Of a stretch of 64,000 bases of DNA, positions 1-64,000 are shown piece by piece (within the stretch, counting starts at the first letter, position 1; the number at the start of each line of letters is the position of its first letter). The translations under genes were made by a program, and so were the position numbers. Location of the stretch: assembly GCA_017302835.1 (NCBI GenBank), contig JAFLCC010000003.1, positions 62,001 to 126,000 of the forward strand, in the 5' to 3' direction. Source of the DNA: Deltaproteobacteria bacterium. Lineage in GTDB: Bacteria > Bdellovibrionota > Bdellovibrionia > Bdellovibrionales > Bdellovibrionaceae. The notes beneath the pieces are model-generated. The model was not told the DNA's origin. It saw only the letters and a list, made by a program, of their open reading frames with translations, and did no database searches.

Positions 1-312
1 TCCTACAAAGCAGTTGAAAAACTGTCTTTGTATGGACATTCTGTTATTGCAATTGGACGTTCTGAAGGTGCCATCAATGAGATCAAAATTCAGACGGGAA
101 CTCCTTTCCTGACAGGTATTGATACTGTGTCTTTATATTTGAGCCCCGAAAATCAAGAATCGATAATGGATTATATTGTCAATTTGAAACCCAAGAGAAT
201 TATTTTTAATCCAGGAACAGAAAATCCAAAGTTAGAAAAATTTGCACAAAGTAAAGGCATACAAACCATTGAAGGATGTACGCTGGTAATGTTAAGTACC
301 AATCAGTATTGA
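1..312 (+). CDS. CoA-binding domain protein (5' partial)
   Basis: The reading frame is open from base 1, so the amino end lies outside the window; 103 residues remain. The visible part has the Rossmann-like layout of the CoA_binding_2 (YccU-like) family: a YGHSVIAIGR strand-turn, then a central segment, then KRIIFNPGTENP and a final ACT-like GCTLVML strand (here EGCTLVMLS). Family members are small cytosolic proteins that bind CoA; their precise role is mostly unknown. No downstream partner on the same strand is close enough to suggest an operon. The family call is from remembered sequence pattern, not a search. Confidence 0.75.
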   Translation, partial: SYKAVEKLSLYGHSVIAIGRSEGAINEIKIQTGTPFLTGIDTVSLYLSPENQESIMDYIVNLKPKRIIFNPGTENPKLEKFAQSKGIQTIEGCTLVMLSTNQY

Positions 313-363
313 AGAGGCTAATTTTTTTCTGTAAAACCAATCAAGATTAGAGTAATTAATTTG

Positions 364-381
364 AACTAAAATAATTTAGTT
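364..381. promoter_or_regulatory. Perfect dyad upstream of TetR gene (candidate operator)
   Basis: A 7-bp inverted repeat AACTAAA-ATAA-TTTAGTT ends 15 bases before the TetR start codon. It is directly followed by TATACAT, which resembles a -10 box, so the dyad would lie in the promoter spacer, a common site for an autorepressing TetR protein. The role is inferred from position and symmetry. Confidence 0.45.
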
Positions 382-396
382 ATACATTGGTTATAT

Positions 397-1008
397 ATGG
401 GAAAAAAAAGTGAACAAACCTACGAAAAAATTTTAGATGCGTCTCTAAGTTCTTTATCCAAGTATGGAGATCGCGGTACAACGTTTCAAACTATTGCAGA
501 TATAGCTGGTGTCAGTCAGCCTTTGGTTTCAAAATATTTTAAAACCAGAGAAGCCGTTTTGCCTATTGTTATTGAAAAGTATTTGGGGGAAGTTCGTGAT
601 TTGACAAGCCTTGAGTTAAAAAAAAAAAAGAAGGCAAAAGATCAACTTAAGCGCTACCTTAGTTTTACTATAAGTTTCTATCGAAAAAATCCTGACCTTT
701 TTAAAATTTATTTACTTTTACAATATCAAGCTGGATTTGATGAAGAATATTTAAAAATAAATACCCAAAGAAAAAATTTAGCTACGGAACGAATAAAAAA
801 AATAATTGATCTTGGTATAAAGAATAAAGAATTTGTAGGTTGTCGATCAGCTGTTGTTGCCAAAGTGATTCATAGTTCTCTCGTTGGGCTGATTATAAGT
901 ATGACGACAGAGAAGTTGGAATGTTCTGACAACCAATTGTTAAAAATATTAAATGATTTGGTAATGAACTATTTGCGACAACCACAAGCTAACAATTTCA
1001 ACAATTAG
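397..1008 (+). CDS. TetR/AcrR family transcriptional regulator
   Basis: 203 residues, the usual TetR length. The amino-terminal DNA-binding domain is plain: helix-turn-helix around residues 30-50 with TFQTIADIAGVSQPLVSKYF followed by KTREAVLPIV. The carboxy-terminal ligand domain is Lys-rich and not recognisable, so the inducer is unknown. There is no good ribosome-binding site before the ATG, and a -10-like TATACAT ends about 9 bases upstream; the mRNA may be leaderless. The next gene is a secreted protein 154 bases downstream on the same strand and could be a target, but nothing links them directly. Confidence 0.9.
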   Translation: MGKKSEQTYEKILDASLSSLSKYGDRGTTFQTIADIAGVSQPLVSKYFKTREAVLPIVIEKYLGEVRDLTSLELKKKKKAKDQLKRYLSFTISFYRKNPDLFKIYLLLQYQAGFDEEYLKINTQRKNLATERIKKIIDLGIKNKEFVGCRSAVVAKVIHSSLVGLIISMTTEKLECSDNQLLKILNDLVMNYLRQPQANNFNN

Positions 1009-1162
1009 GTTTAAAAGAGAATTTGGTTTACTGGTTGCAGTGATTCAATAATGTTCTTTTATATCATTTTATAATCTTAATGGAGTTGACAGTGAAAATA
1101 TTAATGGCAATTTTGCGCCTCTATGTCATTTTTTTTGACAGTTATCAGAGGTAAATTAACTC

Positions 1163-2374
1163 ATGAAGAAAATCTTATTATTGTTATTTATATTCACCTT
1201 TGTACAGGCGATTGAAAAAAATCAATGTGTGAGGGCCTATCATGATTCAAATTTTCGTTCAAATGATGAGTGGGTTAAATATATAAAAGAAGCTCAAAAA
1301 GTATTTGATCGGCCATTTGATTTTATTGCCGCAACGAGAGTTCTGATGAAACCTTCAGGCATGAGCAAAGATGAGTCACTTTATCTTATGAGAACATACG
1401 ATACAGATATTCCTGGTTTAACTTTTCCCGTTCCCTTGACGGGTATTTCAACCATTAAGAACGGTGTTGTAACAAAATACCTTCAAGAGGCCTATCGAGC
1501 CATGGCTTATGAGTACTTAGAGGGGGATCACAAATATAAAAATGAACGAGCTGTAAAAATCGCTCAAGAACTTGAGCGCCATGCACAGGATATTGAAAAT
1601 CATTTTGATGAGCGATCCTATTTTTATATGATTAAAAACCCCTTGACCTTGAACGAAGGCCTATTAAAGGCAGATCGCTTTTCCAGTTTTTTGATGTTGT
1701 ACGATGGCTCTAAATACAATGGGGAGTTAAAGTTAACAAGAATGGAAAGAATTTTAAATGAAGATTTTCAAGTACCTTTTTCTGAACTAAGGCCCAATGA
1801 AGAAGAAGGTATTGTAGAGCTATTTCATGGATATAATCATTCAGATCCAGAACTTAAAGGTTTAAATCATTTTTTGTATTTATTGAAAGAGGCTGGGACT
1901 TATATTGATATGCAGTTTCTGAAACAAAAAAGACCAGTGCGTATTCGGATTCTTGCAAGTTCTTCACGTTCTCGTCTTTATGAAAAAGTTTATGGTTTCA
2001 AAATTCAAAGAAATTTTCAAATTGATGAAAAGAATAAATTAATATGGCTAGAAATGAGTGGTGAGGATTTTATTAATAGGTTTGGAAGCCGATGGTCCGA
2101 ATGGCAAGAAAGACTTCATATGCCAGGCGCACCTCCACGTTATTTAGGAAATTCAATTTTTCTACGAAATGAAATTTTAGTTTATCTTCACTATCAAAAT
2201 AAGGAATATAATCAAATACGCTATCTTCTCTCCCAAGGAAAAACAGTTTCACGAGGAGGCAATGAGCCACCTTACACAAACCTAGCGCAGTTGGGTTCTT
2301 TCTGGGACTTTGTGAATGATAAAATGGAGTTTCGAGTAAGGCCGAATAAAATAAATGGATTTATTCTATTCTGA
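1163..2374 (+). CDS. Secreted protein of unknown function, 403 aa
   Basis: Begins with a short clear signal peptide (MKKILLLLFIFTFVQA, cleavage near residue 16), so the product is exported. The rest is soluble, rich in Tyr, Arg and Glu, and contains no family I recognise. A segment near the middle (PFSELRPNEEEGIVELFHGYNH) and a later Arg-rich stretch (RIRILASSSRSRLYEKVYGFK) are the most distinctive parts. A weak ribosome-binding site (AGAGGT) precedes the ATG. A phospholipid-type or peptidase role cannot be argued from what I see. Confidence is for the reading frame and export, not function. Confidence 0.75.
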   Translation: MKKILLLLFIFTFVQAIEKNQCVRAYHDSNFRSNDEWVKYIKEAQKVFDRPFDFIAATRVLMKPSGMSKDESLYLMRTYDTDIPGLTFPVPLTGISTIKNGVVTKYLQEAYRAMAYEYLEGDHKYKNERAVKIAQELERHAQDIENHFDERSYFYMIKNPLTLNEGLLKADRFSSFLMLYDGSKYNGELKLTRMERILNEDFQVPFSELRPNEEEGIVELFHGYNHSDPELKGLNHFLYLLKEAGTYIDMQFLKQKRPVRIRILASSSRSRLYEKVYGFKIQRNFQIDEKNKLIWLEMSGEDFINRFGSRWSEWQERLHMPGAPPRYLGNSIFLRNEILVYLHYQNKEYNQIRYLLSQGKTVSRGGNEPPYTNLAQLGSFWDFVNDKMEFRVRPNKINGFILF

Positions 2375-2490
2375 TGCTCATTTTTTTATAAAAGCTCAGA
2401 TCCTAGTTTTCTGCTAATGGCAGTTATTATATTCCCTAAATCCCATTTTCAGTATAATGTCCGACCTCAAAATGATTTTTTGAGGTGGTT

Positions 2491-2721
2491 ATGAGCTTTG
2501 CTATTATTGGTATAGGTTGTCGTTTTCCTGGAGGGTATATTCAACAAAGTTCCGCAGAACGAGGGAACATCGGGGCCCACACCAACACGGGGTCTGCCGG
2601 CAGTATTGCCGCCAATCGATTGAGTTACTTTTACAACTTGCTTGGTCCGAGTGTGGCAATAGATACGGCCACGACGATTATCCGAGATAAATACAAAATA
2701 GATAGATTTCGTGGGCGATGA
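2491..2721 (+). pseudogene. Remnant of type I polyketide synthase ketosynthase domain
   Basis: The first residues, SFAIIGIGCRFPGG, are the hallmark start of a modular polyketide synthase ketosynthase. About ten unrelated residues later the frame resumes with TGSAGSIAANRLSYFYNLLG and PSVAIDTA, the segment that leads into the active-site Cys (DTACSS) of the same domain. Roughly 150 residues between the two are missing, the Cys is replaced by Thr, and the frame ends soon after. A good ribosome-binding site (GAGG, 5 bases before ATG) survives. The 3' end overlaps the end of the opposing phosphopantetheinyl transferase, the enzyme that would have activated such a synthase. Confidence 0.75.
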
Positions 2722-3292
2722 CAACACCCAAGCCTTTGGAAAAATCGCCCGAAGGCGAGGCAAATCTTTCTGGATTTTTGATCGTGAACGATTCATAGAG
2801 GGATGGGTGTTTTCTCCACCCTGTCGTTTCAATCTGGGAGATGGTGCTTGGTTGAGAGCCGCCCCAGCGCAAAGCCTTGAATGCGGCTTCTTTGGCGACC
2901 CACAAAGAGGCTACGGATGGAGCCTGTTGAACTTCTTCCCTTGTTGCCATTCGCTCCATTGCGGCTGTGGTCACTCTTTTTACAATCTCTATATCAAAAC
3001 CCACAGGTCCTTTTGTCGTCGCAACAAAACCACCGAAATCTTGACAATGAGAGATTGAAATAAAATGCCCTTCGAGGCTTGGCAATTCTTCTAAATCAAG
3101 TAGATTGCGGCGGTCTCGGACTGAATCTTGTCTTTGCTGACCGCCTGCAAGCTCTTGCCATATTCCATGGCGCAATTTCTCGCGAAAGTTGGGTTGTTTC
3201 GCACCCCAATCAGATCGCATCCGCAAAATCAAGTCTGGACAACTCAAAAAATGGCGAAAGTGCTCTTCTAAAGTTTTTGGAAATCCATTCAT
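2678..3292 (-). CDS. 4'-phosphopantetheinyl transferase superfamily protein
   Basis: Transfers the phosphopantetheine arm of CoA to carrier-protein domains of fatty acid, polyketide or peptide synthases. Two signature motifs are present: GFDIE (about residue 98, Mg/CoA-binding Asp and Glu) and WVAKEAAFKAL (about residue 132, the W-x-x-KE-A-x-x-K motif). At 204 residues it is close to the family's usual size and shows no frameshift. It faces, and overlaps by 44 bases, the remnant of a polyketide synthase, which suggests it is the surviving part of a lost biosynthetic cluster. It could still serve the fatty acid carrier protein. Start choice is by frame only; no strong ribosome-binding site is visible. 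Confidence 0.8.
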   Translation of the reverse strand: MNGFPKTLEEHFRHFLSCPDLILRMRSDWGAKQPNFREKLRHGIWQELAGGQQRQDSVRDRRNLLDLEELPSLEGHFISISHCQDFGGFVATTKGPVGFDIEIVKRVTTAAMERMATREEVQQAPSVASLWVAKEAAFKALRWGGSQPSTISQIETTGWRKHPSLYESFTIKNPERFASPSGDFSKGLGVVIAHEIYLFCIYLG

Positions 3293-3373
3293 TGCTTAAA
3301 CCAGACAGATTGAAATAGGTAAAAGAATGTTTATGGCAAGTAGACTTTTAATAAAGTATTTCATAATTATATC

Positions 3374-3823
3374 CTAATTAATATTGCAGTTGTTTTGTTT
3401 AAATCGCCAGTTATTAGAACTATTAAGATTAACTTCGCCAATTCCAAAATTATTATCAAAAAGTCGGTCCGTACTGTTGGCTATAAAAGGGATTATATAG
3501 AGTCTTTGAGATACATGTGTTGCACCAAAAGATAATTTAAAAAAGTATACCTTGTAAAAACCACTTTCTTTAGCATATTCGGGCATTTCAATTTTGCGTT
3601 CTCCATTTCCATTTTCTCCATAAGAGAGGAATACCTTTGGGTCTTTGTAGCGGTTAATAATTGACTTAGATATGGCAACTGAAGCTCGGTAATAATTACC
3701 CCAACCTCCAGTATTGTAATTTTCAGCCTCTAACAAAACAACATTGCAATCTTTATCTCCAAGGTCGTTTCCTTTGGATTGCATTATAAATAGGAGCGTA
3801 AATACAAATAATATAGTTTTCAT
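3374..3823 (-). CDS. Small secreted protein of unknown function
   Basis: I place the start at the internal ATG (149 residues) because AAGG lies about nine bases upstream and the resulting amino end (MKTILFVFTLLFIMQSKGN) is a clean signal peptide; an in-frame ATG 54 bases further upstream would spoil it. The mature part has two Cys (near residues 25 and 145 of the processed order), is rich in Asn and aromatic residues, and matches no family known to me. Possibly a periplasmic or outer-surface protein stabilised by one disulfide. Confidence 0.65.
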   Translation of the reverse strand: MKTILFVFTLLFIMQSKGNDLGDKDCNVVLLEAENYNTGGWGNYYRASVAISKSIINRYKDPKVFLSYGENGNGERKIEMPEYAKESGFYKVYFFKLSFGATHVSQRLYIIPFIANSTDRLFDNNFGIGEVNLNSSNNWRFKQNNCNIN

Positions 3824-3938
3824 AAGAAGATACCTTTCATTTTTTTTTGGTTTTATAACGTTATGTACCATAAACAAAGCTTTATGTCAATCAATTATTT
3901 AGTAAGTACTTACTAAATAAAAACTATATTAATAAAAA

Positions 3939-4424
3939 TTAAGAGTTTAAATACTTTAGAATGTCGGCCTCAAGATCTTTTGGTTCAGTTTGAGGTGCGT
4001 ATCTATCAAGGACTTTGCCATCCTTGCTTACTAAAAACTTGGTAAAGTTCCATTTAATTGATTCAGAACCTAAAATTCCTGGAGCCTGCACTTTAAGAAA
4101 CTTATAAAGGGGATCCGCTTTTTCTCCATTTACATCAACTTTTGCAAGAATGGGGAAAGTGACGTCATAGGTTAATTTGCAAAAAGTCTGAATTTCCTCA
4201 TCTGTGCCTGGCTCTTGGGCTCCGAATTGATTGCAGGGGAAGCCAAGAATCATTAATCCTTTTTCAACATATTTTTTATATAATTCTTCTAATCCTTTGT
4301 ACTGATTGGTATAGCCGCATTTACTGGCCACATTAACAATCAAAATTACTTTTCCCTTATGCTGTGACAAAGGATAGGGTTCATTTTTATTACTTAAAAC
4401 AGAAAAATCAAAAAAAGAATTCAT
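3939..4424 (-). CDS. Glutathione peroxidase family protein
   Basis: Thiol peroxidase of the GPx family that reduces hydroperoxides, most likely with thioredoxin as donor in bacteria. At 161 residues it has the standard bacterial length. Motifs in order: NVASKCGYTNQYKGLEELY with peroxidatic Cys36 (Cys, not selenocysteine), LGFPCNQFGAQEPG, and WNFTKFLVSKDGKV containing the conserved Trp-Asn. It is a cytosolic protein without signal peptide, and diverges from elbB across about 100 bases. The upstream AGGAGCTTTC region gives a good ribosome-binding site. Confidence 0.93.
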   Translation of the reverse strand: MNSFFDFSVLSNKNEPYPLSQHKGKVILIVNVASKCGYTNQYKGLEELYKKYVEKGLMILGFPCNQFGAQEPGTDEEIQTFCKLTYDVTFPILAKVDVNGEKADPLYKFLKVQAPGILGSESIKWNFTKFLVSKDGKVLDRYAPQTEPKDLEADILKYLNS

Positions 4425-4524
4425 GAAAGCTCCTTGATAAACTGGTAGTAGGCAGTCTATATTAGCTCTGATAAAACTTCAAACTTAAGTTAGTTAATTT
4501 AGGTAAACAGTTTTTGGAGGTCTC

Positions 4525-5178
4525 ATGAAAAAAATAGCTCTATTAATTTCTGGTTGTGGACATAAAGATGGTGCTGAAATCACAGAAGTCGTTAGTTTGC
4601 TCGTAGGTTTAAACAAATGGAATGCGATGGTGACCACGTTTTCTTTGGATATTGAAATAGAAGTGACCAATCACCTGACCAAGAGAATTCAAACAGGAGA
4701 AAAAAGAAATATGCTTGCAGAGGCTGCAAGGATCACACGAGGAGAAATTCAAGATTTAAATTCATTGGTTGTCCAAGATTTTGATGGGCTTGCCATTGCT
4801 GGGGGAATAGGGGCAGCTATTCACTTTTCAAATTGGGCAGAAAAAGGAAGTGATTGCAAAGTTCACCCAGAAGTTCAAAGAGTCATTGAAGAATTTTATC
4901 AAGCTGAAAAGCCTATAGCCGCTGTTTGTATTGCACCGGTTTTATTAGCAAAAGTTTTGGGTTCAAGAGGAATTGCCATCACCCTAGGAAATGATCCCAA
5001 AGTATTTGCGGAGGTTAAGAAAACGGGCGCACGGGTAGTCGAATGTCCAGTGAGTGACTATATCACGGATAGAGATCATCGATTGTTGACGACTCCAGCT
5101 TTTATGCATGACGCGACTTTTGCTCAAGTATTTGAAGGTATTTCTCTGATGACTAAAGAATTGGTAGAGATGGCGTAA
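4525..5178 (+). CDS. elbB: ElbB family DJ-1/PfpI-like glyoxalase
   Basis: 217 residues with the ElbB start MKKIALLISGCGHKDGAEI and the class-I-amidotransferase-like nucleophile elbow AAVCIAPVLLAKVLG holding the conserved Cys. Members (E. coli ElbB/YhbL) show glyoxalase-type activity and are named for a proposed link to isoprenoid synthesis; the physiological role is unsettled. A strong site (GGAGG-TCTC-ATG) precedes the start. The stop codon TAA overlaps the ATG of the following ddl gene by one base, so the two are probably translated together. Confidence 0.9.
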   Translation: MKKIALLISGCGHKDGAEITEVVSLLVGLNKWNAMVTTFSLDIEIEVTNHLTKRIQTGEKRNMLAEAARITRGEIQDLNSLVVQDFDGLAIAGGIGAAIHFSNWAEKGSDCKVHPEVQRVIEEFYQAEKPIAAVCIAPVLLAKVLGSRGIAITLGNDPKVFAEVKKTGARVVECPVSDYITDRDHRLLTTPAFMHDATFAQVFEGISLMTKELVEMA

Positions 5179-6197
5179 TGAAAAAAATAGCACTTATCTT
5201 CGGCGGAGTTTCTTCAGAAAGGCTTGTTTCCGTAGCTACAGCCCAAAATCTGGTGAATTTTTTGGAAGATCCAGATATTTATTTTTTAAGTCAAAAAGGA
5301 CCATGGTATCAAACCGACAAGAACAAATTAATTGAACACCAAAATCCTTTTAAATCAGAATTTATATCCTATGGTGAAAAAGTTGCTGAGGATCTCCTCT
5401 CAGCAAAGAAAATCTTGGATGGTAAATGTGTTGTCATAGCACTTCATGGGACCGAAGGCGAGGATGGTTCCATTCAAAAGTTCTTCGAAGAAAATAAGAT
5501 TTGTTTCACAGGGTCTGGATCTTCATCGAGTGCCCTTTGCTTTGACAAGACCCGGTCTAAAGTGAAGGCTAAAGAATATGGTATTTCTCTAGCTCAAGAG
5601 ATCGTTCTAGATTTTAAAAAAAATCAGCCAATAGAAGATTTAAAATTATTTTTTAAAAGGCATTCTAAAATAGTTTTAAAGCCTGTAGCCAATGGATCAA
5701 GTTTTGGTCTGTTCATTATAGATAATCTTGAAAAACTTCAATCCGCTGTTTCAAGCATTAGAAATTCTAATAATCCCCACTATCTTTGTGAAGAGTTTAT
5801 TGAAGGTCGAGAAATGACTGTCGGAGTTTTTGAAAACCAAAGTGAAATGAAGGCGCTATGCCCCAGTGAAGTTCTCTTGGATAAAGGTTCTAATTTCGAT
5901 TATGAAGGAAAGTATTTGGGGATTGGGAGTAAGGAAATCACTCCGGCAATGATTACTGAGAGTGAAAAGAAGCAGTGTCAAGACTTGGCCTTAAAAGCCC
6001 ATCAGGTTTTTGGATGTTATGGTTATTCAAGAACGGATATGATTTTAACAAGGAGTGGGCCGGTATTTTTAGAAACAAATACCTTGCCTGGAATGACGAA
6101 GGCTTCTTTTTATCCCCAACAACTAGCAGCCGATAAAATCTTGTTCAAATATTTTATTGATTCACAAATAGTCATGGCGAGTAAGAGATATCTCTAA
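5178..6197 (+). CDS. ddl: D-alanine--D-alanine ligase
   Basis: ATP-grasp enzyme that joins two D-alanines for the peptidoglycan pentapeptide. The 339-residue protein shows: amino-terminal FGGVSSER, the middle SSSALCFDKTRSK with the ATP-grasp lysine region, KPVANGSSFGLFII (ATP-binding loop), EGREMTVGVF, YSRTDMI, and the Mg-binding FLETNTLPGMT near the end. Its ATG overlaps the elbB stop by one base. Complete; no oddities. A short hairpin follows the stop but lacks a clear T-run. Confidence 0.95.
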   Translation: MKKIALIFGGVSSERLVSVATAQNLVNFLEDPDIYFLSQKGPWYQTDKNKLIEHQNPFKSEFISYGEKVAEDLLSAKKILDGKCVVIALHGTEGEDGSIQKFFEENKICFTGSGSSSSALCFDKTRSKVKAKEYGISLAQEIVLDFKKNQPIEDLKLFFKRHSKIVLKPVANGSSFGLFIIDNLEKLQSAVSSIRNSNNPHYLCEEFIEGREMTVGVFENQSEMKALCPSEVLLDKGSNFDYEGKYLGIGSKEITPAMITESEKKQCQDLALKAHQVFGCYGYSRTDMILTRSGPVFLETNTLPGMTKASFYPQQLAADKILFKYFIDSQIVMASKRYL

Positions 6198-6297
6198 GTT
6201 AATAGGTCCAGAATTTTTTGGGCCTCAATTTTGCTTTAACTTTCATTGCAATAAAGGTTGTCTTCATAAGAGAGGCATCTTTTTCTGGGGAGAAAAA

Positions 6298-6504
6298 ATG
6301 GAAGCAAAAAAAATACAGTACTTTGAGAATGTAAATCATCCAGTTCACAGTGAGTATATCAAAGCGCAAAGTCATTGTGTTTTGTGTGGAAGTATCCTAG
6401 AGCTAAATCATACGGCGAATAAAGATAGTAGAACCATCAAAGAGGAGGCTTACTGCCCTCAATGCACTCTGAAAACGAGAGCTAAAATCTATTTATTAAA
6501 TTAA
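6298..6504 (+). CDS. Small four-cysteine (zinc-ribbon-like) protein
   Basis: 68 residues with two cysteine pairs, HCVLCG and YCPQC, about 26 residues apart, the spacing of a zinc ribbon. No signal peptide or membrane segment; a cytosolic metal-binding protein is the likeliest reading. A good ribosome-binding site (GGGGAG) lies just upstream. The function is not known to me; partners of this sort of protein are nucleic acids or other proteins. It stands alone between ddl and the thiamine transport region. Confidence 0.75.
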   Translation: MEAKKIQYFENVNHPVHSEYIKAQSHCVLCGSILELNHTANKDSRTIKEEAYCPQCTLKTRAKIYLLN

Positions 6505-6703
6505 GACAGGTCTTTGAGTTTGTTTAAGAGTGTATTTAAGAAATAGCTTGGTGCACTGGATGTTTTATTTGACAAGAAAGATGTCAATTCTTTGACGAGA
6601 TTCATACGGCCAGTGTTGTTGTTTGTTACTAACTTATTGTGAATTTCCTAATTTGAAAAAAGAAGGTTATTGATCCCTGGCCAAAAAGGGTTAAAGTAAA
6701 GTT

Positions 6704-7186
6704 ATGTTTGTATCTTTTCTTGAGAGCATTAAGTATGTGGGGCACTTAGTTCCTATTTCATTTCTTAGAGTTTTTTTAGGCTATTATTATTTGGAAGAGG
6801 CGATTCAAAAATATTCTGGTGATTTTTTAATAAAGCCAAAAATTGCAGAATCTATATCTGAATTTTTACCCTTAAGTCATGCTCCCGAATGGTATAAGAT
6901 AATCATATCGAGTCAATTTATTCCCCAGTGGCAATTTTTAGCATTTCTCATTACTGGATTTGAATTGGCAATTGGAATTTCATATATTTTTGGTTATGTC
7001 GTAAGGCCCATGGCTCTGGTAGGAATTTTTTTATCAATGAATATGATTTTTATATTGGGGCCTCAATTTGAAGATCTAAATAAAACATTTCTTGCTGTGC
7101 ATTTTATGATGGCGTGGATTGGGGCTGGTAGATGTTTAGGTTTAGATTATTATTTCTATAAACGTCGTCGTGGGTTTTGGTGGTGA
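6704..7186 (+). CDS. DoxX/DoxD-like small membrane protein
   Basis: 160 residues with about four hydrophobic segments. The opening FLRVFLGYYYLEEAIQKYSG and the later helix FELAIGISYIFGYVVRPMAL resemble the DoxX / thiosulfate:quinone oxidoreductase small-subunit (DoxD) membrane fold. The stop codon is three bases before the GTG start of thiB, so it is the first gene of the thiamine transport operon; whether it contributes to uptake is not known. The family call is from topology and the conserved LG-YY start, so moderate. Confidence 0.65.
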   Translation: MFVSFLESIKYVGHLVPISFLRVFLGYYYLEEAIQKYSGDFLIKPKIAESISEFLPLSHAPEWYKIIISSQFIPQWQFLAFLITGFELAIGISYIFGYVVRPMALVGIFLSMNMIFILGPQFEDLNKTFLAVHFMMAWIGAGRCLGLDYYFYKRRRGFWW

Positions 7187-7189
7187 ACA

Positions 7190-8230
7190 GTGCAACATTT
7201 TATTTTCTTTCTTTCTACGATTTTTTTTGTATTGATTTTTAGTTTTTTTAATAAGCAAAACAAATCGGATCAAATAAAGCCCACTCTAAGAATATTTGGG
7301 TATTCTTCATTTATTTCAAAGTATGGGCCAGGAACCGACTTGAAAGAACTATTTGAAAAAACATGTGACTGCCATATTGATTACATCGAAGGGGCTGATT
7401 CAGGAATCCTCTTACAACGAATTAAATTAGAGGGATCTACTTTAGGAGCTGACCTGGTTATTGGATTTGATCAATTCGATTTGCAAAAAGCACTATCCGA
7501 AATAAAGTGGAGAAAATTGGATTTTTCCCAACTAGAACTGGATCAAATCATAAAACCGGCGTTAAATAACAATTATTTTGTCCCCTTTGACTGGGGAATC
7601 ATGGCATTTGTAGGCAGAAAAGATGACTCCTTGGTTCCCCCTAAATCTTTGTCCGATCTTTTGAAGCCGCAATATAAAAGAAAATTTGCATTACAAGATC
7701 CAAGGACATCATCTCCTGGAATGCAGTTTTTAGCATGGATTAAAAAGACATTTTCAGATGAAGAATACAAGAAATATATTGAACAGATTATTGATCAGGC
7801 ACATAGCTTCTCGCCAACATGGTCGGTCTCCTATGGACTCTTTGTTAAGAAACAAGTAAATTTCGTATTTTCATATACGACATCACCACTTTATCATTTA
7901 ATCTCAGAAAAAAATTCTAATTATTTCGCCATTCCATTTTCAGAAAAACATCCGGTCCAATTTGAATTTTCAGGTATTCCTGCAGACTGTAAAAACTGTG
8001 AGAAAGCAGAACAGTTTATTAATTTGATGCTTTCTGAAGAGGGTCAAAAAATAATCATGAATAAAAATTATATGTATCCAGTTTTAAAGTCTGTTCGAGC
8101 AGGAACTCCTTTCGAACCTTTAATGGCTTTGGAAAAACTAATCCCTTTTGAAATCCCGTCAGCTAGCGATATAGAAGGTCTGTTCCAAAATTGGTCTGAA
8201 GCGAGGAAGGGAAATAGACTTGCGAAATAA
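7190..8230 (+). CDS. thiB: Thiamine ABC transporter substrate-binding protein
   Basis: Periplasmic binding protein that captures thiamine (or its phosphates) for the ThiPQ importer. Starts at GTG. After a signal peptide of about 22 residues come ThiB-typical segments: FGYSSFISKYGPGTDL, ADLVIGFDQFDL and FVPFDWGIMAF, which parallel the E. coli sequence around its ligand pocket, and a late GIPADCKNCEKAEQFI. At 346 residues it matches the family (about 330). The last 11 bases overlap thiP. I found no TPP riboswitch upstream. Confidence 0.88.
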   Translation: MQHFIFFLSTIFFVLIFSFFNKQNKSDQIKPTLRIFGYSSFISKYGPGTDLKELFEKTCDCHIDYIEGADSGILLQRIKLEGSTLGADLVIGFDQFDLQKALSEIKWRKLDFSQLELDQIIKPALNNNYFVPFDWGIMAFVGRKDDSLVPPKSLSDLLKPQYKRKFALQDPRTSSPGMQFLAWIKKTFSDEEYKKYIEQIIDQAHSFSPTWSVSYGLFVKKQVNFVFSYTTSPLYHLISEKNSNYFAIPFSEKHPVQFEFSGIPADCKNCEKAEQFINLMLSEEGQKIIMNKNYMYPVLKSVRAGTPFEPLMALEKLIPFEIPSASDIEGLFQNWSEARKGNRLAK

Positions 8231-9683
8231 AAGAATACTGCAAATGGGGATTGTTATTTTCCTGCTGTATCCCTTTTTAGTATTATTTTTTAGAATATCG
8301 GGGAATGTCCATATTGATATGGATGAATTATTTTGGTCTTTGAAGAACACGAGTCTGCAAGCCTTCCTCTCCGCTTTGTTTTCTTTAATTTTTGGCTTTT
8401 TTCTATCTTTAGGCGTTTTGAGTTATCAAAATTTGAGTAAATATAGAACGAGCCTGGATCTCTTTTTTCTATTGCCGAGTTTTATTCCTAATTTATTTAT
8501 TATTATTGCTTTGATGAATTTGATAGATCCATTTCCGATAGGCATGATTGGAATTATTATTGCCCATGTGGTAATAAATACGGGAATCGTTGCGATCTTC
8601 TTAAAGAACAACATTCAATTAAAGCTTGGAGTAAGTGGAGAATTAGCCTTAGTCATGGGATCTTCACGAATGAGATTCTTAACTAAGATTTTAATTCCTC
8701 AATTAAAAAAAGATTTTTTTGAAATATTTTTTTTCGTTTTTTGTATTTGTTTTTCTAGTTTTTCGATTCCCATGGTTATTGGTGGGGGGAGAGGAGTTAA
8801 TTTAGAAATTTTAATTTATGAAAAAATAAGAATCTATTCTGATTGGTCAAGTGGGGTTGTCATTGCAACTCTACAAAGTTTAATATTATTTGCATTCTCT
8901 TTTTTGACTTTTAAATCCCAGAAATATCAATCAAAGCAAAATTTTAACTTTCAAATTATTTCTTCAAAATCAGTATTGTTATTTTTTTTACTCAGCTATG
9001 TATTATTTTTGACTTCCTTTTTTAGAGGGCTATTTGAGGGCACTGGTTTTTCAAGTGACTTGTATTTGTTTAAATCCGAATTATTTTCTGCTTTGTTTGG
9101 AACGATAATCCTCTCGACTGCTGTTGGAATGGGTGTTTTTGGTTACTTGATTTTATTATCCTATGTTTGGAAAAACAATATGTTTGCAAAATTTTTACAG
9201 GGTTATTTGACTCCGAGTAGCGCTTTAGTGGCCTTATCGCTCTTATTGGTGGGGCCAAATGTAGGGTTCTTCGTTTTTCTAAAAATTTCCATTGCCTTAC
9301 TTATTCTCTATTCCAGTTTAGCTTATAGGTTAGGTTGGAACTCTTTACTTTACGAGTTAGAAACTGAAAAAGAAAAGGCACTTATTTTGGGAGCAAGTGA
9401 AAACCTCATTTTTAAAAAAATCGTCATTCCGTTGGTTTTAAAAAAAGCATTTTTTATTTCCGGTCTTTGTGCCTTTTGGGCTTCGGGGGAGTTTGCTATT
9501 TCTAAAATTTTAGCACAAGGTGATTTTACGCTGGCCATGATGACTGAAACTTTTATTTCACAATACAGATTAAGTATAGCTTCATGGCTCACTTTAGTTG
9601 TACTATTTTTAGGAGTTTTAATTTTTTACATTTTTATCGGGGTGGGACGTGTCCTTAGTCAAAAAATTGAAGATTCATTATGA
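8220..9683 (+). CDS. thiP: Thiamine ABC transporter permease
   Basis: Inner-membrane channel of the thiamine importer. 487 residues with about 12 hydrophobic segments arranged as two fused permease halves; each half ends in the coupling-helix loop for the ATPase (GELALVMGSSRMRFLTKILI at about 140, EKEKALILGASENLIFKKIV at about 380). Starts at TTG inside the end of thiB and itself overlaps thiQ by 35 bases. Size and layout match ThiP (E. coli 536 residues). Assignment relies on position between thiB and thiQ as much as on sequence. Confidence 0.87.
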   Translation: MRNKRILQMGIVIFLLYPFLVLFFRISGNVHIDMDELFWSLKNTSLQAFLSALFSLIFGFFLSLGVLSYQNLSKYRTSLDLFFLLPSFIPNLFIIIALMNLIDPFPIGMIGIIIAHVVINTGIVAIFLKNNIQLKLGVSGELALVMGSSRMRFLTKILIPQLKKDFFEIFFFVFCICFSSFSIPMVIGGGRGVNLEILIYEKIRIYSDWSSGVVIATLQSLILFAFSFLTFKSQKYQSKQNFNFQIISSKSVLLFFLLSYVLFLTSFFRGLFEGTGFSSDLYLFKSELFSALFGTIILSTAVGMGVFGYLILLSYVWKNNMFAKFLQGYLTPSSALVALSLLLVGPNVGFFVFLKISIALLILYSSLAYRLGWNSLLYELETEKEKALILGASENLIFKKIVIPLVLKKAFFISGLCAFWASGEFAISKILAQGDFTLAMMTETFISQYRLSIASWLTLVVLFLGVLIFYIFIGVGRVLSQKIEDSL

Positions 9684-10284
9684 TGATTTCTCCATCGAGA
9701 TTGAGAATTGGGAAATTCTGGATAAGGGGGTCACGGTTCTGTGGGGGCCCTCGGGCTCTGGAAAAACATCCGTATTTAGGGGGCTCTTAGGTTTAGAGAA
9801 AACAGCCGAATGTTCTTGGGTGTTTAACAATCAGGATATCGGTAAAATTCCAGTTAGGGAAAGAAAAATTGGGGTGGTGTTTCAAAATTACGAGCTATTT
9901 TCTCATATGACAGCACTTCAAAATATAAAATTTGCAGCTGAGTCGAGATTGGTTACCAATGAGGAATTTAATAGTAAATTAAATCAACTAACTAAAAAAT
10001 TAAGAATTGAAAATGTTCTTGATAAAAATATTAAACTGCTGTCGGGGGGGGAGAGGCAACGGGTTGCATTTGCTTTGGCATTAATTGGAAAGCCACGAAT
10101 TTTATTTCTCGATGAACCCTTTTCTGCTTTAGATGAAGAACTTAAAGAAGAAAGCAGAAACTTAATTAAAAGCATTTTGGTAGATCAAGAAATCCCGGTG
10201 CTCCTCATCACCCATGATAAAAGGGATGTTGAATCCCTTGCGCAAAAAGTGAGTACCATTAAAATGGGAAGAATGGTTACCTAG
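9649..10284 (+). CDS. thiQ: Thiamine ABC transporter ATP-binding protein
   Basis: ATPase that powers ThiBP. All nucleotide-binding motifs are in place in 211 residues: Walker A GPSGSGKT (about 32), Q-loop VVFQNYELFSHMTALQN, signature LLSGGERQR, Walker B RILFLDEPFSALDEE and H-loop LLITHD. Starts at GTG within the last 35 bases of thiP. Last gene of the DoxX-thiB-thiP-thiQ operon. Intact, with no unusual residues. Confidence 0.9.
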   Translation: MSLVKKLKIHYDDFSIEIENWEILDKGVTVLWGPSGSGKTSVFRGLLGLEKTAECSWVFNNQDIGKIPVRERKIGVVFQNYELFSHMTALQNIKFAAESRLVTNEEFNSKLNQLTKKLRIENVLDKNIKLLSGGERQRVAFALALIGKPRILFLDEPFSALDEELKEESRNLIKSILVDQEIPVLLITHDKRDVESLAQKVSTIKMGRMVT

Positions 10285-10311
10285 ATCTTAATAAATCTTC
10301 CACACTTATTA

Positions 10312-10700
10312 ATTTAGAAAAATAGTTTTCAATTTCAGACTGGTCACTAATACTTGAGAAATAGAAATATTCATTTTTTCTAACACTTCATCCAAGTGAT
10401 TCAGAACCATATTCTCAAATTGTAATCCTACGATGGTTGACCATTGGGGCAAATGTTCAAAAGCTCTTGAAGAGTAAAGTCAGCTGAAATCCGTCCAACG
10501 AATTGACTCGCTTTTAAAATATTTTGTTGAATCCTAGTAGAGACAGACCCACAGAGAATAAGAATTAAATTTGTGTGGTCGCTGAAGTGAAGATCCCAGG
10601 CATTCTTAAGATGGCTTGGGAAATTTATATCTTGTGATCCCATCCAAGAAATTTCATCGAGTTGGTCTTGGTTTGTTTGTGGAAGTACTGGAGCGACATT
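10312..10700 (-). pseudogene. Remnant of AAA ATPase (archaeal-type ATPase / DUF234 family)
   Basis: This 610-base gap between thiQ and the next gene holds a broken gene on the minus strand. One frame gives the Walker B segment DQLDEISWMGSQD, then NAWDLHFSDHTNLILILCGS (sensor 1) and ILKASQFVGRISADFTLQEL. It stops at 10428-10430. The next frame picks up exactly where the family continues: WSTIVGLQFENMVLNHLDEV, the start of the DUF234-type carboxy domain, ending at 10312. The amino end with Walker A is missing (a TAA precedes at 10701) and the carboxy end is cut. So: frameshift plus deletions at both ends. Such ATPases are often carried on mobile or defence-related DNA. Confidence 0.75.
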
Positions 10701-10897
10701 TTATGTTGATTTAACTAAAAAAGCATTCCAGTACCAATTAAATACGAGAGGAATGTCAAATAGTAAGACAGCGTAAGATTGAATATGTCTATATATCTAC
10801 AGTGGAAAAAAAAATCAGTTTCAATTATAGTTCGTAACGAAACAAATTCAGCAAAGGTTGCTGAGGAGAATTTTTAACACGTAGAACGGTTGGTTGT

Positions 10898-13186
10898 ATG
10901 GCGAAGCCATTGAGCATTAATTCGTTAAAAATAAAATCTCTGTTTAAAATCTTAATTGTTTTCATTTATTTTACGAATTCGATTGCCTTTTCGACGACAA
11001 CTAATAATAGATCAAATAGCGACATTAATAGTAATGCCAATGCCAATGGTATGGAGGTTGGTGATCTAGAAGCGGTCACTCCCATTACCGACCCTGAGTT
11101 AAAAAACTATTTTATTACTATGGAAGATTTTGCTCAAAGACTTGAGCAAAATGAAGTGCGAAATTCAGAAAGTATCTTTGGGTTAAATAATCAGCGTGTT
11201 GAAGTCCAAAATAGATCCTATTCATTAGATCAAGGTCAGATTGAAATCACAAAACCACCAGTCACCTCCTTGAACTACTCCTTTAATTCTCAGAATAAAG
11301 AATTTATAATTGAGGGAATCTCAGGTTCCGATGAAAAAGGTCTGAATGGAAAAATCATAGCTAGGCATATTTTTTCTGGTTTTGATGTAGCGTCTGTTGT
11401 AGCTGACAATTTATTAGTTATTATTATTGAAAAAAATGGTAAAATATCGGCTATTCCAAAATCAATGATTGTACATTTTGGCTTTGAAGCACCTATTCCA
11501 GTCTTTAAAAATCTCAATGGAACTCCCTTGAAATTTAATGATGTGACAAAAGTGAAGTCAGAGTTTTTAACTCTAGCGTCGGATCCTCTTCTAAAAGCAG
11601 AAGTGTCATCTGATGAGGTGATGGCAAAGGAATATGAGGCTGGCCAGTTATTAATTTGGGAGCAGAGAGAGGCGGGAGAAAGATCTAATTTGGTGAGGTT
11701 ACCAACGATTTCATTATTGAATTTTGTGAATGTAGGATTGCGGTATTTAAATGCAGCTTCTCAGCTGGTCACCTTAGATCAAAAAAATGTCAAAGAATTG
11801 GAGAGTGTTCTAAAAGAACTCTATGATAAATATGACATAGAATCCTTTGAAGTCTTAAGAAAGAACATGTCGCCTATCGAAACAAGTGTTCTTACTAAGT
11901 ACTCTCCAGAGAAAGTTTTAAAATCGCTAACTATAGCCAATACTTTGGAAGAAGCAGCGAAAAGCCCGAGAGATAAATTTACCATGTCCGAGTGGGTATC
12001 AGAACACAAAATGTTACATGAGAACTCTCATAAGGAATTTGAGCAGAAGACCAAAGAAGCTAAAGAAAAATCAGAAAAAAAAGCCAGTTTGTTAAAAAAA
12101 ATATTTAAATTAAATAAAAGTATTCAATTTGTAGACCCTGATGATTTTTATCCAAACAATAGCAATTACCAAAAATTCTTACAAAAAAATGAAAGCCCTC
12201 TTCAATTTAAAAAGTCAAATTATCAAGTATTTAAGGAAAATGTTAATAAATTTTTAAAATCCAAAGCCGTTACTTTCTTAATGATTGGCTCTCCCGTTTT
12301 GGCATTTTACTCTTTACCTTATTTTTATGATAAAAATGAAACCCTAAACCAGATTAAATCCTTATCTTTTATGTACGAAAATATCATTCCTGATGTTTTA
12401 AAGGATCATGCCTACCGGACGCCACTAATCATCAGTACGGTGATACAAATTGCCATTATCCCCTTGGTTTACTTATCTGCGTGGGGTTATAAAAATATTA
12501 TTAAGGCGTTAGCTTTTAGCTATAAAAACTCAGAGTCCCCTTTTGCTCTTAAAGTAAAAGACTTTGCTGCCAAGTATAGGGATCTTACAACTACCCAAGT
12601 ATTATTAACTATTAATGTAAGATTTTTTAGCATGATTGTGACCCCCTATTGGAAGGTATTAATTGAAGGCTTGCTGGGGCAACGCACTTTTTTCTCTGCA
12701 GCGAGGAAAGGTCTAAATCCTTTTAAGGCTATTTCTAAAGATTCTGAAATTGGAAAATTGTTAAATTTGGAAAGATCACGTTTTGTTGGATTAGGCCGCC
12801 CCTCATATTCAAAAACGCAACAAGCCAATGAAATTAATCTTAAGATCCAACAACTTCTTTCAGAACAGAAAAGATCTATCGAAATGACAGCTTGGTTGTT
12901 AGCGACAAAAGCTATTTCAGAAAAATATGAATTAGATCCTGCCTCCTTATTTATGGTGGCGGAAAATCATCAAGTAAGTTCACTAGAAATATCGAAAATT
13001 TTATCAGATCCTGAGCTTAAAAAGAGATGGGAACTTTTGAGTGATAAATTGATCCACGAGTTTAAAAGATTAGACACGTTTAGTGTTGTTAATTTAAAAG
13101 AAGGCCTGACGAAAGAACAATTTGCAGAGCTTTATGAGGCAGCAAAAATAGCAGCGGAAAAACTGAATGAGCTGCCAAAATTTTAA
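10898..13186 (+). CDS. Large envelope protein of unknown function, first part (ends at in-frame TAA)
   Basis: 762 residues up to a TAA at 13184-13186. The start has a Lys-rich signal segment (residues 1-32, hydrophobic KILIVFIYFTNSIAF), then a long hydrophilic region with a Lys/Glu coiled-coil-like stretch (about 375-400, HKEFEQKTKEAKEKSEKKA), and two hydrophobic segments near 470 (VTFLMIGSPVLAFYSLPYFY) and 515-530 (IISTVIQIAIIPLVYLSAWG). The frame stays open after the TAA for 487 more codons (see next entry), so the true protein probably had about 1250 residues. No family recognised. Confidence 0.7.
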   Translation: MAKPLSINSLKIKSLFKILIVFIYFTNSIAFSTTTNNRSNSDINSNANANGMEVGDLEAVTPITDPELKNYFITMEDFAQRLEQNEVRNSESIFGLNNQRVEVQNRSYSLDQGQIEITKPPVTSLNYSFNSQNKEFIIEGISGSDEKGLNGKIIARHIFSGFDVASVVADNLLVIIIEKNGKISAIPKSMIVHFGFEAPIPVFKNLNGTPLKFNDVTKVKSEFLTLASDPLLKAEVSSDEVMAKEYEAGQLLIWEQREAGERSNLVRLPTISLLNFVNVGLRYLNAASQLVTLDQKNVKELESVLKELYDKYDIESFEVLRKNMSPIETSVLTKYSPEKVLKSLTIANTLEEAAKSPRDKFTMSEWVSEHKMLHENSHKEFEQKTKEAKEKSEKKASLLKKIFKLNKSIQFVDPDDFYPNNSNYQKFLQKNESPLQFKKSNYQVFKENVNKFLKSKAVTFLMIGSPVLAFYSLPYFYDKNETLNQIKSLSFMYENIIPDVLKDHAYRTPLIISTVIQIAIIPLVYLSAWGYKNIIKALAFSYKNSESPFALKVKDFAAKYRDLTTTQVLLTINVRFFSMIVTPYWKVLIEGLLGQRTFFSAARKGLNPFKAISKDSEIGKLLNLERSRFVGLGRPSYSKTQQANEINLKIQQLLSEQKRSIEMTAWLLATKAISEKYELDPASLFMVAENHQVSSLEISKILSDPELKKRWELLSDKLIHEFKRLDTFSVVNLKEGLTKEQFAELYEAAKIAAEKLNELPKF

Positions 13187-13351
13187 ACTGAACTGAAAAC
13201 TCGATATCTGCAATTTAAAAAAGGATTAGCATTTTTAAAAAATTGGGCTGTCAACTTAGGTGATAGGGAAAGTGCCTTTTTAAAGCAAGTTATCCCTGGT
13301 AAGTACGTCAGCCAGCAAGTAAACCAAGACTTCCCTATAGATCAAGCTTTA

Positions 13352-14650
13352 GTGACGATACTTCCTGGTATTGCTGGAGATCAGGCCGATTTGAAAAAGC
13401 CAGATTACTTGCTAGCTGATGCTAAGAAAATGTCATTCACATCAGATGCACAAATGAATTCATTGGTAGGAAATGTTTATGGACATTTGGTGTCTTCGGC
13501 TTCAACGATGTCTCTTTTGTATGATTCAATAAAGGACGAAGAAGAAACAAGATATAATCCTAGGGAGTACACAAAAACAGTAAATAATGAGTGGAGTCCG
13601 GGTTTTTACAGTGCTTCAAAAAGTTGGTTCCTTCACGCTTTTAACCCATTAAAATCAGACGTGGGTGGCCTTGCGGTTCAAAGATATATTTCAAAGATGA
13701 ACACTATTTTTGCCTCCATCACCTTTAATCTCGTTTCAATGGTTTTAATTTCTGGTCGAGGTGTGGCTTCTTCTTTCAAGTCTTTTGCAATTGGTTTTCT
13801 ATCTAGTCATAGGATTTACAGTTTTCCATGGGATTTTATTCAAGCAGGAAATCGCCATTTAGGTGAAGAAGCTGAGACGAGATCTAATAATTTTAAAAAC
13901 ATGCAGTATAAAATTTCTCAAGCCCTTAGGGAAAAAGATGAGGAAAAATCGACGAAGTTAATTGATGAAGCTTTTGCCGAAATTATAGATGCCTACATTA
14001 AACACAATCCTAAAGCCTTAAAGGAATTATTTAATACACTGAATGATGTTATCGTTGGTCAAGAGCTGCAAGAGGCAATGTCCAAAATAGATTTAAAGAA
14101 TTTATCTCCTGAGTCTTTGAAGTATTTAGGGTTATTCTCTCAGTTGGTGGTTGCGAAGCAAACTGAAAATAAAGAATTATTTGAAAAAGTAAGGGTGTCT
14201 CTTGTGGAGCTTTATGAAAGTAATAAAGAAATTAATTCCACGGAACTCAAAAAACTAAATGCAGAAGGCTTGTTGTTGTTAACTCAAACAGCGCCTCCTG
14301 TGCCAACCAAAGAAAATGCCCTAGTCACTTGGATTGCCTCTATCTTGTTTGGTGCCATTTTGACAACGATATTGGGTACTCAATTGGCCCCTTTACTTAT
14401 GGATCCATCTTATTTGGCCAAGCCGACAGTTGTTTGGGATACCTTTTTAGCTTGTTTGAAATTTACTGGAATTTACTATTTGGTTTTAGGGAAAAAACCT
14501 TGGGAATTTTATGTGAAACTTTATAACAAAAGCAAAGAGTTCATTTCTTCAAAGAAGGAGATGTTTTCAATTTCAACCTTATTGTCAACTCAAAGGAAAA
14601 GTACACATTTAAAAAGCTTAGACTTAAGAAGTTGCATAAAATATTATTAA
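13352..14650 (+). CDS. Large envelope protein, second part (same frame, after TAA)
   Basis: The frame is open from 13187, directly behind the TAA, and the 55 codons before the first usable start (GTG at 13352) read like normal protein (ELKTRYLQFKKGLAFLKNW). The GTG has no ribosome-binding site. Hydrophobic segments lie at about residues 125-150 (IFASITFNLVSMVLISG) and 325-365 (ITWIASILFGAILTTILGTQ region), with a long helical stretch between. I read both parts as one gene broken by a point mutation, a base-call error, or stop-codon readthrough. Expression of the second part alone seems unlikely. Confidence 0.6.
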   Translation: MTILPGIAGDQADLKKPDYLLADAKKMSFTSDAQMNSLVGNVYGHLVSSASTMSLLYDSIKDEEETRYNPREYTKTVNNEWSPGFYSASKSWFLHAFNPLKSDVGGLAVQRYISKMNTIFASITFNLVSMVLISGRGVASSFKSFAIGFLSSHRIYSFPWDFIQAGNRHLGEEAETRSNNFKNMQYKISQALREKDEEKSTKLIDEAFAEIIDAYIKHNPKALKELFNTLNDVIVGQELQEAMSKIDLKNLSPESLKYLGLFSQLVVAKQTENKELFEKVRVSLVELYESNKEINSTELKKLNAEGLLLLTQTAPPVPTKENALVTWIASILFGAILTTILGTQLAPLLMDPSYLAKPTVVWDTFLACLKFTGIYYLVLGKKPWEFYVKLYNKSKEFISSKKEMFSISTLLSTQRKSTHLKSLDLRSCIKYY

Positions 14651-14660
14651 GCCATAGGCC

Positions 14661-14686
14661 AAGATAGTATCAACTGATACTATCTT
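14661..14686. terminator. Hairpin downstream of the large envelope gene
   Basis: Perfect 11-12 bp inverted repeat (AAGATAGTATCA / TGATACTATCTT) with a tiny loop, ten bases after the stop codon. There is no T-run behind it, so it may be a transcript-end or mRNA-stability hairpin and not a classical intrinsic terminator. The rest of 14651-14870 shows nothing I can name apart from the ribosome-binding site of the next gene. Confidence 0.45.
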
Positions 14687-14870
14687 CTGTAGCTTCGATT
14701 TGAGTCACAGGCCTATCCTCTGTTTTAGTTTGGTTATCAATTCAGAGACCATTTCTTGTTTTGAGAATTAATTTTAATTGATTTTCATTTTTTTCCATCA
14801 GGAAACTATCAAGTTTAGATTGTTTCCTCCGAAGTTGAAGGGGGCCAATAATTCAAATGGGAGGTAGTTT

Positions 14871-15014
14871 ATGAAAAAGGTTTTTCTACTGATGCTTTTT
14901 ATGACTGCTTTAGTTCAGCTTTCTAGCTGCAGCAAAAAGAGCACGGATTCAGACACGACAACGACCACGAGCTATGGAGACTTGCCAAGTCAGCTCGCAA
15001 CAGGTGCCTACTAA
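14871..15014 (+). CDS. 47-residue lipoprotein
   Basis: A short frame preceded by an excellent ribosome-binding site (GGGAGG, seven bases before ATG). The amino end MKKVFLLMLFMTALVQLSSC is a typical lipoprotein signal with lipobox LSSC, Cys20 being the lipid anchor. The mature peptide is only about 28 residues, Ser/Thr-rich (SKKSTDSDTTTTTSYGDLPS), and so is probably a surface-tethered peptide. It sits 14 bases before the next secreted protein and is almost certainly in the same transcript. Easily missed by length cut-offs. Confidence 0.75.
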   Translation: MKKVFLLMLFMTALVQLSSCSKKSTDSDTTTTTSYGDLPSQLATGAY

Positions 15015-15028
15015 GGAAAGGGGGAAAT

Positions 15029-16204
15029 ATGAAGTTTAAAATTGGATTCATGATATTCATTATCGCCATCCATGCAAGAATGCCTGAAGACGTTTCCACA
15101 AAAGCGTTTGTTAGGTTTAAATTAAATCAAATGCATGAACAATTAGTCAGGGGAGAGTTGCCTATCACTCCTTTTCTAAATGCCATCACGGCGGGGAGTC
15201 CTGCCTTTGCTGAAGGTGATACTTCCTGTGAAAAGCAAGAGGCTGTTCGGATAAAATGTTTAGCCGCGTGGACAGACTATGCCCATGGAGCTTTAAAGTA
15301 TTTTAATGGGACTTTATGTCGTTTTAATAATGAAACAGCTGCTGATGTTGAGACCACTCTTTGTCATTTTCGAAAATCTATGGGCATTAAAGTGGATTTA
15401 GCCAGTTTACCTGTTTCTGCGACAAAAACATTTGGAGGTAAAACCATAGTTGTTGAGATTGTAGCCCCCACTGAATCTTGGGCGGTAGCTGCCGGTTATC
15501 AAGCCAAGGGAACGGTGACCGTCGGAGGCACTCAGTACATGCTTTTATACTGGGGTGGCAAGGACACACAAACTAAGGGTTTTATGGTTGAGGGCTATGA
15601 TGCTAACGGGATTGGTGGCAACAGGGCTGGGTATCTTACTTGGGACCTAACAAATGACAATGCCCAATTTGTTAAAATGTACCGTGCTAATTTTCCCTCA
15701 GGTTCCTATTTAGGTTCTGCAGCTAAAACTAGTACCAGTTATCGTGGAGATGCTTCAATTTATGGTCAGTTGAATTTCAATAAATCAACGAGTGCCGTGT
15801 CCACTCAAGTCATCATGATTGAGGAGCAGAGAGCTGGAGGAACTGCTGGTCAATTCGGATGTTTTAGAATGTATTCCTCTGGAACCAAAGGTGCCCAGGT
15901 TACCGTTGCCAAAACACAAAACTCCCTTGGGGGAACGGGGCACAGCGTTTCTAGCACGTCTTTGCAGTTAGATAGTATGGATGGTGTGACTTTAACAGAT
16001 GCTGTGGGAACGGCAAATGGAACGGGGACTTCATTGAGTTCGCAAAGTGCTTTAGAAACAGCCTTGGGTGTTTCAGGCAGCGTGTTCAAAGTTTCCTGTG
16101 CAGATATAAACAATGCTGGGGGAGCCTCAAGTACTTACTTATTTTCTTCTTCAAGAACTCAGAAAGTGGATTTTGCTAAAACCGTCACGGATGTTTTTCC
16201 TTAA
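15029..16204 (+). CDS. Secreted Gly/Ser/Thr-rich protein of unknown function
   Basis: 391 residues. The signal region (MKFKIGFMIFIIAIHARMP) is short. The amino third has four Cys (near 68-120: TSCEKQEAVRIKCLAAW, TLCRFNNE, TTLCHFRKS); the rest is rich in Gly, Ser, Thr and Val with the alternating pattern of beta structure (KTFGGKTIVVEIVAPTES, YLLYWGGKDTQTKG), and the last two Cys are at about 275 and 365. This suggests a disulfide-stabilised beta-rich surface or outer-membrane protein. It follows the 47-residue lipoprotein by 14 bases, with GGAAAGGGGG before the start, and ends in a strong terminator. No family recognised. Confidence 0.75.
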   Translation: MKFKIGFMIFIIAIHARMPEDVSTKAFVRFKLNQMHEQLVRGELPITPFLNAITAGSPAFAEGDTSCEKQEAVRIKCLAAWTDYAHGALKYFNGTLCRFNNETAADVETTLCHFRKSMGIKVDLASLPVSATKTFGGKTIVVEIVAPTESWAVAAGYQAKGTVTVGGTQYMLLYWGGKDTQTKGFMVEGYDANGIGGNRAGYLTWDLTNDNAQFVKMYRANFPSGSYLGSAAKTSTSYRGDASIYGQLNFNKSTSAVSTQVIMIEEQRAGGTAGQFGCFRMYSSGTKGAQVTVAKTQNSLGGTGHSVSSTSLQLDSMDGVTLTDAVGTANGTGTSLSSQSALETALGVSGSVFKVSCADINNAGGASSTYLFSSSRTQKVDFAKTVTDVFP

Positions 16205-16230
16205 TTAAACCATACAAAGCGTCATCAGAA

Positions 16231-16270
16231 AAATCACCCAAATCTTTTTCAAGATTTGGGTGATTTATTT
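16231..16270 (+). terminator. Strong hairpin terminator
   Basis: Sixteen-base perfect inverted repeat (AAATCACCCAAATCTT / AAGATTTGGGTGATTT) with a TTTC loop, closing with ATTT. It lies 27 bases after the stop of the secreted protein and just before truA, separating the two units. Confidence 0.85.
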
Positions 16271-16305
16271 AATCTGGTATGAATATAGTGTGTATGGAAG
16301 AAATG

Positions 16306-17106
16306 ATGACTGAAAATAATAAACTTAAAATCCGTTTTACTGTTTCCTATGATGGAACTGGTTATTGTGGTTGGCAAAAACAAAATCATAGCAAAATGAG
16401 GAGTATTTCCCAGACGATTCAAGAGGCTCTGGAAAAAGTGTTCAAAGAAAAAATAAGTCTTTTTGCAAGTGGTAGAACCGATGCTGGAGTCCATGCGGTG
16501 TCTCAGGTTTGTCACTTTGAAACCGCGAAGCCTGAATCCTTTTTTAAAAAATTTGATTTATCCTGGGCAATGAAATCTGTTTTGCCCTCAGAAATTAACA
16601 TCAAAGAGGCTTGGCTTGCTCCCCGTGAGTTTCATGCAACTCTTTCTGCAACTCATAAGACCTATCGTTATCTTATTTATAACCATCATCGAAGTTCTGT
16701 ATTTTTACATCGGTATGCCGATTGGATTCGCCAGCCTTTGAGCCTTGATTATCTGAATGAATGCAGTCAGCACTTCATCGGAAAAAAGGATTTTAAAAGC
16801 TTTCAGTCGGTGGGGACGCCTGTGTTACATACGGTCAGAAAAATTTATAAGGCTCAATGGGTTCAAAAAAACGATCATGTTCTTGAATTTACCATCACTG
16901 GGAGTGGCTTTTTGAAACAAATGGTAAGAAATATTGTAGGGACTCAGGTCAATCTGGAAAGAAAAGGTCTAAAACCAGAAATAATAAAAGATATCATAGA
17001 GTTAAAAGACAGAACCAAGGCAGGTCCCGTGGCCCCTCCTCAAGGTTTGTATTTATGTAAGGTTTATTATCCTTTAGAGCTTGACAATAAGTGCCGCAAA
17101 CTTTAA
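16306..17106 (+). CDS. truA: tRNA pseudouridine(38-40) synthase TruA
   Basis: Converts uridines 38-40 of the anticodon arm to pseudouridine. The catalytic Asp lies in GRTDAGVHAVSQVCHF, and VSYDGTGYCGWQKQ and GSGFLKQMVRNIVGT are standard TruA segments. I prefer the start at 16306, giving MTENNKLKIRF, because GGAAG lies five bases upstream; an ATG 27 bases earlier at 16279 has no such site and sits against the terminator. With that start the protein has 266 residues, normal for TruA. It precedes rplM-rpsI, a common arrangement. Confidence 0.94.
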   Translation: MTENNKLKIRFTVSYDGTGYCGWQKQNHSKMRSISQTIQEALEKVFKEKISLFASGRTDAGVHAVSQVCHFETAKPESFFKKFDLSWAMKSVLPSEINIKEAWLAPREFHATLSATHKTYRYLIYNHHRSSVFLHRYADWIRQPLSLDYLNECSQHFIGKKDFKSFQSVGTPVLHTVRKIYKAQWVQKNDHVLEFTITGSGFLKQMVRNIVGTQVNLERKGLKPEIIKDIIELKDRTKAGPVAPPQGLYLCKVYYPLELDNKCRKL

Positions 17107-17156
17107 AAAAACAAGACTTGTGGTCAAGGATTAGTCCCGTTGTATAAATTAATCCT
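17081..17156 (+). promoter_or_regulatory. Candidate promoter and leader dyad of rplM-rpsI
   Basis: TTGACA (17081) and TAAAAA (17104) are 17 bases apart and overlap the end of truA. Further on, AGGATTA (17127) and TAATCCT (17150) form a 7-bp inverted repeat in the leader. Ribosomal-protein leaders often carry feedback structures, but this one is only a possibility. Confidence 0.35.
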
Positions 17157-17176
17157 AAACCCTTTCGGAGATGCAA

Positions 17177-17617
17177 ATGAAACAAACAAAGACATTCATG
17201 GCGAAATCAGAAGAAGTTTCGCGCAAATGGTACCTCATTGATGCGACTGATAAAAAAGTAGGTCGTATTGCCACCCATATTGCCCATATTTTAAGAGGTA
17301 AAAATAAACCAACCTACACTCCACACGCGGATACAGGTGATTTTGTAGTTGTTATCAATACGGACAAAATGGTTTTAACTGGTAACAAATGGAGCAGTAA
17401 AAAATATTATCGACATTCTCGATTTTTTGGATCTATGAAGGAATCTACAGCTGCTGAAGTAAAGAAAGAAGATTCTTCTTTTATTATTCACGAAGCCGTC
17501 AGAGGAATGCTTCCAACAAACAAGATGTCTCGTCACTTAATTTTAAAAATGAAAGCTTATCCAGGTGCCGTACATGGCCATGCCGCACAAAAACCTGAAG
17601 CTTATAATATAGAGTAA
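17177..17617 (+). CDS. rplM: 50S ribosomal protein L13
   Basis: Large-subunit ribosomal protein. Recognised by WYLIDATDKKVGRIATHIA, HADTGDFVVVIN and the conserved AVRGMLPTNKMSRHLI. The ATG at 17177 is chosen because GGAG lies six bases before it; the ATG two codons earlier abuts the same site and cannot use it. 146 residues, normal length. Fifteen bases separate it from rpsI, the usual bacterial pair. Confidence 0.97.
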   Translation: MKQTKTFMAKSEEVSRKWYLIDATDKKVGRIATHIAHILRGKNKPTYTPHADTGDFVVVINTDKMVLTGNKWSSKKYYRHSRFFGSMKESTAAEVKKEDSSFIIHEAVRGMLPTNKMSRHLILKMKAYPGAVHGHAAQKPEAYNIE

Positions 17618-17631
17618 AGAGGGAATTGAAA

Positions 17632-18030
17632 ATGGCAAGTACTGATAAATTATTTTATGCGACTGGAAGAAGAAAAACGAGCACCGCAAGGGTTTTTTTA
17701 AAACCTGGAAAAGGTCAAGTGACTGTCAACGGCAAAAAGCTTGATGAGTTTATGAGTCGATTGCAATCCAGAATGGTTGTGATGCAGCCTCTAGAACTGT
17801 TAAGCCAATCCGAAAAGTTTGATGCGAAAGTGACGGTTCATGGTGGCGGGGAGGCTGGACAAGCAGGAGCTATTCGATTGGGAATGGCAAGGGCACTTCA
17901 GGCTTTTAACCCTGAATACAGAGCAACGCTAAAAAAAGCAGGGTACCTCACTCGTGATCAAAGAATGGTTGAGCGTAAGAAATACGGTAAATCTGGAGCA
18001 CGAAGAAGATACCAATACTCTAAGAGATAA
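17632..18030 (+). CDS. rpsI: 30S ribosomal protein S9
   Basis: Small-subunit ribosomal protein with the typical start ATGRRKTSTARVFLKPG and the basic tail ending KKYGKSGARRRYQYSKR, which reaches the tRNA in the P site. The ATG at 17632 has AGAGGG about eight bases upstream; an in-frame TTG two codons earlier is less likely. 132 residues, normal. Ends the rplM-rpsI operon, followed by a strong terminator. Confidence 0.97.
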   Translation: MASTDKLFYATGRRKTSTARVFLKPGKGQVTVNGKKLDEFMSRLQSRMVVMQPLELLSQSEKFDAKVTVHGGGEAGQAGAIRLGMARALQAFNPEYRATLKKAGYLTRDQRMVERKKYGKSGARRRYQYSKR

Positions 18031-18084
18031 TATTTTTAATAATCTAATAGAAAAAAATCTGTTAGAAATGAAAATGAATAGACC

Positions 18085-18123
18085 AAAAAGAGCTAACTAT
18101 AAAAAGTTAGCTCTTTTTTTTTT
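18085..18123 (+). terminator. Rho-independent terminator of rplM-rpsI
   Basis: AAAAAGAGCTAACT pairs with AGTTAGCTCTTTTT around an ATAAAA loop and runs into nine or more Ts. About 55 bases after the rpsI stop. The A-tract on the left would let it act from the other strand as well. Confidence 0.92.
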
Positions 18124-18279
18124 GGAACAAATCAAGTGATTCATTTCGAAATAGTTTCGACATATTTCGTGTCTTACTGTGAGATTAACATCTCTAGATG
18201 AGACTCTCTTTAGCCAAAATTTTGAAGTTTCACCTTTTGACTGTAAACTGTGGTTATAGACTAAGGTCGGGGGCGTGGA

Positions 18280-18891
18280 ATGAGAAAAAATGTTTATATA
18301 AAAATTTTCATGTTGTCTTATGCCAGCCTGGCCATGATAGGTTCATTTCAAAATTGTGCCCAATCTAAAGTTGGAAAGGGCAACGAACTTGTTCCTGGAA
18401 CAATAACACCAGTTGAAAACCTTGATTCCGGTGAAAGTAAAAACCCGAAATTGAATTCTGTGGACCTAAAAAATGCTTCAAGCTTAGACCTTCAAGTAAA
18501 TTCCTTATTTTCAAAAAATAATCGAAATGAAAAGCCTCGTCTTTTAATAAATTTATCCAATGGTGAAATGAGGCAAGTGAATCTAGAAGGACAAGTGGTT
18601 AGTCAAATACGTCTTTGCCTTTTGCAAGAGGAGTTGTCTGAATTAAGTGCCATTATTGACACCGCAGAAATTTGTACCACTGATTCTAAGGTCAGCTCGG
18701 ATGCCGTGTGCACCTTGGAATACATTTATCCTTACGCAAAAGTGCAGCTTAGTTCAAATGAAATCATAAACCTTGGAGAAAAAACTGGGGGTTGTGGAAA
18801 TGTTTTGGATCTTTGTGAAGAACATAAAAAAGCGCTGAATGGATTTATATCCTATTTGTCTTCAAATTTAGATAATAGAAAGTGTTTGTAG
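18280..18891 (+). CDS. Predicted lipoprotein of unknown function
   Basis: 203 residues. The signal segment IKIFMLSYASLAMIGSFQNC ends at a Cys in the context FQNC; Asn at -1 is not the textbook lipobox, but this FQNC pattern is, as I recall, frequent among predicted Bdellovibrio lipoproteins. The mature part has six more Cys (for example IRLCLLQEE, AEICTTDS, AVCTLEY, GGCGNVLDLCEE), enough for three disulfides. No family recognised. The gene converges with the menaquinone operon, the two stops being four bases apart. Confidence 0.7.
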   Translation: MRKNVYIKIFMLSYASLAMIGSFQNCAQSKVGKGNELVPGTITPVENLDSGESKNPKLNSVDLKNASSLDLQVNSLFSKNNRNEKPRLLINLSNGEMRQVNLEGQVVSQIRLCLLQEELSELSAIIDTAEICTTDSKVSSDAVCTLEYIYPYAKVQLSSNEIINLGEKTGGCGNVLDLCEEHKKALNGFISYLSSNLDNRKCL

Positions 18892-18895
18892 TATT

Positions 18896-19213
18896 CTACA
18901 CTTTTAGAATTTCATTAAGAATATTTAATCTATCTAGTTCTGGGTGGCATATCCAAACACCTGTCTGATGAGGATTCTTTTGAGAAATAAATCCAACAGC
19001 CTGGCTGCCAGTTGGACAGGTTCCAAGACAGCTTGAGTTCATAACCCTAATCTTACCTTTTAAACCTTTGGAGTTTAGTTCCGTTTTTAAGAAATCTTTT
19101 AAGTTTTCACCAGGATTACCTGTTTGATTTAATGAATCCTTGGAGATATCTTTGCCACACTTGGTGCAGATAAAGACAGAAAGCTCACTCCAAGATAGGT
19201 TTTCGGTTTTCAT
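18896..19213 (-). CDS. Thioredoxin-like [2Fe-2S] ferredoxin
   Basis: 105 residues with the four-Cys arrangement of this small ferredoxin fold: ICTKCGKD near residue 16 and SSCLGTCPTGSQAV near residue 60. The cluster would carry electrons. It overlaps the 3' end of menE by 29 bases, so it is the last gene of the menaquinone operon, which suggests a link with quinone metabolism or with a redox partner expressed together with it. The link is inferred from position only. Confidence 0.8.
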   Translation of the reverse strand: MKTENLSWSELSVFICTKCGKDISKDSLNQTGNPGENLKDFLKTELNSKGLKGKIRVMNSSCLGTCPTGSQAVGFISQKNPHQTGVWICHPELDRLNILNEILKV

Positions 19214-20420
19214 TAATTACCTCCATATTTTTTAATGAACAAAGTTCAGAATACTTAATCTTACCCAAGTCTGTTCTTGGAATGAAATCTATTATAAAAT
19301 ATAACTTAATTTGTTCAAAAGGTAATAATTTTTTATTAAATTCTTGGATCCTAGGAATAATTTTTTCCGAAACAAAATTATTTAAGGCAGAGGATGACTC
19401 AAGGAATGGATTTAGAGATTCTTGAGAAATAATTAAAACTAACTTGTTTTCATTTCTCAAGTCAGGAATAGAGATAATTGTCATCTCAACTCTCACTTGC
19501 TGAGCCTCCATTTCCTGAAGTAAAAGTGAACGGAGGGAAAACAAATTCACTAATTCACCTTTAATTTTAATTAAGTCCTTTTCTCGACCTTTCAGAAAGA
19601 AGAGTCCTTCTTTAGATTCAGCAAGATCTTCGGAAATCCAAAAATTATTTACAATTTTTGGGGGAGTGAAGATAAATTTTTTATCGGAACCTTGTTCTGA
19701 CAAATATCCCGAAAACAAAGAATCGCATTGAATCATCAAATTATTTTCTTTTGAAATTTTAAACTGACAACCAGGCAAGCCAGAGTAGGAATCATCAGTT
19801 TGGTCAGAAGTTGCGACCATACTTGCAGTCTCTGTCATTCCAAATGTTTTTACAATAGGCCAATCTAGGGATTTGGCAGCAACAAAAAGACTTTCAGATA
19901 AAGAACCTCCGCCGACAAAAACAAGTCTTAAGTGTTTGGGAGCTTTTAATTTTTGATTTACAATATCAAAAATTTGTGTAGGAACTAAGGAGGTAAGATG
20001 AATGTTATTTTTGTATAGGGTTTCGTAAAAAAGAGATAAGCTCCATTTATCAAGATGAAATACATTTTGTTGGAATTCGTAGGCCCGAGCGACGATTCCA
20101 AGTCCTCCAACGTGAAACAGAGGTAAGGTCAGAAGCCAATTTTCATTTCTAGAAAAATTAAAAAAACTTCCAACGCATTTTGCGGAGTTTAACAGAGCTT
20201 GTATTTTTAACAGAACCAGTTTCAGATAGAAAGATTGAGTGCCTGAGGTCGGCACCAGAATCACAGGGGAATCAAATTCTTTATTTTCTTTAAAGAAATC
20301 TTGAACACGAACTAATAATTCATTTTGTTTAGTTTCTGATAAGTGAGAATTGAGAACCAGAAAGTTTTTGTTTTCAAAGAGCTCATCAAGGTTTTTAGGA
20401 TTTAAAGAATAGAGAGTCAT
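19185..20420 (-). CDS. menE: 2-succinylbenzoate--CoA ligase
   Basis: Activates o-succinylbenzoate with CoA in menaquinone synthesis. Recognisable AMP-forming ligase features in 411 residues: VILVPTSGTQSF (the Ser/Thr-rich phosphate loop, a divergent form of SGTTG), LTLPLFHVGGLGIVARA, FVGGGSLSESL, KTFGMTETASMVATS and KGREKDLIKIKGELVN. Its ATG overlaps the menC stop (ATGA), implying coupling. The assignment rests on the neighbours menB, menA and menC as well as on the ligase fold. Slightly shorter than typical MenE (450-490). Confidence 0.88.
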   Translation of the reverse strand: MTLYSLNPKNLDELFENKNFLVLNSHLSETKQNELLVRVQDFFKENKEFDSPVILVPTSGTQSFYLKLVLLKIQALLNSAKCVGSFFNFSRNENWLLTLPLFHVGGLGIVARAYEFQQNVFHLDKWSLSLFYETLYKNNIHLTSLVPTQIFDIVNQKLKAPKHLRLVFVGGGSLSESLFVAAKSLDWPIVKTFGMTETASMVATSDQTDDSYSGLPGCQFKISKENNLMIQCDSLFSGYLSEQGSDKKFIFTPPKIVNNFWISEDLAESKEGLFFLKGREKDLIKIKGELVNLFSLRSLLLQEMEAQQVRVEMTIISIPDLRNENKLVLIISQESLNPFLESSSALNNFVSEKIIPRIQEFNKKLLPFEQIKLYFIIDFIPRTDLGKIKYSELCSLKNMEVINENRKPILE

Positions 20421-21439
20421 TTTCGTAACCCTTGGAGAGCAGAAGATTTTCTAAATTCTGTAGATTTTAAAAAAGAGAAGAATTCACCAAATCTCTTTTC
20501 TGGACTTTCACAAATGGCCGTTTGAAAAGGGTAAAATAAATCAAAAGGATGGTTTTCAAAAAGCGAAAAGGTGTGAAGGCCAGGAGTGGTAAAGTTTTTA
20601 GGAAATTCCTTTTTCAAAAAGGAATAATAGAGATAAGATCTCCAGGTTCCAACTGGCGAATCCATCATATTTGTTACTGTTATTTTTTTGTTTTCAGAAA
20701 TTAATTTTAAAATAAAATCATAAGAAATAGAACGTGTGGGTTTTAGAATAATATATTGAGCCATCTTGGGTACTTCAATTTTATTTCCAATTTGATCGTA
20801 GGCTAAAGGAAAAAGGCTGGCGAGAAGAGTCCATTCTTTTTCAGAGTAGGGCGTCGGGTCTTCCAAGTATTCTAAGTTAGGTATTTTTTTCAATGCAGAA
20901 TAAGCATCAGAAATATTTTTTGTTTCTAAACAGGAATTAAAATCTAGCCTGATTTCAAAGTGATTCAAGTTTTGCTTTAGTAGCAATCTGATTTCCTGTT
21001 CAAAATTTTTCGTTATTTTAAATTTTATGGTTTCAAATCCAAGTGATTGGAGTTTTTCCAATTCTAAGGGCAAAAGATCTGATGGGAAAGCGTTGAAGAC
21101 ATAGTTTGTCTTTACATTTGCAAAAGAAAGATCCGCAGATCGTGGAAAAATGAAATCTTTATAAAATAAAAGTTCTTGATTAATTAATTTCTTAATTTGT
21201 AGGTTCACTTCTAATTTTAAATGTTCTTGCTTTTCGTCTCCCAGCTCAGGCCAATAAATATAATCAAAATAAGTTGAAAAAAAATCTTGTACTTTAGAAA
21301 GCAAAGGATTGTTGTTAAAGGACTCCTCTGATTTAAGTTTAAGCCAAAGACCTCGTCTTTCATTATTATTAATTACCAAAGAGTTAAGAGGCTGCTTTGG
21401 TATAAAAGAATAATCAGAGGTGAAATAATTTTCTAACAT
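20417..21439 (-). CDS. menC: o-Succinylbenzoate synthase
   Basis: Enolase-superfamily enzyme that dehydrates SHCHC to o-succinylbenzoate. The barrel residues can be followed: FETIKFKITKNFEQEI (K-x-K acid/base pair), EIRLDFNSCL (metal Asp), LEYLEDPTPY (metal Glu), PLAYDQIGNK (metal Asp) and YIILKPTRSI (opposite Lys). I start it at ATG 21439 (340 residues), 16 bases after the menA stop; the open frame continues upstream through menA but without a ribosome-binding site, and the added residues are not MenC-like. Confidence 0.88.
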   Translation of the reverse strand: MLENYFTSDYSFIPKQPLNSLVINNNERRGLWLKLKSEESFNNNPLLSKVQDFFSTYFDYIYWPELGDEKQEHLKLEVNLQIKKLINQELLFYKDFIFPRSADLSFANVKTNYVFNAFPSDLLPLELEKLQSLGFETIKFKITKNFEQEIRLLLKQNLNHFEIRLDFNSCLETKNISDAYSALKKIPNLEYLEDPTPYSEKEWTLLASLFPLAYDQIGNKIEVPKMAQYIILKPTRSISYDFILKLISENKKITVTNMMDSPVGTWRSYLYYSFLKKEFPKNFTTPGLHTFSLFENHPFDLFYPFQTAICESPEKRFGEFFSFLKSTEFRKSSALQGLRK

Positions 21440-21455
21440 TTTTAAAACAATTTCC

Positions 21456-22361
21456 TTAAATAATAAATCCAATAGAAATACAAAGACCAAAAAGCAAATG
21501 CAAAGCGGCGGCTTGTGCCAGGAATTTGTTGTAAATAGGGCCAGGCGGGTGAATCGATACATTTCTCGTTATTTTAATTGCCAAAGGGAGTGACAAAAAG
21601 GGGATTATAAAAACGAAAGGCTTATGGGAGACGAGCCAAAACAGATTTAAAAAGAATGGAAGAAGGCACAAGGCTCTAATTTCAAATTTGGCGAAATCAA
21701 TTCCAAACCTTACCGCAAGTGTTTTTTTGTTAGCAAGAGTGTCCCCGTGAACGTCTCTCAGGTTATTCAAGGCAATTAATACCGTGGCCAGCAATCCAAT
21801 TTGGAGTCCTAATACCCAGGATCCCCAATTTATATATTGAGTGTGTAAATAGAAAATTCCCTGTACCGCAACAAATCCAAAAAATAAGATAACAAATAAA
21901 TCACCAAGCCCTTTGTAAGCCAAAGGGTAGGGGCCAGCCGTGTAGCCGTATCCAAAAAGAATAGATACAATGCCGACAGTCACCATCGGCCATCCACCAA
22001 TAAGTACCAAGGGTATCCCTAAGATAAGGGCCAGAAAAAAAAAGAGTGAGGCGATCAACATGACTTGAGTAAATGAAAAAATACCAGCTTGCGTGACTCT
22101 CTTGGGACCAATTCGGTTTTCAGTATCCGCACCTTTTTTGAAATCAATGGCATCATTAACCAAATTGGTTCCAATTTGAATAAACACCGCTGAAAATAAA
22201 GCGTAGAAAAAAACTCTTAAACTCCAAGCCGTTGATAAACTGGAAGCATAGCAAGTTCCAGCCAAACACGGAACAAAGGCGGCGGTGAGGGTTTTTGGAC
22301 GAGCTGCCAATCCTAGGCTCTTGACGATAGAGAAAAAATCATTCGGTGCGGTCGTACTCAT
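21456..22361 (-). CDS. menA: 1,4-Dihydroxy-2-naphthoate polyprenyltransferase
   Basis: UbiA-family membrane enzyme that adds the isoprenoid chain to DHNA. 301 residues with about eight to nine membrane helices. Both Asp-rich motifs are visible: [18 protein letters not shown] with the following GPKRVTQAG (about residue 65) and [18 protein letters not shown] (about 195). Starts three bases after the menB stop, so it is in the same operon. Standard length for MenA. Confidence 0.94.
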
Positions 22362-22364
22362 TAG

Positions 22365-23240
22365 TTAAGGTAATCTTGGAAATTTATCAAAATTTGGTTT
22401 TCGTTTCTCAACGTAGGCATTGCGACCTTCTTGAGCTTCTTCACTCATGTAATAAAGTAAAGTTGCATTTCCAGCTAGGTCCAGTAAACCCATTTGACCA
22501 TCACAATCGGCATTAAGACAGGCTTTCAGGCAACGAAGAGAAAGGGGAGAGTGTTCTAGCATTTCACGACACCATTTGACTGTTTCAATTTCTAAATCTT
22601 CAACGGGAACTATATGGTTCACAAGGCCCATATCTAAAGCCTGCTGAGCATTATATTGCCGACATAAAAACCAAATCTCCCGAGCTTTTTTTTGTCCCAC
22701 AATTCGGGCTAAATAACTGGAACCTAGGCCTCCATCAAAAGAACCGACCTTGGGACCTGTCTGACCAAAACGGGCATTATCCGCAGCAATAGAGAGATCA
22801 CAGACAACATGGAGCACATGTCCGCCACCAATGGCATATCCAGCAATCATAGCCACCACGGGTTTGGGCATTTGGCGAATTTGCTTTTGGACATCTAGTA
22901 TATTCAAACGAGGTATGCCATCTGATCCAACATATCCCGCTTCACCACGAACTCTTTGATCTCCGCCAGAGCAAAAGGCCATAGGTCCTTCACCGCACAA
23001 GATAATGACCCCCACAGTAGAGTCTTCCCTAACAAGATGAAAGGCCTCCTGCAATTCAAAAACCGTCTGGGGTCTAAAGGCATTTCTAACTTCAGGTCTA
23101 TTGATGGTGATTTTTGCAATACCATCCGTAGTTTTTTCCAGCTTGATATCGGAAAATTTCTTTAATGGAAGCCATTCAGCACCTGATTTAATTTTTCTTT
23201 CTTGATGTTTTTTTGTAAATTCTTTTGATGATAATTCCAT
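22365..23240 (-). CDS. menB: 1,4-Dihydroxy-2-naphthoyl-CoA synthase
   Basis: Crotonase-fold enzyme that closes the naphthoquinone ring from succinylbenzoyl-CoA. Motifs: [13 protein letters not shown], the oxyanion loop [45 protein letters not shown] and the final [13 protein letters not shown] tail that MenB alone has. 291 residues, normal. First gene of menB-menA-menC-menE-ferredoxin. The genes for the earlier and later steps (menF, menD, menH, ubiE/menG) are not in this window. Confidence 0.95.
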
Positions 23241-23302
23241 GCCCTAGAAGTATCTTTTCCTGGCTAAAGAGGCAAGCGACAAATGCCTTTCGCAATGAAA
23301 AA

Positions 23303-23308
23303 ATTATA
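23303..23308 (-). promoter_or_regulatory. menB: Candidate -10 box of the menaquinone operon
   Basis: A consensus TATAAT reads on the minus strand about 63 bases upstream of the menB start. I see no convincing -35 hexamer at the usual distance, so this is a weak candidate. Confidence 0.3.
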
Positions 23309-23367
23309 GTTCTTTTAACGAAGATTTTTGCTTAATTCGGGTGAAGATTTTGTGCAAGGATGCCAGT

Positions 23368-24153
23368 CTATCGTTGCTGGTCTTGTTCTTGATTTCTAGT
23401 AGGGCGGTAAGAAGCTCCTTGTTGAGAACGTAACCAGTCAAGATTAGGATCTAGATTTTTTTTTGCATTTTTATTATTTTTTTTGTAGGCGAAGGCGCTA
23501 TAACTTTCAGACGTCATTTCCTTAATGGCTTCGCTAGAATCGACTGTTGCAAAATGGAGACACATGTTGTCTCCCGAAGTTGTGCAAATGTTGGTTCTTA
23601 TTTCAGAATGGCGTGGTCCACATTTTTGCATTGTATTATATCCGAGTGAAACTGCATTTGAGGTTGAAGATCGCGCGGAGATACATTTTGTAGTTTCCTT
23701 ATCTAAAAGTTTTTGTGATGGTAAAAAACCGTCGAGAACAACAAGAGAAACTTTTTTTTGATCTTTGATCCTATCAGCAATTTCATTTGATAAAGCAGAG
23801 CCAGAAGAATGGCCAACAAGAACGTAATTTGTATCTTTTGAGGTATCCTGATTTATGTCATTAATAATTGAATTAATTTGTTTTTTTCCTGCAGTTATGG
23901 CGGCGTCCTTTTGGAAATTCCCGCCAGCAGGATAGGGATAACTTTCAAAAGTATAATCACCAGAATAATCGTCAGGAGATTCAAGCTTCAATTTGGTAAT
24001 TTTAGTTCTAGCAGCTTCTTTCCAAACATCCATTTGATCTCTAGTGGCGCCAACGCCTCCAAAGTAAATAACCTTCGTGGTTTTGGCATTAGATAGGCTA
24101 TATAAAAAAGCAAAGGTTAATAAATATTTAATCATCAGATCTAAGGATATCAT
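23368..24153 (-). CDS. Secreted alpha/beta-hydrolase-like protein
   Basis: Signal peptide MISLDLMIKYLLTFAFLYSL followed by SNAKT (start could also be ATG 24135, MIKYLL). The mature protein opens with KVIYFGGVGATRDQMDVW, a strand-loop where hydrolases place the oxyanion hole, and has NYVLVGHSSGSALSNEIADR, the G-x-S-x-G nucleophile elbow. VSLVVLDGFLPS may be the acid strand and CLHFATVDSSE could supply His. A periplasmic or extracellular lipase/esterase is plausible. The tail (PTRNQEQDQQR) is Gln-rich. 261 residues; substrate unknown. Confidence 0.72.
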   Translation of the reverse strand: MISLDLMIKYLLTFAFLYSLSNAKTTKVIYFGGVGATRDQMDVWKEAARTKITKLKLESPDDYSGDYTFESYPYPAGGNFQKDAAITAGKKQINSIINDINQDTSKDTNYVLVGHSSGSALSNEIADRIKDQKKVSLVVLDGFLPSQKLLDKETTKCISARSSTSNAVSLGYNTMQKCGPRHSEIRTNICTTSGDNMCLHFATVDSSEAIKEMTSESYSAFAYKKNNKNAKKNLDPNLDWLRSQQGASYRPTRNQEQDQQR

Positions 24154-24363
24154 TTTAAATTTCTCATCTTTAATTCTACATTTTTTTTGTTAAAATAGAA
24201 GTCGAATTTTCATTTTTTACGACCAAATCGAATAAATTTCTACTCTAATTGTAAATTAGGTGTCGAAGTCATTGACGAATTGACTTTAATTTCTGGACTG
24301 ACGTAAACCTAGGGAATCCATTTCCAATGGAAAAGATACTCAGTAGCTGGGTGGAGGTTTTTG

Positions 24364-25428
24364 ATGAAAAATATTTTAGAGCGTGTTGATATTATGCCTA
24401 TTGATTTAAAAAAATTGATTCCGTTTATTAAAGACACCCAGATTGTTGTTACCGGTGCCAATGGGTTTATTGGCAGTGTGATTGTTTGGCAGCTCAATCA
24501 ATTAGGATTTACCCAGATTGTGGCAGTAGACAGTGTAGAGCTGACGGAAAGAAATCTACTGCAAAATCTAAAGTACTTAAAATTTTATTCAAAAAATGAT
24601 TTTTTAAAATATTTAAAGACCCCAGACCCTTCACGAAATATTTCTTGGATTATTCATATGGGGGCTTGTTCGTCAACAACAGAAACCAATTGGGATTTTT
24701 TATTGGAAAATAACACTCATTATTCTCAAACTCTGGCAGAGTGGTGTTGTATTAATAAGGCGAATTATATATACGCTTCGAGCGCTGCCACCTATGGCGC
24801 TGGTGAAAATGGGTTTGATGATCATTTTGATTCGGAAAAACTCAAACCTTTGAACCTTTATGGGGAATCCAAGGTTTTATTTGATCGATGGATGTTGAAC
24901 CCATCCCAAAGCCCTCATTCGAAACCGAATTGTTTTTATGGTTTAAAATTTTTCAATGTTTTTGGTCCGATGGAATATCATAAAGAATCTATGGCCAGCG
25001 TCGTTTACAAGTCTTTTCATTTGATTCAAAAGACAGGACAAATTCAATTATTTAAATCCCATCGATCTGAATACAAAGATGGAGAACAGTTACGGGATTT
25101 TGTGTACGTTAAAGATGTCTCTCGTTGGATATTGGAATTGATGTTATTAAAACCTGAAAATGGAATCTATAATATGGGCTTTGGTAAAGCACGTACCTGG
25201 CTTGATTTAGCAAGAAGTGTTTTTTCAGCCATGGGTAGGGAGCCAAAGATAGAATGGATTGCAATCCCCGAGAACATTAAAAATCAATACCAGTACTTTA
25301 CCGAAGCTAAAATGAGTAAACTTTTTGCTCAAAAGTTGTCTCTGCCCCAGTGGCCTTTAGAAAAAGCAGTTGAGGATTATGTGCAAAATTATTTAAAGGA
25401 AGGAGATGCTTTTTTGAAAGCAAACTAA
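24364..25428 (+). CDS. hldD: ADP-L-glycero-D-manno-heptose-6-epimerase
   Basis: Short-chain-type epimerase that makes the heptose precursor of the LPS inner core. Features: NAD-binding VVTGANGFIGSVI (about residue 32), SSAATYGAGENGFDD, and the YGESKVLFDRW motif with the catalytic Tyr and Lys; FGPMEYHKESMASVVYKSF and DFVYVKD are HldD-typical. Start at ATG 24364 with GGAGG seven to eight bases upstream; TTG one codon earlier is less likely. 354 residues, slightly longer than E. coli HldD (310) because of about 25 extra amino-terminal residues. Three bases ahead of the hydroxylase gene. Confidence 0.92.
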   Translation: MKNILERVDIMPIDLKKLIPFIKDTQIVVTGANGFIGSVIVWQLNQLGFTQIVAVDSVELTERNLLQNLKYLKFYSKNDFLKYLKTPDPSRNISWIIHMGACSSTTETNWDFLLENNTHYSQTLAEWCCINKANYIYASSAATYGAGENGFDDHFDSEKLKPLNLYGESKVLFDRWMLNPSQSPHSKPNCFYGLKFFNVFGPMEYHKESMASVVYKSFHLIQKTGQIQLFKSHRSEYKDGEQLRDFVYVKDVSRWILELMLLKPENGIYNMGFGKARTWLDLARSVFSAMGREPKIEWIAIPENIKNQYQYFTEAKMSKLFAQKLSLPQWPLEKAVEDYVQNYLKEGDAFLKAN

Positions 25429-25431
25429 TTT

Positions 25432-27195
25432 ATGGAAAGTCTCCCTCAACATTTAAAAAAATATATTGTTCAGCAGGATGACCAAAATTACTCTCCCATG
25501 GATCAAGCTGTTTGGAGATATATTTTAAGGCAATTGAAAAACTTTTTGAAGAGTAACGCCTACACGGGATATATCGAGGGATTAGAAAAATTAGAAATCA
25601 CTCCAGATGAGATTCCCTTAATCAGTAATCTGAGCCAAAAGCTGGAAAGATTTGGTTGGAGAGCGCTTCCTGTCAGTGGATTTATTCCACCGGCCGCGTT
25701 CATGGAACTTCAATCTTTAAGTGTGCTTCCCATTGCCAGTGATATAAGAAGTCTTGAGCATTTGTTGTACACTCCCGCTCCAGATATCGTCCACGAAGCC
25801 GCAGGACATGCCCCATTTCTAATTCATGCTGATTTTTCAAATTATCTAAAAAAATACGCTCAAGTGGCGAGAAAAGCTTTGATTAGCAAAGAAGATCTGG
25901 ATTTATATGAAGCCATCAGATTGTTATCTGATATCAAGGAAAATCCCACATCCAGCAAAGAACAGATCACCAAAGCAGAAGAAAATTTAGTTCTTAAGTC
26001 AAAAGCGATTTCACATATTTCAGAAGCTGCAGAGTTAGGAAGAATGAATTGGTGGACAGCAGAATATGGATTAATTGGTGAAATCCAAAACCCTAAAATT
26101 TATGGAGCTGGGTTGCTTTCCAGTGTAGGCGAATCAAGGTGGTGTCTAAGCTCGAAAGTAAAAAAAATTCCATTCACTATAGATTGTTTGAAATACAGTT
26201 ACGATATTACGGAACCTCAACCTCAATTATTTGTGACTCCTGATTTTTTAACGCTAGAAAAAGTATTAGAACAAATGGCCGAGGCTATGGCTTTTAAAAC
26301 TGGAGGTGTCGAGTCCTTAGAAAAAGCCTTGAAATCAGGGGTAGTGAATTCTTTTGAGGTTGATTCTCTGGTACAAATTGGCGGGCAACTTGAAAAATAT
26401 TGTTTAGACGTTTCTGGAAATATTTCTTTCTTAAAGTTTAAAGGGCCTACACAAATCGCTGTTGAGGAGAAGGAATTGATGGGTCATGATAAAGTTTATC
26501 ACAATGAAGGCTTTAGCACTCCTCTTGGAATGATAAAAGGGTTTGAACATTGCCCAAGTGACTTCACAGACTCTGATTGGGTTAAAGTAGGACTTGAACT
26601 TGGTAAGAAGATTTCTTTGGAGTTTCAAAGTGGTTTTAAAGTTGAAGGGATCTATTTAGGAAGAATCGTTCTAAAACAAAAAACAATTTTATTAAAATTT
26701 AAAGAGGCGACGGCGACTTATAATTCCGAGGTCGTGTTTCAACCGGAATGGGGATATTACGACATGGTTCTGGGCCAGAAGATCACCAGTGTGTATTCGG
26801 GCCCGCCAGATCGCCTTGCCTATGGCGAAATTGAAGATTTTATTGCCATGAGAGTTCAAAAACCCATCCTAACAGATACTCAGAAACAAATTCAAGAATT
26901 GTACAGCGAAATTCGCTATCTTCGAAAATTTCGTCCTCAAAAGGAAATTCTAACCGAAGCCCTCAAAAAACATTTTAAAGAGATTAAAAATTTGTCTTCT
27001 GAGGATTGGTTATTGCCATTGGAAATCTACGAGTTAGTCTCACAGGAATCGTTAGATAATGAATTTAGCCATGATGAATTTAAGTGTGATGAATTTAAGA
27101 AGGAGGTTCTGACTTACTTAAAATTACAAACTCAGAAACTACCTCAATACAAATCTTCCATTGAAGATGGCATTGCCTTAAGCACGGTCCAATGA
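25432..27195 (+). CDS. Aromatic amino acid hydroxylase, long form
   Basis: Iron- and pterin-dependent hydroxylase, most likely acting on phenylalanine. The catalytic half (about residues 20-330) has the iron-binding PDIVHEAAGHAPFL with two His, and NWWTAEYGLIGE with the Glu ligand, plus ISRS-type KIYGAGLLSSVGES. The second half (about 330-587) is a carboxy extension absent from the 260-300-residue bacterial PhhA; this ~580-residue form occurs in some other bacterial groups. I see no amino-terminal ACT domain. It follows hldD by three bases. Whether it makes tyrosine, or supports use of amino acids for energy, cannot be told here. Confidence 0.9.
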   Translation: MESLPQHLKKYIVQQDDQNYSPMDQAVWRYILRQLKNFLKSNAYTGYIEGLEKLEITPDEIPLISNLSQKLERFGWRALPVSGFIPPAAFMELQSLSVLPIASDIRSLEHLLYTPAPDIVHEAAGHAPFLIHADFSNYLKKYAQVARKALISKEDLDLYEAIRLLSDIKENPTSSKEQITKAEENLVLKSKAISHISEAAELGRMNWWTAEYGLIGEIQNPKIYGAGLLSSVGESRWCLSSKVKKIPFTIDCLKYSYDITEPQPQLFVTPDFLTLEKVLEQMAEAMAFKTGGVESLEKALKSGVVNSFEVDSLVQIGGQLEKYCLDVSGNISFLKFKGPTQIAVEEKELMGHDKVYHNEGFSTPLGMIKGFEHCPSDFTDSDWVKVGLELGKKISLEFQSGFKVEGIYLGRIVLKQKTILLKFKEATATYNSEVVFQPEWGYYDMVLGQKITSVYSGPPDRLAYGEIEDFIAMRVQKPILTDTQKQIQELYSEIRYLRKFRPQKEILTEALKKHFKEIKNLSSEDWLLPLEIYELVSQESLDNEFSHDEFKCDEFKKEVLTYLKLQTQKLPQYKSSIEDGIALSTVQ

Positions 27196-27257
27196 TTAAA
27201 GGCTTAAGGTCAAGGATGTGAATCCTATATGAAAGTAATCATCGGTGAAAGCAATAA

Positions 27258-28046
27258 ATGAACTATAAACTTAACGTGGTACTAGTACGAACTCTTTATG
27301 ATCGAAATATTGGATTTTGCAGCAGAGCTATGTCCAATATGGGGGCTCACCAATTGATTCTTATTCAGCCCCAATGTGAATTGACCTACGAGGCTCAACA
27401 GGCCGCAGCCACAGGGCAAGAGGGGTTAAGATCTAAAAAAATCTATTCATCCATAGAAGAGTTTTTATCGAAGGAACCAGATGGGTTGCGAATTTCTTTT
27501 TCCGCACGCGATGGACGTGGACGCTCTTCCCGTGATTTAAAAGAGACTCTTTTGTGGTCTCAGAAAAATTCGCCTTTCTTAAATAAATCAATTATCGAGT
27601 TAGTTCCGATTTATCTTTTTTTTGGGCCCGAAGATGCTGGATTGTCAGCTGCGGAAATTCAAGATTCTCATTTTTGCTGTTCACTTCCAACTTATGGTGA
27701 AAATGCAAGCCTGAATTTATCGCAAGCTGTTTTGCTAAGTCTTTTTATCTTTCGAGAAACTTTAGGTGGGGATAAAACTATTTTAAATGGTCAGCAAAAA
27801 TTAAGACAGAATACTCAATTGCCAGTCCATATAGATCCAGGGGCTTCTTTAAAAGAATGGTTATTGGCTTTGGGTGTTGATTTATCTAGTAAAAAAATAA
27901 ATGCCTATACGGTTTTAAAACGTATGTTGTTGCAAAACACTCCCTCGGCAAAAGAGTATCAAATGCTAGAAACCATGATCCAACAAACCCTACGTAAACT
28001 AAAAAAACTAAGAGATCTAGAGTTGAAAGAAACAGACAAAATTTGA
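27258..28046 (+). CDS. TrmJ-like SpoU family RNA methyltransferase
   Basis: SPOUT methyltransferase using S-adenosylmethionine, related to TrmJ, which methylates the 2'-hydroxyl of tRNA nucleotide 32. Motif order: VVLVRTLYDRNIGFCSRAM (motif 1 with catalytic Arg/Asn), YLFFGPEDAGLSAAEI (motif 2) and CSLPTYGENASLNLSQAV (motif 3, knot). 262 residues, typical. The carboxy-terminal helical tail is Lys-rich (LRKLKKLRDLELKETDKI). Target nucleotide is inferred. Confidence 0.88.
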   Translation: MNYKLNVVLVRTLYDRNIGFCSRAMSNMGAHQLILIQPQCELTYEAQQAAATGQEGLRSKKIYSSIEEFLSKEPDGLRISFSARDGRGRSSRDLKETLLWSQKNSPFLNKSIIELVPIYLFFGPEDAGLSAAEIQDSHFCCSLPTYGENASLNLSQAVLLSLFIFRETLGGDKTILNGQQKLRQNTQLPVHIDPGASLKEWLLALGVDLSSKKINAYTVLKRMLLQNTPSAKEYQMLETMIQQTLRKLKKLRDLELKETDKI

Positions 28047-28065
28047 ATTTGATTGATAAAGTGAA

Positions 28066-28689
28066 TTAATCTATTCCTAAAATTTTAAACTGAGCATCTA
28101 AAATTTGATCCATACTTTGTTGGGAGTTTTGAATCGCAATTTGTTGTGAAGTTGGAAAATGATATAATAATGCCACCGAAGTTATCGGTTTTATCCATGG
28201 TAGTTTAAAAAAATATTTTAAAGATCTTAAAGTTGAAATGGCAGGAAGTGCAGTTAACATAAATTTAGCTAGCATGTCTACAGCTAACAAATTATCAACG
28301 TACTTTAGTTCGCTTTTTAAGTCATTGGGAAAACACTCATTCATAGCTAAAGAGAATCCTTCAGAGTGAAGTAAATCATTTAAATAAAATCCTAAACCGT
28401 TGGTATATTTATAATGATTCAAGGCTTTTTTAAAGTTTCCATCATAAATTTTATCCATGGTTAATTGCACATCGGCCATAGCTGCTAGAAATATTTTTTT
28501 ATGATGTTCAGTCATAAATGCCCCTTCGCCTGTCCAAAATCCCTTTTTATATTCTGAACAGGACAGAAGGGTGCTATGATAAATTCCCAATTGCCCACGG
28601 TTTAAATTTTGGGTTTTAGCAGAAACCTCCGCCAAGCAGTTATAGGCAGAGGCTAGGATAACAAAAAGAAAGCAGATACTAATTTTCAT
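28066..28689 (-). CDS. Secreted protein of unknown function, 207 aa
   Basis: Amino-terminal signal peptide (MKISICFLFVILASAYNCLA). The rest is mostly helical with two Cys (SCSEYKKGFW and NECFPNDLKS) and a hydrophobic stretch near 140-175 (MLAKFMLTALPAISTLRSL, then KPITSVALLYHF) that could be one or two membrane passes. Starts 12 bases after the stop of the next upstream gene; both are probably one transcript. No family recognised. Confidence 0.7.
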   Translation of the reverse strand: MKISICFLFVILASAYNCLAEVSAKTQNLNRGQLGIYHSTLLSCSEYKKGFWTGEGAFMTEHHKKIFLAAMADVQLTMDKIYDGNFKKALNHYKYTNGLGFYLNDLLHSEGFSLAMNECFPNDLKSELKYVDNLLAVDMLAKFMLTALPAISTLRSLKYFFKLPWIKPITSVALLYHFPTSQQIAIQNSQQSMDQILDAQFKILGID

Positions 28690-28701
28690 TTTGCATTCAA
28701 T

Positions 28702-29532
28702 TTATGGTTGTGAAGTTGGTTGGTTCAGCTGTGAAGGCGTTAAAGATTTCATTTGCTCAAGTTTTTCATTGGCTTTAACCAATTCAGCACGTCTTTCAGC
28801 AACTTTAGATAAATTTATTTGTGAACTAACAGTTGCAATAGCTAATATCCCACCCCCTACACTCACGCTTCCTCCAATTACGATGGCAAACAAACCACGA
28901 ATATCTTGAATTTTTGAATAATTGTAAAGTATATAAACACCAAAAGCTAAACTAACACTAGAAAGGGTTAGATAAGTAGTTCTGTCAGATCTATATTCAT
29001 CAACAATTTTTTCAGCGATTTCAATGGCGGCTTGATTCATTGTTAACAACTCATTCAATGCATTTTGGTAAAGCGCATTTGCTGGGTCACTGTTACAGCT
29101 GATTGTATTGTTTTTCAGATCATTTAAAATCATTGTTCGAGCTTGCAACATTGAAACTTTTGCCTTATTTAGGCCACTCGCTTTTTCGAGTTTTGCTTTT
29201 CCATAGGCGTAACTAAAGATGGCCGAAGCTGCGTCTAAAGCAGCAGAAGTGTAATTTCCACTAAGTGCATTGGATAATGCATCTGCTGCAGAAAATACGG
29301 CCGTGGTTTCGCCACTAATTCCCTGAACTAAGGCTCTATTCTGCGCTTTATTAGCAACTTCTTTAATTAGTCGTTGTTGGTTTTCTTCTAGAGTAATCAA
29401 TGCTTGGCATTCTGGATTTTGATTAGCCACAGGCTTACTAGTGGGACCATTTTCTCCTCTAGCTACAGTAATTTGACTAATTAAAAAAACTAAAGCCGTT
29501 GTTTTTAGTAAAGATTTCCTGAGTCGATTCAT
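28702..29532 (-). CDS. Secreted/membrane protein of unknown function, 276 aa
   Basis: Signal peptide near residues 8-25 (LLKTTALVFLISQITVARG). An Ala-rich helical core (VFSAADALSNALSGNYTSAA) is followed by two membrane helices (about 195-215, LTLSSVSLAFGVYILYNYS; 220-245, GLFAIVIGGSVSVGGGILAI) and a short coiled-coil tail (KVAERRAELVKANEKLEQMK). It is the first gene of a two-gene unit with the 207-residue secreted protein. An inner-membrane protein with periplasmic head is my reading. No family recognised. Confidence 0.7.
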   Translation of the reverse strand: MNRLRKSLLKTTALVFLISQITVARGENGPTSKPVANQNPECQALITLEENQQRLIKEVANKAQNRALVQGISGETTAVFSAADALSNALSGNYTSAALDAASAIFSYAYGKAKLEKASGLNKAKVSMLQARTMILNDLKNNTISCNSDPANALYQNALNELLTMNQAAIEIAEKIVDEYRSDRTTYLTLSSVSLAFGVYILYNYSKIQDIRGLFAIVIGGSVSVGGGILAIATVSSQINLSKVAERRAELVKANEKLEQMKSLTPSQLNQPTSQP

Positions 29533-29825
29533 AACATCTCCATTTTATTTTGGTTTATTAATGTTTATGTAGTTATAAAAATTAACTATTTTATTTAAGA
29601 TCTTTGTTCCATTTACCATTGTCACATTTGTCATTCTGTATCGATTATAGAGTGATGCAGTAAATTTTTCTACTGTAGATAATTTGACAATTTAACTCTT
29701 CAAGTGAACAAATCTTTTACGGCGACTGTTATTTAAAATCGTTCTCGATAATTTTTTTACTTTTTGTGACAAAAATAGTAATTATTTTCATATCATCAAT
29801 CTAAATTAAAAAAAGCAAGTAGCTG

Positions 29826-29854
29826 TTGTCCCTTAGACAATAAGTCGTTACAAT
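29826..29854 (+). promoter_or_regulatory. Candidate sigma-70 promoter before the nitroreductase gene
   Basis: TTGTCC and TACAAT separated by 17 bases, about 70 bases before the start codon. The 392-base gap 29533-29924 is otherwise very AT-rich; I see no gene, terminator or repeat in it, and it must also hold the promoter of the divergent minus-strand pair. Confidence 0.4.
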
Positions 29855-29924
29855 GTTTCAAAATTCACAAGACAAAACAAAAATTAATTGTAACTAAAAT
29901 TTGTCTCATAAAAAAGGAAGATAA

Positions 29925-30620
29925 ATGGATTTTTTTGAAGTGATAAATCGACGACGAAGTGTTCGTGATTTTACAGCGGAAGTGGTACCAGATTTAGTGA
30001 TTGAAAAAGCTTTGGAGGCGGCCATATTGGCCCCTAATTCTTCAAACACGCAGACTTGGAATTTTTATTGGATAAAGTCCACAGAAGCAAAAGCTAAAAT
30101 TGTTGAGGCGTGTTTGTCTCAATCAGCAGCAAGAAAGGCAAATCAGTTAATCGTTGTGACCGCAGATCCTGCTCTCTGGAGACGTTCACAAAAACCTTTG
30201 ATCGAGTGGGCAACTTCGACAAATGTAAGGAAGTCTGTCAAATTATATTATGAAAAATTAATACCATTCATTTATCGTTGGGGTTATTTTAATTCTTTGG
30301 TTCCAATTAAGTATTTGTTGGCAAATACAGTGGGGTTGTTTCGGCCCATGGCACGTGGGCCCTATTCGTGTCGAGATAGTCAGGAAGTTGCTATCAAAAG
30401 CGCAGCTCTAGCGGCAGAAAACTTTGTATTGGCCATTGCGGCTCAAGAATTTGATACTTGCATGATGGAAGGCTTTGATGAGGCTCGCGTGCGTTGTTTA
30501 CTCAAACTAAAATGTTCTGAAAGAGTGGTCATGGTCATCAGTATTGGCCGTCAAGATTCCAAAGGAATTTGGGGTCCGAGATTTCGACTTCCTAAAGAGC
30601 AAGTCATAAAAATTATTTGA
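29925..30620 (+). CDS. Nitroreductase family FMN oxidoreductase
   Basis: FMN-dependent oxidoreductase. The family start is clear: FFEVINRRRSVRDFTAEVV with the Arg-Arg-Ser FMN-phosphate contact, and LEAAILAPNSSNTQTWNFYWI. The late segment AALAAENFVLAIAAQEFDTCMM is the second FMN-binding helix. 231 residues, normal; there is an insertion (about 95-145) predicted as helical. Physiological substrate unknown. A clean site (AAGGAAG) precedes the ATG. Confidence 0.88.
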   Translation: MDFFEVINRRRSVRDFTAEVVPDLVIEKALEAAILAPNSSNTQTWNFYWIKSTEAKAKIVEACLSQSAARKANQLIVVTADPALWRRSQKPLIEWATSTNVRKSVKLYYEKLIPFIYRWGYFNSLVPIKYLLANTVGLFRPMARGPYSCRDSQEVAIKSAALAAENFVLAIAAQEFDTCMMEGFDEARVRCLLKLKCSERVVMVISIGRQDSKGIWGPRFRLPKEQVIKII

Positions 30621-30794
30621 TTTGATCTGAATCTTTTGATTCAAAGTATCATCATTTCAATTTTTAATCATTTCGAAAAAAGAAACATTTATTACCTTAT
30701 TGTTTATTTTTATTTTCGACTAAATGGCTTATACACAAGACCCTAGACAGAGCGCTTTGTTTTGAAAAAGTGAGGCGGAAGGGAAATAAAAAAT

Positions 30795-31796
30795 ATGAAT
30801 AGATTTTCAGAATTTAGATTTAAAAATGGACGTATCACAAATAATCGAGTAGTTGTGCCAGCGATGGCCTCCTCGACAGCCACAGAAGATGGAGTTGTCA
30901 CCTTAGAAACCGAAGCTCATTACCATAAGTTGAGTCAATCGGGTGCAGGTATTATTTTCGTCGAATACACCTATGTTCACTTGTCAGGTCGAAGTGAGGC
31001 GCATCAGCTCGGAATAGATAATGATTCTAAAGTGCCAGGGCTAAAAAAAATTTCTCAGATTCTCAAAAATTCAGGCGCCATTCCTGGGATTCAGTTAACT
31101 CATGCAGGGGGCAAAAGCTCATCCTCGTTGACTGGTAGGCCTCTTATGGCCCCCAGTGCTATTCCCGTTCCTGTGAAAGAGAGCCAAATGGAAACACCTC
31201 GGGAGATGACTGCAACAGAAATAACCTTCTGGAAGGAGAGCTTTCTTCAAGCGGCAATACGGGCAGTGGAAGCAGGTTTCGAGCTGATAGAGCTTCATTC
31301 AGCACATGGTTATGGATTGAATCAATGGCTTTCACCTATCACCAATCATAGATCCGATTTGTATGGTGGGACCTTAGAGAATCGGTTGAGACTTCTTTCG
31401 GAAATCATCATCGCAATAAAAAATTTATTTCCAAGAATTTTACTTTCGGTAAGAATTCCCGGTCGCGATTTTCTTGAGATGGGAATAGATTCTGAAGAGG
31501 CAATTCAAGTAGCCATGTATCTAGAAAAATTAGGTGTAGATATTTTAAATGTATCCTCTGGGATAGGGGGATGGCGTCGCCCCTCAGATCGCCAAGGACA
31601 AGGTTATTTGGTTCCTGAAGCCAAGGTGATCCAAGAAATGGTAAGTATTCCTGTCATTGGTGTCGGAGGTATTGAATCTGGCGACTATGTGGACGAACTC
31701 ATTGAGTCTAGGAGTCTCTCCTTCGCAGCGATTGGACGAGCCATCCTGTCTAATCCCAAAGAGTGGAATATTAAAAACTTGAGAGTGGGTCAGTAG
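30795..31796 (+). CDS. NADH:flavin oxidoreductase, old yellow enzyme family
   Basis: FMN-containing ene-reductase barrel. IELHSAHGYGLNQWLSPITN holds the paired His of the substrate pocket, and SDLYGGTLENRLRLLSEII is the family signature; VIGVGGIESGDYVDELI and FAAIGRAILSNP bind the FMN phosphate. 333 residues, as in the YqjM-like subgroup, but the position of that group's redox-sensing Cys (PMCxY) reads PAMASST here, so the Cys is absent. Substrate unknown. Confidence 0.9.
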   Translation: MNRFSEFRFKNGRITNNRVVVPAMASSTATEDGVVTLETEAHYHKLSQSGAGIIFVEYTYVHLSGRSEAHQLGIDNDSKVPGLKKISQILKNSGAIPGIQLTHAGGKSSSSLTGRPLMAPSAIPVPVKESQMETPREMTATEITFWKESFLQAAIRAVEAGFELIELHSAHGYGLNQWLSPITNHRSDLYGGTLENRLRLLSEIIIAIKNLFPRILLSVRIPGRDFLEMGIDSEEAIQVAMYLEKLGVDILNVSSGIGGWRRPSDRQGQGYLVPEAKVIQEMVSIPVIGVGGIESGDYVDELIESRSLSFAAIGRAILSNPKEWNIKNLRVGQ

Positions 31797-31908
31797 ATTT
31801 GACATGAAATTTTGATAATTATTCTTAATTCAAATCAGTCAACATTCTCATTCTGAAACAATACAAAGGCTTCAGTCTTTTTGGAAATACTCCGAACTCT
31901 ATTCTTGG

Positions 31909-32712
31909 ATGGAATTTAAAGCTCTCGCTCTGGTGATTCATGGATTAAATAATACGAGCCATTCCATGGAGCCCATTGCGAAATTATTGGAAAGAATGGG
32001 AGTGAGGTCAGAGCGTTTAACCTTGCCGGGGCATTTTGAAAAATCAGCTTTAATTGATGAGACCAAGGACTCTAAGAATCAGAAGGCTTGCTTAGATAAA
32101 TATAAAGTCACTCGTGAGGAGTGGCAAACAAGTTTCTCAAATAAATTAATGGAATTGGAGGCTCTTGCAAAAAAAGAAAATAAACCTCTCTTTATTGTGG
32201 GCTATTCTTTGGGAGCCCTGGTTTGTTTTGATTATTTTCTCTCCGTTGAAGACAAGCCTTTGATAAATATTGCTGGTTTTATTTTTTTTGCACCAGCTCT
32301 GTTTATTAGACCAAAAGTGAAATTCTTAAAATTGATAACGAGCGTATTTAAAGTTAAATTACCAAGTTTAACTCCCAAAGCTTACCGATCGCATGATGGC
32401 CTATCTGCCGATTATTATCAGGCCTTTTTTGAAAGTTTAAGTGGAATGCAAAAACGATTAAGAAATGAAAACTTTAAGAATCATTGGTTGTTCTCCACTC
32501 CAGGATTGATTTTTATCGATTCTAAGGACGAATTGGTTTCTTACAAAAAATTACGGCAGTTTATCGATAATTTTAAAATAGATTCATGGAAAGTGCATCG
32601 AATTAACAAAAGTCAAAAAAGTTATCACCACCTCATCATTGATCCATCTTGTTTAGGTGAAACCACTTTGCTTGAAGTCCAAGAACAAATGGCCATTTTC
32701 TTAGACAAATGA
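31909..32712 (+). CDS. Alpha/beta hydrolase (carboxylesterase/lipase-like)
   Basis: 267 residues. Starts with ALVIHGLNNTSHSMEPI, the HG oxyanion strand; IVGYSLGALVCFDYFLS carries the nucleophile Ser in G-x-S-x-G; LIFIDSKDELVSYKKL supplies the Asp, and KSYHHLIIDPS the His. The triad is thus complete. No signal peptide, so cytosolic. The most similar enzymes are monoacylglycerol lipase/carboxylesterase types. Substrate not predictable. Confidence 0.85.
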   Translation: MEFKALALVIHGLNNTSHSMEPIAKLLERMGVRSERLTLPGHFEKSALIDETKDSKNQKACLDKYKVTREEWQTSFSNKLMELEALAKKENKPLFIVGYSLGALVCFDYFLSVEDKPLINIAGFIFFAPALFIRPKVKFLKLITSVFKVKLPSLTPKAYRSHDGLSADYYQAFFESLSGMQKRLRNENFKNHWLFSTPGLIFIDSKDELVSYKKLRQFIDNFKIDSWKVHRINKSQKSYHHLIIDPSCLGETTLLEVQEQMAIFLDK

Positions 32713-32735
32713 GGAATATCAAAACATTCATTAAA

Positions 32736-32755
32736 ATTCTTTTAGCTAAAAGAAT
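32736..32755. terminator. 20-base palindrome between convergent genes
   Basis: ATTCTTTTAGCTAAAAGAAT is a perfect palindrome between the hydrolase (plus strand) and acetoacetyl-CoA synthetase (minus strand). As RNA it forms an eight-base stem with a short loop in both directions, so it may act as a weak two-way terminator. Stem is AT-rich; no T-run follows. Confidence 0.4.
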
Positions 32756-32759
32756 CGAG

Positions 32760-34775
32760 TTAGACTGATAGCTCTGCTCGATTTTTAAATTGGTTCAAGG
32801 CCTCGGGATTGGCTAGGGCTTCGGTATTTTTAACAACTTCCCCCTGCACGGTTTGTTTAACGGCGAGTTCGACGATTTTTCCACTTTTCGTTCTTGGGAT
32901 TTCGGTCACTTGTAGTATCTTGCTTGGAACATGCCTAGGAGTGGTGTTGTTTCGGATTTGTTTTTTTATTTTTTCAACGAGGGCTAAATCAAGTAGAAGA
33001 TGATTTCTTAATTTTACGAATAAAACAACACGCACATCCCCTTGCCAGTCTTGACCAATCACAATGGATTCTTCTACTTCTTCTAAAAGGTCAACCTGGC
33101 GATAGATTTCGGCAGTTCCAATGCGAACCCCACCAGGGTTGAGAGTGGCATCGGAACGACCGTGGATGATAAATCCATAATGTCCTTGATGGGTTGTTCG
33201 TTCTACAAAATCACCGTGGCACCAGATGTTGTCATATTTATCAAAATAGGCTTTTCTAAATTTTTCTTTCGTTGGATCATTCCAAAACTCTATGGGCTTT
33301 GAAGGAAAAGTGGATTTGCAAACAAGCTCTCCTTTTTTCTCGAAGAGGGAATTTTTATTTTCGTCCCAAACATCAATATCCATACCAAGGCCAGGAACCG
33401 AAATCTCTCCGCGATACACATCTGTCCATGGGCTGCCGAGGACGAAACAGGAGATAATATCTGTCCCTCCGGAAATGGAAGCCAGTTGTGCTGTTTCACT
33501 GATTTTCTGATAAACATAGTCAAATCCATCAGCACTTAAGGGGCTTCCCGTAGATAAAATCACACGGAGTGAATCCAGCTTAAATAAGCTTTTTGGATTT
33601 AAATTCGTTTTCAGGCACGCATCAATAAACTTGGCTGAAGTTCCAAAATGAGTGCAGGCATAGGTTTGAGCCAACTCAAACAATATTTTTCCTTCATTAA
33701 AGAAAGGGCTTCCATCATATAGCAGAATCTTAGCATCACTGGCTAGGGCTGAAACTAACCAATTCCACATCATCCAACCGCAGGTTGTAAAATAAAAAAC
33801 TACATCCCTAGGACGAATATCTGCATGCAAACGATGTTCTTTGAGATGTTGGAGTAAAGTTCCACCATGTCCATGGACGATGCACTTTGGAATTCCCGTC
33901 GTGCCAGAAGAATAAAGAATATAAAGAGGATGATTGAATTCCACCTGAGTGAAGAAAATTTTTTGAGGTGAAAATGTTTTGATAAACTCTGCGAAATTAA
34001 TCAATCTAGATTTTTCAGAAATGGAAGTGACCTTATCATCATCAAGATCAGCTTGACCAGCGCGATCGCCTAGAACATCTATAACAAGGGTTTGTGTTAC
34101 CGTTGGCAAGGACTTGCTAATTTCCTTTGCTTTCTCAAGGCAATCTATTTTTTTGCCTCCGTAGAAGTAATAGTTGCAAGCTATAAAAATCTTAGGTGCA
34201 ATTTGAGAAAATCTATCTAACACACCTTGAACGCCAAAATCAGGTGAGCAGCTTGACCAGATTCCCCCCAAAGACGTGGTTGCCAGCATGCAAACAATGG
34301 TCAGTGGATGATTGGGAACCATGGCGCAAACGCGATCTCCCTTAACAAGACCTGCTGCGGATAAGGCTTGTGCCGTCCTAGATACAAGATTCAGAAGTTC
34401 CATTTTAGTCAATGAGATTTTTACTTTGTCTTCGCTCCAAAAAACTAAAACCTCTTCATGCAAATTTTTATGGTGATCAGGATCGAGCAAAGGTTTTAAG
34501 AGGTTTTCAGCAAAATTTAATTGAGCTTCTGGAAACCACTTTGATTCTAGAAAATGATGTTCATTTTCTAGAATCAGCGAACCCTTGGTGCCAACAATTT
34601 TAAAAAAATCCCAAAGCTCTGACCAAAATTCTTTTTTATTTGCGACAGACCATTGCCACAAGTCGGTATAATTAGAAAACGAAAGATGAAATTTTTTTTC
34701 AAGATTTACTTTCAAACGATATAAATCTGTTTTCTTAAAATCTTCTTTGTTTACTTCCCAGAGTGGTTGGTTCAT
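32760..34775 (-). CDS. Acetoacetate--CoA ligase (acetoacetyl-CoA synthetase)
   Basis: ATP-dependent activation of acetoacetate, feeding ketone bodies or polyhydroxybutyrate breakdown products into acetyl-CoA. The 671-residue length and amino end (QPLWEVNKEDFKKTDLYRL, then FWSELWDFFKI) are those of AACS. Adenylation motifs: ILYSSGTTGIPKCIVHGHGG, FYFTTCGWMMWNWLVSAL, ISGGTDIISCFVLGSP and the AACS-type HGRSDATLNPGGVRIGTAEI; catalytic Lys in PRTKSGKIVELAVKQ. I use the ATG at 34775 (AAGG seven bases upstream). Nine bases after the OmpA gene's stop, so co-transcribed with it, an unexpected pairing. Confidence 0.93.
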   Translation of the reverse strand: MNQPLWEVNKEDFKKTDLYRLKVNLEKKFHLSFSNYTDLWQWSVANKKEFWSELWDFFKIVGTKGSLILENEHHFLESKWFPEAQLNFAENLLKPLLDPDHHKNLHEEVLVFWSEDKVKISLTKMELLNLVSRTAQALSAAGLVKGDRVCAMVPNHPLTIVCMLATTSLGGIWSSCSPDFGVQGVLDRFSQIAPKIFIACNYYFYGGKKIDCLEKAKEISKSLPTVTQTLVIDVLGDRAGQADLDDDKVTSISEKSRLINFAEFIKTFSPQKIFFTQVEFNHPLYILYSSGTTGIPKCIVHGHGGTLLQHLKEHRLHADIRPRDVVFYFTTCGWMMWNWLVSALASDAKILLYDGSPFFNEGKILFELAQTYACTHFGTSAKFIDACLKTNLNPKSLFKLDSLRVILSTGSPLSADGFDYVYQKISETAQLASISGGTDIISCFVLGSPWTDVYRGEISVPGLGMDIDVWDENKNSLFEKKGELVCKSTFPSKPIEFWNDPTKEKFRKAYFDKYDNIWCHGDFVERTTHQGHYGFIIHGRSDATLNPGGVRIGTAEIYRQVDLLEEVEESIVIGQDWQGDVRVVLFVKLRNHLLLDLALVEKIKKQIRNNTTPRHVPSKILQVTEIPRTKSGKIVELAVKQTVQGEVVKNTEALANPEALNQFKNRAELSV

Positions 34776-34784
34776 CAAGGCACC

Positions 34785-36596
34785 TTACTTTTTAGTATAA
34801 ACTTTGATGTCCACACGTCGATTAAGTGCACGCCCTGCATCCGTTTTATTCGTTGAGATAGGTCGGGCTTCGCCAAATCCAATGGCTGTAATTTGTTGAT
34901 CTCTCAGATCCAGATTATCTAGCAAAACGCCTTTAACGGTTTTGGCTCTTTTTTCACTTAACACTTGGTTGTATTGATCTTTACCAATGGAGTCGGTATG
35001 ACCTTCGATAATAATACTTCTAATATTCATATCAAAAAGTTGGGTAATAATTTTTTCAAGTTCTTTTTTAGAGCTATCAACTAAATTTGCTGAATCAAAA
35101 ACAAAGTTTAAATTTTGCAATCTTATGAGTTTGTCAGGTTTTGGGATTTCTTTCACCGTGATAAAAGAAGTGGCTTTCCTGCCTACTTGATCAACAACTT
35201 CAATGCTTACTTCCTGTGGAGATAAGGGCGCCACAAATAACCCTTGATCAGAAATTCTTCCTCCTCCATCTAGGATTCCGTAACGATAGGGTGGAGCTCC
35301 ACCAACTCCTCGGATAGGTAAACTTTGTCCTTCAAAAACTTCCGCCTTTGCTGGGCGTACGCCCAAATCTCCTGCAAATTCGCTTTGGGATTTGTAGGTC
35401 ACAACGGCTGTTGTTGTTAGACCTTGAGCATCTTTAAATTCAATCTCGCTCACCCCTGGAGAATCAGGTGCTAAAAAATCGCAATACTTACCAATAAATT
35501 CGCCGGATCCAGATAAGATTTCGCACTGATAAGGGGCTTTGCCTCCAATAAATTCAAAAGTGACTTGCTCACCCACGGTAACTGTGGAATCAGCAGGGAT
35601 TACTCTGAATCCAGAGCTGATAATGGATTTTTCTTTTTTACTGACGACAACTGGAGCTGCTTTAGCAGATTCAGGTTTCCAGTACCAAACGATCCCGGCA
35701 AAAACACGCCAAGCAGGAGATAAGGAGTCAACACCTGGTTCGACGGTGGCACCCCAATCGAAATTAGTATTTTTCCACCAGCGATGTTTCATCCCAAGAA
35801 TTAAATCCACAGAGGAGGCATCATTAGCTCTTATGTAGGGATCCTTTTGCAAAGGGTAACTAAATATCGTTTCAAATACCCATCGTGCTGTTTCAGAAAA
35901 CTCATTGGCGTAGCCATAGCTCAAGGTTAGCTGATCATCTAAGGGAAACATTCGTTGATTCAGTGGTCGTTCAGCGGGGGTGCGCAGGCGATAGCCAGCG
36001 TTGAGGCCATGGGCGGCCTTATCATTTCTCCATACATGGGATAACTCAAGATTGTAAATAGGCTGAGGACTCACTCCCGTGTAGGGGCTATCAACAAGGG
36101 AAGGAATATCTATGGATCCAATAAAAGCCCAACTTGGCAGCTCTGCATCGCCAAATGAATATTTAAATCCTGGTCTTAAAGAGTGGATACCCTTATCGAT
36201 ATTAATTTTTATATTTTCTTTCGTCTCTGAATTGTAATACCAAAGAAAAGGTGCCTGCAAATAAAGAGATAGTTTTTTTGAAAATCCATATCCTACAGAA
36301 AAATCATATTCAGCCAATTCATTCGCATAACTCATTTTTTCTTGCGTTGTCAGATCTTTAAAAACGAGTAAGTGGTCTTTAGCGAAGTTAAGATATTGAG
36401 ATAGAACAATGTAATCTTGATACATGGGTTTTGAGGAGTGAACTGTAATAAAATCTATATTGTCTGTATTGGGAACAAATGTTTGCATGTCTCCCAAAAC
36501 ATTTGCTTCCGTAGATAAAAAAGAGGAGAAAGAAAATAAAAACAAAATAACGAGGCTGAATCTTTTTGCTTGGTTTCGAATATAATTTTTAATCAT
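34785..36596 (-). CDS. OmpA-family outer membrane protein with extra beta domains
   Basis: 603 residues from the ATG that has AGGA six bases upstream; a longer open frame exists but lacks a site. Signal peptide RFSLVILFLFSFSSFLS, then a region (about 40-325) of alternating aromatic strands ending YWKPES, likely an outer-membrane barrel; two repeated Ig/bacterial-surface-like modules (about 345-425 and 430-485, each with VTVGEQVTFEFIGGKAPYQC or EVFEGQSLPIRGVGGAPPYR); and a carboxy OmpA peptidoglycan-binding domain (IIIEGHTDSIGKDQYNQVLS, then RALNRRVDIKVY). It probably links outer membrane and cell wall. Confidence 0.88.
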   Translation of the reverse strand: MIKNYIRNQAKRFSLVILFLFSFSSFLSTEANVLGDMQTFVPNTDNIDFITVHSSKPMYQDYIVLSQYLNFAKDHLLVFKDLTTQEKMSYANELAEYDFSVGYGFSKKLSLYLQAPFLWYYNSETKENIKINIDKGIHSLRPGFKYSFGDAELPSWAFIGSIDIPSLVDSPYTGVSPQPIYNLELSHVWRNDKAAHGLNAGYRLRTPAERPLNQRMFPLDDQLTLSYGYANEFSETARWVFETIFSYPLQKDPYIRANDASSVDLILGMKHRWWKNTNFDWGATVEPGVDSLSPAWRVFAGIVWYWKPESAKAAPVVVSKKEKSIISSGFRVIPADSTVTVGEQVTFEFIGGKAPYQCEILSGSGEFIGKYCDFLAPDSPGVSEIEFKDAQGLTTTAVVTYKSQSEFAGDLGVRPAKAEVFEGQSLPIRGVGGAPPYRYGILDGGGRISDQGLFVAPLSPQEVSIEVVDQVGRKATSFITVKEIPKPDKLIRLQNLNFVFDSANLVDSSKKELEKIITQLFDMNIRSIIIEGHTDSIGKDQYNQVLSEKRAKTVKGVLLDNLDLRDQQITAIGFGEARPISTNKTDAGRALNRRVDIKVYTKK

Positions 36597-36670
36597 AAAT
36601 TTTCCTATGGAAATACCCACCACATTAGAACCGTTATCATTATTATTTTCAACGAAAAATCTCATAATCA

Positions 36671-36681
36671 AAAAATTTAGC
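36671..36681 (+). repeat. 11-bp direct repeat flanking the element (left copy)
   Basis: AAAAATTTAGC, identical to 36803-36813 on the other side of the inverted-repeat element; interpreted as a target-site duplication. Confidence 0.75.
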
Positions 36682-36802
36682 AGTGGTTACGCATAGGACT
36701 CAACTTGTCGTTCTCGTCGGTCGGACTCCCTGCGACTTGGCTTTGCCAAGCCTCAGTCGTCTCCCTCCTGCGGCCTCGATTTGAGTCCTATGCGTAACCA
36801 CT
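36682..36802. mobile_element. MITE-like element with 22-bp perfect terminal inverted repeats
   Basis: A 121-base, GC-rich island in AT-rich surroundings. The first 22 bases (from AGTGGTTACGCATAGG) are exactly repeated inverted as the last 22 (to CCTATGCGTAACCACT). The element is flanked by an exact 11-base direct repeat, AAAAATTTAGC, at 36671-36681 and 36803-36813, the mark of a target-site duplication. A second hairpin CTTGGC-TTT-GCCAAG lies near the middle (36736-36750). No frame codes for a transposase, so movement would need help from elsewhere. It sits between the OmpA gene and pgpA, within both their upstream regions. Confidence 0.75.
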
Positions 36803-36813
36803 AAAAATTTAGC
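36803..36813 (+). repeat. 11-bp direct repeat flanking the element (right copy)
   Basis: AAAAATTTAGC, identical to 36671-36681. Both copies directly touch the ends of the inverted repeats. Confidence 0.75.
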
Positions 36814-36857
36814 TGACAATTCGTAACTGGCCAGTTACGACGTTACGACAATTCTAA

Positions 36858-37379
36858 ATGGATAAGAGAAACATCATGAATATGAAAGTTTTTGTTGATT
36901 ACACTTTAAGTCTTTTGGCTACTTGGTTTTATATTGGAAAAATAAAAAAAGCTCCCGGAACCTGGGCCACCTTGGCCGCCTTACCCCTAGCTTTAGTTCT
37001 TAACCTTCTTGGTCCACTTTTTTATATGACCTCTGTCTTTCTTCTTTTGCTTATAGGAATTGTTGCTGCAGATTTTTATGAAAAAAAGTCTTCGATTCAT
37101 GATAATTCTGAAATTGTGATTGATGAAGTTTTGGGTTACCTCATTACCATGATTTGGTTGCCGTCAACTTGGCAAGCTTACGTTATAGGTTTCATTTTAT
37201 TTAGAATATTGGATATTTTCAAACCCTTTCCAATTGGCTATCTGGATAGGAAAATTAAGGGAGGTATGGGAGTCATGATGGATGATATCGCAGCCGGAAT
37301 CATAGCAAATATCATTTTACAACAGGCTTATACGTACACGGCTATTTTAGGGTCACAGCTAATTCATGTTGCTTCATAA
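36858..37379 (+). CDS. pgpA: Phosphatidylglycerophosphatase A
   Basis: Membrane phosphatase that makes phosphatidylglycerol from its phosphate. 173 residues with about four membrane helices. Family motifs: KKAPGTWATLAALPLALVL, IHDNSEIVIDEVLGYLITM (acidic active-site residues) and the final GGMGVMMDDIAAGIIANI. An ATG six codons downstream (36876) is also possible as start. Its last 16 bases overlap the convergent PilZ gene. Confidence 0.92.
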   Translation: MDKRNIMNMKVFVDYTLSLLATWFYIGKIKKAPGTWATLAALPLALVLNLLGPLFYMTSVFLLLLIGIVAADFYEKKSSIHDNSEIVIDEVLGYLITMIWLPSTWQAYVIGFILFRILDIFKPFPIGYLDRKIKGGMGVMMDDIAAGIIANIILQQAYTYTAILGSQLIHVAS

Positions 37380-38035
37380 AACTGAACGCCAATTCCACGA
37401 GCCGTGCTAAGGGGATTGTCGCCATCCCTTATCCAAATGACCCTGGCACTCATTTGCAGTCTGTCTTTGGTAGATTTCACTTTGTGATTCAAAAGATTTA
37501 AATTGATATTATGTCCTACTTTTAATGAGATTCCTTTGTATTCTAAAAAGGCGCCTCCAGCAGAAAAATTTCGCATGCGACTGGGAATGAGTAATCCTGA
37601 ATCCATGACGATCATTCTTGCCGGCTCATTAGTTATAAATCTGGGATGAGGCATAACAGAATACCGATCCTCTTGAAGTAATTCCTGGAGGAGCCCCTCA
37701 AAAATAGTGCTGATGACAGGAGTCTGCAGGATCACAATATTCTTCATCACCGTCACTTGTCGATAAGCATAAATTGAAATCTGTTGCGCTAAAACCAAAA
37801 TGGGCGAGGACATGTTTCTTTGTGTAAATTGAGACAGTCCCTTCATTAAAGGTTCGTTCAAAATATGACATTTTAAGAGGATTAAATTTACTGATCCAAT
37901 TTTATGTCCGGACAGAAATTCAGAAGTGCTGAGTTGTTCAATTTCTGAAACCCCTGAAATGAGTAAACTTTCGTGCAGGCTTTCTAAAGATTCATTTAAA
38001 ATATCGACAATGACAACTCTATTTTTTTTCATCAT
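37364..38035 (-). CDS. PilZ domain protein with degenerate receiver-like amino end
   Basis: 223 residues. The amino half (1-120) has the strand/helix rhythm of a response-regulator receiver: VVIVDILNESLESLHESLL, then VNLILLKCHILNEPLMKGL where the phosphorylated Asp should be but Lys-Cys is found, and ILQTPV in place of the K-P loop; it is therefore a pseudo-receiver. The carboxy half is a PilZ domain: ARMIVMDSGLLIPSRMRNFS, then AGGAFLEYKG (N-x-S-x-x-G motif), ARVIWIRDG and RGIGVQF. PilZ domains bind cyclic di-GMP, a second messenger for motility and attachment. Output unknown. Confidence 0.75.
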   Translation of the reverse strand: MMKKNRVVIVDILNESLESLHESLLISGVSEIEQLSTSEFLSGHKIGSVNLILLKCHILNEPLMKGLSQFTQRNMSSPILVLAQQISIYAYRQVTVMKNIVILQTPVISTIFEGLLQELLQEDRYSVMPHPRFITNEPARMIVMDSGLLIPSRMRNFSAGGAFLEYKGISLKVGHNINLNLLNHKVKSTKDRLQMSARVIWIRDGDNPLSTARGIGVQFYEAT

Positions 38036-38101
38036 AGAAGCATCGGTAATTTTAAGGAAGACTTAAATAGATTGTGAGTTGTGAATAAAAATAGAAAAAA
38101 A

Positions 38102-39022
38102 CTAGTTGCTATGAATGAACAAAAAATTCCATTTATCTAAAACAGGAACGAATAAATAAATTAAAACACTTGAATTGATCCACATAAAGAATCTAAGCCA
38201 ATTTTCTTTGCCGCCAGATTGGTGAAATTTTTTATATTCCCAAAGAACTTTAAGAGATAAAGGAATGACGAGCAAGACGTAGAACCAGCTGGTTTTGTAA
38301 AACATAGGTGAGGCCAAGGCGCAGCCAACATAGGCTAAGGTATACATTCCCATTTGATATAAAGTCTTCTCCATACCTAAGGCTACCGGTAAAGTAGGAA
38401 TGCCGCCTTCATGATAGTCGTCTTTAAACTTGATTGCCAGAGCCCAAAAGTGAGGCATCTGCCATAAAAACAAAATTAAAAATAAATAAATGGATTCGCT
38501 GGAAAAGATATCTGAGTTGATGGCGGCATAGCCAATCGTAACAGGTAGGGTTCCAGGGATAGCCCCAGGTACGGCAGCATAAATCCACTTTGGTTTTAAG
38601 TAATAGGTATAAAGACCATTGTATAAAAGAACGGTAGCTAGTCCGAAAGAAAATGAAAGTGGTGAGACCCTCCACAGAACCTGAAGCCCCGTAAAAAGAA
38701 AGAAGAAGGCAAACAATCCAGCAGCGGTAGGAGTGATTTTTCCTGAAGCGACGGGTCTTGAGGCTGTCCGTTTCATCAGGGCATCCAGCTTATATTCTTG
38801 AACTTGGTTTAAGGCTAGGCTTCCAGAGCTTAGCAGGAAAACACCCAGAATAAGATCTAGAAAGTGTGACCATTGAAACGTCGTTTCAGATTGAAAGCCC
38901 GTCACGTAACCAGCTATGGCCGATAAAACGACGAAAATAGTAATTCCTACCTTAGTAAGTTGGGCAAATAGCTTCACAGGGTGCTTTGAATGGTGAGTCT
39001 TGTCCAAATATCTAGGGAACAA
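38102..39022 (-). CDS. ctaB: Protoheme IX farnesyltransferase (heme O synthase)
   Basis: UbiA-family membrane enzyme that converts heme b to heme o, needed for the heme of the oxidase encoded just upstream. 306 residues, about nine helices. Motif NQVQEYKLDALMKRTASRPV holds the N-x-x-x-D-x-x-x-D-x-x-M-x-R-T signature; KFKDDYHEGGIPTLPVALG is the second. Its start lies 49 bases inside the preceding subunit IV gene. Last gene of the cytochrome oxidase operon. Confidence 0.93.
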   Translation of the reverse strand: MFPRYLDKTHHSKHPVKLFAQLTKVGITIFVVLSAIAGYVTGFQSETTFQWSHFLDLILGVFLLSSGSLALNQVQEYKLDALMKRTASRPVASGKITPTAAGLFAFFFLFTGLQVLWRVSPLSFSFGLATVLLYNGLYTYYLKPKWIYAAVPGAIPGTLPVTIGYAAINSDIFSSESIYLFLILFLWQMPHFWALAIKFKDDYHEGGIPTLPVALGMEKTLYQMGMYTLAYVGCALASPMFYKTSWFYVLLVIPLSLKVLWEYKKFHQSGGKENWLRFFMWINSSVLIYLFVPVLDKWNFLFIHSN

Positions 39023-39318
39023 AAGAAAATAAGGACGAGTAAAAAGAAAAAAGATAAAGAAAAAATAAATCTATTTTCATTAGAGTCATATTTAAGACCC
39101 ATAAAGAACAACAAAACTAAGGCTGCTTTTATGGAAGCAATCAAAAAGGCAACAGGTGCTGCTAAAATAGAACCATGCATTACATTATGAAATAAATAAT
39201 GAAATCCGACCGTCAATAAGGTGAGTACAGTTAAAGCAATGCCCACCTTTTTATAAATTTCTGCGGGAATGATATGATGAGAATGTTTGGGTTCGCTTGA
39301 ATTATTTAGATTTCCCAT
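38974..39318 (-). CDS. Cytochrome c oxidase subunit IV-like protein
   Basis: 114 residues with three hydrophobic helices (about 25-50, 52-75 and 85-105), and HHIIPAEIYKKVGIALTVLT as in the caa3/cytochrome bo subunit IV family (CtaF/CyoD-like). Such subunits help assemble subunit I. Position after subunit III and overlap with ctaB support the call. A Phe-rich third helix (FIFSLSFFFLLVLIFFC). Confidence 0.82.
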   Translation of the reverse strand: MGNLNNSSEPKHSHHIIPAEIYKKVGIALTVLTLLTVGFHYLFHNVMHGSILAAPVAFLIASIKAALVLLFFMGLKYDSNENRFIFSLSFFFLLVLIFFCSLDIWTRLTIQSTL

Positions 39319-39379
39319 GTGTAACTCACTTTCCTTTTGTCATTTCAAATTGTCATTTCAGAATTTTTTAATTTTTAGA

Positions 39380-40040
39380 TTAACCCACTAAATACAGCAA
39401 AGGGAATAAGAAGATCCAAATTAAATCAACAATGTGCCAAAATATTCCCACTCCTTCGACAGGGGTAAAATAATTTTCTCCGAATTCGCCTTTTTGAGCT
39501 CGTAAAGCCAGCCAAACAATGAGGCCCATGCCAATAAGTACGTGAATTCCATGAAGACCCGTCATGCAGAAATAAAAACCATAATACATTCCCAAATTGG
39601 CAGCTTCAGCCCCAACATGAGCGACATCTAAATACCTACCTGGGAATAAACCATGGTGGAATTTACTGCTGTATTCATAGGCTTTGATACACATAAAGAT
39701 CACGCCACAGGCAACGGTTAACCAAAGTTTAAGAACTGCCTTGGATTTCTCATTTTTCTGTAAATGATGAATCGACATGGCCATAGTGTAAGAAGAGAAG
39801 ATTAAAACAAGGGTGTTCACAAAACCCAGACGCCAATCCAAATGGCTGGCACCTTCAGCAAACATTTTTGGATAAATAGCATGGAAAATAGAATAACCAA
39901 CAAAGAGGCCACCGAACATCAGAATTTCGGTAACCATAAATAACCATATCCCTTGCTTTGCGCTTTCAAATTGGTGCTCAGCATTTTTAAAATGATGAGC
40001 TAGGTGGGAATCGTGCGAATGTGAATGATTTGTGTCCGAA

Positions 40041-40054
<14 letters not shown>
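39380..40054 (-). CDS. ctaE: Cytochrome c oxidase subunit III
   Basis: Membrane subunit with seven helices in 224 residues. Typical segments: [36 protein letters not shown] and the late [20 protein letters not shown]. The start of the protein is His-rich ([13 protein letters not shown]), maybe metal-binding. Its ATG lies inside the last 14 bases of ctaD, so translation is coupled. Confidence 0.95.
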
Positions 40055-41651
<1,597 letters not shown>

Positions 41652-41666
41652 TTTCTGTCTCCCGAC

Positions 41667-42623
41667 TTATTTTAATGATTTAATATATTCAATGATCGCA
41701 CTCAATTCGTCTTCGCTCATTTGTCCCTGAAAGGAAGGCATGACTCCAGCCTTAAATCCACCTGCAATTTTAGCATTAGGGCTTAAAATAGATTCTCTGA
41801 CATAATTTTCATCGACACTTACTGTGGTGCCATCAGCAAGTTCTCTATTCGTTGCAAATTTTTGAAACAAGGTGGGTCCTACTTTGACTGTTTTGTCAGT
41901 GACAGAGTGGCAGCCAGCGCAGGCTTTAATTTGAAAAAGCTTTTCTCCCTTTTGCGCGATAGGGAGTGTGCTAAATTTAGATTCTTCTTCCAGCCAAGAA
42001 TCATACTCTGCTTGAGTGACCACTTGCAGTTTTCCAATCATTCCTGAGTGCTGAGTTCCGCAATACTCTGTACAGAATATATGAAAATCACCTAGCTTAT
42101 TGGCCTTAAATCCTACAGCCGTGTACCTGCCAGGAACCGCATCTTGTTTAATTCTAAAACTGGGAACATAAAAACTATGAATCACATCCGTTGAAGACAA
42201 AATAAGTTTAACATCTCTATTAATGGGCACCTTGACTAGGTTGGCAGTTTTGACTCCACTTTTATAATTAACTTCCCAAGACCACTGTTTTCCAGTGAGA
42301 TGTATTTCTAATGAATCTTTCGGAAAAGTTCTCATTTGATGATAGATGTGCCAGCCCCATGCAAAGACAATAAGGAAAATTACCAGCGGAATAAATGACC
42401 ACAGAAATTCCAAAAATGTATTGTGAGTGATATAGGCCGATTTAGCAGTCAAAGACTTTCTTTTGTATTTGAAGGTGAAAAAAATCATTCCACCAATCAG
42501 GATCACGCAAGCAATAAAGCTTGAGATCAATAAAAAACTGTACAAATTATCTACCTGACCAGCTTGATCTGTAGCTGCCGTTGGCATGAATTTACTTGCG
42601 TGAGCATATTGCATCCAGAACAT
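41667..42623 (-). CDS. ctaC: Cytochrome c oxidase subunit II with fused cytochrome c
   Basis: 318 residues. Two amino-terminal membrane helices, then the CuA domain with HSFYVPSFRIKQDAVPGR and FCTEYCGTQHSGM (two Cys, His, Met ligands), and at about 230 a cytochrome c domain with heme motif CAGCHSV and Met ligand in GVMPSFQGQMSEDEL. This fusion defines caa3 oxidases, which take electrons from soluble or membrane cytochrome c. Fifteen bases ahead of ctaD. Confidence 0.95.
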   Translation of the reverse strand: MFWMQYAHASKFMPTAATDQAGQVDNLYSFLLISSFIACVILIGGMIFFTFKYKRKSLTAKSAYITHNTFLEFLWSFIPLVIFLIVFAWGWHIYHQMRTFPKDSLEIHLTGKQWSWEVNYKSGVKTANLVKVPINRDVKLILSSTDVIHSFYVPSFRIKQDAVPGRYTAVGFKANKLGDFHIFCTEYCGTQHSGMIGKLQVVTQAEYDSWLEEESKFSTLPIAQKGEKLFQIKACAGCHSVTDKTVKVGPTLFQKFATNRELADGTTVSVDENYVRESILSPNAKIAGGFKAGVMPSFQGQMSEDELSAIIEYIKSLK

Positions 42624-42626
42624 TTA

Positions 42627-43499
42627 TTAACTCCTAACTGTACCTTCATTTTTTTTTATTCGTATCCAAAAAGGAAGTAACCAAATAAGCATAATTAAAA
42701 TAATAATGGCTCCACCGAGACGAACCATATTATAGGCATACAGAGCGTATTTGTTTGCCTGTGGATCGTAGTGAAAACAAAACAGGATAAATTTATCCAC
42801 CAAGGTCCCAATTTTTCCACCTGAAGCTTCATTCAAAGCCAGCTTGACATCCTTTGCCTCAAATTGAATTCCGCCAAGATATCTAGAAACAACACCTTCT
42901 GGAGTGGTTACAATCGCAGCAGAAGCATGAGACCATTCGTTTTCTTTTTCATTCCATTTATATTTAAAACCAACAGACGAAGTCAGTTGAGAGATCGTTT
43001 CTTGATTGGCCGTCAGGAAGTGCCAACCTTTTTCAGCCTCAGGACGATTATAGATAGCCATGTAGTTTTGCTTTTTTTTCAGAGCCAGATCGGTGCCTTC
43101 TTTAGGGTCAAAACTAATAGCTAAAACTTCAAACTTATCGCCAGCACTCCAATCAATTTCTTTAAGTCCATCGGTAAGCCCGTTTAAATGAAAATTGCAC
43201 AAACCTGGACAAGAATAATAGACTAAGGAAACAATGACTGGCTTTTGACGATGATAAAAAGAACCGAGGCTGACCTCATTATTATTTTCATCTTTAAATT
43301 TTAAAGATAAGTTTAACTGAGTCCCTAATTTTTGATCAATACCAACACCTTCAAGTTCTGAGGGTTTTTGTTCCGAGTGCTTGGGTAAGGGTTTTCCATC
43401 ATAGGCATTTGCAATAAGAGTCATTAAAAATAAAAACAAAAATAAAAGGGTGACTTTGATATCTATTTTGCTTTTTTGAAATTCGCCACTCACAACCAT
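42627..43499 (-). CDS. SCO1/SenC/PrrC family copper chaperone
   Basis: Delivers copper to the CuA site of subunit II. Membrane-anchored at both ends: amino helix (LLFLFLFLMTLIANAY) and carboxy helix (GGAIIILIMLIWLLPFW). The thioredoxin-fold centre has YYSCPGLCNFHLN (C-x-x-x-C) and SHASAAIVTTPEGVVSRYLG with the third copper ligand His. 290 residues. Directly upstream of ctaC (gap three bases), the expected partner. Confidence 0.92.
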   Translation of the reverse strand: MVVSGEFQKSKIDIKVTLLFLFLFLMTLIANAYDGKPLPKHSEQKPSELEGVGIDQKLGTQLNLSLKFKDENNNEVSLGSFYHRQKPVIVSLVYYSCPGLCNFHLNGLTDGLKEIDWSAGDKFEVLAISFDPKEGTDLALKKKQNYMAIYNRPEAEKGWHFLTANQETISQLTSSVGFKYKWNEKENEWSHASAAIVTTPEGVVSRYLGGIQFEAKDVKLALNEASGGKIGTLVDKFILFCFHYDPQANKYALYAYNMVRLGGAIIILIMLIWLLPFWIRIKKNEGTVRS

Positions 43500-43510
43500 T
43501 TAATATCCTA

Positions 43511-44047
43511 TTATTTTGCGGTCTTTGCAAATTCAGCTACTTTAGCTAAATCATCTTTTGATTTATTTTGTGTGATAGATTCAATGTAATGCAAAATAGC
43601 CCAGCGATCATGGACTTTTAAATGTTGAAAGGGAGCCATGGAACCACCTTTTATTCCATTTAATAGGACATTATAGTGAGAAATAATTCCTTCTCCTTGG
43701 GTCCATTGTCCTTCAACAATATTTCTTGGTTTAGGGTTCATTCCACCAGCAGAGGGACCATCGCCTTTACCTTCTAGGCCATGGCAAACAGAACAATTTG
43801 ATTTATAAGTTTTTGCGCCATATGTAACAATATCAGGAGTTGAAACCCAAGGTTCCGTCACGGCGGCCATGTTAAAAGCGGCAACAGCACCTTCTTTACT
43901 TGGCTGATTGGGGTCGACAACATGTTCGTCTAAATCAACACCGGGGTGGACGACAACGAGGTAAATAAAAAAGCAAAGAACAAAAGCCATTGCAAAGATA
44001 AAAGCAGTAAATCCACCTCTGTTATGAATATCAGAAGCATCTGACAT
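43511..44047 (-). CDS. Membrane-anchored cytochrome c
   Basis: 178 residues: one amino-terminal membrane helix (FTAFIFAMAFVLCFFIYLVV) and a cytochrome c domain with heme-binding SNCSVCHGLEGKGDGPSAGG at about 88; Met ligand probably in GSMAPFQHLK. It resembles the monoheme cytochrome subunits of alternative complex III, a possible electron donor to the caa3 oxidase. First gene of the operon; GGAG lies seven bases before ATG. Confidence 0.85.
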   Translation of the reverse strand: MSDASDIHNRGGFTAFIFAMAFVLCFFIYLVVVHPGVDLDEHVVDPNQPSKEGAVAAFNMAAVTEPWVSTPDIVTYGAKTYKSNCSVCHGLEGKGDGPSAGGMNPKPRNIVEGQWTQGEGIISHYNVLLNGIKGGSMAPFQHLKVHDRWAILHYIESITQNKSKDDLAKVAEFAKTAK

Positions 44048-44063
44048 AGGAACACTCCAAGTT

Positions 44064-44089
44064 TAGTTATATTATGTATATGATAACTA
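44064..44089. promoter_or_regulatory. Dyad upstream of the cytochrome oxidase operon
   Basis: TAGTTAT and ATAACTA form a 7-bp inverted repeat with a 12-base AT spacer, 17 bases before the first gene's start. On the coding strand the spacer includes ATAATAT, a possible -10. A regulator site is possible but not identified. Confidence 0.3.
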
Positions 44090-44180
44090 GCGTAAAAAAA
44101 AAACCATAGCAACCAAAAGTATTTGCTTGATTCACTTTTGCCGCAAACACTAAGAGCTTATTTTTTTACGATAAAAATAG

Positions 44181-44930
44181 TTACAATACGATCCCGCCAT
44201 CCACACTTAATACCGTACCATTAACATAGGAGGCTTGCTCTGAGGCCAAATAAAAACAGGCGTTGGCAATATCCTCAACTTCCCCCAATCTTAAAACAGG
44301 AACTTTCGCCGCCATTCCTTCAAGAACTTCTTTGGGCATGGCACTTGTCATTGCCGTTTTAATAAAACCAGGTGCGATGGCATTGACTGTAAATCCTTTT
44401 CTTCCTAATTCTTTACCAAGGGTTTTTGTAAAACCAATGACTCCAGCTTTTGACGCCGCATAATTGGCTTGGCCAAAATTTCCATACAAACCAACAACAC
44501 TTGAAATATTGATAATTCTTTTGTGGCTTGAATTGGCGTTAAATTTTTCCAGCAAGGACTTTGTTACATTGTAGAGTCCAGATAAATTTGTATTGATGAC
44601 GACATCCCAGTCCATGTCTGTCATTTTAACAAAGGACTTGTCCCTGGTGATGCCGGCATTATTAATGAGGACATCCACGTTCCAAGGCAATGAAGAAACG
44701 GCCTTTGCAATAGAATCTCTTTTCGTGACGTCTACTTGAGACAGGTTTAAGCGGCTTGAATAGCTCGCAAGCTCTTTTTCTGCCGCGTGAATAGCCTCGG
44801 TTGAGTAATCCCAAACGACAACCTTGGCACCAGCTTTTAGAAAAGAGGAAGTTAATTGAAAACCAATGCCTGCAGCTCCGCCTGTAACTAAAACGACCTT
44901 ATCCGTAAAATTGTAAGTTAAATTTGGCAT
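44181..44930 (-). CDS. Short-chain dehydrogenase/reductase (FabG/PhaB-like)
   Basis: NAD(P)-dependent reductase of 3-oxoacyl-thioesters, by resemblance. Motifs: VLVTGGAAGIGFQL (cofactor), DVLINNAGITRDKSFVKM, NISSVVGLYGNFGQANYAAS with Ser-Tyr-Lys triad completed by YAASKAG, and SYVNGTVLSVDGGIVL at the end. ATG 44930 chosen since GAGG is five bases upstream (249 residues). It could be 3-oxoacyl-ACP or acetoacetyl-CoA reductase; divergent from a KASIII-like and acyl-CoA ligase pair, which suggests a shared acyl pathway. Confidence 0.85.
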   Translation of the reverse strand: MPNLTYNFTDKVVLVTGGAAGIGFQLTSSFLKAGAKVVVWDYSTEAIHAAEKELASYSSRLNLSQVDVTKRDSIAKAVSSLPWNVDVLINNAGITRDKSFVKMTDMDWDVVINTNLSGLYNVTKSLLEKFNANSSHKRIINISSVVGLYGNFGQANYAASKAGVIGFTKTLGKELGRKGFTVNAIAPGFIKTAMTSAMPKEVLEGMAAKVPVLRLGEVEDIANACFYLASEQASYVNGTVLSVDGGIVL

Positions 44931-45085
44931 AATCACCTCTGTTAAAAGAATAATAAATTTCTCATTTTTCCATCCAAAACTATTTCACAGTTTCTAGCAC
45001 ATGACAATCCCTCTCTTTTAAAATCGTTGAGTTTATTCTGGGATAGGATTATTTTAGGGCCAGGATCCAGAGATCAAAGCAATTT

Positions 45086-45124
45086 GGTGAATCATTTAAG
45101 TGAATTATTTAGGTGAATCATTGC
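45086..45124 (+). repeat. Three 13-bp tandem repeats upstream of the KASIII-like gene
   Basis: GGTGAATCATTTA, AGTGAATTATTTA and GGTGAATCATTGC follow one another exactly at a 13-base period, ending 16 bases before the start codon. Could be multiple binding sites for a regulator; nothing else in 44937-45140 stands out. Confidence 0.6.
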
Positions 45125-45140
45125 TAAAAAAGGAAGACTT

Positions 45141-46169
45141 ATGAGGAATGCAACTATTGTTGGAACAGGAATGTATGCTCCCGATCGAGTTATTAAAAAT
45201 GAATATTTCAACGATCTTTATAAGAAAGATATAGATACCTTTTTAAGGACTCAGCGAAACATAACGGAGCGCCGGTGGATGGAGACGTCGCAACGAACAA
45301 GTGATTTGATTTTACCTGCAGCTGAAGAAGCAATGAAAAATGCGGGGATCACAGCTAAGGATTTAGATTTTATCATTGTTGCTACGGATACCCCCGATTA
45401 TTTATCCCCTTCAACAGCATCAGTCGTTTCGTTCCGGTTGGGAGCCGTGAATGCAGGTACTTTTGATTTGAATTCGGCCTGTGCTGGTTTCGTCACTGCC
45501 TTGGATGTGGGAAATAAATTTATTAAATCGGATACTCAATTTAAAAATATCTTAGTTGTCGGCGCCTATGCCATGAGTAAATGGCTCAACTTTGATGATT
45601 ATAAAATCGCTTCTTTATTTGCTGATGGAGCTGGGGCTGCGGTTCTCAGAGCGACAGAGAATAGCATGCCTGAGGGGCCAGGGTCGGAAAAAGCAAGTGG
45701 ATTTTTAACTTCTGTTTTTCTTACCCAGGGACAATACCATGATTATATGGGACTCTACGCTGGTGGAAGTTATAAGCCCGTGTCCCATGAGGTTATCGAA
45801 AATAAGGAACACTTATTGGCATTTCCAAAACGAATTCCACCAGAGACCAATGGCATTTATTGGCCAAAATTAACGCATTTAATTTTAGATAAAATAGGTA
45901 AAAAACCAACGGACGTAAATCATTTTTTTATCACTCAGTTTAATGTGCAAAGTATTTACGAAACGTTAGATAAGCTGAATTTGCCCCACGAGAAAGCTCA
46001 TTATATTATGGATAAATATGGTTATACAGGTAGTGCTTCTGTAGGAATGTGTTTAGCTGATGCCGTCAGAAAACATAAGTTGAAGAAAAAGGATCTCGTG
46101 ATCATGCTTGGCTCAGGTGGCGGGATGTCCATGGCAGCTTTGGCTATGGAATGGGGATATGATACTTAA
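45141..46169 (+). CDS. 3-oxoacyl-ACP synthase III-like protein with altered active site
   Basis: 342 residues of thiolase fold similar to FabH. The nucleophile Cys is present in DLNSACAGFVTALDVG. The usual His (HQAN motif) is replaced: the aligned segment reads HFFITQFNVQSI, with Thr where His should be. The usual Asn of GNTSAAS is also replaced (GYTGSASVG). The carboxy end LGSGGGMSMAALAMEW is family-typical. Loss of His and Asn argues against normal decarboxylative condensation; acyl transfer or another thioester reaction is possible. Eleven bases before an acyl-CoA ligase gene. Confidence 0.85.
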   Translation: MRNATIVGTGMYAPDRVIKNEYFNDLYKKDIDTFLRTQRNITERRWMETSQRTSDLILPAAEEAMKNAGITAKDLDFIIVATDTPDYLSPSTASVVSFRLGAVNAGTFDLNSACAGFVTALDVGNKFIKSDTQFKNILVVGAYAMSKWLNFDDYKIASLFADGAGAAVLRATENSMPEGPGSEKASGFLTSVFLTQGQYHDYMGLYAGGSYKPVSHEVIENKEHLLAFPKRIPPETNGIYWPKLTHLILDKIGKKPTDVNHFFITQFNVQSIYETLDKLNLPHEKAHYIMDKYGYTGSASVGMCLADAVRKHKLKKKDLVIMLGSGGGMSMAALAMEWGYDT

Positions 46170-46180
46170 GGGGGCAGTTT

Positions 46181-47755
46181 ATGAAAATGGAATTGGACTG
46201 GTTAAAAAAATGGAGTCAATATGCGCCTCACTCTGTGGCGATTAAAGATGGCGAAACAGGCAGGGAATATACCTACAAAAATGCCTATGAGCTCTCGATG
46301 CGTGGGGCTCATGTTTTAGAAAAAAAATATCAAATTCAGAGAAATGATCGGGTGGCCATTTTATCTACGAATGAGGTCGAGTATTATTTTTTATTTTTTG
46401 CCCTGCAACGGCTGGGGGCCATCATGGTGCCAGTCAATTTTAGATTAACTCAACGAGAAGTCGAACATATCGTTACAGATTGTTCTCCTAAACTCGTGAT
46501 CTATCAAGAGGCCTATGAAGCGGCAGTAAAAAATCTTCCGACGAAGACTTCTTCGGGAGACTTGCAAACTTGTACATTATCAGCAATTTCCAGGGAGCTA
46601 GGATCTCTGGAGGCGAACTCTTCGGGTTATATGGAAGGTGTTCCTAAGAAAGAATTTGTTTCTGATCCGGAAGATGCCGCCATGATATTGTACACCTCGG
46701 GAACGACAGGAGCGCCCAAGGGAGCCTTGATTTCTTTCAAAATGTTATTTTGGAACTCCATAAACACAAGCCTTCGGTTAAATATTTCACAAAAAGATTG
46801 TACGATTATATTTCTTCCTTTTTTTCATACCGGTGGTTGGAATGTGCTCACGAACCCCTTTGTTCATCGAGGTGCTAAAATTGTGCTCTTGAAGAAGTTC
46901 GATGCGGATCAGATTTTAAATTTAGCGGCCAAAGAAAAAGCCACTATTTTATTTGGAGTTCCCACAACTATGGACATGATGGCAAGATCTGCCGCATTTA
47001 AAGATACGGATCTTTCAAATCTTCGCTATGCTATCGTCGGTGGAGAACCCATGCCCATTGACTTGATTCATACCTGGCATCGCAAAGGAATCCCGATAAG
47101 ACAAGGTTATGGTCTAACAGAATTTGGTCCTAATGTATTTTCTTTAAATGAAGAAGATGCCATTCGAAAAATTGGTTCTATTGGTTTTACCAATTTTTAT
47201 ACCGAAGCCAAGGTTGTGGATGGTGACGGCAAAGAACTTGGTCCCAATGAAATTGGTGAGTTAGTCCTGCAAGGACCCATGTGCATGAATGGATATTGGA
47301 AAAATGAAAAGGCAACTAAAGAGACCCTCAAAGAGGGTTGGCTCTATACAGGGGATTTAGTTAAAAAAGATGAGGAAGGGTATTACTATGTTGTCGGCAG
47401 AAAAAAAGACATGTACAAATCTGGCGGCGAAAATGTCTACCCTACCGAAATAGAACAGGTCTTGCGCCATTACGAAGGCATCAAGGAAGTCGCCGTCCTT
47501 GGAGTTCCAGATACCAAATGGGGAGAAGTCGGCAAGGCTTTTATAGTTAAAGAAGCTTCATCTAAAGAATCAGAAGCCAAAGAGGTTTCTTCTCTAGATG
47601 AAGCGAAGTTATATTCTTATTGCTTACAAAACCTCGCCAAATTTAAAATTCCAAAGCACTTTGTATTTGTCGATGAGCTCCCCAAGGGAGAGTCAGGCAA
47701 GATCCTGAAGCGAAAAATTCTGGAGCTGTACCCTCATAAGGAGACCTCTTTATAG
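46181..47755 (+). CDS. Long-chain fatty acid-CoA ligase-like AMP-forming enzyme
   Basis: Activates a carboxylic acid through an acyl-adenylate. 524 residues with MILYTSGTTGAPKGALISF (phosphate loop), FFHTGGWNVLTNPF, GYGLTEFGPNVFSL, YTGDLVKKDEEGYYYVVGRK and the hinge RKKDMYKSGGENVYPTEIE; catalytic Lys in LPKGESGKILKRKI. Acid chain length cannot be read off. Start has GGGGGCAG six bases upstream. Paired with the KASIII-like gene, it may supply that protein's acyl-CoA. Confidence 0.9.
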   Translation: MKMELDWLKKWSQYAPHSVAIKDGETGREYTYKNAYELSMRGAHVLEKKYQIQRNDRVAILSTNEVEYYFLFFALQRLGAIMVPVNFRLTQREVEHIVTDCSPKLVIYQEAYEAAVKNLPTKTSSGDLQTCTLSAISRELGSLEANSSGYMEGVPKKEFVSDPEDAAMILYTSGTTGAPKGALISFKMLFWNSINTSLRLNISQKDCTIIFLPFFHTGGWNVLTNPFVHRGAKIVLLKKFDADQILNLAAKEKATILFGVPTTMDMMARSAAFKDTDLSNLRYAIVGGEPMPIDLIHTWHRKGIPIRQGYGLTEFGPNVFSLNEEDAIRKIGSIGFTNFYTEAKVVDGDGKELGPNEIGELVLQGPMCMNGYWKNEKATKETLKEGWLYTGDLVKKDEEGYYYVVGRKKDMYKSGGENVYPTEIEQVLRHYEGIKEVAVLGVPDTKWGEVGKAFIVKEASSKESEAKEVSSLDEAKLYSYCLQNLAKFKIPKHFVFVDELPKGESGKILKRKILELYPHKETSL

Positions 47756-47774
47756 AATCTACTTTTTTTGTCAC

Positions 47775-48818
47775 TTAATTGGGATTGCAGTTTGTAAAGA
47801 AAATGTCTGCGTCTACGATAAAAAATGGTGCGAGCTTCATTCCAATAAGAGCGGGCATAAAAATTCCACCGCTATTGGTGGAAAAGCCCATCGTTATGTA
47901 AAGCATATAAAGAGCTTGACCCTCTGCCATATTGTGAGTCTGTTTTAAATAATTTTCCATGTATTTTGCTTTTTTGGCAAAAACTTGATAAAATTTAGAT
48001 TCAGAGAGACACATGTGCTCGCGGATTTCGTTACGTTTTTCAGGAGAGAGATTGCGAACCACATCTAAATACTCACTATATGGTCGATTTTCATTTATAC
48101 CTTTTGGGAATTGTGAAAAAATATCTTTATATTTAGATAGTACAGATTCTACTCGAACGGGAGTTTCATAAATACATTCAGGGGTGTTCGTCACAGTTAC
48201 GGCACTTGTTACGATACCGTTTTTCAAGATAACATTAATGAGGCAAGATTTTGTTTTGGTCATAGTTTCAGCAGTCAGCAGGAAGTGAGTTTCATCTGCT
48301 GAATTGCTGACTTGTTCAATTTTTTCCACGCTAAAATTCAATCCTTGAGTTTTTAACACTTTTGGTGATTTGGTAATCGCGATAAGATCTTTGATAGGTT
48401 TTACCTCACCCACCTTTTCCTGTTCGCAGCCCGAGATCACTTTTGTATTAGTGACTACAACTAATTTAGAAGGAGTAGAGTGAGTGTTCCAAACAGTGGC
48501 ATCTAAAACACATTTTGTAGTGCTGGTAGCGGATTTAGTTTCTAATCTGTAGTGAAATCCTTTTGAATCAATGAGAATTAAACTTAATTTTTGGACTTCG
48601 ATTTTTTCGTCACCGAAAGTGACTCCAAGAATTCGGTTGATCTCATAATTTTTGGCAATAGCGAGAGTGTTTTCATGGCCAAAGGAGGCACCAGGCTTTG
48701 GTGCACCACCACTCACTCGTTGGGCATAGGAATAAAAAGAAATAGCCAATAAAAAAAATACATTTAGAAATAGAGATATTGGTAGGGATATTGGTCTAGA
48801 AAGGTTTTTTTTAGTCAT
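47775..48818 (-). CDS. Secreted protein of unknown function, 347 aa
   Basis: I start at ATG 48818, with AAGGA seven bases upstream, so that a signal peptide follows (LPISLFLNVFFLLAISFYSYAQ). The open frame extends 31 codons further upstream without support. After the signal come beta-rich stretches with single Cys (TTKCVLDATVWNTHSTPSKL, TKSCLINVILKNGIVTSAVT), which look like two related modules, each about 85 residues, and a helical end. Divergent from a TIGR02147 regulator, which may control it. No family recognised. Confidence 0.7.
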   Translation of the reverse strand: MTKKNLSRPISLPISLFLNVFFLLAISFYSYAQRVSGGAPKPGASFGHENTLAIAKNYEINRILGVTFGDEKIEVQKLSLILIDSKGFHYRLETKSATSTTKCVLDATVWNTHSTPSKLVVVTNTKVISGCEQEKVGEVKPIKDLIAITKSPKVLKTQGLNFSVEKIEQVSNSADETHFLLTAETMTKTKSCLINVILKNGIVTSAVTVTNTPECIYETPVRVESVLSKYKDIFSQFPKGINENRPYSEYLDVVRNLSPEKRNEIREHMCLSESKFYQVFAKKAKYMENYLKQTHNMAEGQALYMLYITMGFSTNSGGIFMPALIGMKLAPFFIVDADIFFTNCNPN

Positions 48819-48964
48819 TGTGAAATCCTTGTTAAGGGTTATGTTCAAATTCGGCACCAATTTAGCCTTTCGTATTATTTTTCGCTCCTGTTTAAAAGTA
48901 AAAAAGCTCAAATAGTTTTTACTTTTGGTAAAGTATTTTTGTAAATATACGAAAAGACGATTAT

Positions 48965-49777
48965 ATGACGGTTTTTAAATTCACTGACTATAAAGATTTT
49001 GTGCTAAAAAAGTTATCTTTATTGCCCAATAAGGGGCATGGGCAATTTAGCAAGATTGCCAAAGCTTTAAACATCCATACAAGCTTGGTCAGTCAAATAT
49101 TTCAAGGGGATAAAAATCTTAGCTTTGAGCAGGCATGTGATCTGTGCAGTTTTTTTGGTTTTACCGAATTAGAATCGGATTACCTTGTGGCCTTGGTTTT
49201 AAAAGCGCGAGCCGGTTCTATCAAAGCTAGATTGAAGTGCGATCGTGATTTGGCCCAACTCAAAGAAAAATCCCAATCATTAAAAAACCGCATCAGTAAA
49301 GACATTACACTTTCAGATGCAGATAATGCGATGTTTTTTTCTCACTGGTATTACTCTGCTATAAAAATTATTGTATCTATTCCAGGAAAATCAATTCCAG
49401 AGCAAATTGCACGTGAATTCAATATCTCGTTAGTTCAAGTTAATAAAGTATTAGAATTTCTAGTTCAAGCAGGGTTACTTCATCATGATGGAAAAAAGTA
49501 TAGCCAAGGACCTTCTAAATTACATCTTGATACTGATTCACCGTTTGTAAGTCGACATCACTTAAATTGGAGAGTCAAAGCCATCGAAAAAATAGGTCAA
49601 TTCAAGGACGATGATTTCTGTTTTACGATGCCAGCGAATATTTCTTTAAAAGATGCAAAAAAAATAAGACAATCCTTAATTGAATTGGTTTCTCAATCTG
49701 TGAGTACAATTGATAATTCTAAAGTCGAGGCAATGTATTGTTTAAATATCGACTGGTTTAAAATGACTTCTGATTGA
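48965..49777 (+). CDS. TIGR02147 family protein (predicted regulator)
   Basis: 270 residues with the family pattern TDYKDFVLKKLS at the start, a helix-turn-helix (FSKIAKALNIHTSLVSQIFQ) and the middle FFSHWYYSAIKIIVSIPG, SIPEQIAREFNISLVQVNKV (second DNA-binding-like helix pair). This family is expanded in Bdellovibrio and Fibrobacter; members act presumably as transcription regulators of neighbouring secreted-protein genes. Here the divergent neighbour is a secreted 347-residue protein across 146 bases. Confidence 0.85.
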   Translation: MTVFKFTDYKDFVLKKLSLLPNKGHGQFSKIAKALNIHTSLVSQIFQGDKNLSFEQACDLCSFFGFTELESDYLVALVLKARAGSIKARLKCDRDLAQLKEKSQSLKNRISKDITLSDADNAMFFSHWYYSAIKIIVSIPGKSIPEQIAREFNISLVQVNKVLEFLVQAGLLHHDGKKYSQGPSKLHLDTDSPFVSRHHLNWRVKAIEKIGQFKDDDFCFTMPANISLKDAKKIRQSLIELVSQSVSTIDNSKVEAMYCLNIDWFKMTSD

Positions 49778-49793
49778 ATTTAATAAATCTCCC

Positions 49794-50815
49794 ATGTTAT
49801 TAAAAGAGTTCGAAGATAGTGGAAAAAAAATCTTATTATCATTGATGAAATTCAAAAATTGCCAGAGCTATTGGATGTCGTTCATTTATTGATAGAAAAA
49901 AATAAGTCTTATCGTTTTATTCTTACGGGAAGTAGTGCTAGGAAATTAAAAAAGCAGGGGCAAAATTTATTAGGTGGTCGGGCCTATCCATTATTCCTGC
50001 ATCCAATCACATCGAAAGAATTTTTATCTAGAGGAAACTCACCAACAGACAAAAGAGTAAATTTTGATTCTTTAGTTCAAATAGGTGGCCTGCCGAGTGT
50101 TCTCACAGCCAACTCTCCCCAACGGGTTCTTAAGGCCTATGTGGGAATTTATTTACAAGAAGAAATCAAAGCCGAGGGGTATGCCAGAAATCTTTCTGAT
50201 TTCTCGAAATTTTTAGAAGTAGCTGCGCTCACCAATAGTGAGCAGTTGGATTTTGCTGGCGTTGCCAGAGATGTGCAATTATCGCCCAGAACCGTGGCTG
50301 CGTATTATTCAATATTGCAAGATACCTTACTTGGATATTTATTAGAATCGTATAAAGAAACAAAATCGAGAAAAGCAGTCATGACTCCTAAGTTTTACTA
50401 CTTTGATGTGGGGGTTTGTAACTTTCTTTCGGGGCGAGAAAATCTGCCGAAGGGAACTCCCGAATATGGGAAGGCTCTGGAGCATTTTGTTTTTACTGAA
50501 CTCATTGCTTATAGGGATTATCATGAGGAGGCATTTGAAATTTTTTATTGGCGTTCGACATCGCAATTTGAGGTTGATTTTTTACTTCAATTCAAATCAA
50601 AAAAACTCATAGGAATTGAAGTCAAAGGCACCAGCCACATCGATAGCGATGATTTGAAAGGTTTTAAAGCTTTTGAGGAAGACATAAAACTCACAAAAAA
50701 AATTTTTGTATGTAATGAAAAACATCAAAGAACGATTCAAAACGAATATCAGGTGATGCCGTTGCCTTTTTTTTGCCAGCAGCTATGGGCTGGGGAAATA
50801 GTTCAGGCGACATAA
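49794..50815 (+). pseudogene. Truncated and frameshifted AAA ATPase (AAA_14/DUF4143 family)
   Basis: The first frame gives MLLKEFEDSGKK, and after a run of eight As (49823-49830) the protein continues in the -1 frame with NLIIIDEIQKLPELLDVVHL (Walker B) then FILTGSSARKLKKQG (sensor 1). The carboxy DUF4143 part is whole: LLGYLLESYKETKSRKAVMT, KFYYFDVGVCNFLSG, EIFYWRSTSQFEVDFLL and KLIGIEVKGT (nuclease-like fold). The amino-terminal roughly 60 residues with Walker A are missing, so no ATP binding is expected even if the frame were restored. Starts 17 bases after the TIGR02147 gene's stop. Confidence 0.8.
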
Positions 50816-50888
50816 TCCTCGAATAGGATTCAATTAAATTATTTTCTTTTTTCTTGCAACCTTTTACCTAGTTCTTTCAAGATGAGTT

Positions 50889-51404
50889 ATGAAGCCATTA
50901 AATTGGAACCAATTGGTCCAGGATCTTTCTCCTGCCTTATATCGTTACTTTGGTGCGAGCTTTCCTTTGAGCCTGGCAGAGGAGTGTGTGCAAGAAACGC
51001 TTATTCGGCTTGTTCAAAAGATCGACAATGGCGACTACGATGCTTCTCGAGGAAGTATACGTATGTATATGTATGGCATTGCCCACTTTGTAAAGCTCGA
51101 AACAAAGAGGAATCATTCAAATCTTTTCTTGCATGGTCATGATGGTGAGTTCGTTCATCAAGAGAATTCAGATTTACATCAGAATCTTGAACAAAAACAA
51201 AACCTGCAAGCCCTTCGGACAGCTATCCAACAGTTAAGTGAAATTCAGCAAGAAGTCTTGCACTTGTATCTTGATGAGGAGCTGACATTAGAAGCAATAG
51301 GAACCTTGTTGAATCTCCCTTCTGGGACAGTGAAAAGTCATATTTTTAGAGCAAAAGAAAACCTTAAAGAGTTACTTGCAAAATACATGGAGGAGACCAA
51401 ATGA
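50889..51404 (+). CDS. RNA polymerase sigma factor, ECF type
   Basis: 171 residues with the two sigma-70 regions: region 2 (LAEECVQETLIRLVQKIDNG, binding core and -10) and region 4 (LSEIQQEVLHLYLDEELTLE, then AIGTLLNLPSGTVKSHIFRA, helix-turn-helix for the -35). Directs RNA polymerase to a special set of promoters. The stop overlaps the ATG of the following membrane protein (ATGA), the usual sigma/anti-sigma arrangement. The signal sensed is unknown. Confidence 0.9.
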   Translation: MKPLNWNQLVQDLSPALYRYFGASFPLSLAEECVQETLIRLVQKIDNGDYDASRGSIRMYMYGIAHFVKLETKRNHSNLFLHGHDGEFVHQENSDLHQNLEQKQNLQALRTAIQQLSEIQQEVLHLYLDEELTLEAIGTLLNLPSGTVKSHIFRAKENLKELLAKYMEETK

Positions 51405-51673
51405 CAGATCGAAATTCTGAATTAGACGAAATATTACAGCCGTTAAAAACCTTGCAGCCTCGTGTTGATCAAATTCAGAGATGGAAAAATTTACGGAAAA
51501 AACCACAAAAAATAAAGCTTAATCTAAATCATGTTATGCAATTGGCCGCAGCTTGTTTTGTAGGATTCATGGTGGGGTTTTTCTTCAAAGCCCAGGAAGC
51601 AAAGGTCTCGGAAGTCTCATTAAATATTGATTCTAGTGCAACTATCGAGGTGGTTTATAACAAGAGTGAATGA
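51401..51673 (+). CDS. Small membrane protein, probable anti-sigma factor
   Basis: 90 residues: a cytoplasmic amino part (about 1-48, with LDEILQPLKTLQPRVDQIQR), one membrane helix (VMQLAAACFVGFMVGFFF) and a short periplasmic tail. Translation is coupled to the ECF sigma gene by a four-base overlap. Size and topology match a minimal anti-sigma factor, but the cytoplasmic part lacks the zinc (H-x-x-x-C-x-x-C) motif, so the call rests mainly on position. Confidence 0.7.
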   Translation: MTDRNSELDEILQPLKTLQPRVDQIQRWKNLRKKPQKIKLNLNHVMQLAAACFVGFMVGFFFKAQEAKVSEVSLNIDSSATIEVVYNKSE

Positions 51674-51721
51674 TAATAAAAGAGATAAAAAAAACGATAA
51701 ATTTCACTTCGGAGGATTTTA

Positions 51722-52588
51722 ATGAAACTAAATTTGATAGTTTTTATAGGTCTTAGGGTCTTAACTTTGAGTCACGCTGATGAATCGTCAAAATTTGGTG
51801 ACATAAGAAAGATTAATCAAACAAAATTTGTATCAGGCTTTCATTTAAAAGGAGAGGTATTTGTTCTTAATCCAACGGGTAAAAATCTTATAGCACAACT
51901 GCCTGAAGAGCGAAAATGGAAAGCCAGATCCAAGTCTAGGAAAATTGAAAGCAATTGGTCACTGAGTGCTAATGAAATCAACCCTTTTTTGCTTCATCAT
52001 GAATGGGAACTTCATGATGATAACTCCGTGACAGGACTCATTCAGCAATTTGAACAAGGCTCACCTCGCGGGAAATTGATTCGTGAGCAGAAGGTTACCT
52101 TGGAGAATTTTTCTCCCATCACCTGGGTCGCTCAAACAAGCAAAGCCTACCAGGTAGTTGTGCGTTTCACGCCAGAGATTGATAGCTTTAACGAAGCTGT
52201 GACCTTGGAACGAATTAAGATTGGTGGAGATCGAGATAGTTTTCAAGTGACAGATAATCAAGGGTACCTCTGGGCAGATGAAGTTCGTTTTGGTGGCCTT
52301 TTTGTTGGGATTAAATCCCACCGTGGTTCTTTTGTGATAAGCTTCTATCCCTTTCCTGGAGCCACAGAAATAGGAACGGCACAAGGGAAAACTATGGAGC
52401 TCAAAGGTGATGATCAGTTACAAATCAAAATTAAAAACGACACGGATATTGTTCCCGGCGATGTGACGGCAAAGGTCTATGGTATTTACTTGCCAAAACT
52501 AAAAATGTCCACCCCCAATAGCACCAGATCTTTTGGTCAGGATAAATATGAAAGTATTCCAAAAGAATTTTTAGACGCAATAAAATAG
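51722..52588 (+). CDS. Secreted protein in the ECF sigma unit
   Basis: 288 residues with a signal peptide (MKLNLIVFIGLRVLTLSHA). The rest is beta-rich (IKIGGDRDSFQVTDNQGYLW, FVISFYPFPGATEIG, LKGDDQLQIKIKNDTD), like a periplasmic or surface beta protein. A strong GGAGG is six bases before ATG, and it lies 48 bases after the small membrane protein, so probably belongs to the same unit: sigma factor, membrane partner, exported protein. No family recognised. Confidence 0.72.
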   Translation: MKLNLIVFIGLRVLTLSHADESSKFGDIRKINQTKFVSGFHLKGEVFVLNPTGKNLIAQLPEERKWKARSKSRKIESNWSLSANEINPFLLHHEWELHDDNSVTGLIQQFEQGSPRGKLIREQKVTLENFSPITWVAQTSKAYQVVVRFTPEIDSFNEAVTLERIKIGGDRDSFQVTDNQGYLWADEVRFGGLFVGIKSHRGSFVISFYPFPGATEIGTAQGKTMELKGDDQLQIKIKNDTDIVPGDVTAKVYGIYLPKLKMSTPNSTRSFGQDKYESIPKEFLDAIK

Positions 52589-52644
52589 GAAGCTCCTTCC
52601 GTTTTATCCTGACTTCGGTATTTTCAATTTGTCAGAATTGAAAT

Positions 52645-52676
52645 CAGCGAAGTTAGGAGACAGCGAAGTTAGGAGG
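52645..52676 (+). repeat. 16-bp tandem duplication
   Basis: CAGCGAAGTTAGGAGA and CAGCGAAGTTAGGAGG lie head to tail, differing at the last base, in the gap before the RHS-protein gene. It lies near the left edge of the GC-richer block. The gap 52589-52770 shows no gene. Confidence 0.6.
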
Positions 52677-52788
52677 CCTGCCAACAGCACAATTTTATCG
52701 GTGAGTTTCTCAAAACGAGACACGTAAAACGCCGATTATTTCATTCCTAAAGTAAAGTTAGCTATCTAGGTTGCCGATCAATATCCCG

Positions 52789-54165
52789 ATGATTATTCAC
52801 ATCTTTGTATTTCTATCACTTCTAAGTTTGGACTTGCGTGCTGACGTGGATTTGAAAAATGGAAACTTTTTCTATTCATGGATTGATGCCGAAATATCAT
52901 CGAAGAATTTCTTTTGGCAAATGCAACGCAGCTACAACAGCCGTGTCAATCGCGTCGGCTATTTTGGACAAGGCTGGTGTTCGCCTTTGGAAACAAAGCT
53001 CACTCGTTCGGTCGAACCTAGTAAAACTATTGAGATTCAGAACTGTGGCAGTGGTGAAATCGTTGTTTACCAACCTGACGGCTCCGAGTGGAAATCAGGC
53101 GACCAAGTCATCTCTTTTAACGACGATTTCTACATATTGAAAGTCAAGGGCATCACTCAATTACAGTTCAATAAAAATGGCAGTTTGGACGCGTTCAGGT
53201 TGCGCGATGAAAAAGCGAAACTGAAATATGAAGATGACAAATTAAATCGTATCGAAACGATTGCTGGTAATTTCTCGTTCGTGTTTGATGAATACGGAAA
53301 AGTGACAGAAATCAATTCCGGAACTGCAAACATAGCCAAATACGCTTATCAAGGACAAAATCTTACTGACGTCACCAATGCCTGGGGAAATCAATTTTCT
53401 TATCAGTACGATATATTTGGCAATATGACTCTAGCAAAATGGCCAGACAAAACATTCTTGAAATTAGGCTACGACACCGGTCACGATTGGATTACAAGTT
53501 TAACCGATCGCGACGGTTGCGTTGAAAATTACGGTTACGACTCTAAAAAAATGAGCGATGGAACGAAGGTTACCTCAACTGTCCACCGCATATGTAAAAA
53601 GAAACATTTCGACAAGAAAACAACTGAAATCGTTTTTGATAAACAAAACAAATTAAAAAACATAAAAAAATCTGTGGGTACTACTTGGAAACAAATCGAA
53701 TACACTGATTTCGGAAAGCCGAAAAAAATCAATGATAGTTTTGGCCTCGCCCAAGTGTTTGACTACGATAAAAATGGAAATTTGACCCTTAAAAAATCTG
53801 GTTCTGAAAAAACTCACTATGTTTTAAATGAAAAGAAGCAAATCACTCAAGTGAACACAGACAAAGTAAAATTAAAACTAGAATACGATGAACGGGGTCG
53901 CACAACACGAGTGATTGCTAGCTATGAGTCGACATCGAATGACCTGGCCATCTCTTATGTCGACTTTACTGAGAAATTAAAAACGCTTGAGCTGAAAGGC
54001 GCTGGGAAAATTAGCTATAGCTATGACAATGACGGCTCAGTTACTGAATCCAGCACACAGCCTACAAAAACAAATGACATTGAATTAAAAACTACTGTTA
54101 ACCGAGTCTATGGCATTTACACAACCCTAACTGATGAAACCGCCGTTTTTGGAGGTATAGACTGA
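52789..54165 (+). CDS. RHS/YD-repeat secreted protein
   Basis: 458 residues from ATG 52789 (a TTG at 52771 is an alternative; neither has a good ribosome site). Signal peptide IIHIFVFLSLLSLDLRA. Then FFWQMQRSYNSRVNRVGYFG and GWCSPLETKLTRS, as at the start of RHS proteins, and a row of YD repeats: YAYQGQNLTDVTNAWGNQFS, FSYQYDIFGNMTLAKW, FDYDKNGNLTLKK, LEYDERGRTTRVIAS and YSYDNDGSVTESS. RHS repeats form a shell around a cargo. There is no conserved core end or toxin domain; it stops short (typical RHS are above 1000), so it may work with the two genes translationally coupled behind it. Confidence 0.85.
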   Translation: MIIHIFVFLSLLSLDLRADVDLKNGNFFYSWIDAEISSKNFFWQMQRSYNSRVNRVGYFGQGWCSPLETKLTRSVEPSKTIEIQNCGSGEIVVYQPDGSEWKSGDQVISFNDDFYILKVKGITQLQFNKNGSLDAFRLRDEKAKLKYEDDKLNRIETIAGNFSFVFDEYGKVTEINSGTANIAKYAYQGQNLTDVTNAWGNQFSYQYDIFGNMTLAKWPDKTFLKLGYDTGHDWITSLTDRDGCVENYGYDSKKMSDGTKVTSTVHRICKKKHFDKKTTEIVFDKQNKLKNIKKSVGTTWKQIEYTDFGKPKKINDSFGLAQVFDYDKNGNLTLKKSGSEKTHYVLNEKKQITQVNTDKVKLKLEYDERGRTTRVIASYESTSNDLAISYVDFTEKLKTLELKGAGKISYSYDNDGSVTESSTQPTKTNDIELKTTVNRVYGIYTTLTDETAVFGGID

Positions 54166-54422
54166 AAACCTTTTTAACGATCACCATTTCAATGATTTTA
54201 ACTTTTTCAAGTATTGCCTATTCAGAAACTAAAAGGCCTGACCCTAACTTAAATAAAGCAAGAAACTTATCGACCGTCATTGCCCCAGGCTGTACTGAGT
54301 TTGTGCACCCTTGCTCTGGGCAAGCCGCGGCAGCATCACTCAACGCAGTCACGACACCTTCGAGCAAAACTGTCATAAAACCGCCAGCCGCTGCCGCCGC
54401 ATCAGGAGCTAGTACGAAGTGA
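54162..54422 (+). CDS. Small secreted Ala-rich protein, apparent CTG start
   Basis: 86 residues if translation starts at CTG 54162, which has a perfect GGAGG six bases upstream and overlaps the previous stop (CTGA). That start yields a full signal peptide (MKTFLTITISMILTFSSIAY followed by SETK); starting at the first ATG (54192) would cut the signal in half and has no site. The mature part has two Cys (APGCTEFVHPCSG) and an Ala/Pro-rich tail (KPPAAAAASGAS). Its stop overlaps the GTG of the following gene. Function unknown; it may be a linker or partner of its neighbours. Confidence 0.7.
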   Translation: MKTFLTITISMILTFSSIAYSETKRPDPNLNKARNLSTVIAPGCTEFVHPCSGQAAAASLNAVTTPSSKTVIKPPAAAAASGASTK

Positions 54423-57400
54423 TTTATTCCTATCGTCTTATCTCTTTTTTAATCGTGTTTTCGAGCAGTGTCTTCGCTGCAGGACCTTACTGTCCTTCGG
54501 CACCTGCAAATTGTAATTTCAAAAACGTAGAAGAGGGCCTTAAAGAACTCAAAGAAGGGCGCTTCTTTAATTTACTTAAAAGCCCAGACTCTTTTTGTAA
54601 GGGTCATCTTACGCAAGGGGTTAAGCCAGAGGCAGTAATGCCTGAGCTTATGGCCGACCCAAGATTTACTCTCTATGTAACACCTCAGATTTCACAGTGC
54701 TGGAAAGAAGGCGGTGCTAATTCCACAAAATTAGAAACATTGAGTCGCTACGCTTATATTCAAAAACGATTTGATGATAACGCTGACAATTTACTTGATT
54801 ACCAAGTATTTGCTGACGCTGTCCTTGGTAACGAGCCGTTGGCTGGGGTCGACTGCAAACAAGAGGCACCAGAGTTAGTCGGACTTGTGAGCAAGTGCCA
54901 AGATCTAAAAGCGAATTGCAAAAAATCAGACATGTCCCAAACACTGGCACAGAGTTTTATTGATGAATATAAATCTCAACATATAAAAAGTATCGAAGGC
55001 CGTTTTAAAGAGGCCAAAAATATTTGGGAAGACTGCTCACCCCGTCAGAAATCAGGTAAGAATTGTAAAGATGCTAAAAAAGAAATGGGTCAAACCGCAT
55101 TCAGACTTCAAGTTTTTTATGCAAATTACCAGTGGGCACAAGAAGACAAATTTCTAGAATTGATTGGTAAACGAGGATTCGAAGACGTAAATTTAGTGAC
55201 TAAAGCACTTAAGACTCAAGTAGCAGAAAATAGAAGGAATGTAGCCACGCAATTAAAGGAACTAACGACGGCCTCGCAATGTTTACTAAGAAATAATTGC
55301 GACTCGGATAAAGTTAATGATGTTCTAGAGCGCACTAAACCTTTAGCAGAACTAGATTTTTTAAAAAAAGGCGCTTCAAAAGAATTAAATCAAAGTCGCG
55401 CCGCTGTCGCGCAGTTCGTATCGTATAATAACTGCCTCGACGACATGGGCGAATCACAAAGAAAAACTTCAAAGACACTATGGTCATCAGGAGTTGGCGC
55501 CGTGGGTGCCGTTGTCACGATGGGTGGTAGTTTAGTTGTCACGGGTTTGACGGCCGCTGGGCGTGTTGCTATGGGTGCCGCCGTTGTTGGTAGCCGTGCC
55601 GCTTCGGTCGGCAAAGCCGCTTTGTTACTTGGGCAAGCCGTCGATGGAACCGTCGCAGTCCAATCGGTGCACGAAGCCTCTGGCCACTGCGGTAGCAAAT
55701 CGACAGGTTATTTTAAACCTACAGAAAAAGCGGCCGGCCCACAAGCCTGCGGGATTCCAACCGCAGGGCAAATGAATTTCAAAAAAGAGTACGATGGTTG
55801 TGTTCTCGATGTTGTCCTGGGTGCTGCTGGCGGCGCGAGTCTGGTCGTGGGCTTAAAGAACATGTCCAATGCACGACAACTTGCTGAAGCGGAACAAGCA
55901 TCCGGCGTCGCTAAAGCAACTACTACGGGTGAAAATGCAACCAAGGGAATGGGTCCGATCGAGTCGATCTCTCCCACAACAGGTGCAGAAAAAGCTACGC
56001 CATCTAAATTAGTCAGCGATGGCGACTATATCTCTATTCAGTCTGCCGGAAATGAAAGAAAATTTGCGATGGTTTTGCAAACTCAAGAAAGCGCAACTGG
56101 CACACTTTATCAAATCGCAACAAAATCAACAGACGGTAAAGTCACTAAAAAATGGATTGGTCAAAAAGAATTTGAGGGCCTAAAACCCAGCCTCAGTGAA
56201 GCATCAAGGACTTCATTCGGTTCAGCAAATATCAATAAAGATTTAGCTCAATCCGCCATTCAAAATATTTCTCGCGGTTCGCCACCTGAAAAAGTTCGCG
56301 CGGTCGTTGGAAAATTAAATGATGCCTATGATGGAGGAGAAGCCCGACTGAAAATTGCAAGCAAGTTGATGGGTAGAGATCTTAACGAGGTCGAGAAAAA
56401 ATGGATCATGGCTGCACACAATACCCACACTGACACGGCCTATGGCGATATTGGCTCTGTCAAAGTGCGCGATAAAATTAAAGCCGGCGAAGGTCGCCCA
56501 AGATCTATCGATAGCAAGCAAACACGGATGCTGATGGAATATGGAATTACAGGCACAGAAACTGGATACAGGGTTTCCCTTCGCGCTCCAGTACCTAATA
56601 GTAAATTGAACGGCACCGATCACTACACGCTTGTTAATGGGGAGAAATCGCTCAAAGTACAGATCACCCAATCTGTGGTTCAAGAAGGGGTCATCTACCA
56701 TAAGGTAGAAGTTCCGGGTTACCCAGGTCAGTACCGAGCGATGACTGAAGATCAGCTGTTAACGATGATCAAACCAAAAACCGAATCGATGGCTGTCAGA
56801 GTTGAATCGGCCGTTGCGAAAGTGGACGATGTCCCCACTCCGTCCGTTCAAACGCCACCAGTTCAAACGCCACCAGTTCAAACGCCGAAAACGACTGTGC
56901 GTCCAGAACCAAAATCACTGAATCCAAGCGCAGCCAACTTCATCGAAGCTCTTAATCAAGCTCAGATGAAAACCGTAGTTAACACAAATCGCGTGGAAAA
57001 ACTAAATGGAAACTCGGTGACCAAACCCCAGCGCATGCGCGAACGTATCGGCATCGAACTAGGTATCACCGATGCCAATCGCCGTGCTGCGATTGCCTAC
57101 TCGCCCGTTGCAGATTCAAAAACAATGACCAATGCGTTACAAAAGGCACTGGGCGCCGATTCCAATGTCGACATTAAACAATTACGTCAAACGATGAGCT
57201 TTAATCCTGCGAGCGGCTATGTCTTGCGAAGCGAGTTTGTAAATGCTGCAAAGTTCGTTGAAGAAATTAATGCCAAAGGCGGAGTAAAAGCATTGGACAA
57301 ATTACCTCTTTCCGCGAGCGAGCGCGAGGCTTTAAACGCCGTGATGGCCAGGGCCCCTGCTTATGCTAGCTATGTCGATCCAAAAGTTCGTCCACTGGGC

Positions 57401-58771
57401 CAACTCAAAATCAGAAACTCACCGGTGGAAGCAACTAACCCAAATCGAGACGTGGTCGTTAAAGATGCTCAAGGACAAACAGTACAAGGTAGAGAAACGA
57501 TTCGACAACTGGGATCTGATGGAGAAAGCCTTTCGACTGTGAAATATACAAAACCGGATGGAACAGAATCTTCAATCACCGTGCGCACGTCTGAAACTAC
57601 GGATGTGGCCGAAGCTCAACGATTGCAAAGCTTTGATCGCGGAATCACTGAACGCGCTAACGCCAATCGCGCCGCACACATCTCAGCTAGCGAAAAATCG
57701 GGTTACGTAAATCCTCATGGTGTGCGTCGTTCTGAAATCGCCCCCAACCGCGAAGTTAATGTCCAAATCAATACACCCGATGGTGTTAAAGATGTCGAAG
57801 CCGTTGTGCAAGGTGCTCCTTACAAAAGTGTTAACGGTACACAAGAAGTTCAAGTTCGATATCAAGATGGCGTTCATAATGGCAAACCAGTTATTCGATA
57901 CACATCGGTTGCCATTGATAAAATTGAACACGTAAAACCCCCGGTCGTAACAGCACCCACTAACGTAGTCGCCGTTGAATTCAAACCCATTGACGAAGTC
58001 ATCCGAAAACCTGCAGACAGAGCCTTGGACGCTAGTTCTTACGAGGGCCAAGCCTTTAGACGAACGGCAGATTCCGAAGGCGCCGATATCCTTTTAGATC
58101 GACGTATTGGAGAACGCGCCCATGTCGAGGCCTTAAGGCAAGGGATCAAAGAGGATTATCTGCTTTTAAGAGAAGCCATAGTCAAAGACAGGAATGAAAT
58201 GCAGGTTTCGCAAATTGGAAAAACAGACGATGCTCGATTTAATCCACGCGTGTTCTACGCGCATCAATCTAGTGAATACCATGCCGCAGTTAGCGCACCA
58301 AAAGGTAGCCCCGCAGCAGCCGGCAAAGAGGATGCGGAACTCGCTTACAAAGGCCGGATGGCCTATGATGCTGAAGGAAATGTAACAAGATCCAACTCGG
58401 CTCGTGATGTTGCCCTTAGAACAGCGCGCACTCGTGGTATGTCTCCGGAAGAAATTGTTAAATTAGAAAAATGGATGGATGCTTACGACCAGGCGGCCCC
58501 TCGCGTACGCGCTGTCGAGCGTGCCGAAGCTGCCCAAAAAGAATTCGAAGCTGTAAAGCAAACTCTGCAAAAGGCTTTGAAAAATGACTCGGGAATACCG
58601 CCGATGGTTCAGACCACGTTTGAAAAAATGGCGCAAAGTCTGAATGATCTTCAATTAACGCCCGAACAAAAAAAGGCGTCCGAAGTTGCACTTAAAAAAA
58701 TCAGATGCGCTCGACCAGAGTGGAAAATCAAGGACAACCAATTCCCGACATTTAATTTGAAGTGCGATTAG
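54419..58771 (+). CDS. Giant secreted multi-domain protein, 1450 aa
   Basis: Starts at GTG overlapping the previous TGA. Signal peptide RLISFLIVFSSSVFA. A Cys-rich helical part (about 25-350) is followed by Gly/Ala-rich hydrophobic segments (350-420 and 459-482), then at least three related beta modules of about 60 residues (about 531-590, 716-785, 1111-1174), each with the pattern basic strand, long strand, K-P or I-K-P exit (GLKPS, TMIKPK, HVKPP), separated by helical regions. At about 647, ASKLMGRDLNEVEKKWIMAA begins a helical motif ending MLMEYGITG. A Pro-Val-Gln-Thr repeat lies near 810. Carboxy end is charged and helical. GC-rich coding unlike the flanks. I cannot assign a function; surface assembly or effector delivery with the RHS protein is a guess. 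Confidence 0.75.
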   Translation: MIYSYRLISFLIVFSSSVFAAGPYCPSAPANCNFKNVEEGLKELKEGRFFNLLKSPDSFCKGHLTQGVKPEAVMPELMADPRFTLYVTPQISQCWKEGGANSTKLETLSRYAYIQKRFDDNADNLLDYQVFADAVLGNEPLAGVDCKQEAPELVGLVSKCQDLKANCKKSDMSQTLAQSFIDEYKSQHIKSIEGRFKEAKNIWEDCSPRQKSGKNCKDAKKEMGQTAFRLQVFYANYQWAQEDKFLELIGKRGFEDVNLVTKALKTQVAENRRNVATQLKELTTASQCLLRNNCDSDKVNDVLERTKPLAELDFLKKGASKELNQSRAAVAQFVSYNNCLDDMGESQRKTSKTLWSSGVGAVGAVVTMGGSLVVTGLTAAGRVAMGAAVVGSRAASVGKAALLLGQAVDGTVAVQSVHEASGHCGSKSTGYFKPTEKAAGPQACGIPTAGQMNFKKEYDGCVLDVVLGAAGGASLVVGLKNMSNARQLAEAEQASGVAKATTTGENATKGMGPIESISPTTGAEKATPSKLVSDGDYISIQSAGNERKFAMVLQTQESATGTLYQIATKSTDGKVTKKWIGQKEFEGLKPSLSEASRTSFGSANINKDLAQSAIQNISRGSPPEKVRAVVGKLNDAYDGGEARLKIASKLMGRDLNEVEKKWIMAAHNTHTDTAYGDIGSVKVRDKIKAGEGRPRSIDSKQTRMLMEYGITGTETGYRVSLRAPVPNSKLNGTDHYTLVNGEKSLKVQITQSVVQEGVIYHKVEVPGYPGQYRAMTEDQLLTMIKPKTESMAVRVESAVAKVDDVPTPSVQTPPVQTPPVQTPKTTVRPEPKSLNPSAANFIEALNQAQMKTVVNTNRVEKLNGNSVTKPQRMRERIGIELGITDANRRAAIAYSPVADSKTMTNALQKALGADSNVDIKQLRQTMSFNPASGYVLRSEFVNAAKFVEEINAKGGVKALDKLPLSASEREALNAVMARAPAYASYVDPKVRPLGQLKIRNSPVEATNPNRDVVVKDAQGQTVQGRETIRQLGSDGESLSTVKYTKPDGTESSITVRTSETTDVAEAQRLQSFDRGITERANANRAAHISASEKSGYVNPHGVRRSEIAPNREVNVQINTPDGVKDVEAVVQGAPYKSVNGTQEVQVRYQDGVHNGKPVIRYTSVAIDKIEHVKPPVVTAPTNVVAVEFKPIDEVIRKPADRALDASSYEGQAFRRTADSEGADILLDRRIGERAHVEALRQGIKEDYLLLREAIVKDRNEMQVSQIGKTDDARFNPRVFYAHQSSEYHAAVSAPKGSPAAAGKEDAELAYKGRMAYDAEGNVTRSNSARDVALRTARTRGMSPEEIVKLEKWMDAYDQAAPRVRAVERAEAAQKEFEAVKQTLQKALKNDSGIPPMVQTTFEKMAQSLNDLQLTPEQKKASEVALKKIRCARPEWKIKDNQFPTFNLKCD
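56846..56890 (+). repeat. 15-bp tandem repeat inside the giant gene
   Basis: Three units of GTTCAAACGCCACCA (the last ends CGAAA) code for V-Q-T-P-P in series, a flexible linker. Sequence nearly identical between units, so copy number may vary between strains. Confidence 0.8.
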
Positions 58772-58882
58772 AGAGGCTTGGCTACTTAAAGCTTCCTGGC
58801 ACAGACCCTTTTGCAGGCGGAACTTTTTAATATTCTCGCCTAAAAGGCTTTCTAGTTCTTGAGGGTTTTTGATTGTATTTAT
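58772..58882 (-). pseudogene. Truncated XRE-type helix-turn-helix gene at the edge of the GC-rich block
   Basis: On the minus strand, 37 codons read NTIKNPQELESLLGENIKKF, then RLQKGLCQEALSSQAS, the start of an XRE/HTH_3 DNA-binding domain (canonical: LGxxIRxLRxxxGLSQExLAxxAG). AAAGGAG lies six bases before an ATA (58880-58882) in the place of the start codon; ATG to ATA is likely. The match ends at the base after the stop of the giant gene, as though the block had been inserted there. The remaining 58883-59047 shows nothing but the pfkA ribosome site. Confidence 0.7.
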
Positions 58883-59047
58883 AATAGACTCCTTTAAAGC
58901 TATTAACGTCTATATCTAAAATAAAAGCTTTATTCAAAGCTCTTATAGTTCATCACAAGCCTTGTACCACAGCTTTCTTGTCTAAATCAAAAATACAGTC
59001 CATCATATAATCTAATAGCAGAGAATAAGTTTCTGGAGGGTAGTCAA

Positions 59048-60079
59048 ATGATAAGACGTATTGGGATACTTACAGGTGGTGGTGATGCTCCTGGCTTAAA
59101 TGGAATCATTGAGTCCTGCTCTCGAAGTTTAATCCAAGCAGGCTATCAAGTCTTTGGAATTCAAGATGGCTTTGAGGGGGTCTATGCGCAAAAATACTTT
59201 CAAATTACTAAAGAACAAATTCTTGGAATCCATTCTGAATCAGGAACTTTATTAGGAACTTCAAACAAATCAACAACGCGCGGGCAAGAAGAACAATTTT
59301 TAAACTGTTATAGGAAATTAAATTTGGAGGGTCTCATTGTTGCCGGGGGTGATGGGACATTTCAAGCACTGAAAGCTTTTGAAAATCAAATTCCAATAAT
59401 TGGCGTTCCCAAAACGATAGACAACGATCTTTCTGGAACAGAAATGACCTTTGGTTTTGATACCGCTTGCTCCGTTGTCGCAGATTCTGTGGACTCACTA
59501 AGGCATACCGCTTTGGCACACAAACGAATTATTTTAGTTGAAACCATGGGCCGCACTGCCGGCTGGATGGCCCTTGGTGGAGGGCTTGCCAGTTACTCTG
59601 ATGTCATTTTAATTCCCGAGAGACCCTTTCAAAAACAAGCTCTCAAGAATTTTATTTTAGAACAGCAAAAATCTCGCAGAGGACTTATGATCACGGTCTC
59701 TGAAGGCGCCTTTGCGATGGGAGAGTCTGCAAAAGTAGCCTTCAGAGTAGAAGCCTCTCCTCAAAAAGATAGATTTGGTGGCATTTCAGAAGAGCTCGCT
59801 CGTTGGCTTGAAGTCGAAACGGGTTGGGAATCTAGACATGTTATTTTAGGTCATCTTCAACGCTCACATGCTCCGACAACGACAGATCGTTTTTTAACTT
59901 TAAGCATGGGCGTAGAGGCTGCGAATATGGTTTTTGAACAAGCTTGGAAACAAGCTGTTGTTTATAGAAAAGGTCAAGTCACCCGCGCCCCCATCAGCGA
60001 TCTGATGAAGGAACCTCGACTTGTACCTACAGAACATGAGTGGATTCAAAAAGCTAAATCTCTAGGAATTTTTATTTAA
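59048..60079 (+). CDS. pfkA: 6-phosphofructokinase
   Basis: Glycolytic kinase. 343 residues with GILTGGGDAPGLNGII, the nucleotide-binding VAGGDGTFQAL, PKTIDNDLSGTEMTFGF, METMGRTAGWMALGGG type motif (VETMGRTAGWMA) and LGHLQRSHAPTTTDR. The residue pair that tells donors apart is mixed: Gly in GGDGT (ATP-type; PPi enzymes have GGDD) with Lys in PKTIDND (present in PPi types and in ATP enzymes of the long-chain group). So ATP use is likelier, but not certain. GGAGG eight bases before ATG. Confidence 0.93.
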   Translation: MIRRIGILTGGGDAPGLNGIIESCSRSLIQAGYQVFGIQDGFEGVYAQKYFQITKEQILGIHSESGTLLGTSNKSTTRGQEEQFLNCYRKLNLEGLIVAGGDGTFQALKAFENQIPIIGVPKTIDNDLSGTEMTFGFDTACSVVADSVDSLRHTALAHKRIILVETMGRTAGWMALGGGLASYSDVILIPERPFQKQALKNFILEQQKSRRGLMITVSEGAFAMGESAKVAFRVEASPQKDRFGGISEELARWLEVETGWESRHVILGHLQRSHAPTTTDRFLTLSMGVEAANMVFEQAWKQAVVYRKGQVTRAPISDLMKEPRLVPTEHEWIQKAKSLGIFI

Positions 60080-60234
60080 GCTGACTCGTGTTCTTGATTC
60101 TCAAATTGAGACATTATTTTAATGAACTGAACCCAAATCAAATATAGTTCTAATAGGTTGATTATAAAAATACTTATAACAAGATTTTAGTAATTCTCTA
60201 AAAATTCGATATGATGAAGGGATAGGGGGGAGTG

Positions 60235-61911
60235 ATGAAATCTATTAATTTCACTTTCTTAATGGCATTTATTTTTTTTACTTCACTATTTTTCGACGTG
60301 GAGGTGAGAGCTTTTGATCCCGGAGAGGGTCCCTGTCCTAGCGGGTATAAAAAAATTTTTCTACGGGAAACTGGAATTAGAAGAATATACGATTGCATAT
60401 CAACGGGATCTGCACCAACCCAAGCAGATGTACGTAAAATAGACCAAGAAAAGTCAACTTCTAACCCGAAACAAAGATCAGCATCACAGTCATCTAGAAG
60501 AGGCTCGGATCAAGCCAATCAAAAAAGAGGAAATGATAAAGACGGTTCTAAAAACGCTGATAAAAGTGGTAATTCTGCGGCCGAAGATGAGGTAAACAAA
60601 AGGGATCCAAATAAGGATCACGAAAATCAAAAGGAAGCATGCTTAAATGAGAAAGGAACTCTGCTCTGTGAAGAAGGGGAATGTTTCTGTAAAAAAGATC
60701 AAGATAATGAATCCCCTACCGAAGAGAAAGCGAATCCTGCGGCGGCTCAGTGTATGAGTGAGTTTGGGAGGTTAGTTCAGGAATGTAATAAGGAAGCAGA
60801 TAATGCTATGACTAGCTGTAATGATGAGAATGAGGCGATGCAAGCAGCTGCAAATGCAGCAAAATCAATTGGTGCCGGGGCTGTGGTGAGTATTCAAGTT
60901 GCCTGTTCCAAAATAAATGACATTTCTAAATTAGCCAACGAGGCTTTTGCAGGCTGGCAGTCTTTATGTTCAGCATATCAAGGAGGATGCCAAGAGAACT
61001 GCAAAAAAGCGAGGGAGATTCTAAACAGTGATTGTATGGATGGCGCAACGAGGGAAGAAATGAGAAGCGAACATCAGTCTAAGATCAATAAAAACATCGT
61101 GCAGTGTGAGTCATATAAGCAGAAGCTTTTCGACGCAGCTCAACATGCGGTGGCGGCGATTGCTCAGACGAAAGCGTCTGAGCAATGTAAGAAAGATACC
61201 ACTGCGGATTTGAATAAAACTATTAATTTGGATCAGTGTAAGAATAATCCTAATACACCGATGTGCATGGATATGCAGAAGTGTTCTAATCCTACCTTTG
61301 CCGCTCAAAATCCAGTTTGTTATTGTGTGAGTAATCCAACGAGTCCTACTTGTTTGCAAGTGAATGGAAATTTTGGAAATAAGGGATTATCGATGGGGGC
61401 CACTATTCCTGGGGTTAAAAATGAAAAGGGCGAAAACATGCCGGGAATGAACTCCAATGGCAATGCAGAGGCTAATCCTTTTCCCGGTTTTAATAATGGT
61501 GGTGGGCAAGCTGATGGCGCATCTGTCGGCGGGAGGCAAGGTGATGCAGGTTCTGCAGGATCTGGAAAAATGGGCGCGGATAATGGTGCTGGCAATGGAA
61601 AAGGTGGGTATGGATCTGGAAATGAGAAAGATGGAATTAAAGTGAATAGTGGAACTTATGGAGGCGGAGGAAGTGGCTACTTTGGTCCCAATTATGGTGG
61701 GGCTGGAGGCGGAGCGCTTGGAGGGGCAAATAATCCAACAGGAGCGCGAAGGGATATTGCTAAATTTGATCCACGTAAATACATTGTGGGTCAAGGTGGA
61801 CAAGGTGAATATCTGAATGGACCAAACGGAAATATTTTTAAAATTATGAAGTTACGTTATGAGGAAAATAGATCTACATTCCTGCCAGAGACTTTTGTTC
61901 TAAAAAAATAA
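60235..61911 (+). CDS. Secreted Cys-rich and Gly-rich protein of unknown function
   Basis: 558 residues from ATG 60235 (GTG one codon earlier is an alternative; the run of six Gs is the ribosome site). Signal peptide NFTFLMAFIFFTSLFFDVEV. Then an acidic/basic low-complexity part (65-150), a helical Cys-rich part (about 160-370, with CNKEADNAMTSCNDENEAM and CQENCKKAREILNSDC), and a Gly/Asn-rich linker (about 380-520, for example GGGGSGYFGPNYGGAGGGAL). The carboxy end (DPRKYIVGQGGQGEYLNGPN, then NIFKIMKLRYEENRSTFLPE) looks folded. Perhaps a surface or stalk protein. No family recognised. Confidence 0.75.
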   Translation: MKSINFTFLMAFIFFTSLFFDVEVRAFDPGEGPCPSGYKKIFLRETGIRRIYDCISTGSAPTQADVRKIDQEKSTSNPKQRSASQSSRRGSDQANQKRGNDKDGSKNADKSGNSAAEDEVNKRDPNKDHENQKEACLNEKGTLLCEEGECFCKKDQDNESPTEEKANPAAAQCMSEFGRLVQECNKEADNAMTSCNDENEAMQAAANAAKSIGAGAVVSIQVACSKINDISKLANEAFAGWQSLCSAYQGGCQENCKKAREILNSDCMDGATREEMRSEHQSKINKNIVQCESYKQKLFDAAQHAVAAIAQTKASEQCKKDTTADLNKTINLDQCKNNPNTPMCMDMQKCSNPTFAAQNPVCYCVSNPTSPTCLQVNGNFGNKGLSMGATIPGVKNEKGENMPGMNSNGNAEANPFPGFNNGGGQADGASVGGRQGDAGSAGSGKMGADNGAGNGKGGYGSGNEKDGIKVNSGTYGGGGSGYFGPNYGGAGGGALGGANNPTGARRDIAKFDPRKYIVGQGGQGEYLNGPNGNIFKIMKLRYEENRSTFLPETFVLKK

Positions 61912-61914
61912 TTC

Positions 61915-63159
61915 TTAAATTAAGTTATGGAGTGATTGAATGGATTTCTCAAGATGAGTTTTTTCTAGGATAAGGACGAGGCTTAGCGAGCTACAGAAGG
62001 AACTGACTATCGGGACATGTTCATTTTTAAGTTGAGAATATATTTTTTCTTGTAACTCAAAATTTAGCAGTCCAGTGCAGGTAAGAGTTACGCAGGAAAG
62101 CTGTTCGTCTAAAATTGAAAATGAAAAAGTTTCTTTTTTGATTTGTTCCAAAGTTTCTGCCGGAGCGGTGATCGTGATCAAATGTTCTGACTGGATACTT
62201 AAAATTTGTGGAAAAATAATTTCTTTGTTTTGAAATTCATTTTTTAACCTTGTTAAGTTCTCGTGGAAAGATTCTTCCTTAAGTTTTATTCTTAAAATAT
62301 CCCTGAAAGAGTTAATCGCTAATATTTTTGGTGTTTCGAATTGATGAGTGTCAGATTGAAAGATCATTTGTAATTCCTTATTTTTGAAAGAGTTGATCCA
62401 GGTACCTTGCGATGAAGATATTTCTGCAGAGCCAATGTAAAGTTTTACATTTTTTCGAGCGGCTAATTCAGCAGAGCGGTAGTGAAGTACTTTGGCCCCC
62501 CAAAAAGTCATTTCCATAAGCTCTTCGTAGTGGAGTTTCTGCAAGGGAATGGCATTGGGTACCACATGAGGATCAGCAGTGTAGATAGCGGGGACTTCTT
62601 TTAAAATTTCACATTGTGTGGCTTGCAAAGACGCGGCGATAGCAACGGCAGAGGTATCGCTTCCACCGCGGCCAAGGGTGGTAATTTCTTTTGATAATGG
62701 ACTCACTCCTTGAAATCCAGCAAGGATAACAATTTTGTTTTTATTTAATTCTTCAAGGACACGTGAGGGCTTGACCCCAATAATTTTAGCATCCACGTGT
62801 GAACTGTTTGTCAAAATTCCAGCTTGACTCCCAGTAAAACTAATAGCTTCAAGTCCTTGATCAAGGAGGGCCATCGATAGCAAGGACATGGAAATTCTTT
62901 CCCCGACTGAAAGTAACATATCCATTTCTCTTTGGCTGGGTCGACTAGACACTTGGTTGGCCAATTCAATAAGATTATTCGTGGTCTTTCCCATGGCTGA
63001 TACCACGATAACTAAAGATTCCCCATGGAGAGAGTCTTTCTTGATCCTTTGAGCAACGGCTTTGATTTTAGCAGGTGAAGAAACCGTAGCTCCGCCAAAC
63101 TTTTTTATCGTGATCAGTTTTTGGGTTGAGGTAATTTGAGTTGTCGTAACGATATTCAT
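61915..63159 (-). CDS. lysC: Aspartate kinase
   Basis: First step of the lysine/threonine/methionine branch. 414 residues with KKFGGATVSSPAKIKAVAQR (kinase loop), ISMSLLSMALLDQGLEA, LGRGGSDTSAVAIAASLQ and LQKLHYEELMEMTFWGAKVL; two ACT-like regulatory parts at the end (about 260-400). It carries no homoserine dehydrogenase domain. The stop is three bases from that of the convergent Gly-rich gene. Confidence 0.93.
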   Translation of the reverse strand: MNIVTTTQITSTQKLITIKKFGGATVSSPAKIKAVAQRIKKDSLHGESLVIVVSAMGKTTNNLIELANQVSSRPSQREMDMLLSVGERISMSLLSMALLDQGLEAISFTGSQAGILTNSSHVDAKIIGVKPSRVLEELNKNKIVILAGFQGVSPLSKEITTLGRGGSDTSAVAIAASLQATQCEILKEVPAIYTADPHVVPNAIPLQKLHYEELMEMTFWGAKVLHYRSAELAARKNVKLYIGSAEISSSQGTWINSFKNKELQMIFQSDTHQFETPKILAINSFRDILRIKLKEESFHENLTRLKNEFQNKEIIFPQILSIQSEHLITITAPAETLEQIKKETFSFSILDEQLSCVTLTCTGLLNFELQEKIYSQLKNEHVPIVSSFCSSLSLVLILEKTHLEKSIQSLHNLI

Positions 63160-63274
63160 GAAAACCTTTCCAATCTAGAATAAAGCCCAATTTTTAAAAG
63201 TCAAATTATTGACCCGGGGGGAAGGAAGAAAAATCTGTTATGATGAAATGGAGTTGAAATAGAAAGGAATTCGA

Positions 63275-64000
63275 TTGCCAGCAATAAGGATTACCGGAAT
63301 GGCCTCAGGCTTGCCGCCAAATATAGTTGACCAGTTGGTTGAGGCGGAACGTATTCCCTTGAAGCAAATCGAATCAAAAAAAGTAAAACAAGAAGATATT
63401 TTAAAAATCGTTTCAGATCTTGATGCGAAGGTTGGTGAGATTTCCAAAAACTTAGGCGAGTTAACAAATACCAGGGGTTTTGTTGATACAAAACTAATTT
63501 CTGGTGATCCCAATATCATTGATGGAAGCGTGGATCCAGGGACTGTCGTCAATGGAGAGTATTCCATAGAAGTATCGCAATTAGCACAGAAGCCTGGAGC
63601 CATCTCCAATGGCTTTCCAGATAAAGACAAAACGCAAATGGGAGTTGGGTATATCAAATTTGACACTTCTGACGGCACAAAGGAAGTTTATATCAAAGGA
63701 GCGAATTCAACTTTAAATGGCGTTGTGGCACAAATTAACGGAGCGAATATAGGAATGAGAGCCACTGTTGTTGAGGATAAAAGAGATCGAGAAAACCCCT
63801 ATAGAATGTTGGTTTCTGGTTTAAAAACGGGTGATGACAATGGCGTTAAATTTCCAACCATTTACATGTTAGATGGAGATCAAGATATGTATTTTGATGA
63901 GGCCAGACCATCCCAAAATGCCAAGTTAAAACTGGATGGATTTGATATCGAAGTTCCAAATAATGTGGTGAACGATTTAATTCCTGGGGTGACTCTTAAT
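63275..64000 (+). CDS. fliD: Flagellar hook-associated protein 2 (FliD), 5' part
   Basis: Cap protein of the flagellar filament. Starts at TTG with AAAGGA six bases upstream and stays open to the end of the window (242 residues seen). Motifs of the FliD amino domain: RITGMASGLPPNIVDQLVEA, IPLKQIESKKVKQEDILKIV, and YSIEVSQLAQKP (the FliD_N strand), with the start of the FliD_C part later. The frame is in register with base 64000, so the gene continues. Divergent from lysC; no FliA-type promoter was recognised. Confidence 0.92.
   Translation, partial: MPAIRITGMASGLPPNIVDQLVEAERIPLKQIESKKVKQEDILKIVSDLDAKVGEISKNLGELTNTRGFVDTKLISGDPNIIDGSVDPGTVVNGEYSIEVSQLAQKPGAISNGFPDKDKTQMGVGYIKFDTSDGTKEVYIKGANSTLNGVVAQINGANIGMRATVVEDKRDRENPYRMLVSGLKTGDDNGVKFPTIYMLDGDQDMYFDEARPSQNAKLKLDGFDIEVPNNVVNDLIPGVTLN

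Follow-up and report, generated by a model that had tools for sequence, protein, structure and literature searches.

The 121-bp element at positions 36682-36802 of the window (the whole 64-kb stretch of DNA analysed here) is non-autonomous and was inserted recently with duplication of its target; its multiple copies, their target duplications and the empty site in relatives show that it is mobile. Overall, the favoured explanation, with a probability of roughly 0.6, is that ISAs1 ends have come to sit on the conserved core of a REP-like family of 3'-end hairpins. The element has ISAs1 ends, a core common to copies with other ends, and paired arms, and most of its relatives lie in one orientation just behind stop codons. 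By analogy, the wider family would work like REP elements at gene 3' ends.

The window copy and its insertion site

The features of the window element and its surroundings are as follows.

36671-36681, no strand: left copy of the 11-bp target duplication, AAAAATTTAGC, read from the sequence; one sister species has a single AAAATTTAGC in its corresponding intergenic region
36682-36703, plus strand: left arm of the outer stem, 22 bp, from inverted-repeat comparison and the match to an IS end
36704-36780, minus strand: core, ~75 nt, common to copies with other arms and to many phyla
36730-36756, minus strand: apical hairpin, where conservation of the core is highest; minus-strand sequence CTGAGGC...GTCGCAG
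36781-36802, minus strand: right arm, perfect complement of the left arm, read from the sequence
36803-36813, no strand: right copy of the 11-bp target duplication, AAAAATTTAGC, read from the sequence
34785-36671, minus strand: flanking OmpA-family gene, diverging from the element
36858-37379, plus strand: flanking pgpA-like gene, diverging from the element

A recheck of the sequence bears out the earlier note's description of 121 bases with perfect 22-bp ends and a central hairpin, flanked by exact 11-bp direct repeats and set between divergent OmpA-family and pgpA genes. The arms, of 22 nt each, are 100% complementary with 77 nt between them, the central hairpin lies at about 36734-36752, and the direct repeats adjoin the element without a gap on both sides. 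By our own arithmetic about 1e-6 perfect 22-bp inverted repeats less than 200 nt apart are expected in 64 kb, and the flush 11-bp direct repeat brings a further chance factor of about 2e-7, so that a chance origin of these repeats is excluded. The start given earlier for the OmpA reading frame is probably ~75 bp too early, the real start lying near 36596, since a signal peptide begins at an in-frame ATG there.

The whole-genome search proposed in the earlier note finds that the element is not single copy, with 38 matches to the element DNA and 27 by covariance model in the window genome (G000). Nor does it occur with the same flanks in all relatives, the finding that would have spoken against a mobile element: the ompA-pgpA intergenic region is without it in all five other species of the genus, and the sister species G001 has one single AAAATTTAGC at the corresponding place. 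Copies with window-type ends (F1) are distinguished here from copies with other ends (F2). Direct repeats of ~11 bp flank the F1 copies (score 3.85, vs 0.24 for mismatched flanks), some of them perfect, e.g. GCAACGAAAGA at L054, so the sibling copies with other 11-bp flanks that had been anticipated are present; F2 copies display no direct-repeat excess over mismatched flanks. A MITE-type mobile element making 11-bp duplications, as first proposed, is thus supported by multiple copies, by the target duplications of its siblings and by the empty site in relatives. The window copy has landed in a divergent promoter region, where it may have changed the expression of ompA and pgpA, and its perfect duplications are those expected of a young insertion.

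Several incomplete copies also occur. Truncated copies in the same genome (L026, L027, L030, L023, L025, L028, L048, and L049) end near the hairpin apex, and these breaks could be due to cleavage by a hairpin nuclease, e.g. SbcCD. Another remnant, AGGAGTTACGCATATGACTCAACTCCT, 27 nt long and on the minus strand of L042 (about 1548-1574), lies between the similar 11-mers CTAAAAACTGC and CTAAAAAGTAC and is seemingly an F1 element that has lost its core.

Ends of the ISAs1 type

The outer 18 bp of the window left arm agree with the end of an ISAs1-family IS at 16 of 18 positions; across F1 arms 10-17 of 18 positions match, vs 5-7 of 18 in F2 arms. Searching relatives with the F1 end located a 1,279-bp IS in G008, a broken copy bounded on either side by AGGGGTTACGCATATGACGG, and close variants of the same ends on a 1,277-bp IS with a DDE transposase inside in G001. 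Terminal repeats AGGGGTTACGCATATGAC, or close variants, are common to the ~1.28-kb IS of both genomes. The G001 protein belongs to NCBIfam transpos_ISAs1 (NF033564; E 2.5e-113) and also matches PF13808 and PF01609. The parent is thus of the ISAs1 family and not of the IS4 type that had been suggested, a close guess nonetheless since both families use the DDE_Tnp_1 domain. A full IS sharing the ends, which the earlier note had proposed to look for, does exist, but only in these sister taxa: the window genome, a 99.98%-complete draft in 35 contigs, contains no relative of the G001 ISAs1 transposase. Judged by its ends, it is an ISAs1-type MITE, and an orphan one, as the ends match an IS in relatives and no such transposase is present in the window genome.

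Target duplication in ISAs1 elements is usually about 8-10 bp. It is 11 bp in the window copy and in L054, and the IS copies have a 7-bp partial repeat at best. The window element resembles ISAs1 IS and MITEs in its terminal repeats, its inverted ends and its short target duplications, and differs from them in the length of the duplication (11 bp), in the lack of a transposase in its own genome and in an interior that is a hairpin core found across phyla. This interior is not derived from the ISAs1 IS; the IS and the F1 element diverge after about 18 bp, and beyond that point F1 reads like F2. The MITE reading of the earlier note therefore holds for a mobile, target-duplicating element and is incomplete for the core, which is a conserved hairpin module independent of the IS ends.

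A common core with differing arms

In the window genome the core of F2 copies is the same, yet the outer arms that enclose it, GAGCGTGTTTGAAAAGTCTTAA, are quite unlike those of F1, and two F1 copies (L062 and L071) are directly adjoined by remnants of F2 arms. Because F1 parts from the IS after ~18 bp and from there reads like F2, F1 looks, on comparison of the sequences, like an F2-type element after replacement of its outer arms. A third arm type, CTAAAATTCCTAATAGGTCAAA, occurs with a diverged core at L073 (G000:C4:271594-271720). An F1 copy at L070 has next to it, about 15-55 nt upstream, a palindrome of F2 arms that lacks any core, CCTGTTTGAAAAGTCTTAACTTTTCAAACAGG; miniatures of this kind may have arisen by deletion.

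With a first covariance model (R1), 18 of the 60 relatives contain the family, among them members of other families of the order; some weak matches among these may be generic hairpins, and most of those inspected keep the core motif. A second model (R2, from a MAFFT alignment) retains only 10 pairs, with the arms misaligned, and served for match counts, not for structure. The core pattern, of about 20 informative bases, is present in at least 117 DNA stretches, mostly from Nitrospira, and also from Rokubacteria, Acidobacteriota, Gemmatimonadota, Myxococcota, and other Deltaproteobacteria. One finished Nitrospira genome alone gives 96 model matches. Three copies lie head-to-tail with 131-bp spacing in a finished Nitrospira genome (G060:C1:2715449-2715833). 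A search for an IS bearing the Nitrospira arm CAGGMTGYTSAAAA returned inverted pairs at element length only (one shorter) and none at IS length. An origin in phages, plasmids or viruses was rejected, as the phages, plasmids and viral contigs searched contain no match to the family. On one deltaproteobacterial contig a ZMP/ZTP riboswitch is located near a core copy (L116:742-826).

Placement at stop codons and conservation at orthologous sites

In most copies, read in the window + orientation, the left end lies a few nucleotides from the stop codon of the upstream gene on the same strand, both in the window genome and in other phyla, as judged from mechanical ORF calls. In the finished Nitrospira genome 15 of 30 copies have a stop codon no more than 15 nt from their left end, vs 6.8% of random intergenic sites (p 1.7e-10), and 3 of 30 have one at the other end. 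The host genes are full-length and are presumably housekeeping genes, e.g. ftsY, guaB, fliI, and purQ, the names being our own reading of the sequences. Their stops are enriched for TAG (8/13 vs 3/28; 19/41 vs 100/402), partly because the first bases of the element complete a stop, and this enrichment hints at some insertion preference besides selection. The window copy, between divergent genes, is not at a stop codon, and at L054, the other copy with perfect duplications, no long ORF ends at the left end.

Several further possibilities were considered and rejected. No fixed target motif was found ahead of the element, TAG stops alone being enriched there. An intrinsic terminator is not indicated, the copies read by eye having no T-run after the hairpin. 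Insertion biased by replication strand is not distinctive, with 70% of copies co-oriented vs 62% of genes.

Seven sets of Nitrospira genomes carry the element at the same host gene. Among these orthologous copies mean identity is 90% in the element, 82% in the upstream CDS and 55% in the downstream DNA, and unrelated Nitrospira copies are 43% identical. Some orthologous pairs differ by four to six compensated arm changes. Gene conversion between copies could contribute in part to this conservation.

These observations bear on the possibility that the element is nothing more than a MITE derived from ISAs1, with the core as filler and the arms matched through template switching in replication. 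The ISAs1 end match, the target duplications and the lack of an internal transposase are all consistent with such an origin, as are the arms identical in half of the F1 copies; the core, however, is joined to unrelated arms elsewhere in this genome and across many phyla, is better conserved than the adjoining coding DNA at orthologous sites, and is oriented on one side of stop codons, which transposition by symmetric ends cannot yield. We regard this explanation as unlikely.

Folding of the arms and core

The outer stem is mostly 20-23 bp and is perfectly or nearly perfectly paired despite its variable sequence. In 21 copies with 42 pairs, 97.3% of cells are paired, vs 75.9% when shuffled. In the same copies 27 pairs are changed on both sides, a count inflated by the kinship of the copies; sliding the pairs abolishes the signal. 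F1 arms differ by 2.0 mismatches within a copy vs 4.5 between copies, with none of 20,000 permutations as low. Either selection on the hairpin or repair that uses one arm as template for the other may account for the arm complementarity.

Of 107 copies, 100 form the more stable fold on the minus strand, with a mean difference of 8.8 kcal/mol, and the GGC/GYC pair of the core apical hairpin is G-U or G-C. These data raise the question whether the core is instead a small structured RNA of the minus strand, antisense or free, that has spread as a mobile RNA gene transcribed towards the 3' end of the host gene. Besides the more stable minus strand, the replacement of A-C by G-U at the hairpin base, the GNRA-type loops of L039, L041, and L073, and a probably related Geobacter family annotated as predicted short RNAs (PMC2700814) point in this direction. 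The curated covariance models of Rfam, however, give no match, and in tandem genes the minus strand lies within no obvious transcript. Such an RNA appears improbable, to about the same degree as a MITE with a filler core.

A folded single-strand DNA site, with a bottom-strand hairpin serving a recombinase or transposase as in attC or REP/RAYT systems, is the least probable of the explanations considered: the bottom strand is the more stable with DNA parameters too (92 vs 4), Y1 transposases are common in the order and cassette-attC arrays likewise have a fixed orientation after stop codons, but the copies are dispersed beside housekeeping genes (ftsY, guaB, and fliI, by our own reading), the two Y1 genes of the window genome are without the element around them, the replication-strand bias (70%) is near the gene bias (62%), and F1 copies, unlike Y1 transposition, make target duplications.

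The reading preferred here, of ISAs1 ends on a REP-like hairpin core, suggests the following course. A long rod-like hairpin placed right after a stop codon in fixed orientation would affect the 3' end of the upstream gene, the candidate actions being a pause of the terminating ribosome, protection of the mRNA end or processing by RNase III. Stop-codon placement would in turn keep the core and the arm pairing under selection. One branch in this lineage may then have swapped its outer arms for ISAs1 ends and so been mobilised by an ISAs1 transposase. For the window copy, in its divergent promoter region, the usual stop-codon role would not apply. A role at the mRNA 3' end agrees poorly with the antisense direction, relative to the host gene, of the better-folding strand.

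Relation to known families

Among the 24 predicted short RNA elements listed for the Geobacter metallireducens genome, which have GRCGTAGCGCTGCTACGCC as their central palindrome, one lies between dapAB and dapL and has a counterpart in G. sulfurreducens (PMC2700814, Figure S1). Compared by motif and not by alignment, GRCGTAGCGCTGCTACGCC fits the hairpin at the core apex, its R falling on the position that is G-U or G-C there; further points of likeness are that the Geobacter elements, about 24 in number, are scattered between genes and that one site is conserved between species (PMC2700814). The Geobacter family is presented as a supplementary alignment only, without arm covariation, stop-codon placement, spread over phyla or a link to an IS. 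As its motif fits the core, A/G position included, these elements probably belong to the same family, part of which has thus been seen before. A literature search with the core sequence gave no relevant match, and in the literature no account was found of the family's spread, arms, placement or IS link.

REPs have been reported next to gene ends, where they supply TAG stops (PMC3733652), and those within 15 nt of a stop codon have been reported to lower translation (PMC12306157). The present elements are like them in being dispersed extragenic palindromes at the 3' ends of upstream genes or between convergent genes, sometimes supplying TAG (PMC3733652, PMC12306157). The location next to gene 3' ends resembles that of REPs; the element is, however, ~120 bp (121 bp in the window) vs the 20-40 of GTAG/CGTC-tagged REPs, has no GTAG foot or any fixed tetranucleotide at its boundary, and in one branch carries ISAs1 ends. 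Y1 genes are present in 49 of 60 relatives, yet the two in the window genome have no adjoining element, and a RAYT/Y1 link was rejected. The element is not a REP by size, by foot motif or by RAYT link. Near one Y1 transposase gene, ~10-bp tandem repeats, CGCTAATCAC, were seen (L228:1689-1810).

Correia/NEMIS and ERIC elements are, to our knowledge, confined to other lineages, and we know of no arm exchange in them. By description they are alike in being MITE-like sequences of ~100-150 bp with inverted repeats, processable in mRNA (PMC10969869).

Beyond the window, the data can tentatively be read, at a little under even odds, as an unnamed family of ~120-nt hairpins across phyla that have a conserved core and exchangeable arms, are maintained in one orientation right at stop codons, act on gene 3' ends and can be captured by transposable elements that swap their ends onto the core. 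REPs account for most of what is known of dispersed palindromes near gene ends. If this reading is true, the elements would be a second such family, with another core, present in many phyla and traceable at orthologous genes, and would allow it to be asked whether stop-codon hairpins are selected and what effect they have. The hybrid with ISAs1 ends would display a route from hairpin to transposon, and the fixed orientation together with the compensated arms would lead to testable predictions.

Follow-up and report, generated by a model that had tools for sequence, protein, structure and literature searches.

What a KASIII-like protein does when its nucleophilic cysteine is kept and the catalytic histidine and asparagine are replaced, and what role an adjacent acyl-CoA ligase plays, is the question raised by this locus. 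The two genes lie in a 64,000-nucleotide stretch of bdellovibrionaceal DNA, referred to here as the window. The KASIII-like gene (45141-46169, plus strand) is an intact open reading frame (ORF) that encodes 342 amino acids with Cys114, Thr265 and Tyr295 at the catalytic positions, and it is followed after 11 bases, on the same strand, by a gene for an AMP-forming acyl-CoA ligase (46181-47755, plus strand; 524 amino acids) with intact core motifs. An SDR gene (44181-44936, minus strand; 251 amino acids) forms a divergent pair with the KASIII-like gene; its product has intact catalytic N/S/Y/K residues and is of the NAD type, with an aspartate (Asp43) closing the second strand. The intergenic stretch that separates the SDR gene from the KASIII-ligase pair (44937-45140, no strand assigned) was included in a promoter scan of positions 44000-48000, which was uninformative (13 sites, 10.2 expected from shuffles), and no Rfam match was found over the whole window. 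The cytochrome c oxidase block at 39380-44047 (minus strand; COX3, COX1, COX2, SCO-like and cytochrome c-like genes, named from sequence reading) adjoins in 13 of the 17 loci having about 8 kb or more upstream, and is probably a syntenic neighbour outside the pathway. Other ORFs recorded in the window are one of 378 residues (47775-48911), convergent with the ligase gene and without a Pfam match; an AAA_14/DUF4143 ORF (49859-50815) with a TTG start and the front of its AAA domain missing, probably a truncated gene; and one of 1450 residues without a Pfam match (54419-58771), which directly follows a DUF6531/RHS-repeat ORF (52771-54165) and possibly forms a single RHS-type locus with it.

The KASIII-like protein has the fold of FabH. 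It matches the Pfam models ACP_syn_III (PF08545; 82.6 bits, cut-off 24) and ACP_syn_III_C (PF08541; 87.7 bits, cut-off 26.6), and its AlphaFold model (pLDDT 87.6) superposes on E. coli FabH over 318 residues with a Z score of 45.1 and an rmsd of 1.7 (VIA-align). Its scores fall below the NCBIfam cut-offs for FabH itself (TIGR00747, 192.5 versus 292.1; NF006829, 226.9 versus 249). An earlier note on this DNA had read the cysteine as kept (SACAG), the histidine of HQAN as threonine (TQFN) and the asparagine of GNTS as tyrosine (GYTGS). This assignment was confirmed by aligning the protein with solved FabHs and the genome-encoded FabH of E. coli K-12: C114, T265 and Y295 fall on Cys112, His244 and Asn274, respectively. 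Q266, N268 and T296 align with E. coli FabH Gln245, Asn247 and Thr275, and the GGG loop is shared as well. Residues 174-183 (window 45660-45689) form a segment of about 10 extra residues that is a gap in nearly all relatives and is modelled with a pLDDT below 50. The possibility that this protein is the housekeeping FabH was rejected, as a canonical C/H/N FabH is encoded on another contig of the same genome.

The replacement is not confined to the window. Cys, Thr and Tyr (C-T-Y) were invariant in all 71 aligned relatives (55 distinct sequences), which come from Bdellovibrionota, Saprospiraceae, Gammaproteobacteria and one Chloroflexota plasmid, compared with C/H/N in 29 of 29 FabHs (28 distinct; 28 rows from a phylum-wide search ranked by similarity plus the FabH of the window genome). 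The same three residues were always present in a first alignment of 53 rows (the window protein and relatives of 49-81% identity), which contains duplicates across collections and comes to 40 distinct sequences without L040, and also in a second Saprospiraceae paralogue (L069/L081) outside the 71 rows, of which L081 was omitted from the neighbourhood tally too. L040, a metagenome-assembled genome, was removed from the 71-row set; its KASIII gene (L040:5405-6397) is interrupted by one in-frame stop, at codon 127, due to sequencing error or decay, and its neighbours look intact. The earlier note had named another histidine and asparagine at the catalytic positions as the refuting outcome; a search of the 71-row alignment found none, nor was any histidine invariant, the nearest being H287 (kept in 68 of 71 rows). 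As judged from these alignments, the Cys-His-Asn triad has been lost throughout the subfamily, although a His or Asn might reach the site from elsewhere in the folded protein. The substitutions are thus conserved in orthologues, a point that the earlier note had wished to see checked. Further residues, namely Y143, P233, N237, W241, M290, G297 and S325, are invariant specifically in this clade. A tree of E. coli FabH, the 29 FabHs and 33 of the 71 C-T-Y rows was computed by a quick method, SH-aLRT being the only support measure. Even without the two diagnostic columns, a single branch (SH-aLRT 100) separated the C-T-Y proteins from the FabHs; L063 formed a long branch. In the phylum-wide search, two C-T-Y genes scored 457 and 471 bits, and all other matches listed scored at most 291 bits. 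These comparisons establish the C-T-Y proteins as a discrete and conserved KASIII subfamily and not a local oddity. A pseudogene or lineage-specific decay was rejected because C/T/Y is invariant across 55 distinct sequences. Four members (L060, L061, L062 and L092) make up a sub-branch with CACS/CACA-x-FP around the cysteine; the ligase is absent beside their KASIII genes in the stretches examined, and their function is possibly different.

The residues with which FabH holds its substrates have changed as well. W32, R36, T37 and R151 of E. coli FabH (CoA contacts) are replaced by F, Q, R and Y in the window protein, and K214, R249 and K256 (ACP patch) by E, Q and D; each of the seven either is missing from the clade or occurs in a minority of its rows (12 of 71 for W32). 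By E. coli numbering, position F87 has become Ser or Thr in every one of the 71 rows, and in most rows the residues at K155, K230 and R231 are basic. The roles ascribed to these contact residues are partly general background on FabH and partly taken from PMC3734052. According to the available text of that paper, basic-to-acidic exchanges in the FabH funnel strongly affect CoA and ACP binding, and a small residue 87 goes with a long-chain acyl preference. These data suggest that in C-T-Y proteins ACP docking would be lost, the CoA site changed and the acyl pocket roomier. Since the FabH CoA contacts are gone, the use of CoA by C-T-Y proteins is not assured, and the ligase's acyl-CoA, which the earlier note had favoured as the source for acyl transfer or hydrolysis, is a putative donor.

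How far the altered active site constrains the reaction can be gauged from related enzymes. The earlier note had held that such a protein cannot use the normal decarboxylation mechanism. In the available text of PMC4807248, FabH requires both His and Asn for decarboxylation, which bears the claim out in part; the wording was nevertheless too strong, as loss of the His lowers FabH activity only about 10-fold. The same text reports that cysteine acylation in PqsBC H269A (76.6 versus 86.9 per second) is independent of the histidine. Given PqsBC acylation without His and the role of His and Asn in FabH decarboxylation, a C-T-Y protein should be able to load Cys114 and should not decarboxylate in the normal way. 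Non-condensing acyl chemistry is thus likely, and because Tyr and Thr replace Asn and His, the next step would more probably be a transfer to or from oxygen, or to CoA, than C-C chemistry. PqsC and PqsB share with the C-T-Y proteins the KASIII fold and an incomplete triad; however, PqsC keeps the His and has Val for Asn, and PqsB is without all three residues, whereas the C-T-Y protein keeps Cys, has the other two replaced and is a single chain. One might also consider a biosynthetic enzyme that still condenses, with or without decarboxylation, by means of an unusual oxyanion hole, because Thr and Tyr are able to act as hydrogen-bond donors and the FabH His mutant retains about a tenth of its activity (PMC4807248, available text). 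But His and Asn have gone together with the ACP patch (R249, K214 and K256), and we regard this explanation as very improbable. Another candidate is a biosynthetic acyltransferase that uses an activated acyl group to acylate a lipid or small molecule at a hydroxyl. Here the retained Cys and the missing condensing residues fit, and ChlB3 and CerJ are precedents for a KASIII fold that serves acyl transfer without condensation (PMC9573744, available text). Compared by description, however, CerJ and ChlB3 need Cys-His-Asp, CerJ H295N is inactive (same text), and the C-T-Y clade has no invariant His.

The neighbouring genes provide a second line of evidence. Among 39 distinct Bdellovibrionota loci, the ligase gene directly follows the KASIII gene in 35, so that the ligase partnership proposed in the earlier note was borne out as a steady one; the four exceptions are L022, where the stretch ends 257 bases downstream, and L045, L046 and L050, which differ. 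The suggestion that the SDR belongs to the same set also held, as an SDR gene stands beside the KASIII gene in 34 of the 39 loci. One or both of two alpha/beta hydrolases were found in 35 of the 39. The full gene order is ligase, KASIII, divergent SDR, secreted hydrolase and second hydrolase, with the hydrolase genes of relatives sitting between the cytochrome oxidase block and the SDR gene. These hydrolases, as well as the transport genes that occur at the same locus in Saprospiraceae, were absent from the earlier note. The Saprospiraceae clusters comprise KASIII and ligase, SDR, a TonB receptor, a sodium/solute symporter and a hydrolase, and a protein of about 475 amino acids recurs in them (L078:1019-2431, L079:13693-15189, L082:7566-8996 and L052:2-760), the L082 copy of which had no match in Pfam or NCBIfam. 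On the Chloroflexota plasmid, the set consists of SDR, KASIII, a CoA-transferase replacing the ligase, a thiolase with a Zn-ribbon/OB partner and a hydrolase. The identity of the partner as a ligase thus stands for most loci but not for the Chloroflexota member, and because of this exception "acyl-activating enzyme" seems, on gene content, the better description. The module is not universal in the clade: no ligase lies beside the KASIII gene in two Saprospiraceae paralogues and several gammaproteobacterial copies, and the distant members L072 and L074-L076 have neither ligase nor SDR within 2-9 kb on each side.

As enzyme classes, KASIII, alpha/beta hydrolase, AMP-ligase and SDR recall OleABCD, and the same four classes occur in most relatives, so the proteins could be distant cousins of OleA, OleB, OleC and OleD that make a beta-lactone or an olefin. 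The 25 families listed for each protein included no OleC or OleD model. OleA needs His and Asn for non-decarboxylative condensation. Since OleA must condense two acyl-CoAs, the lack of both residues at the aligned C-T-Y positions speaks against such a function. Furthermore, the SDR and the ligase fit classical FabG-type and acyl-CoA ligase models best, the Chloroflexota set has a CoA-transferase in place of the ligase, and neither hydrolase was matched in the window genome at the limits used. Kinship with the oleABCD genes described in PMC7064751 (available text) is therefore a distinctly poor prospect.

The accompanying enzymes were also informative about the probable substrate. In SDRs, NAD preference is marked by an acidic residue where the second strand ends, and this position is acidic in 45 of 45 SDR rows (44 Asp, 1 Glu); the best solved match of the SDR is a (3R)-hydroxyacyl-CoA dehydrogenase. 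In the secreted hydrolase, Ser, Asp and His are invariant, and this protein was found in 24 of 32 KAS-positive versus 1 of 27 KAS-negative genomes, this exception being 54% complete. A PHB depolymerase is the best solved match of the Saprospiraceae hydrolase (E 1.8e-18) and ranks third for the secreted Bdellovibrionota hydrolase (E 1.3e-6). The import genes, the secreted hydrolases and the NAD-type SDR point towards catabolism, which counts against the biosynthetic acyltransferase resembling CerJ; taking this together with the missing histidine, we consider that enzyme quite unlikely.

Polyhydroxyalkanoate (PHA) depolymerases may point in a similar direction. In L082 (Saprospiraceae), a secreted type-1 PHA depolymerase (279 bits, cut-off 150) is encoded between the symporter and the receptor, and in L055 (Gammaproteobacteria) KASIII, ligase, hydrolase and TonB receptor are accompanied by a type-2-like PHA depolymerase that scores under the cut-off (218 bits versus 280). 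Type-2 PHA depolymerases over the cut-off were present in 7 of 9 KAS-positive versus 1 of 8 KAS-negative genomes (p 0.015; 17 genomes chosen by hand among those with known KAS status), including the window genome, where they lie on other contigs and not at the KASIII locus. With type 1 and type 2 combined, the same 17 hand-picked genomes gave 8 of 9 versus 4 of 8 (p 0.13). Type 1 was rejected as a predictor in Bdellovibrionota, where it showed no association with the KASIII gene (12 of 32 KAS-positive, 6 of 27 KAS-negative; p 0.26); in Bacteroidia it occurred in 4 of 5 KAS-positive genomes versus 95 of 290 (p 0.045), with five positives only. The statistics are modest, and PHA is thus the best lead for the substrate and not a result. 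No KASIII-like protein is known to form part of the PHA (PHB) degradation route, and a literature search found none there; among the open-licence papers listed, we recognised none that deals with a Cys-Thr-Tyr KASIII or with such a gene set. In Bdellovibrio bacteriovorus HD100, prey PHB is broken down by the scl-PHA depolymerase Bd2637, and monomers and oligomers are set free when the prey attacked is filled with PHA (PMC4834554, available text), so that a downstream hydroxyacid route would be expected there.

Overall, the explanation that we tentatively prefer, at somewhat less than an even chance, is that the locus is a catabolic module for hydroxyacids, most likely 3-hydroxyalkanoates derived from esters, in which the C-T-Y protein does not condense but either transfers acyl groups via its Cys or thiolyses esters. 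We consider the hydroxyalkanoate setting plausible. Against the explanation weigh the replaced CoA contacts, the missing match to either neighbouring hydrolase in the window genome, the distant members that have neither ligase nor SDR beside them, and the type-1 and combined depolymerase counts. The hydrolases would yield hydroxyacids or short oligomers, the ligase would form the CoA thioester of the hydroxyacid, the SDR would oxidise the 3-hydroxyacyl-CoA, and ordinary thiolases would carry out the final steps. An acyl group would pass through Cys114 of the C-T-Y protein, either on its way between CoA and a hydroxyl or as an oligomer ester is cleaved in a CoA-dependent manner, and the alcohol would be dealt with by Tyr295 and Thr265. 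A narrower version, which we hold to be improbable, makes it a CoA-dependent thiolytic enzyme that breaks the ester of an activated hydroxyalkanoate oligomer via Cys114, with Tyr295 as the acid for the leaving alcohol and CoA as the acceptor of the acyl group; if true, one ATP per bond would be saved relative to hydrolysis and re-activation.

A different catabolic scheme assigns the C-C cleavage to the C-T-Y protein itself. Ligase, SDR and KASIII would then be a three-step mini beta-oxidation of 3-hydroxyacids, with Thr and Tyr forming a new oxyanion hole for thiolysis of 3-ketoacyl-CoA. The order of the chemistry matches a ligase, an NAD-type SDR and a thiolase-fold enzyme, and in most loci a thiolase gene was not noticed beside the cluster. 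However, at least one ordinary thiolase was found in 59 of 59 genomes, with three in that of the window, so a C-T-Y protein need not fill this role and its candidacy as the missing one was set aside as unlikely. In L083 and L092, moreover, thiolase genes lie beside the C-T-Y gene, and the known members of the condensing-enzyme superfamily that act on C-C bonds keep the His. We therefore regard this retro-Claisen scheme as unlikely.

The condensing-enzyme superfamily is a model of how one fold yields many reactions, and to our knowledge nearly all of its members keep the His. In this clade Cys-Thr-Tyr has become fixed across four phyla while the partner set is intact, which amounts to a natural experiment on what the fold can do once the decarboxylation pair is gone. 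If the hydroxyalkanoate reading is true, the C-T-Y protein and its partners would represent a putative step through which bacteria, predators among them, exploit polyesters that other cells have stored.
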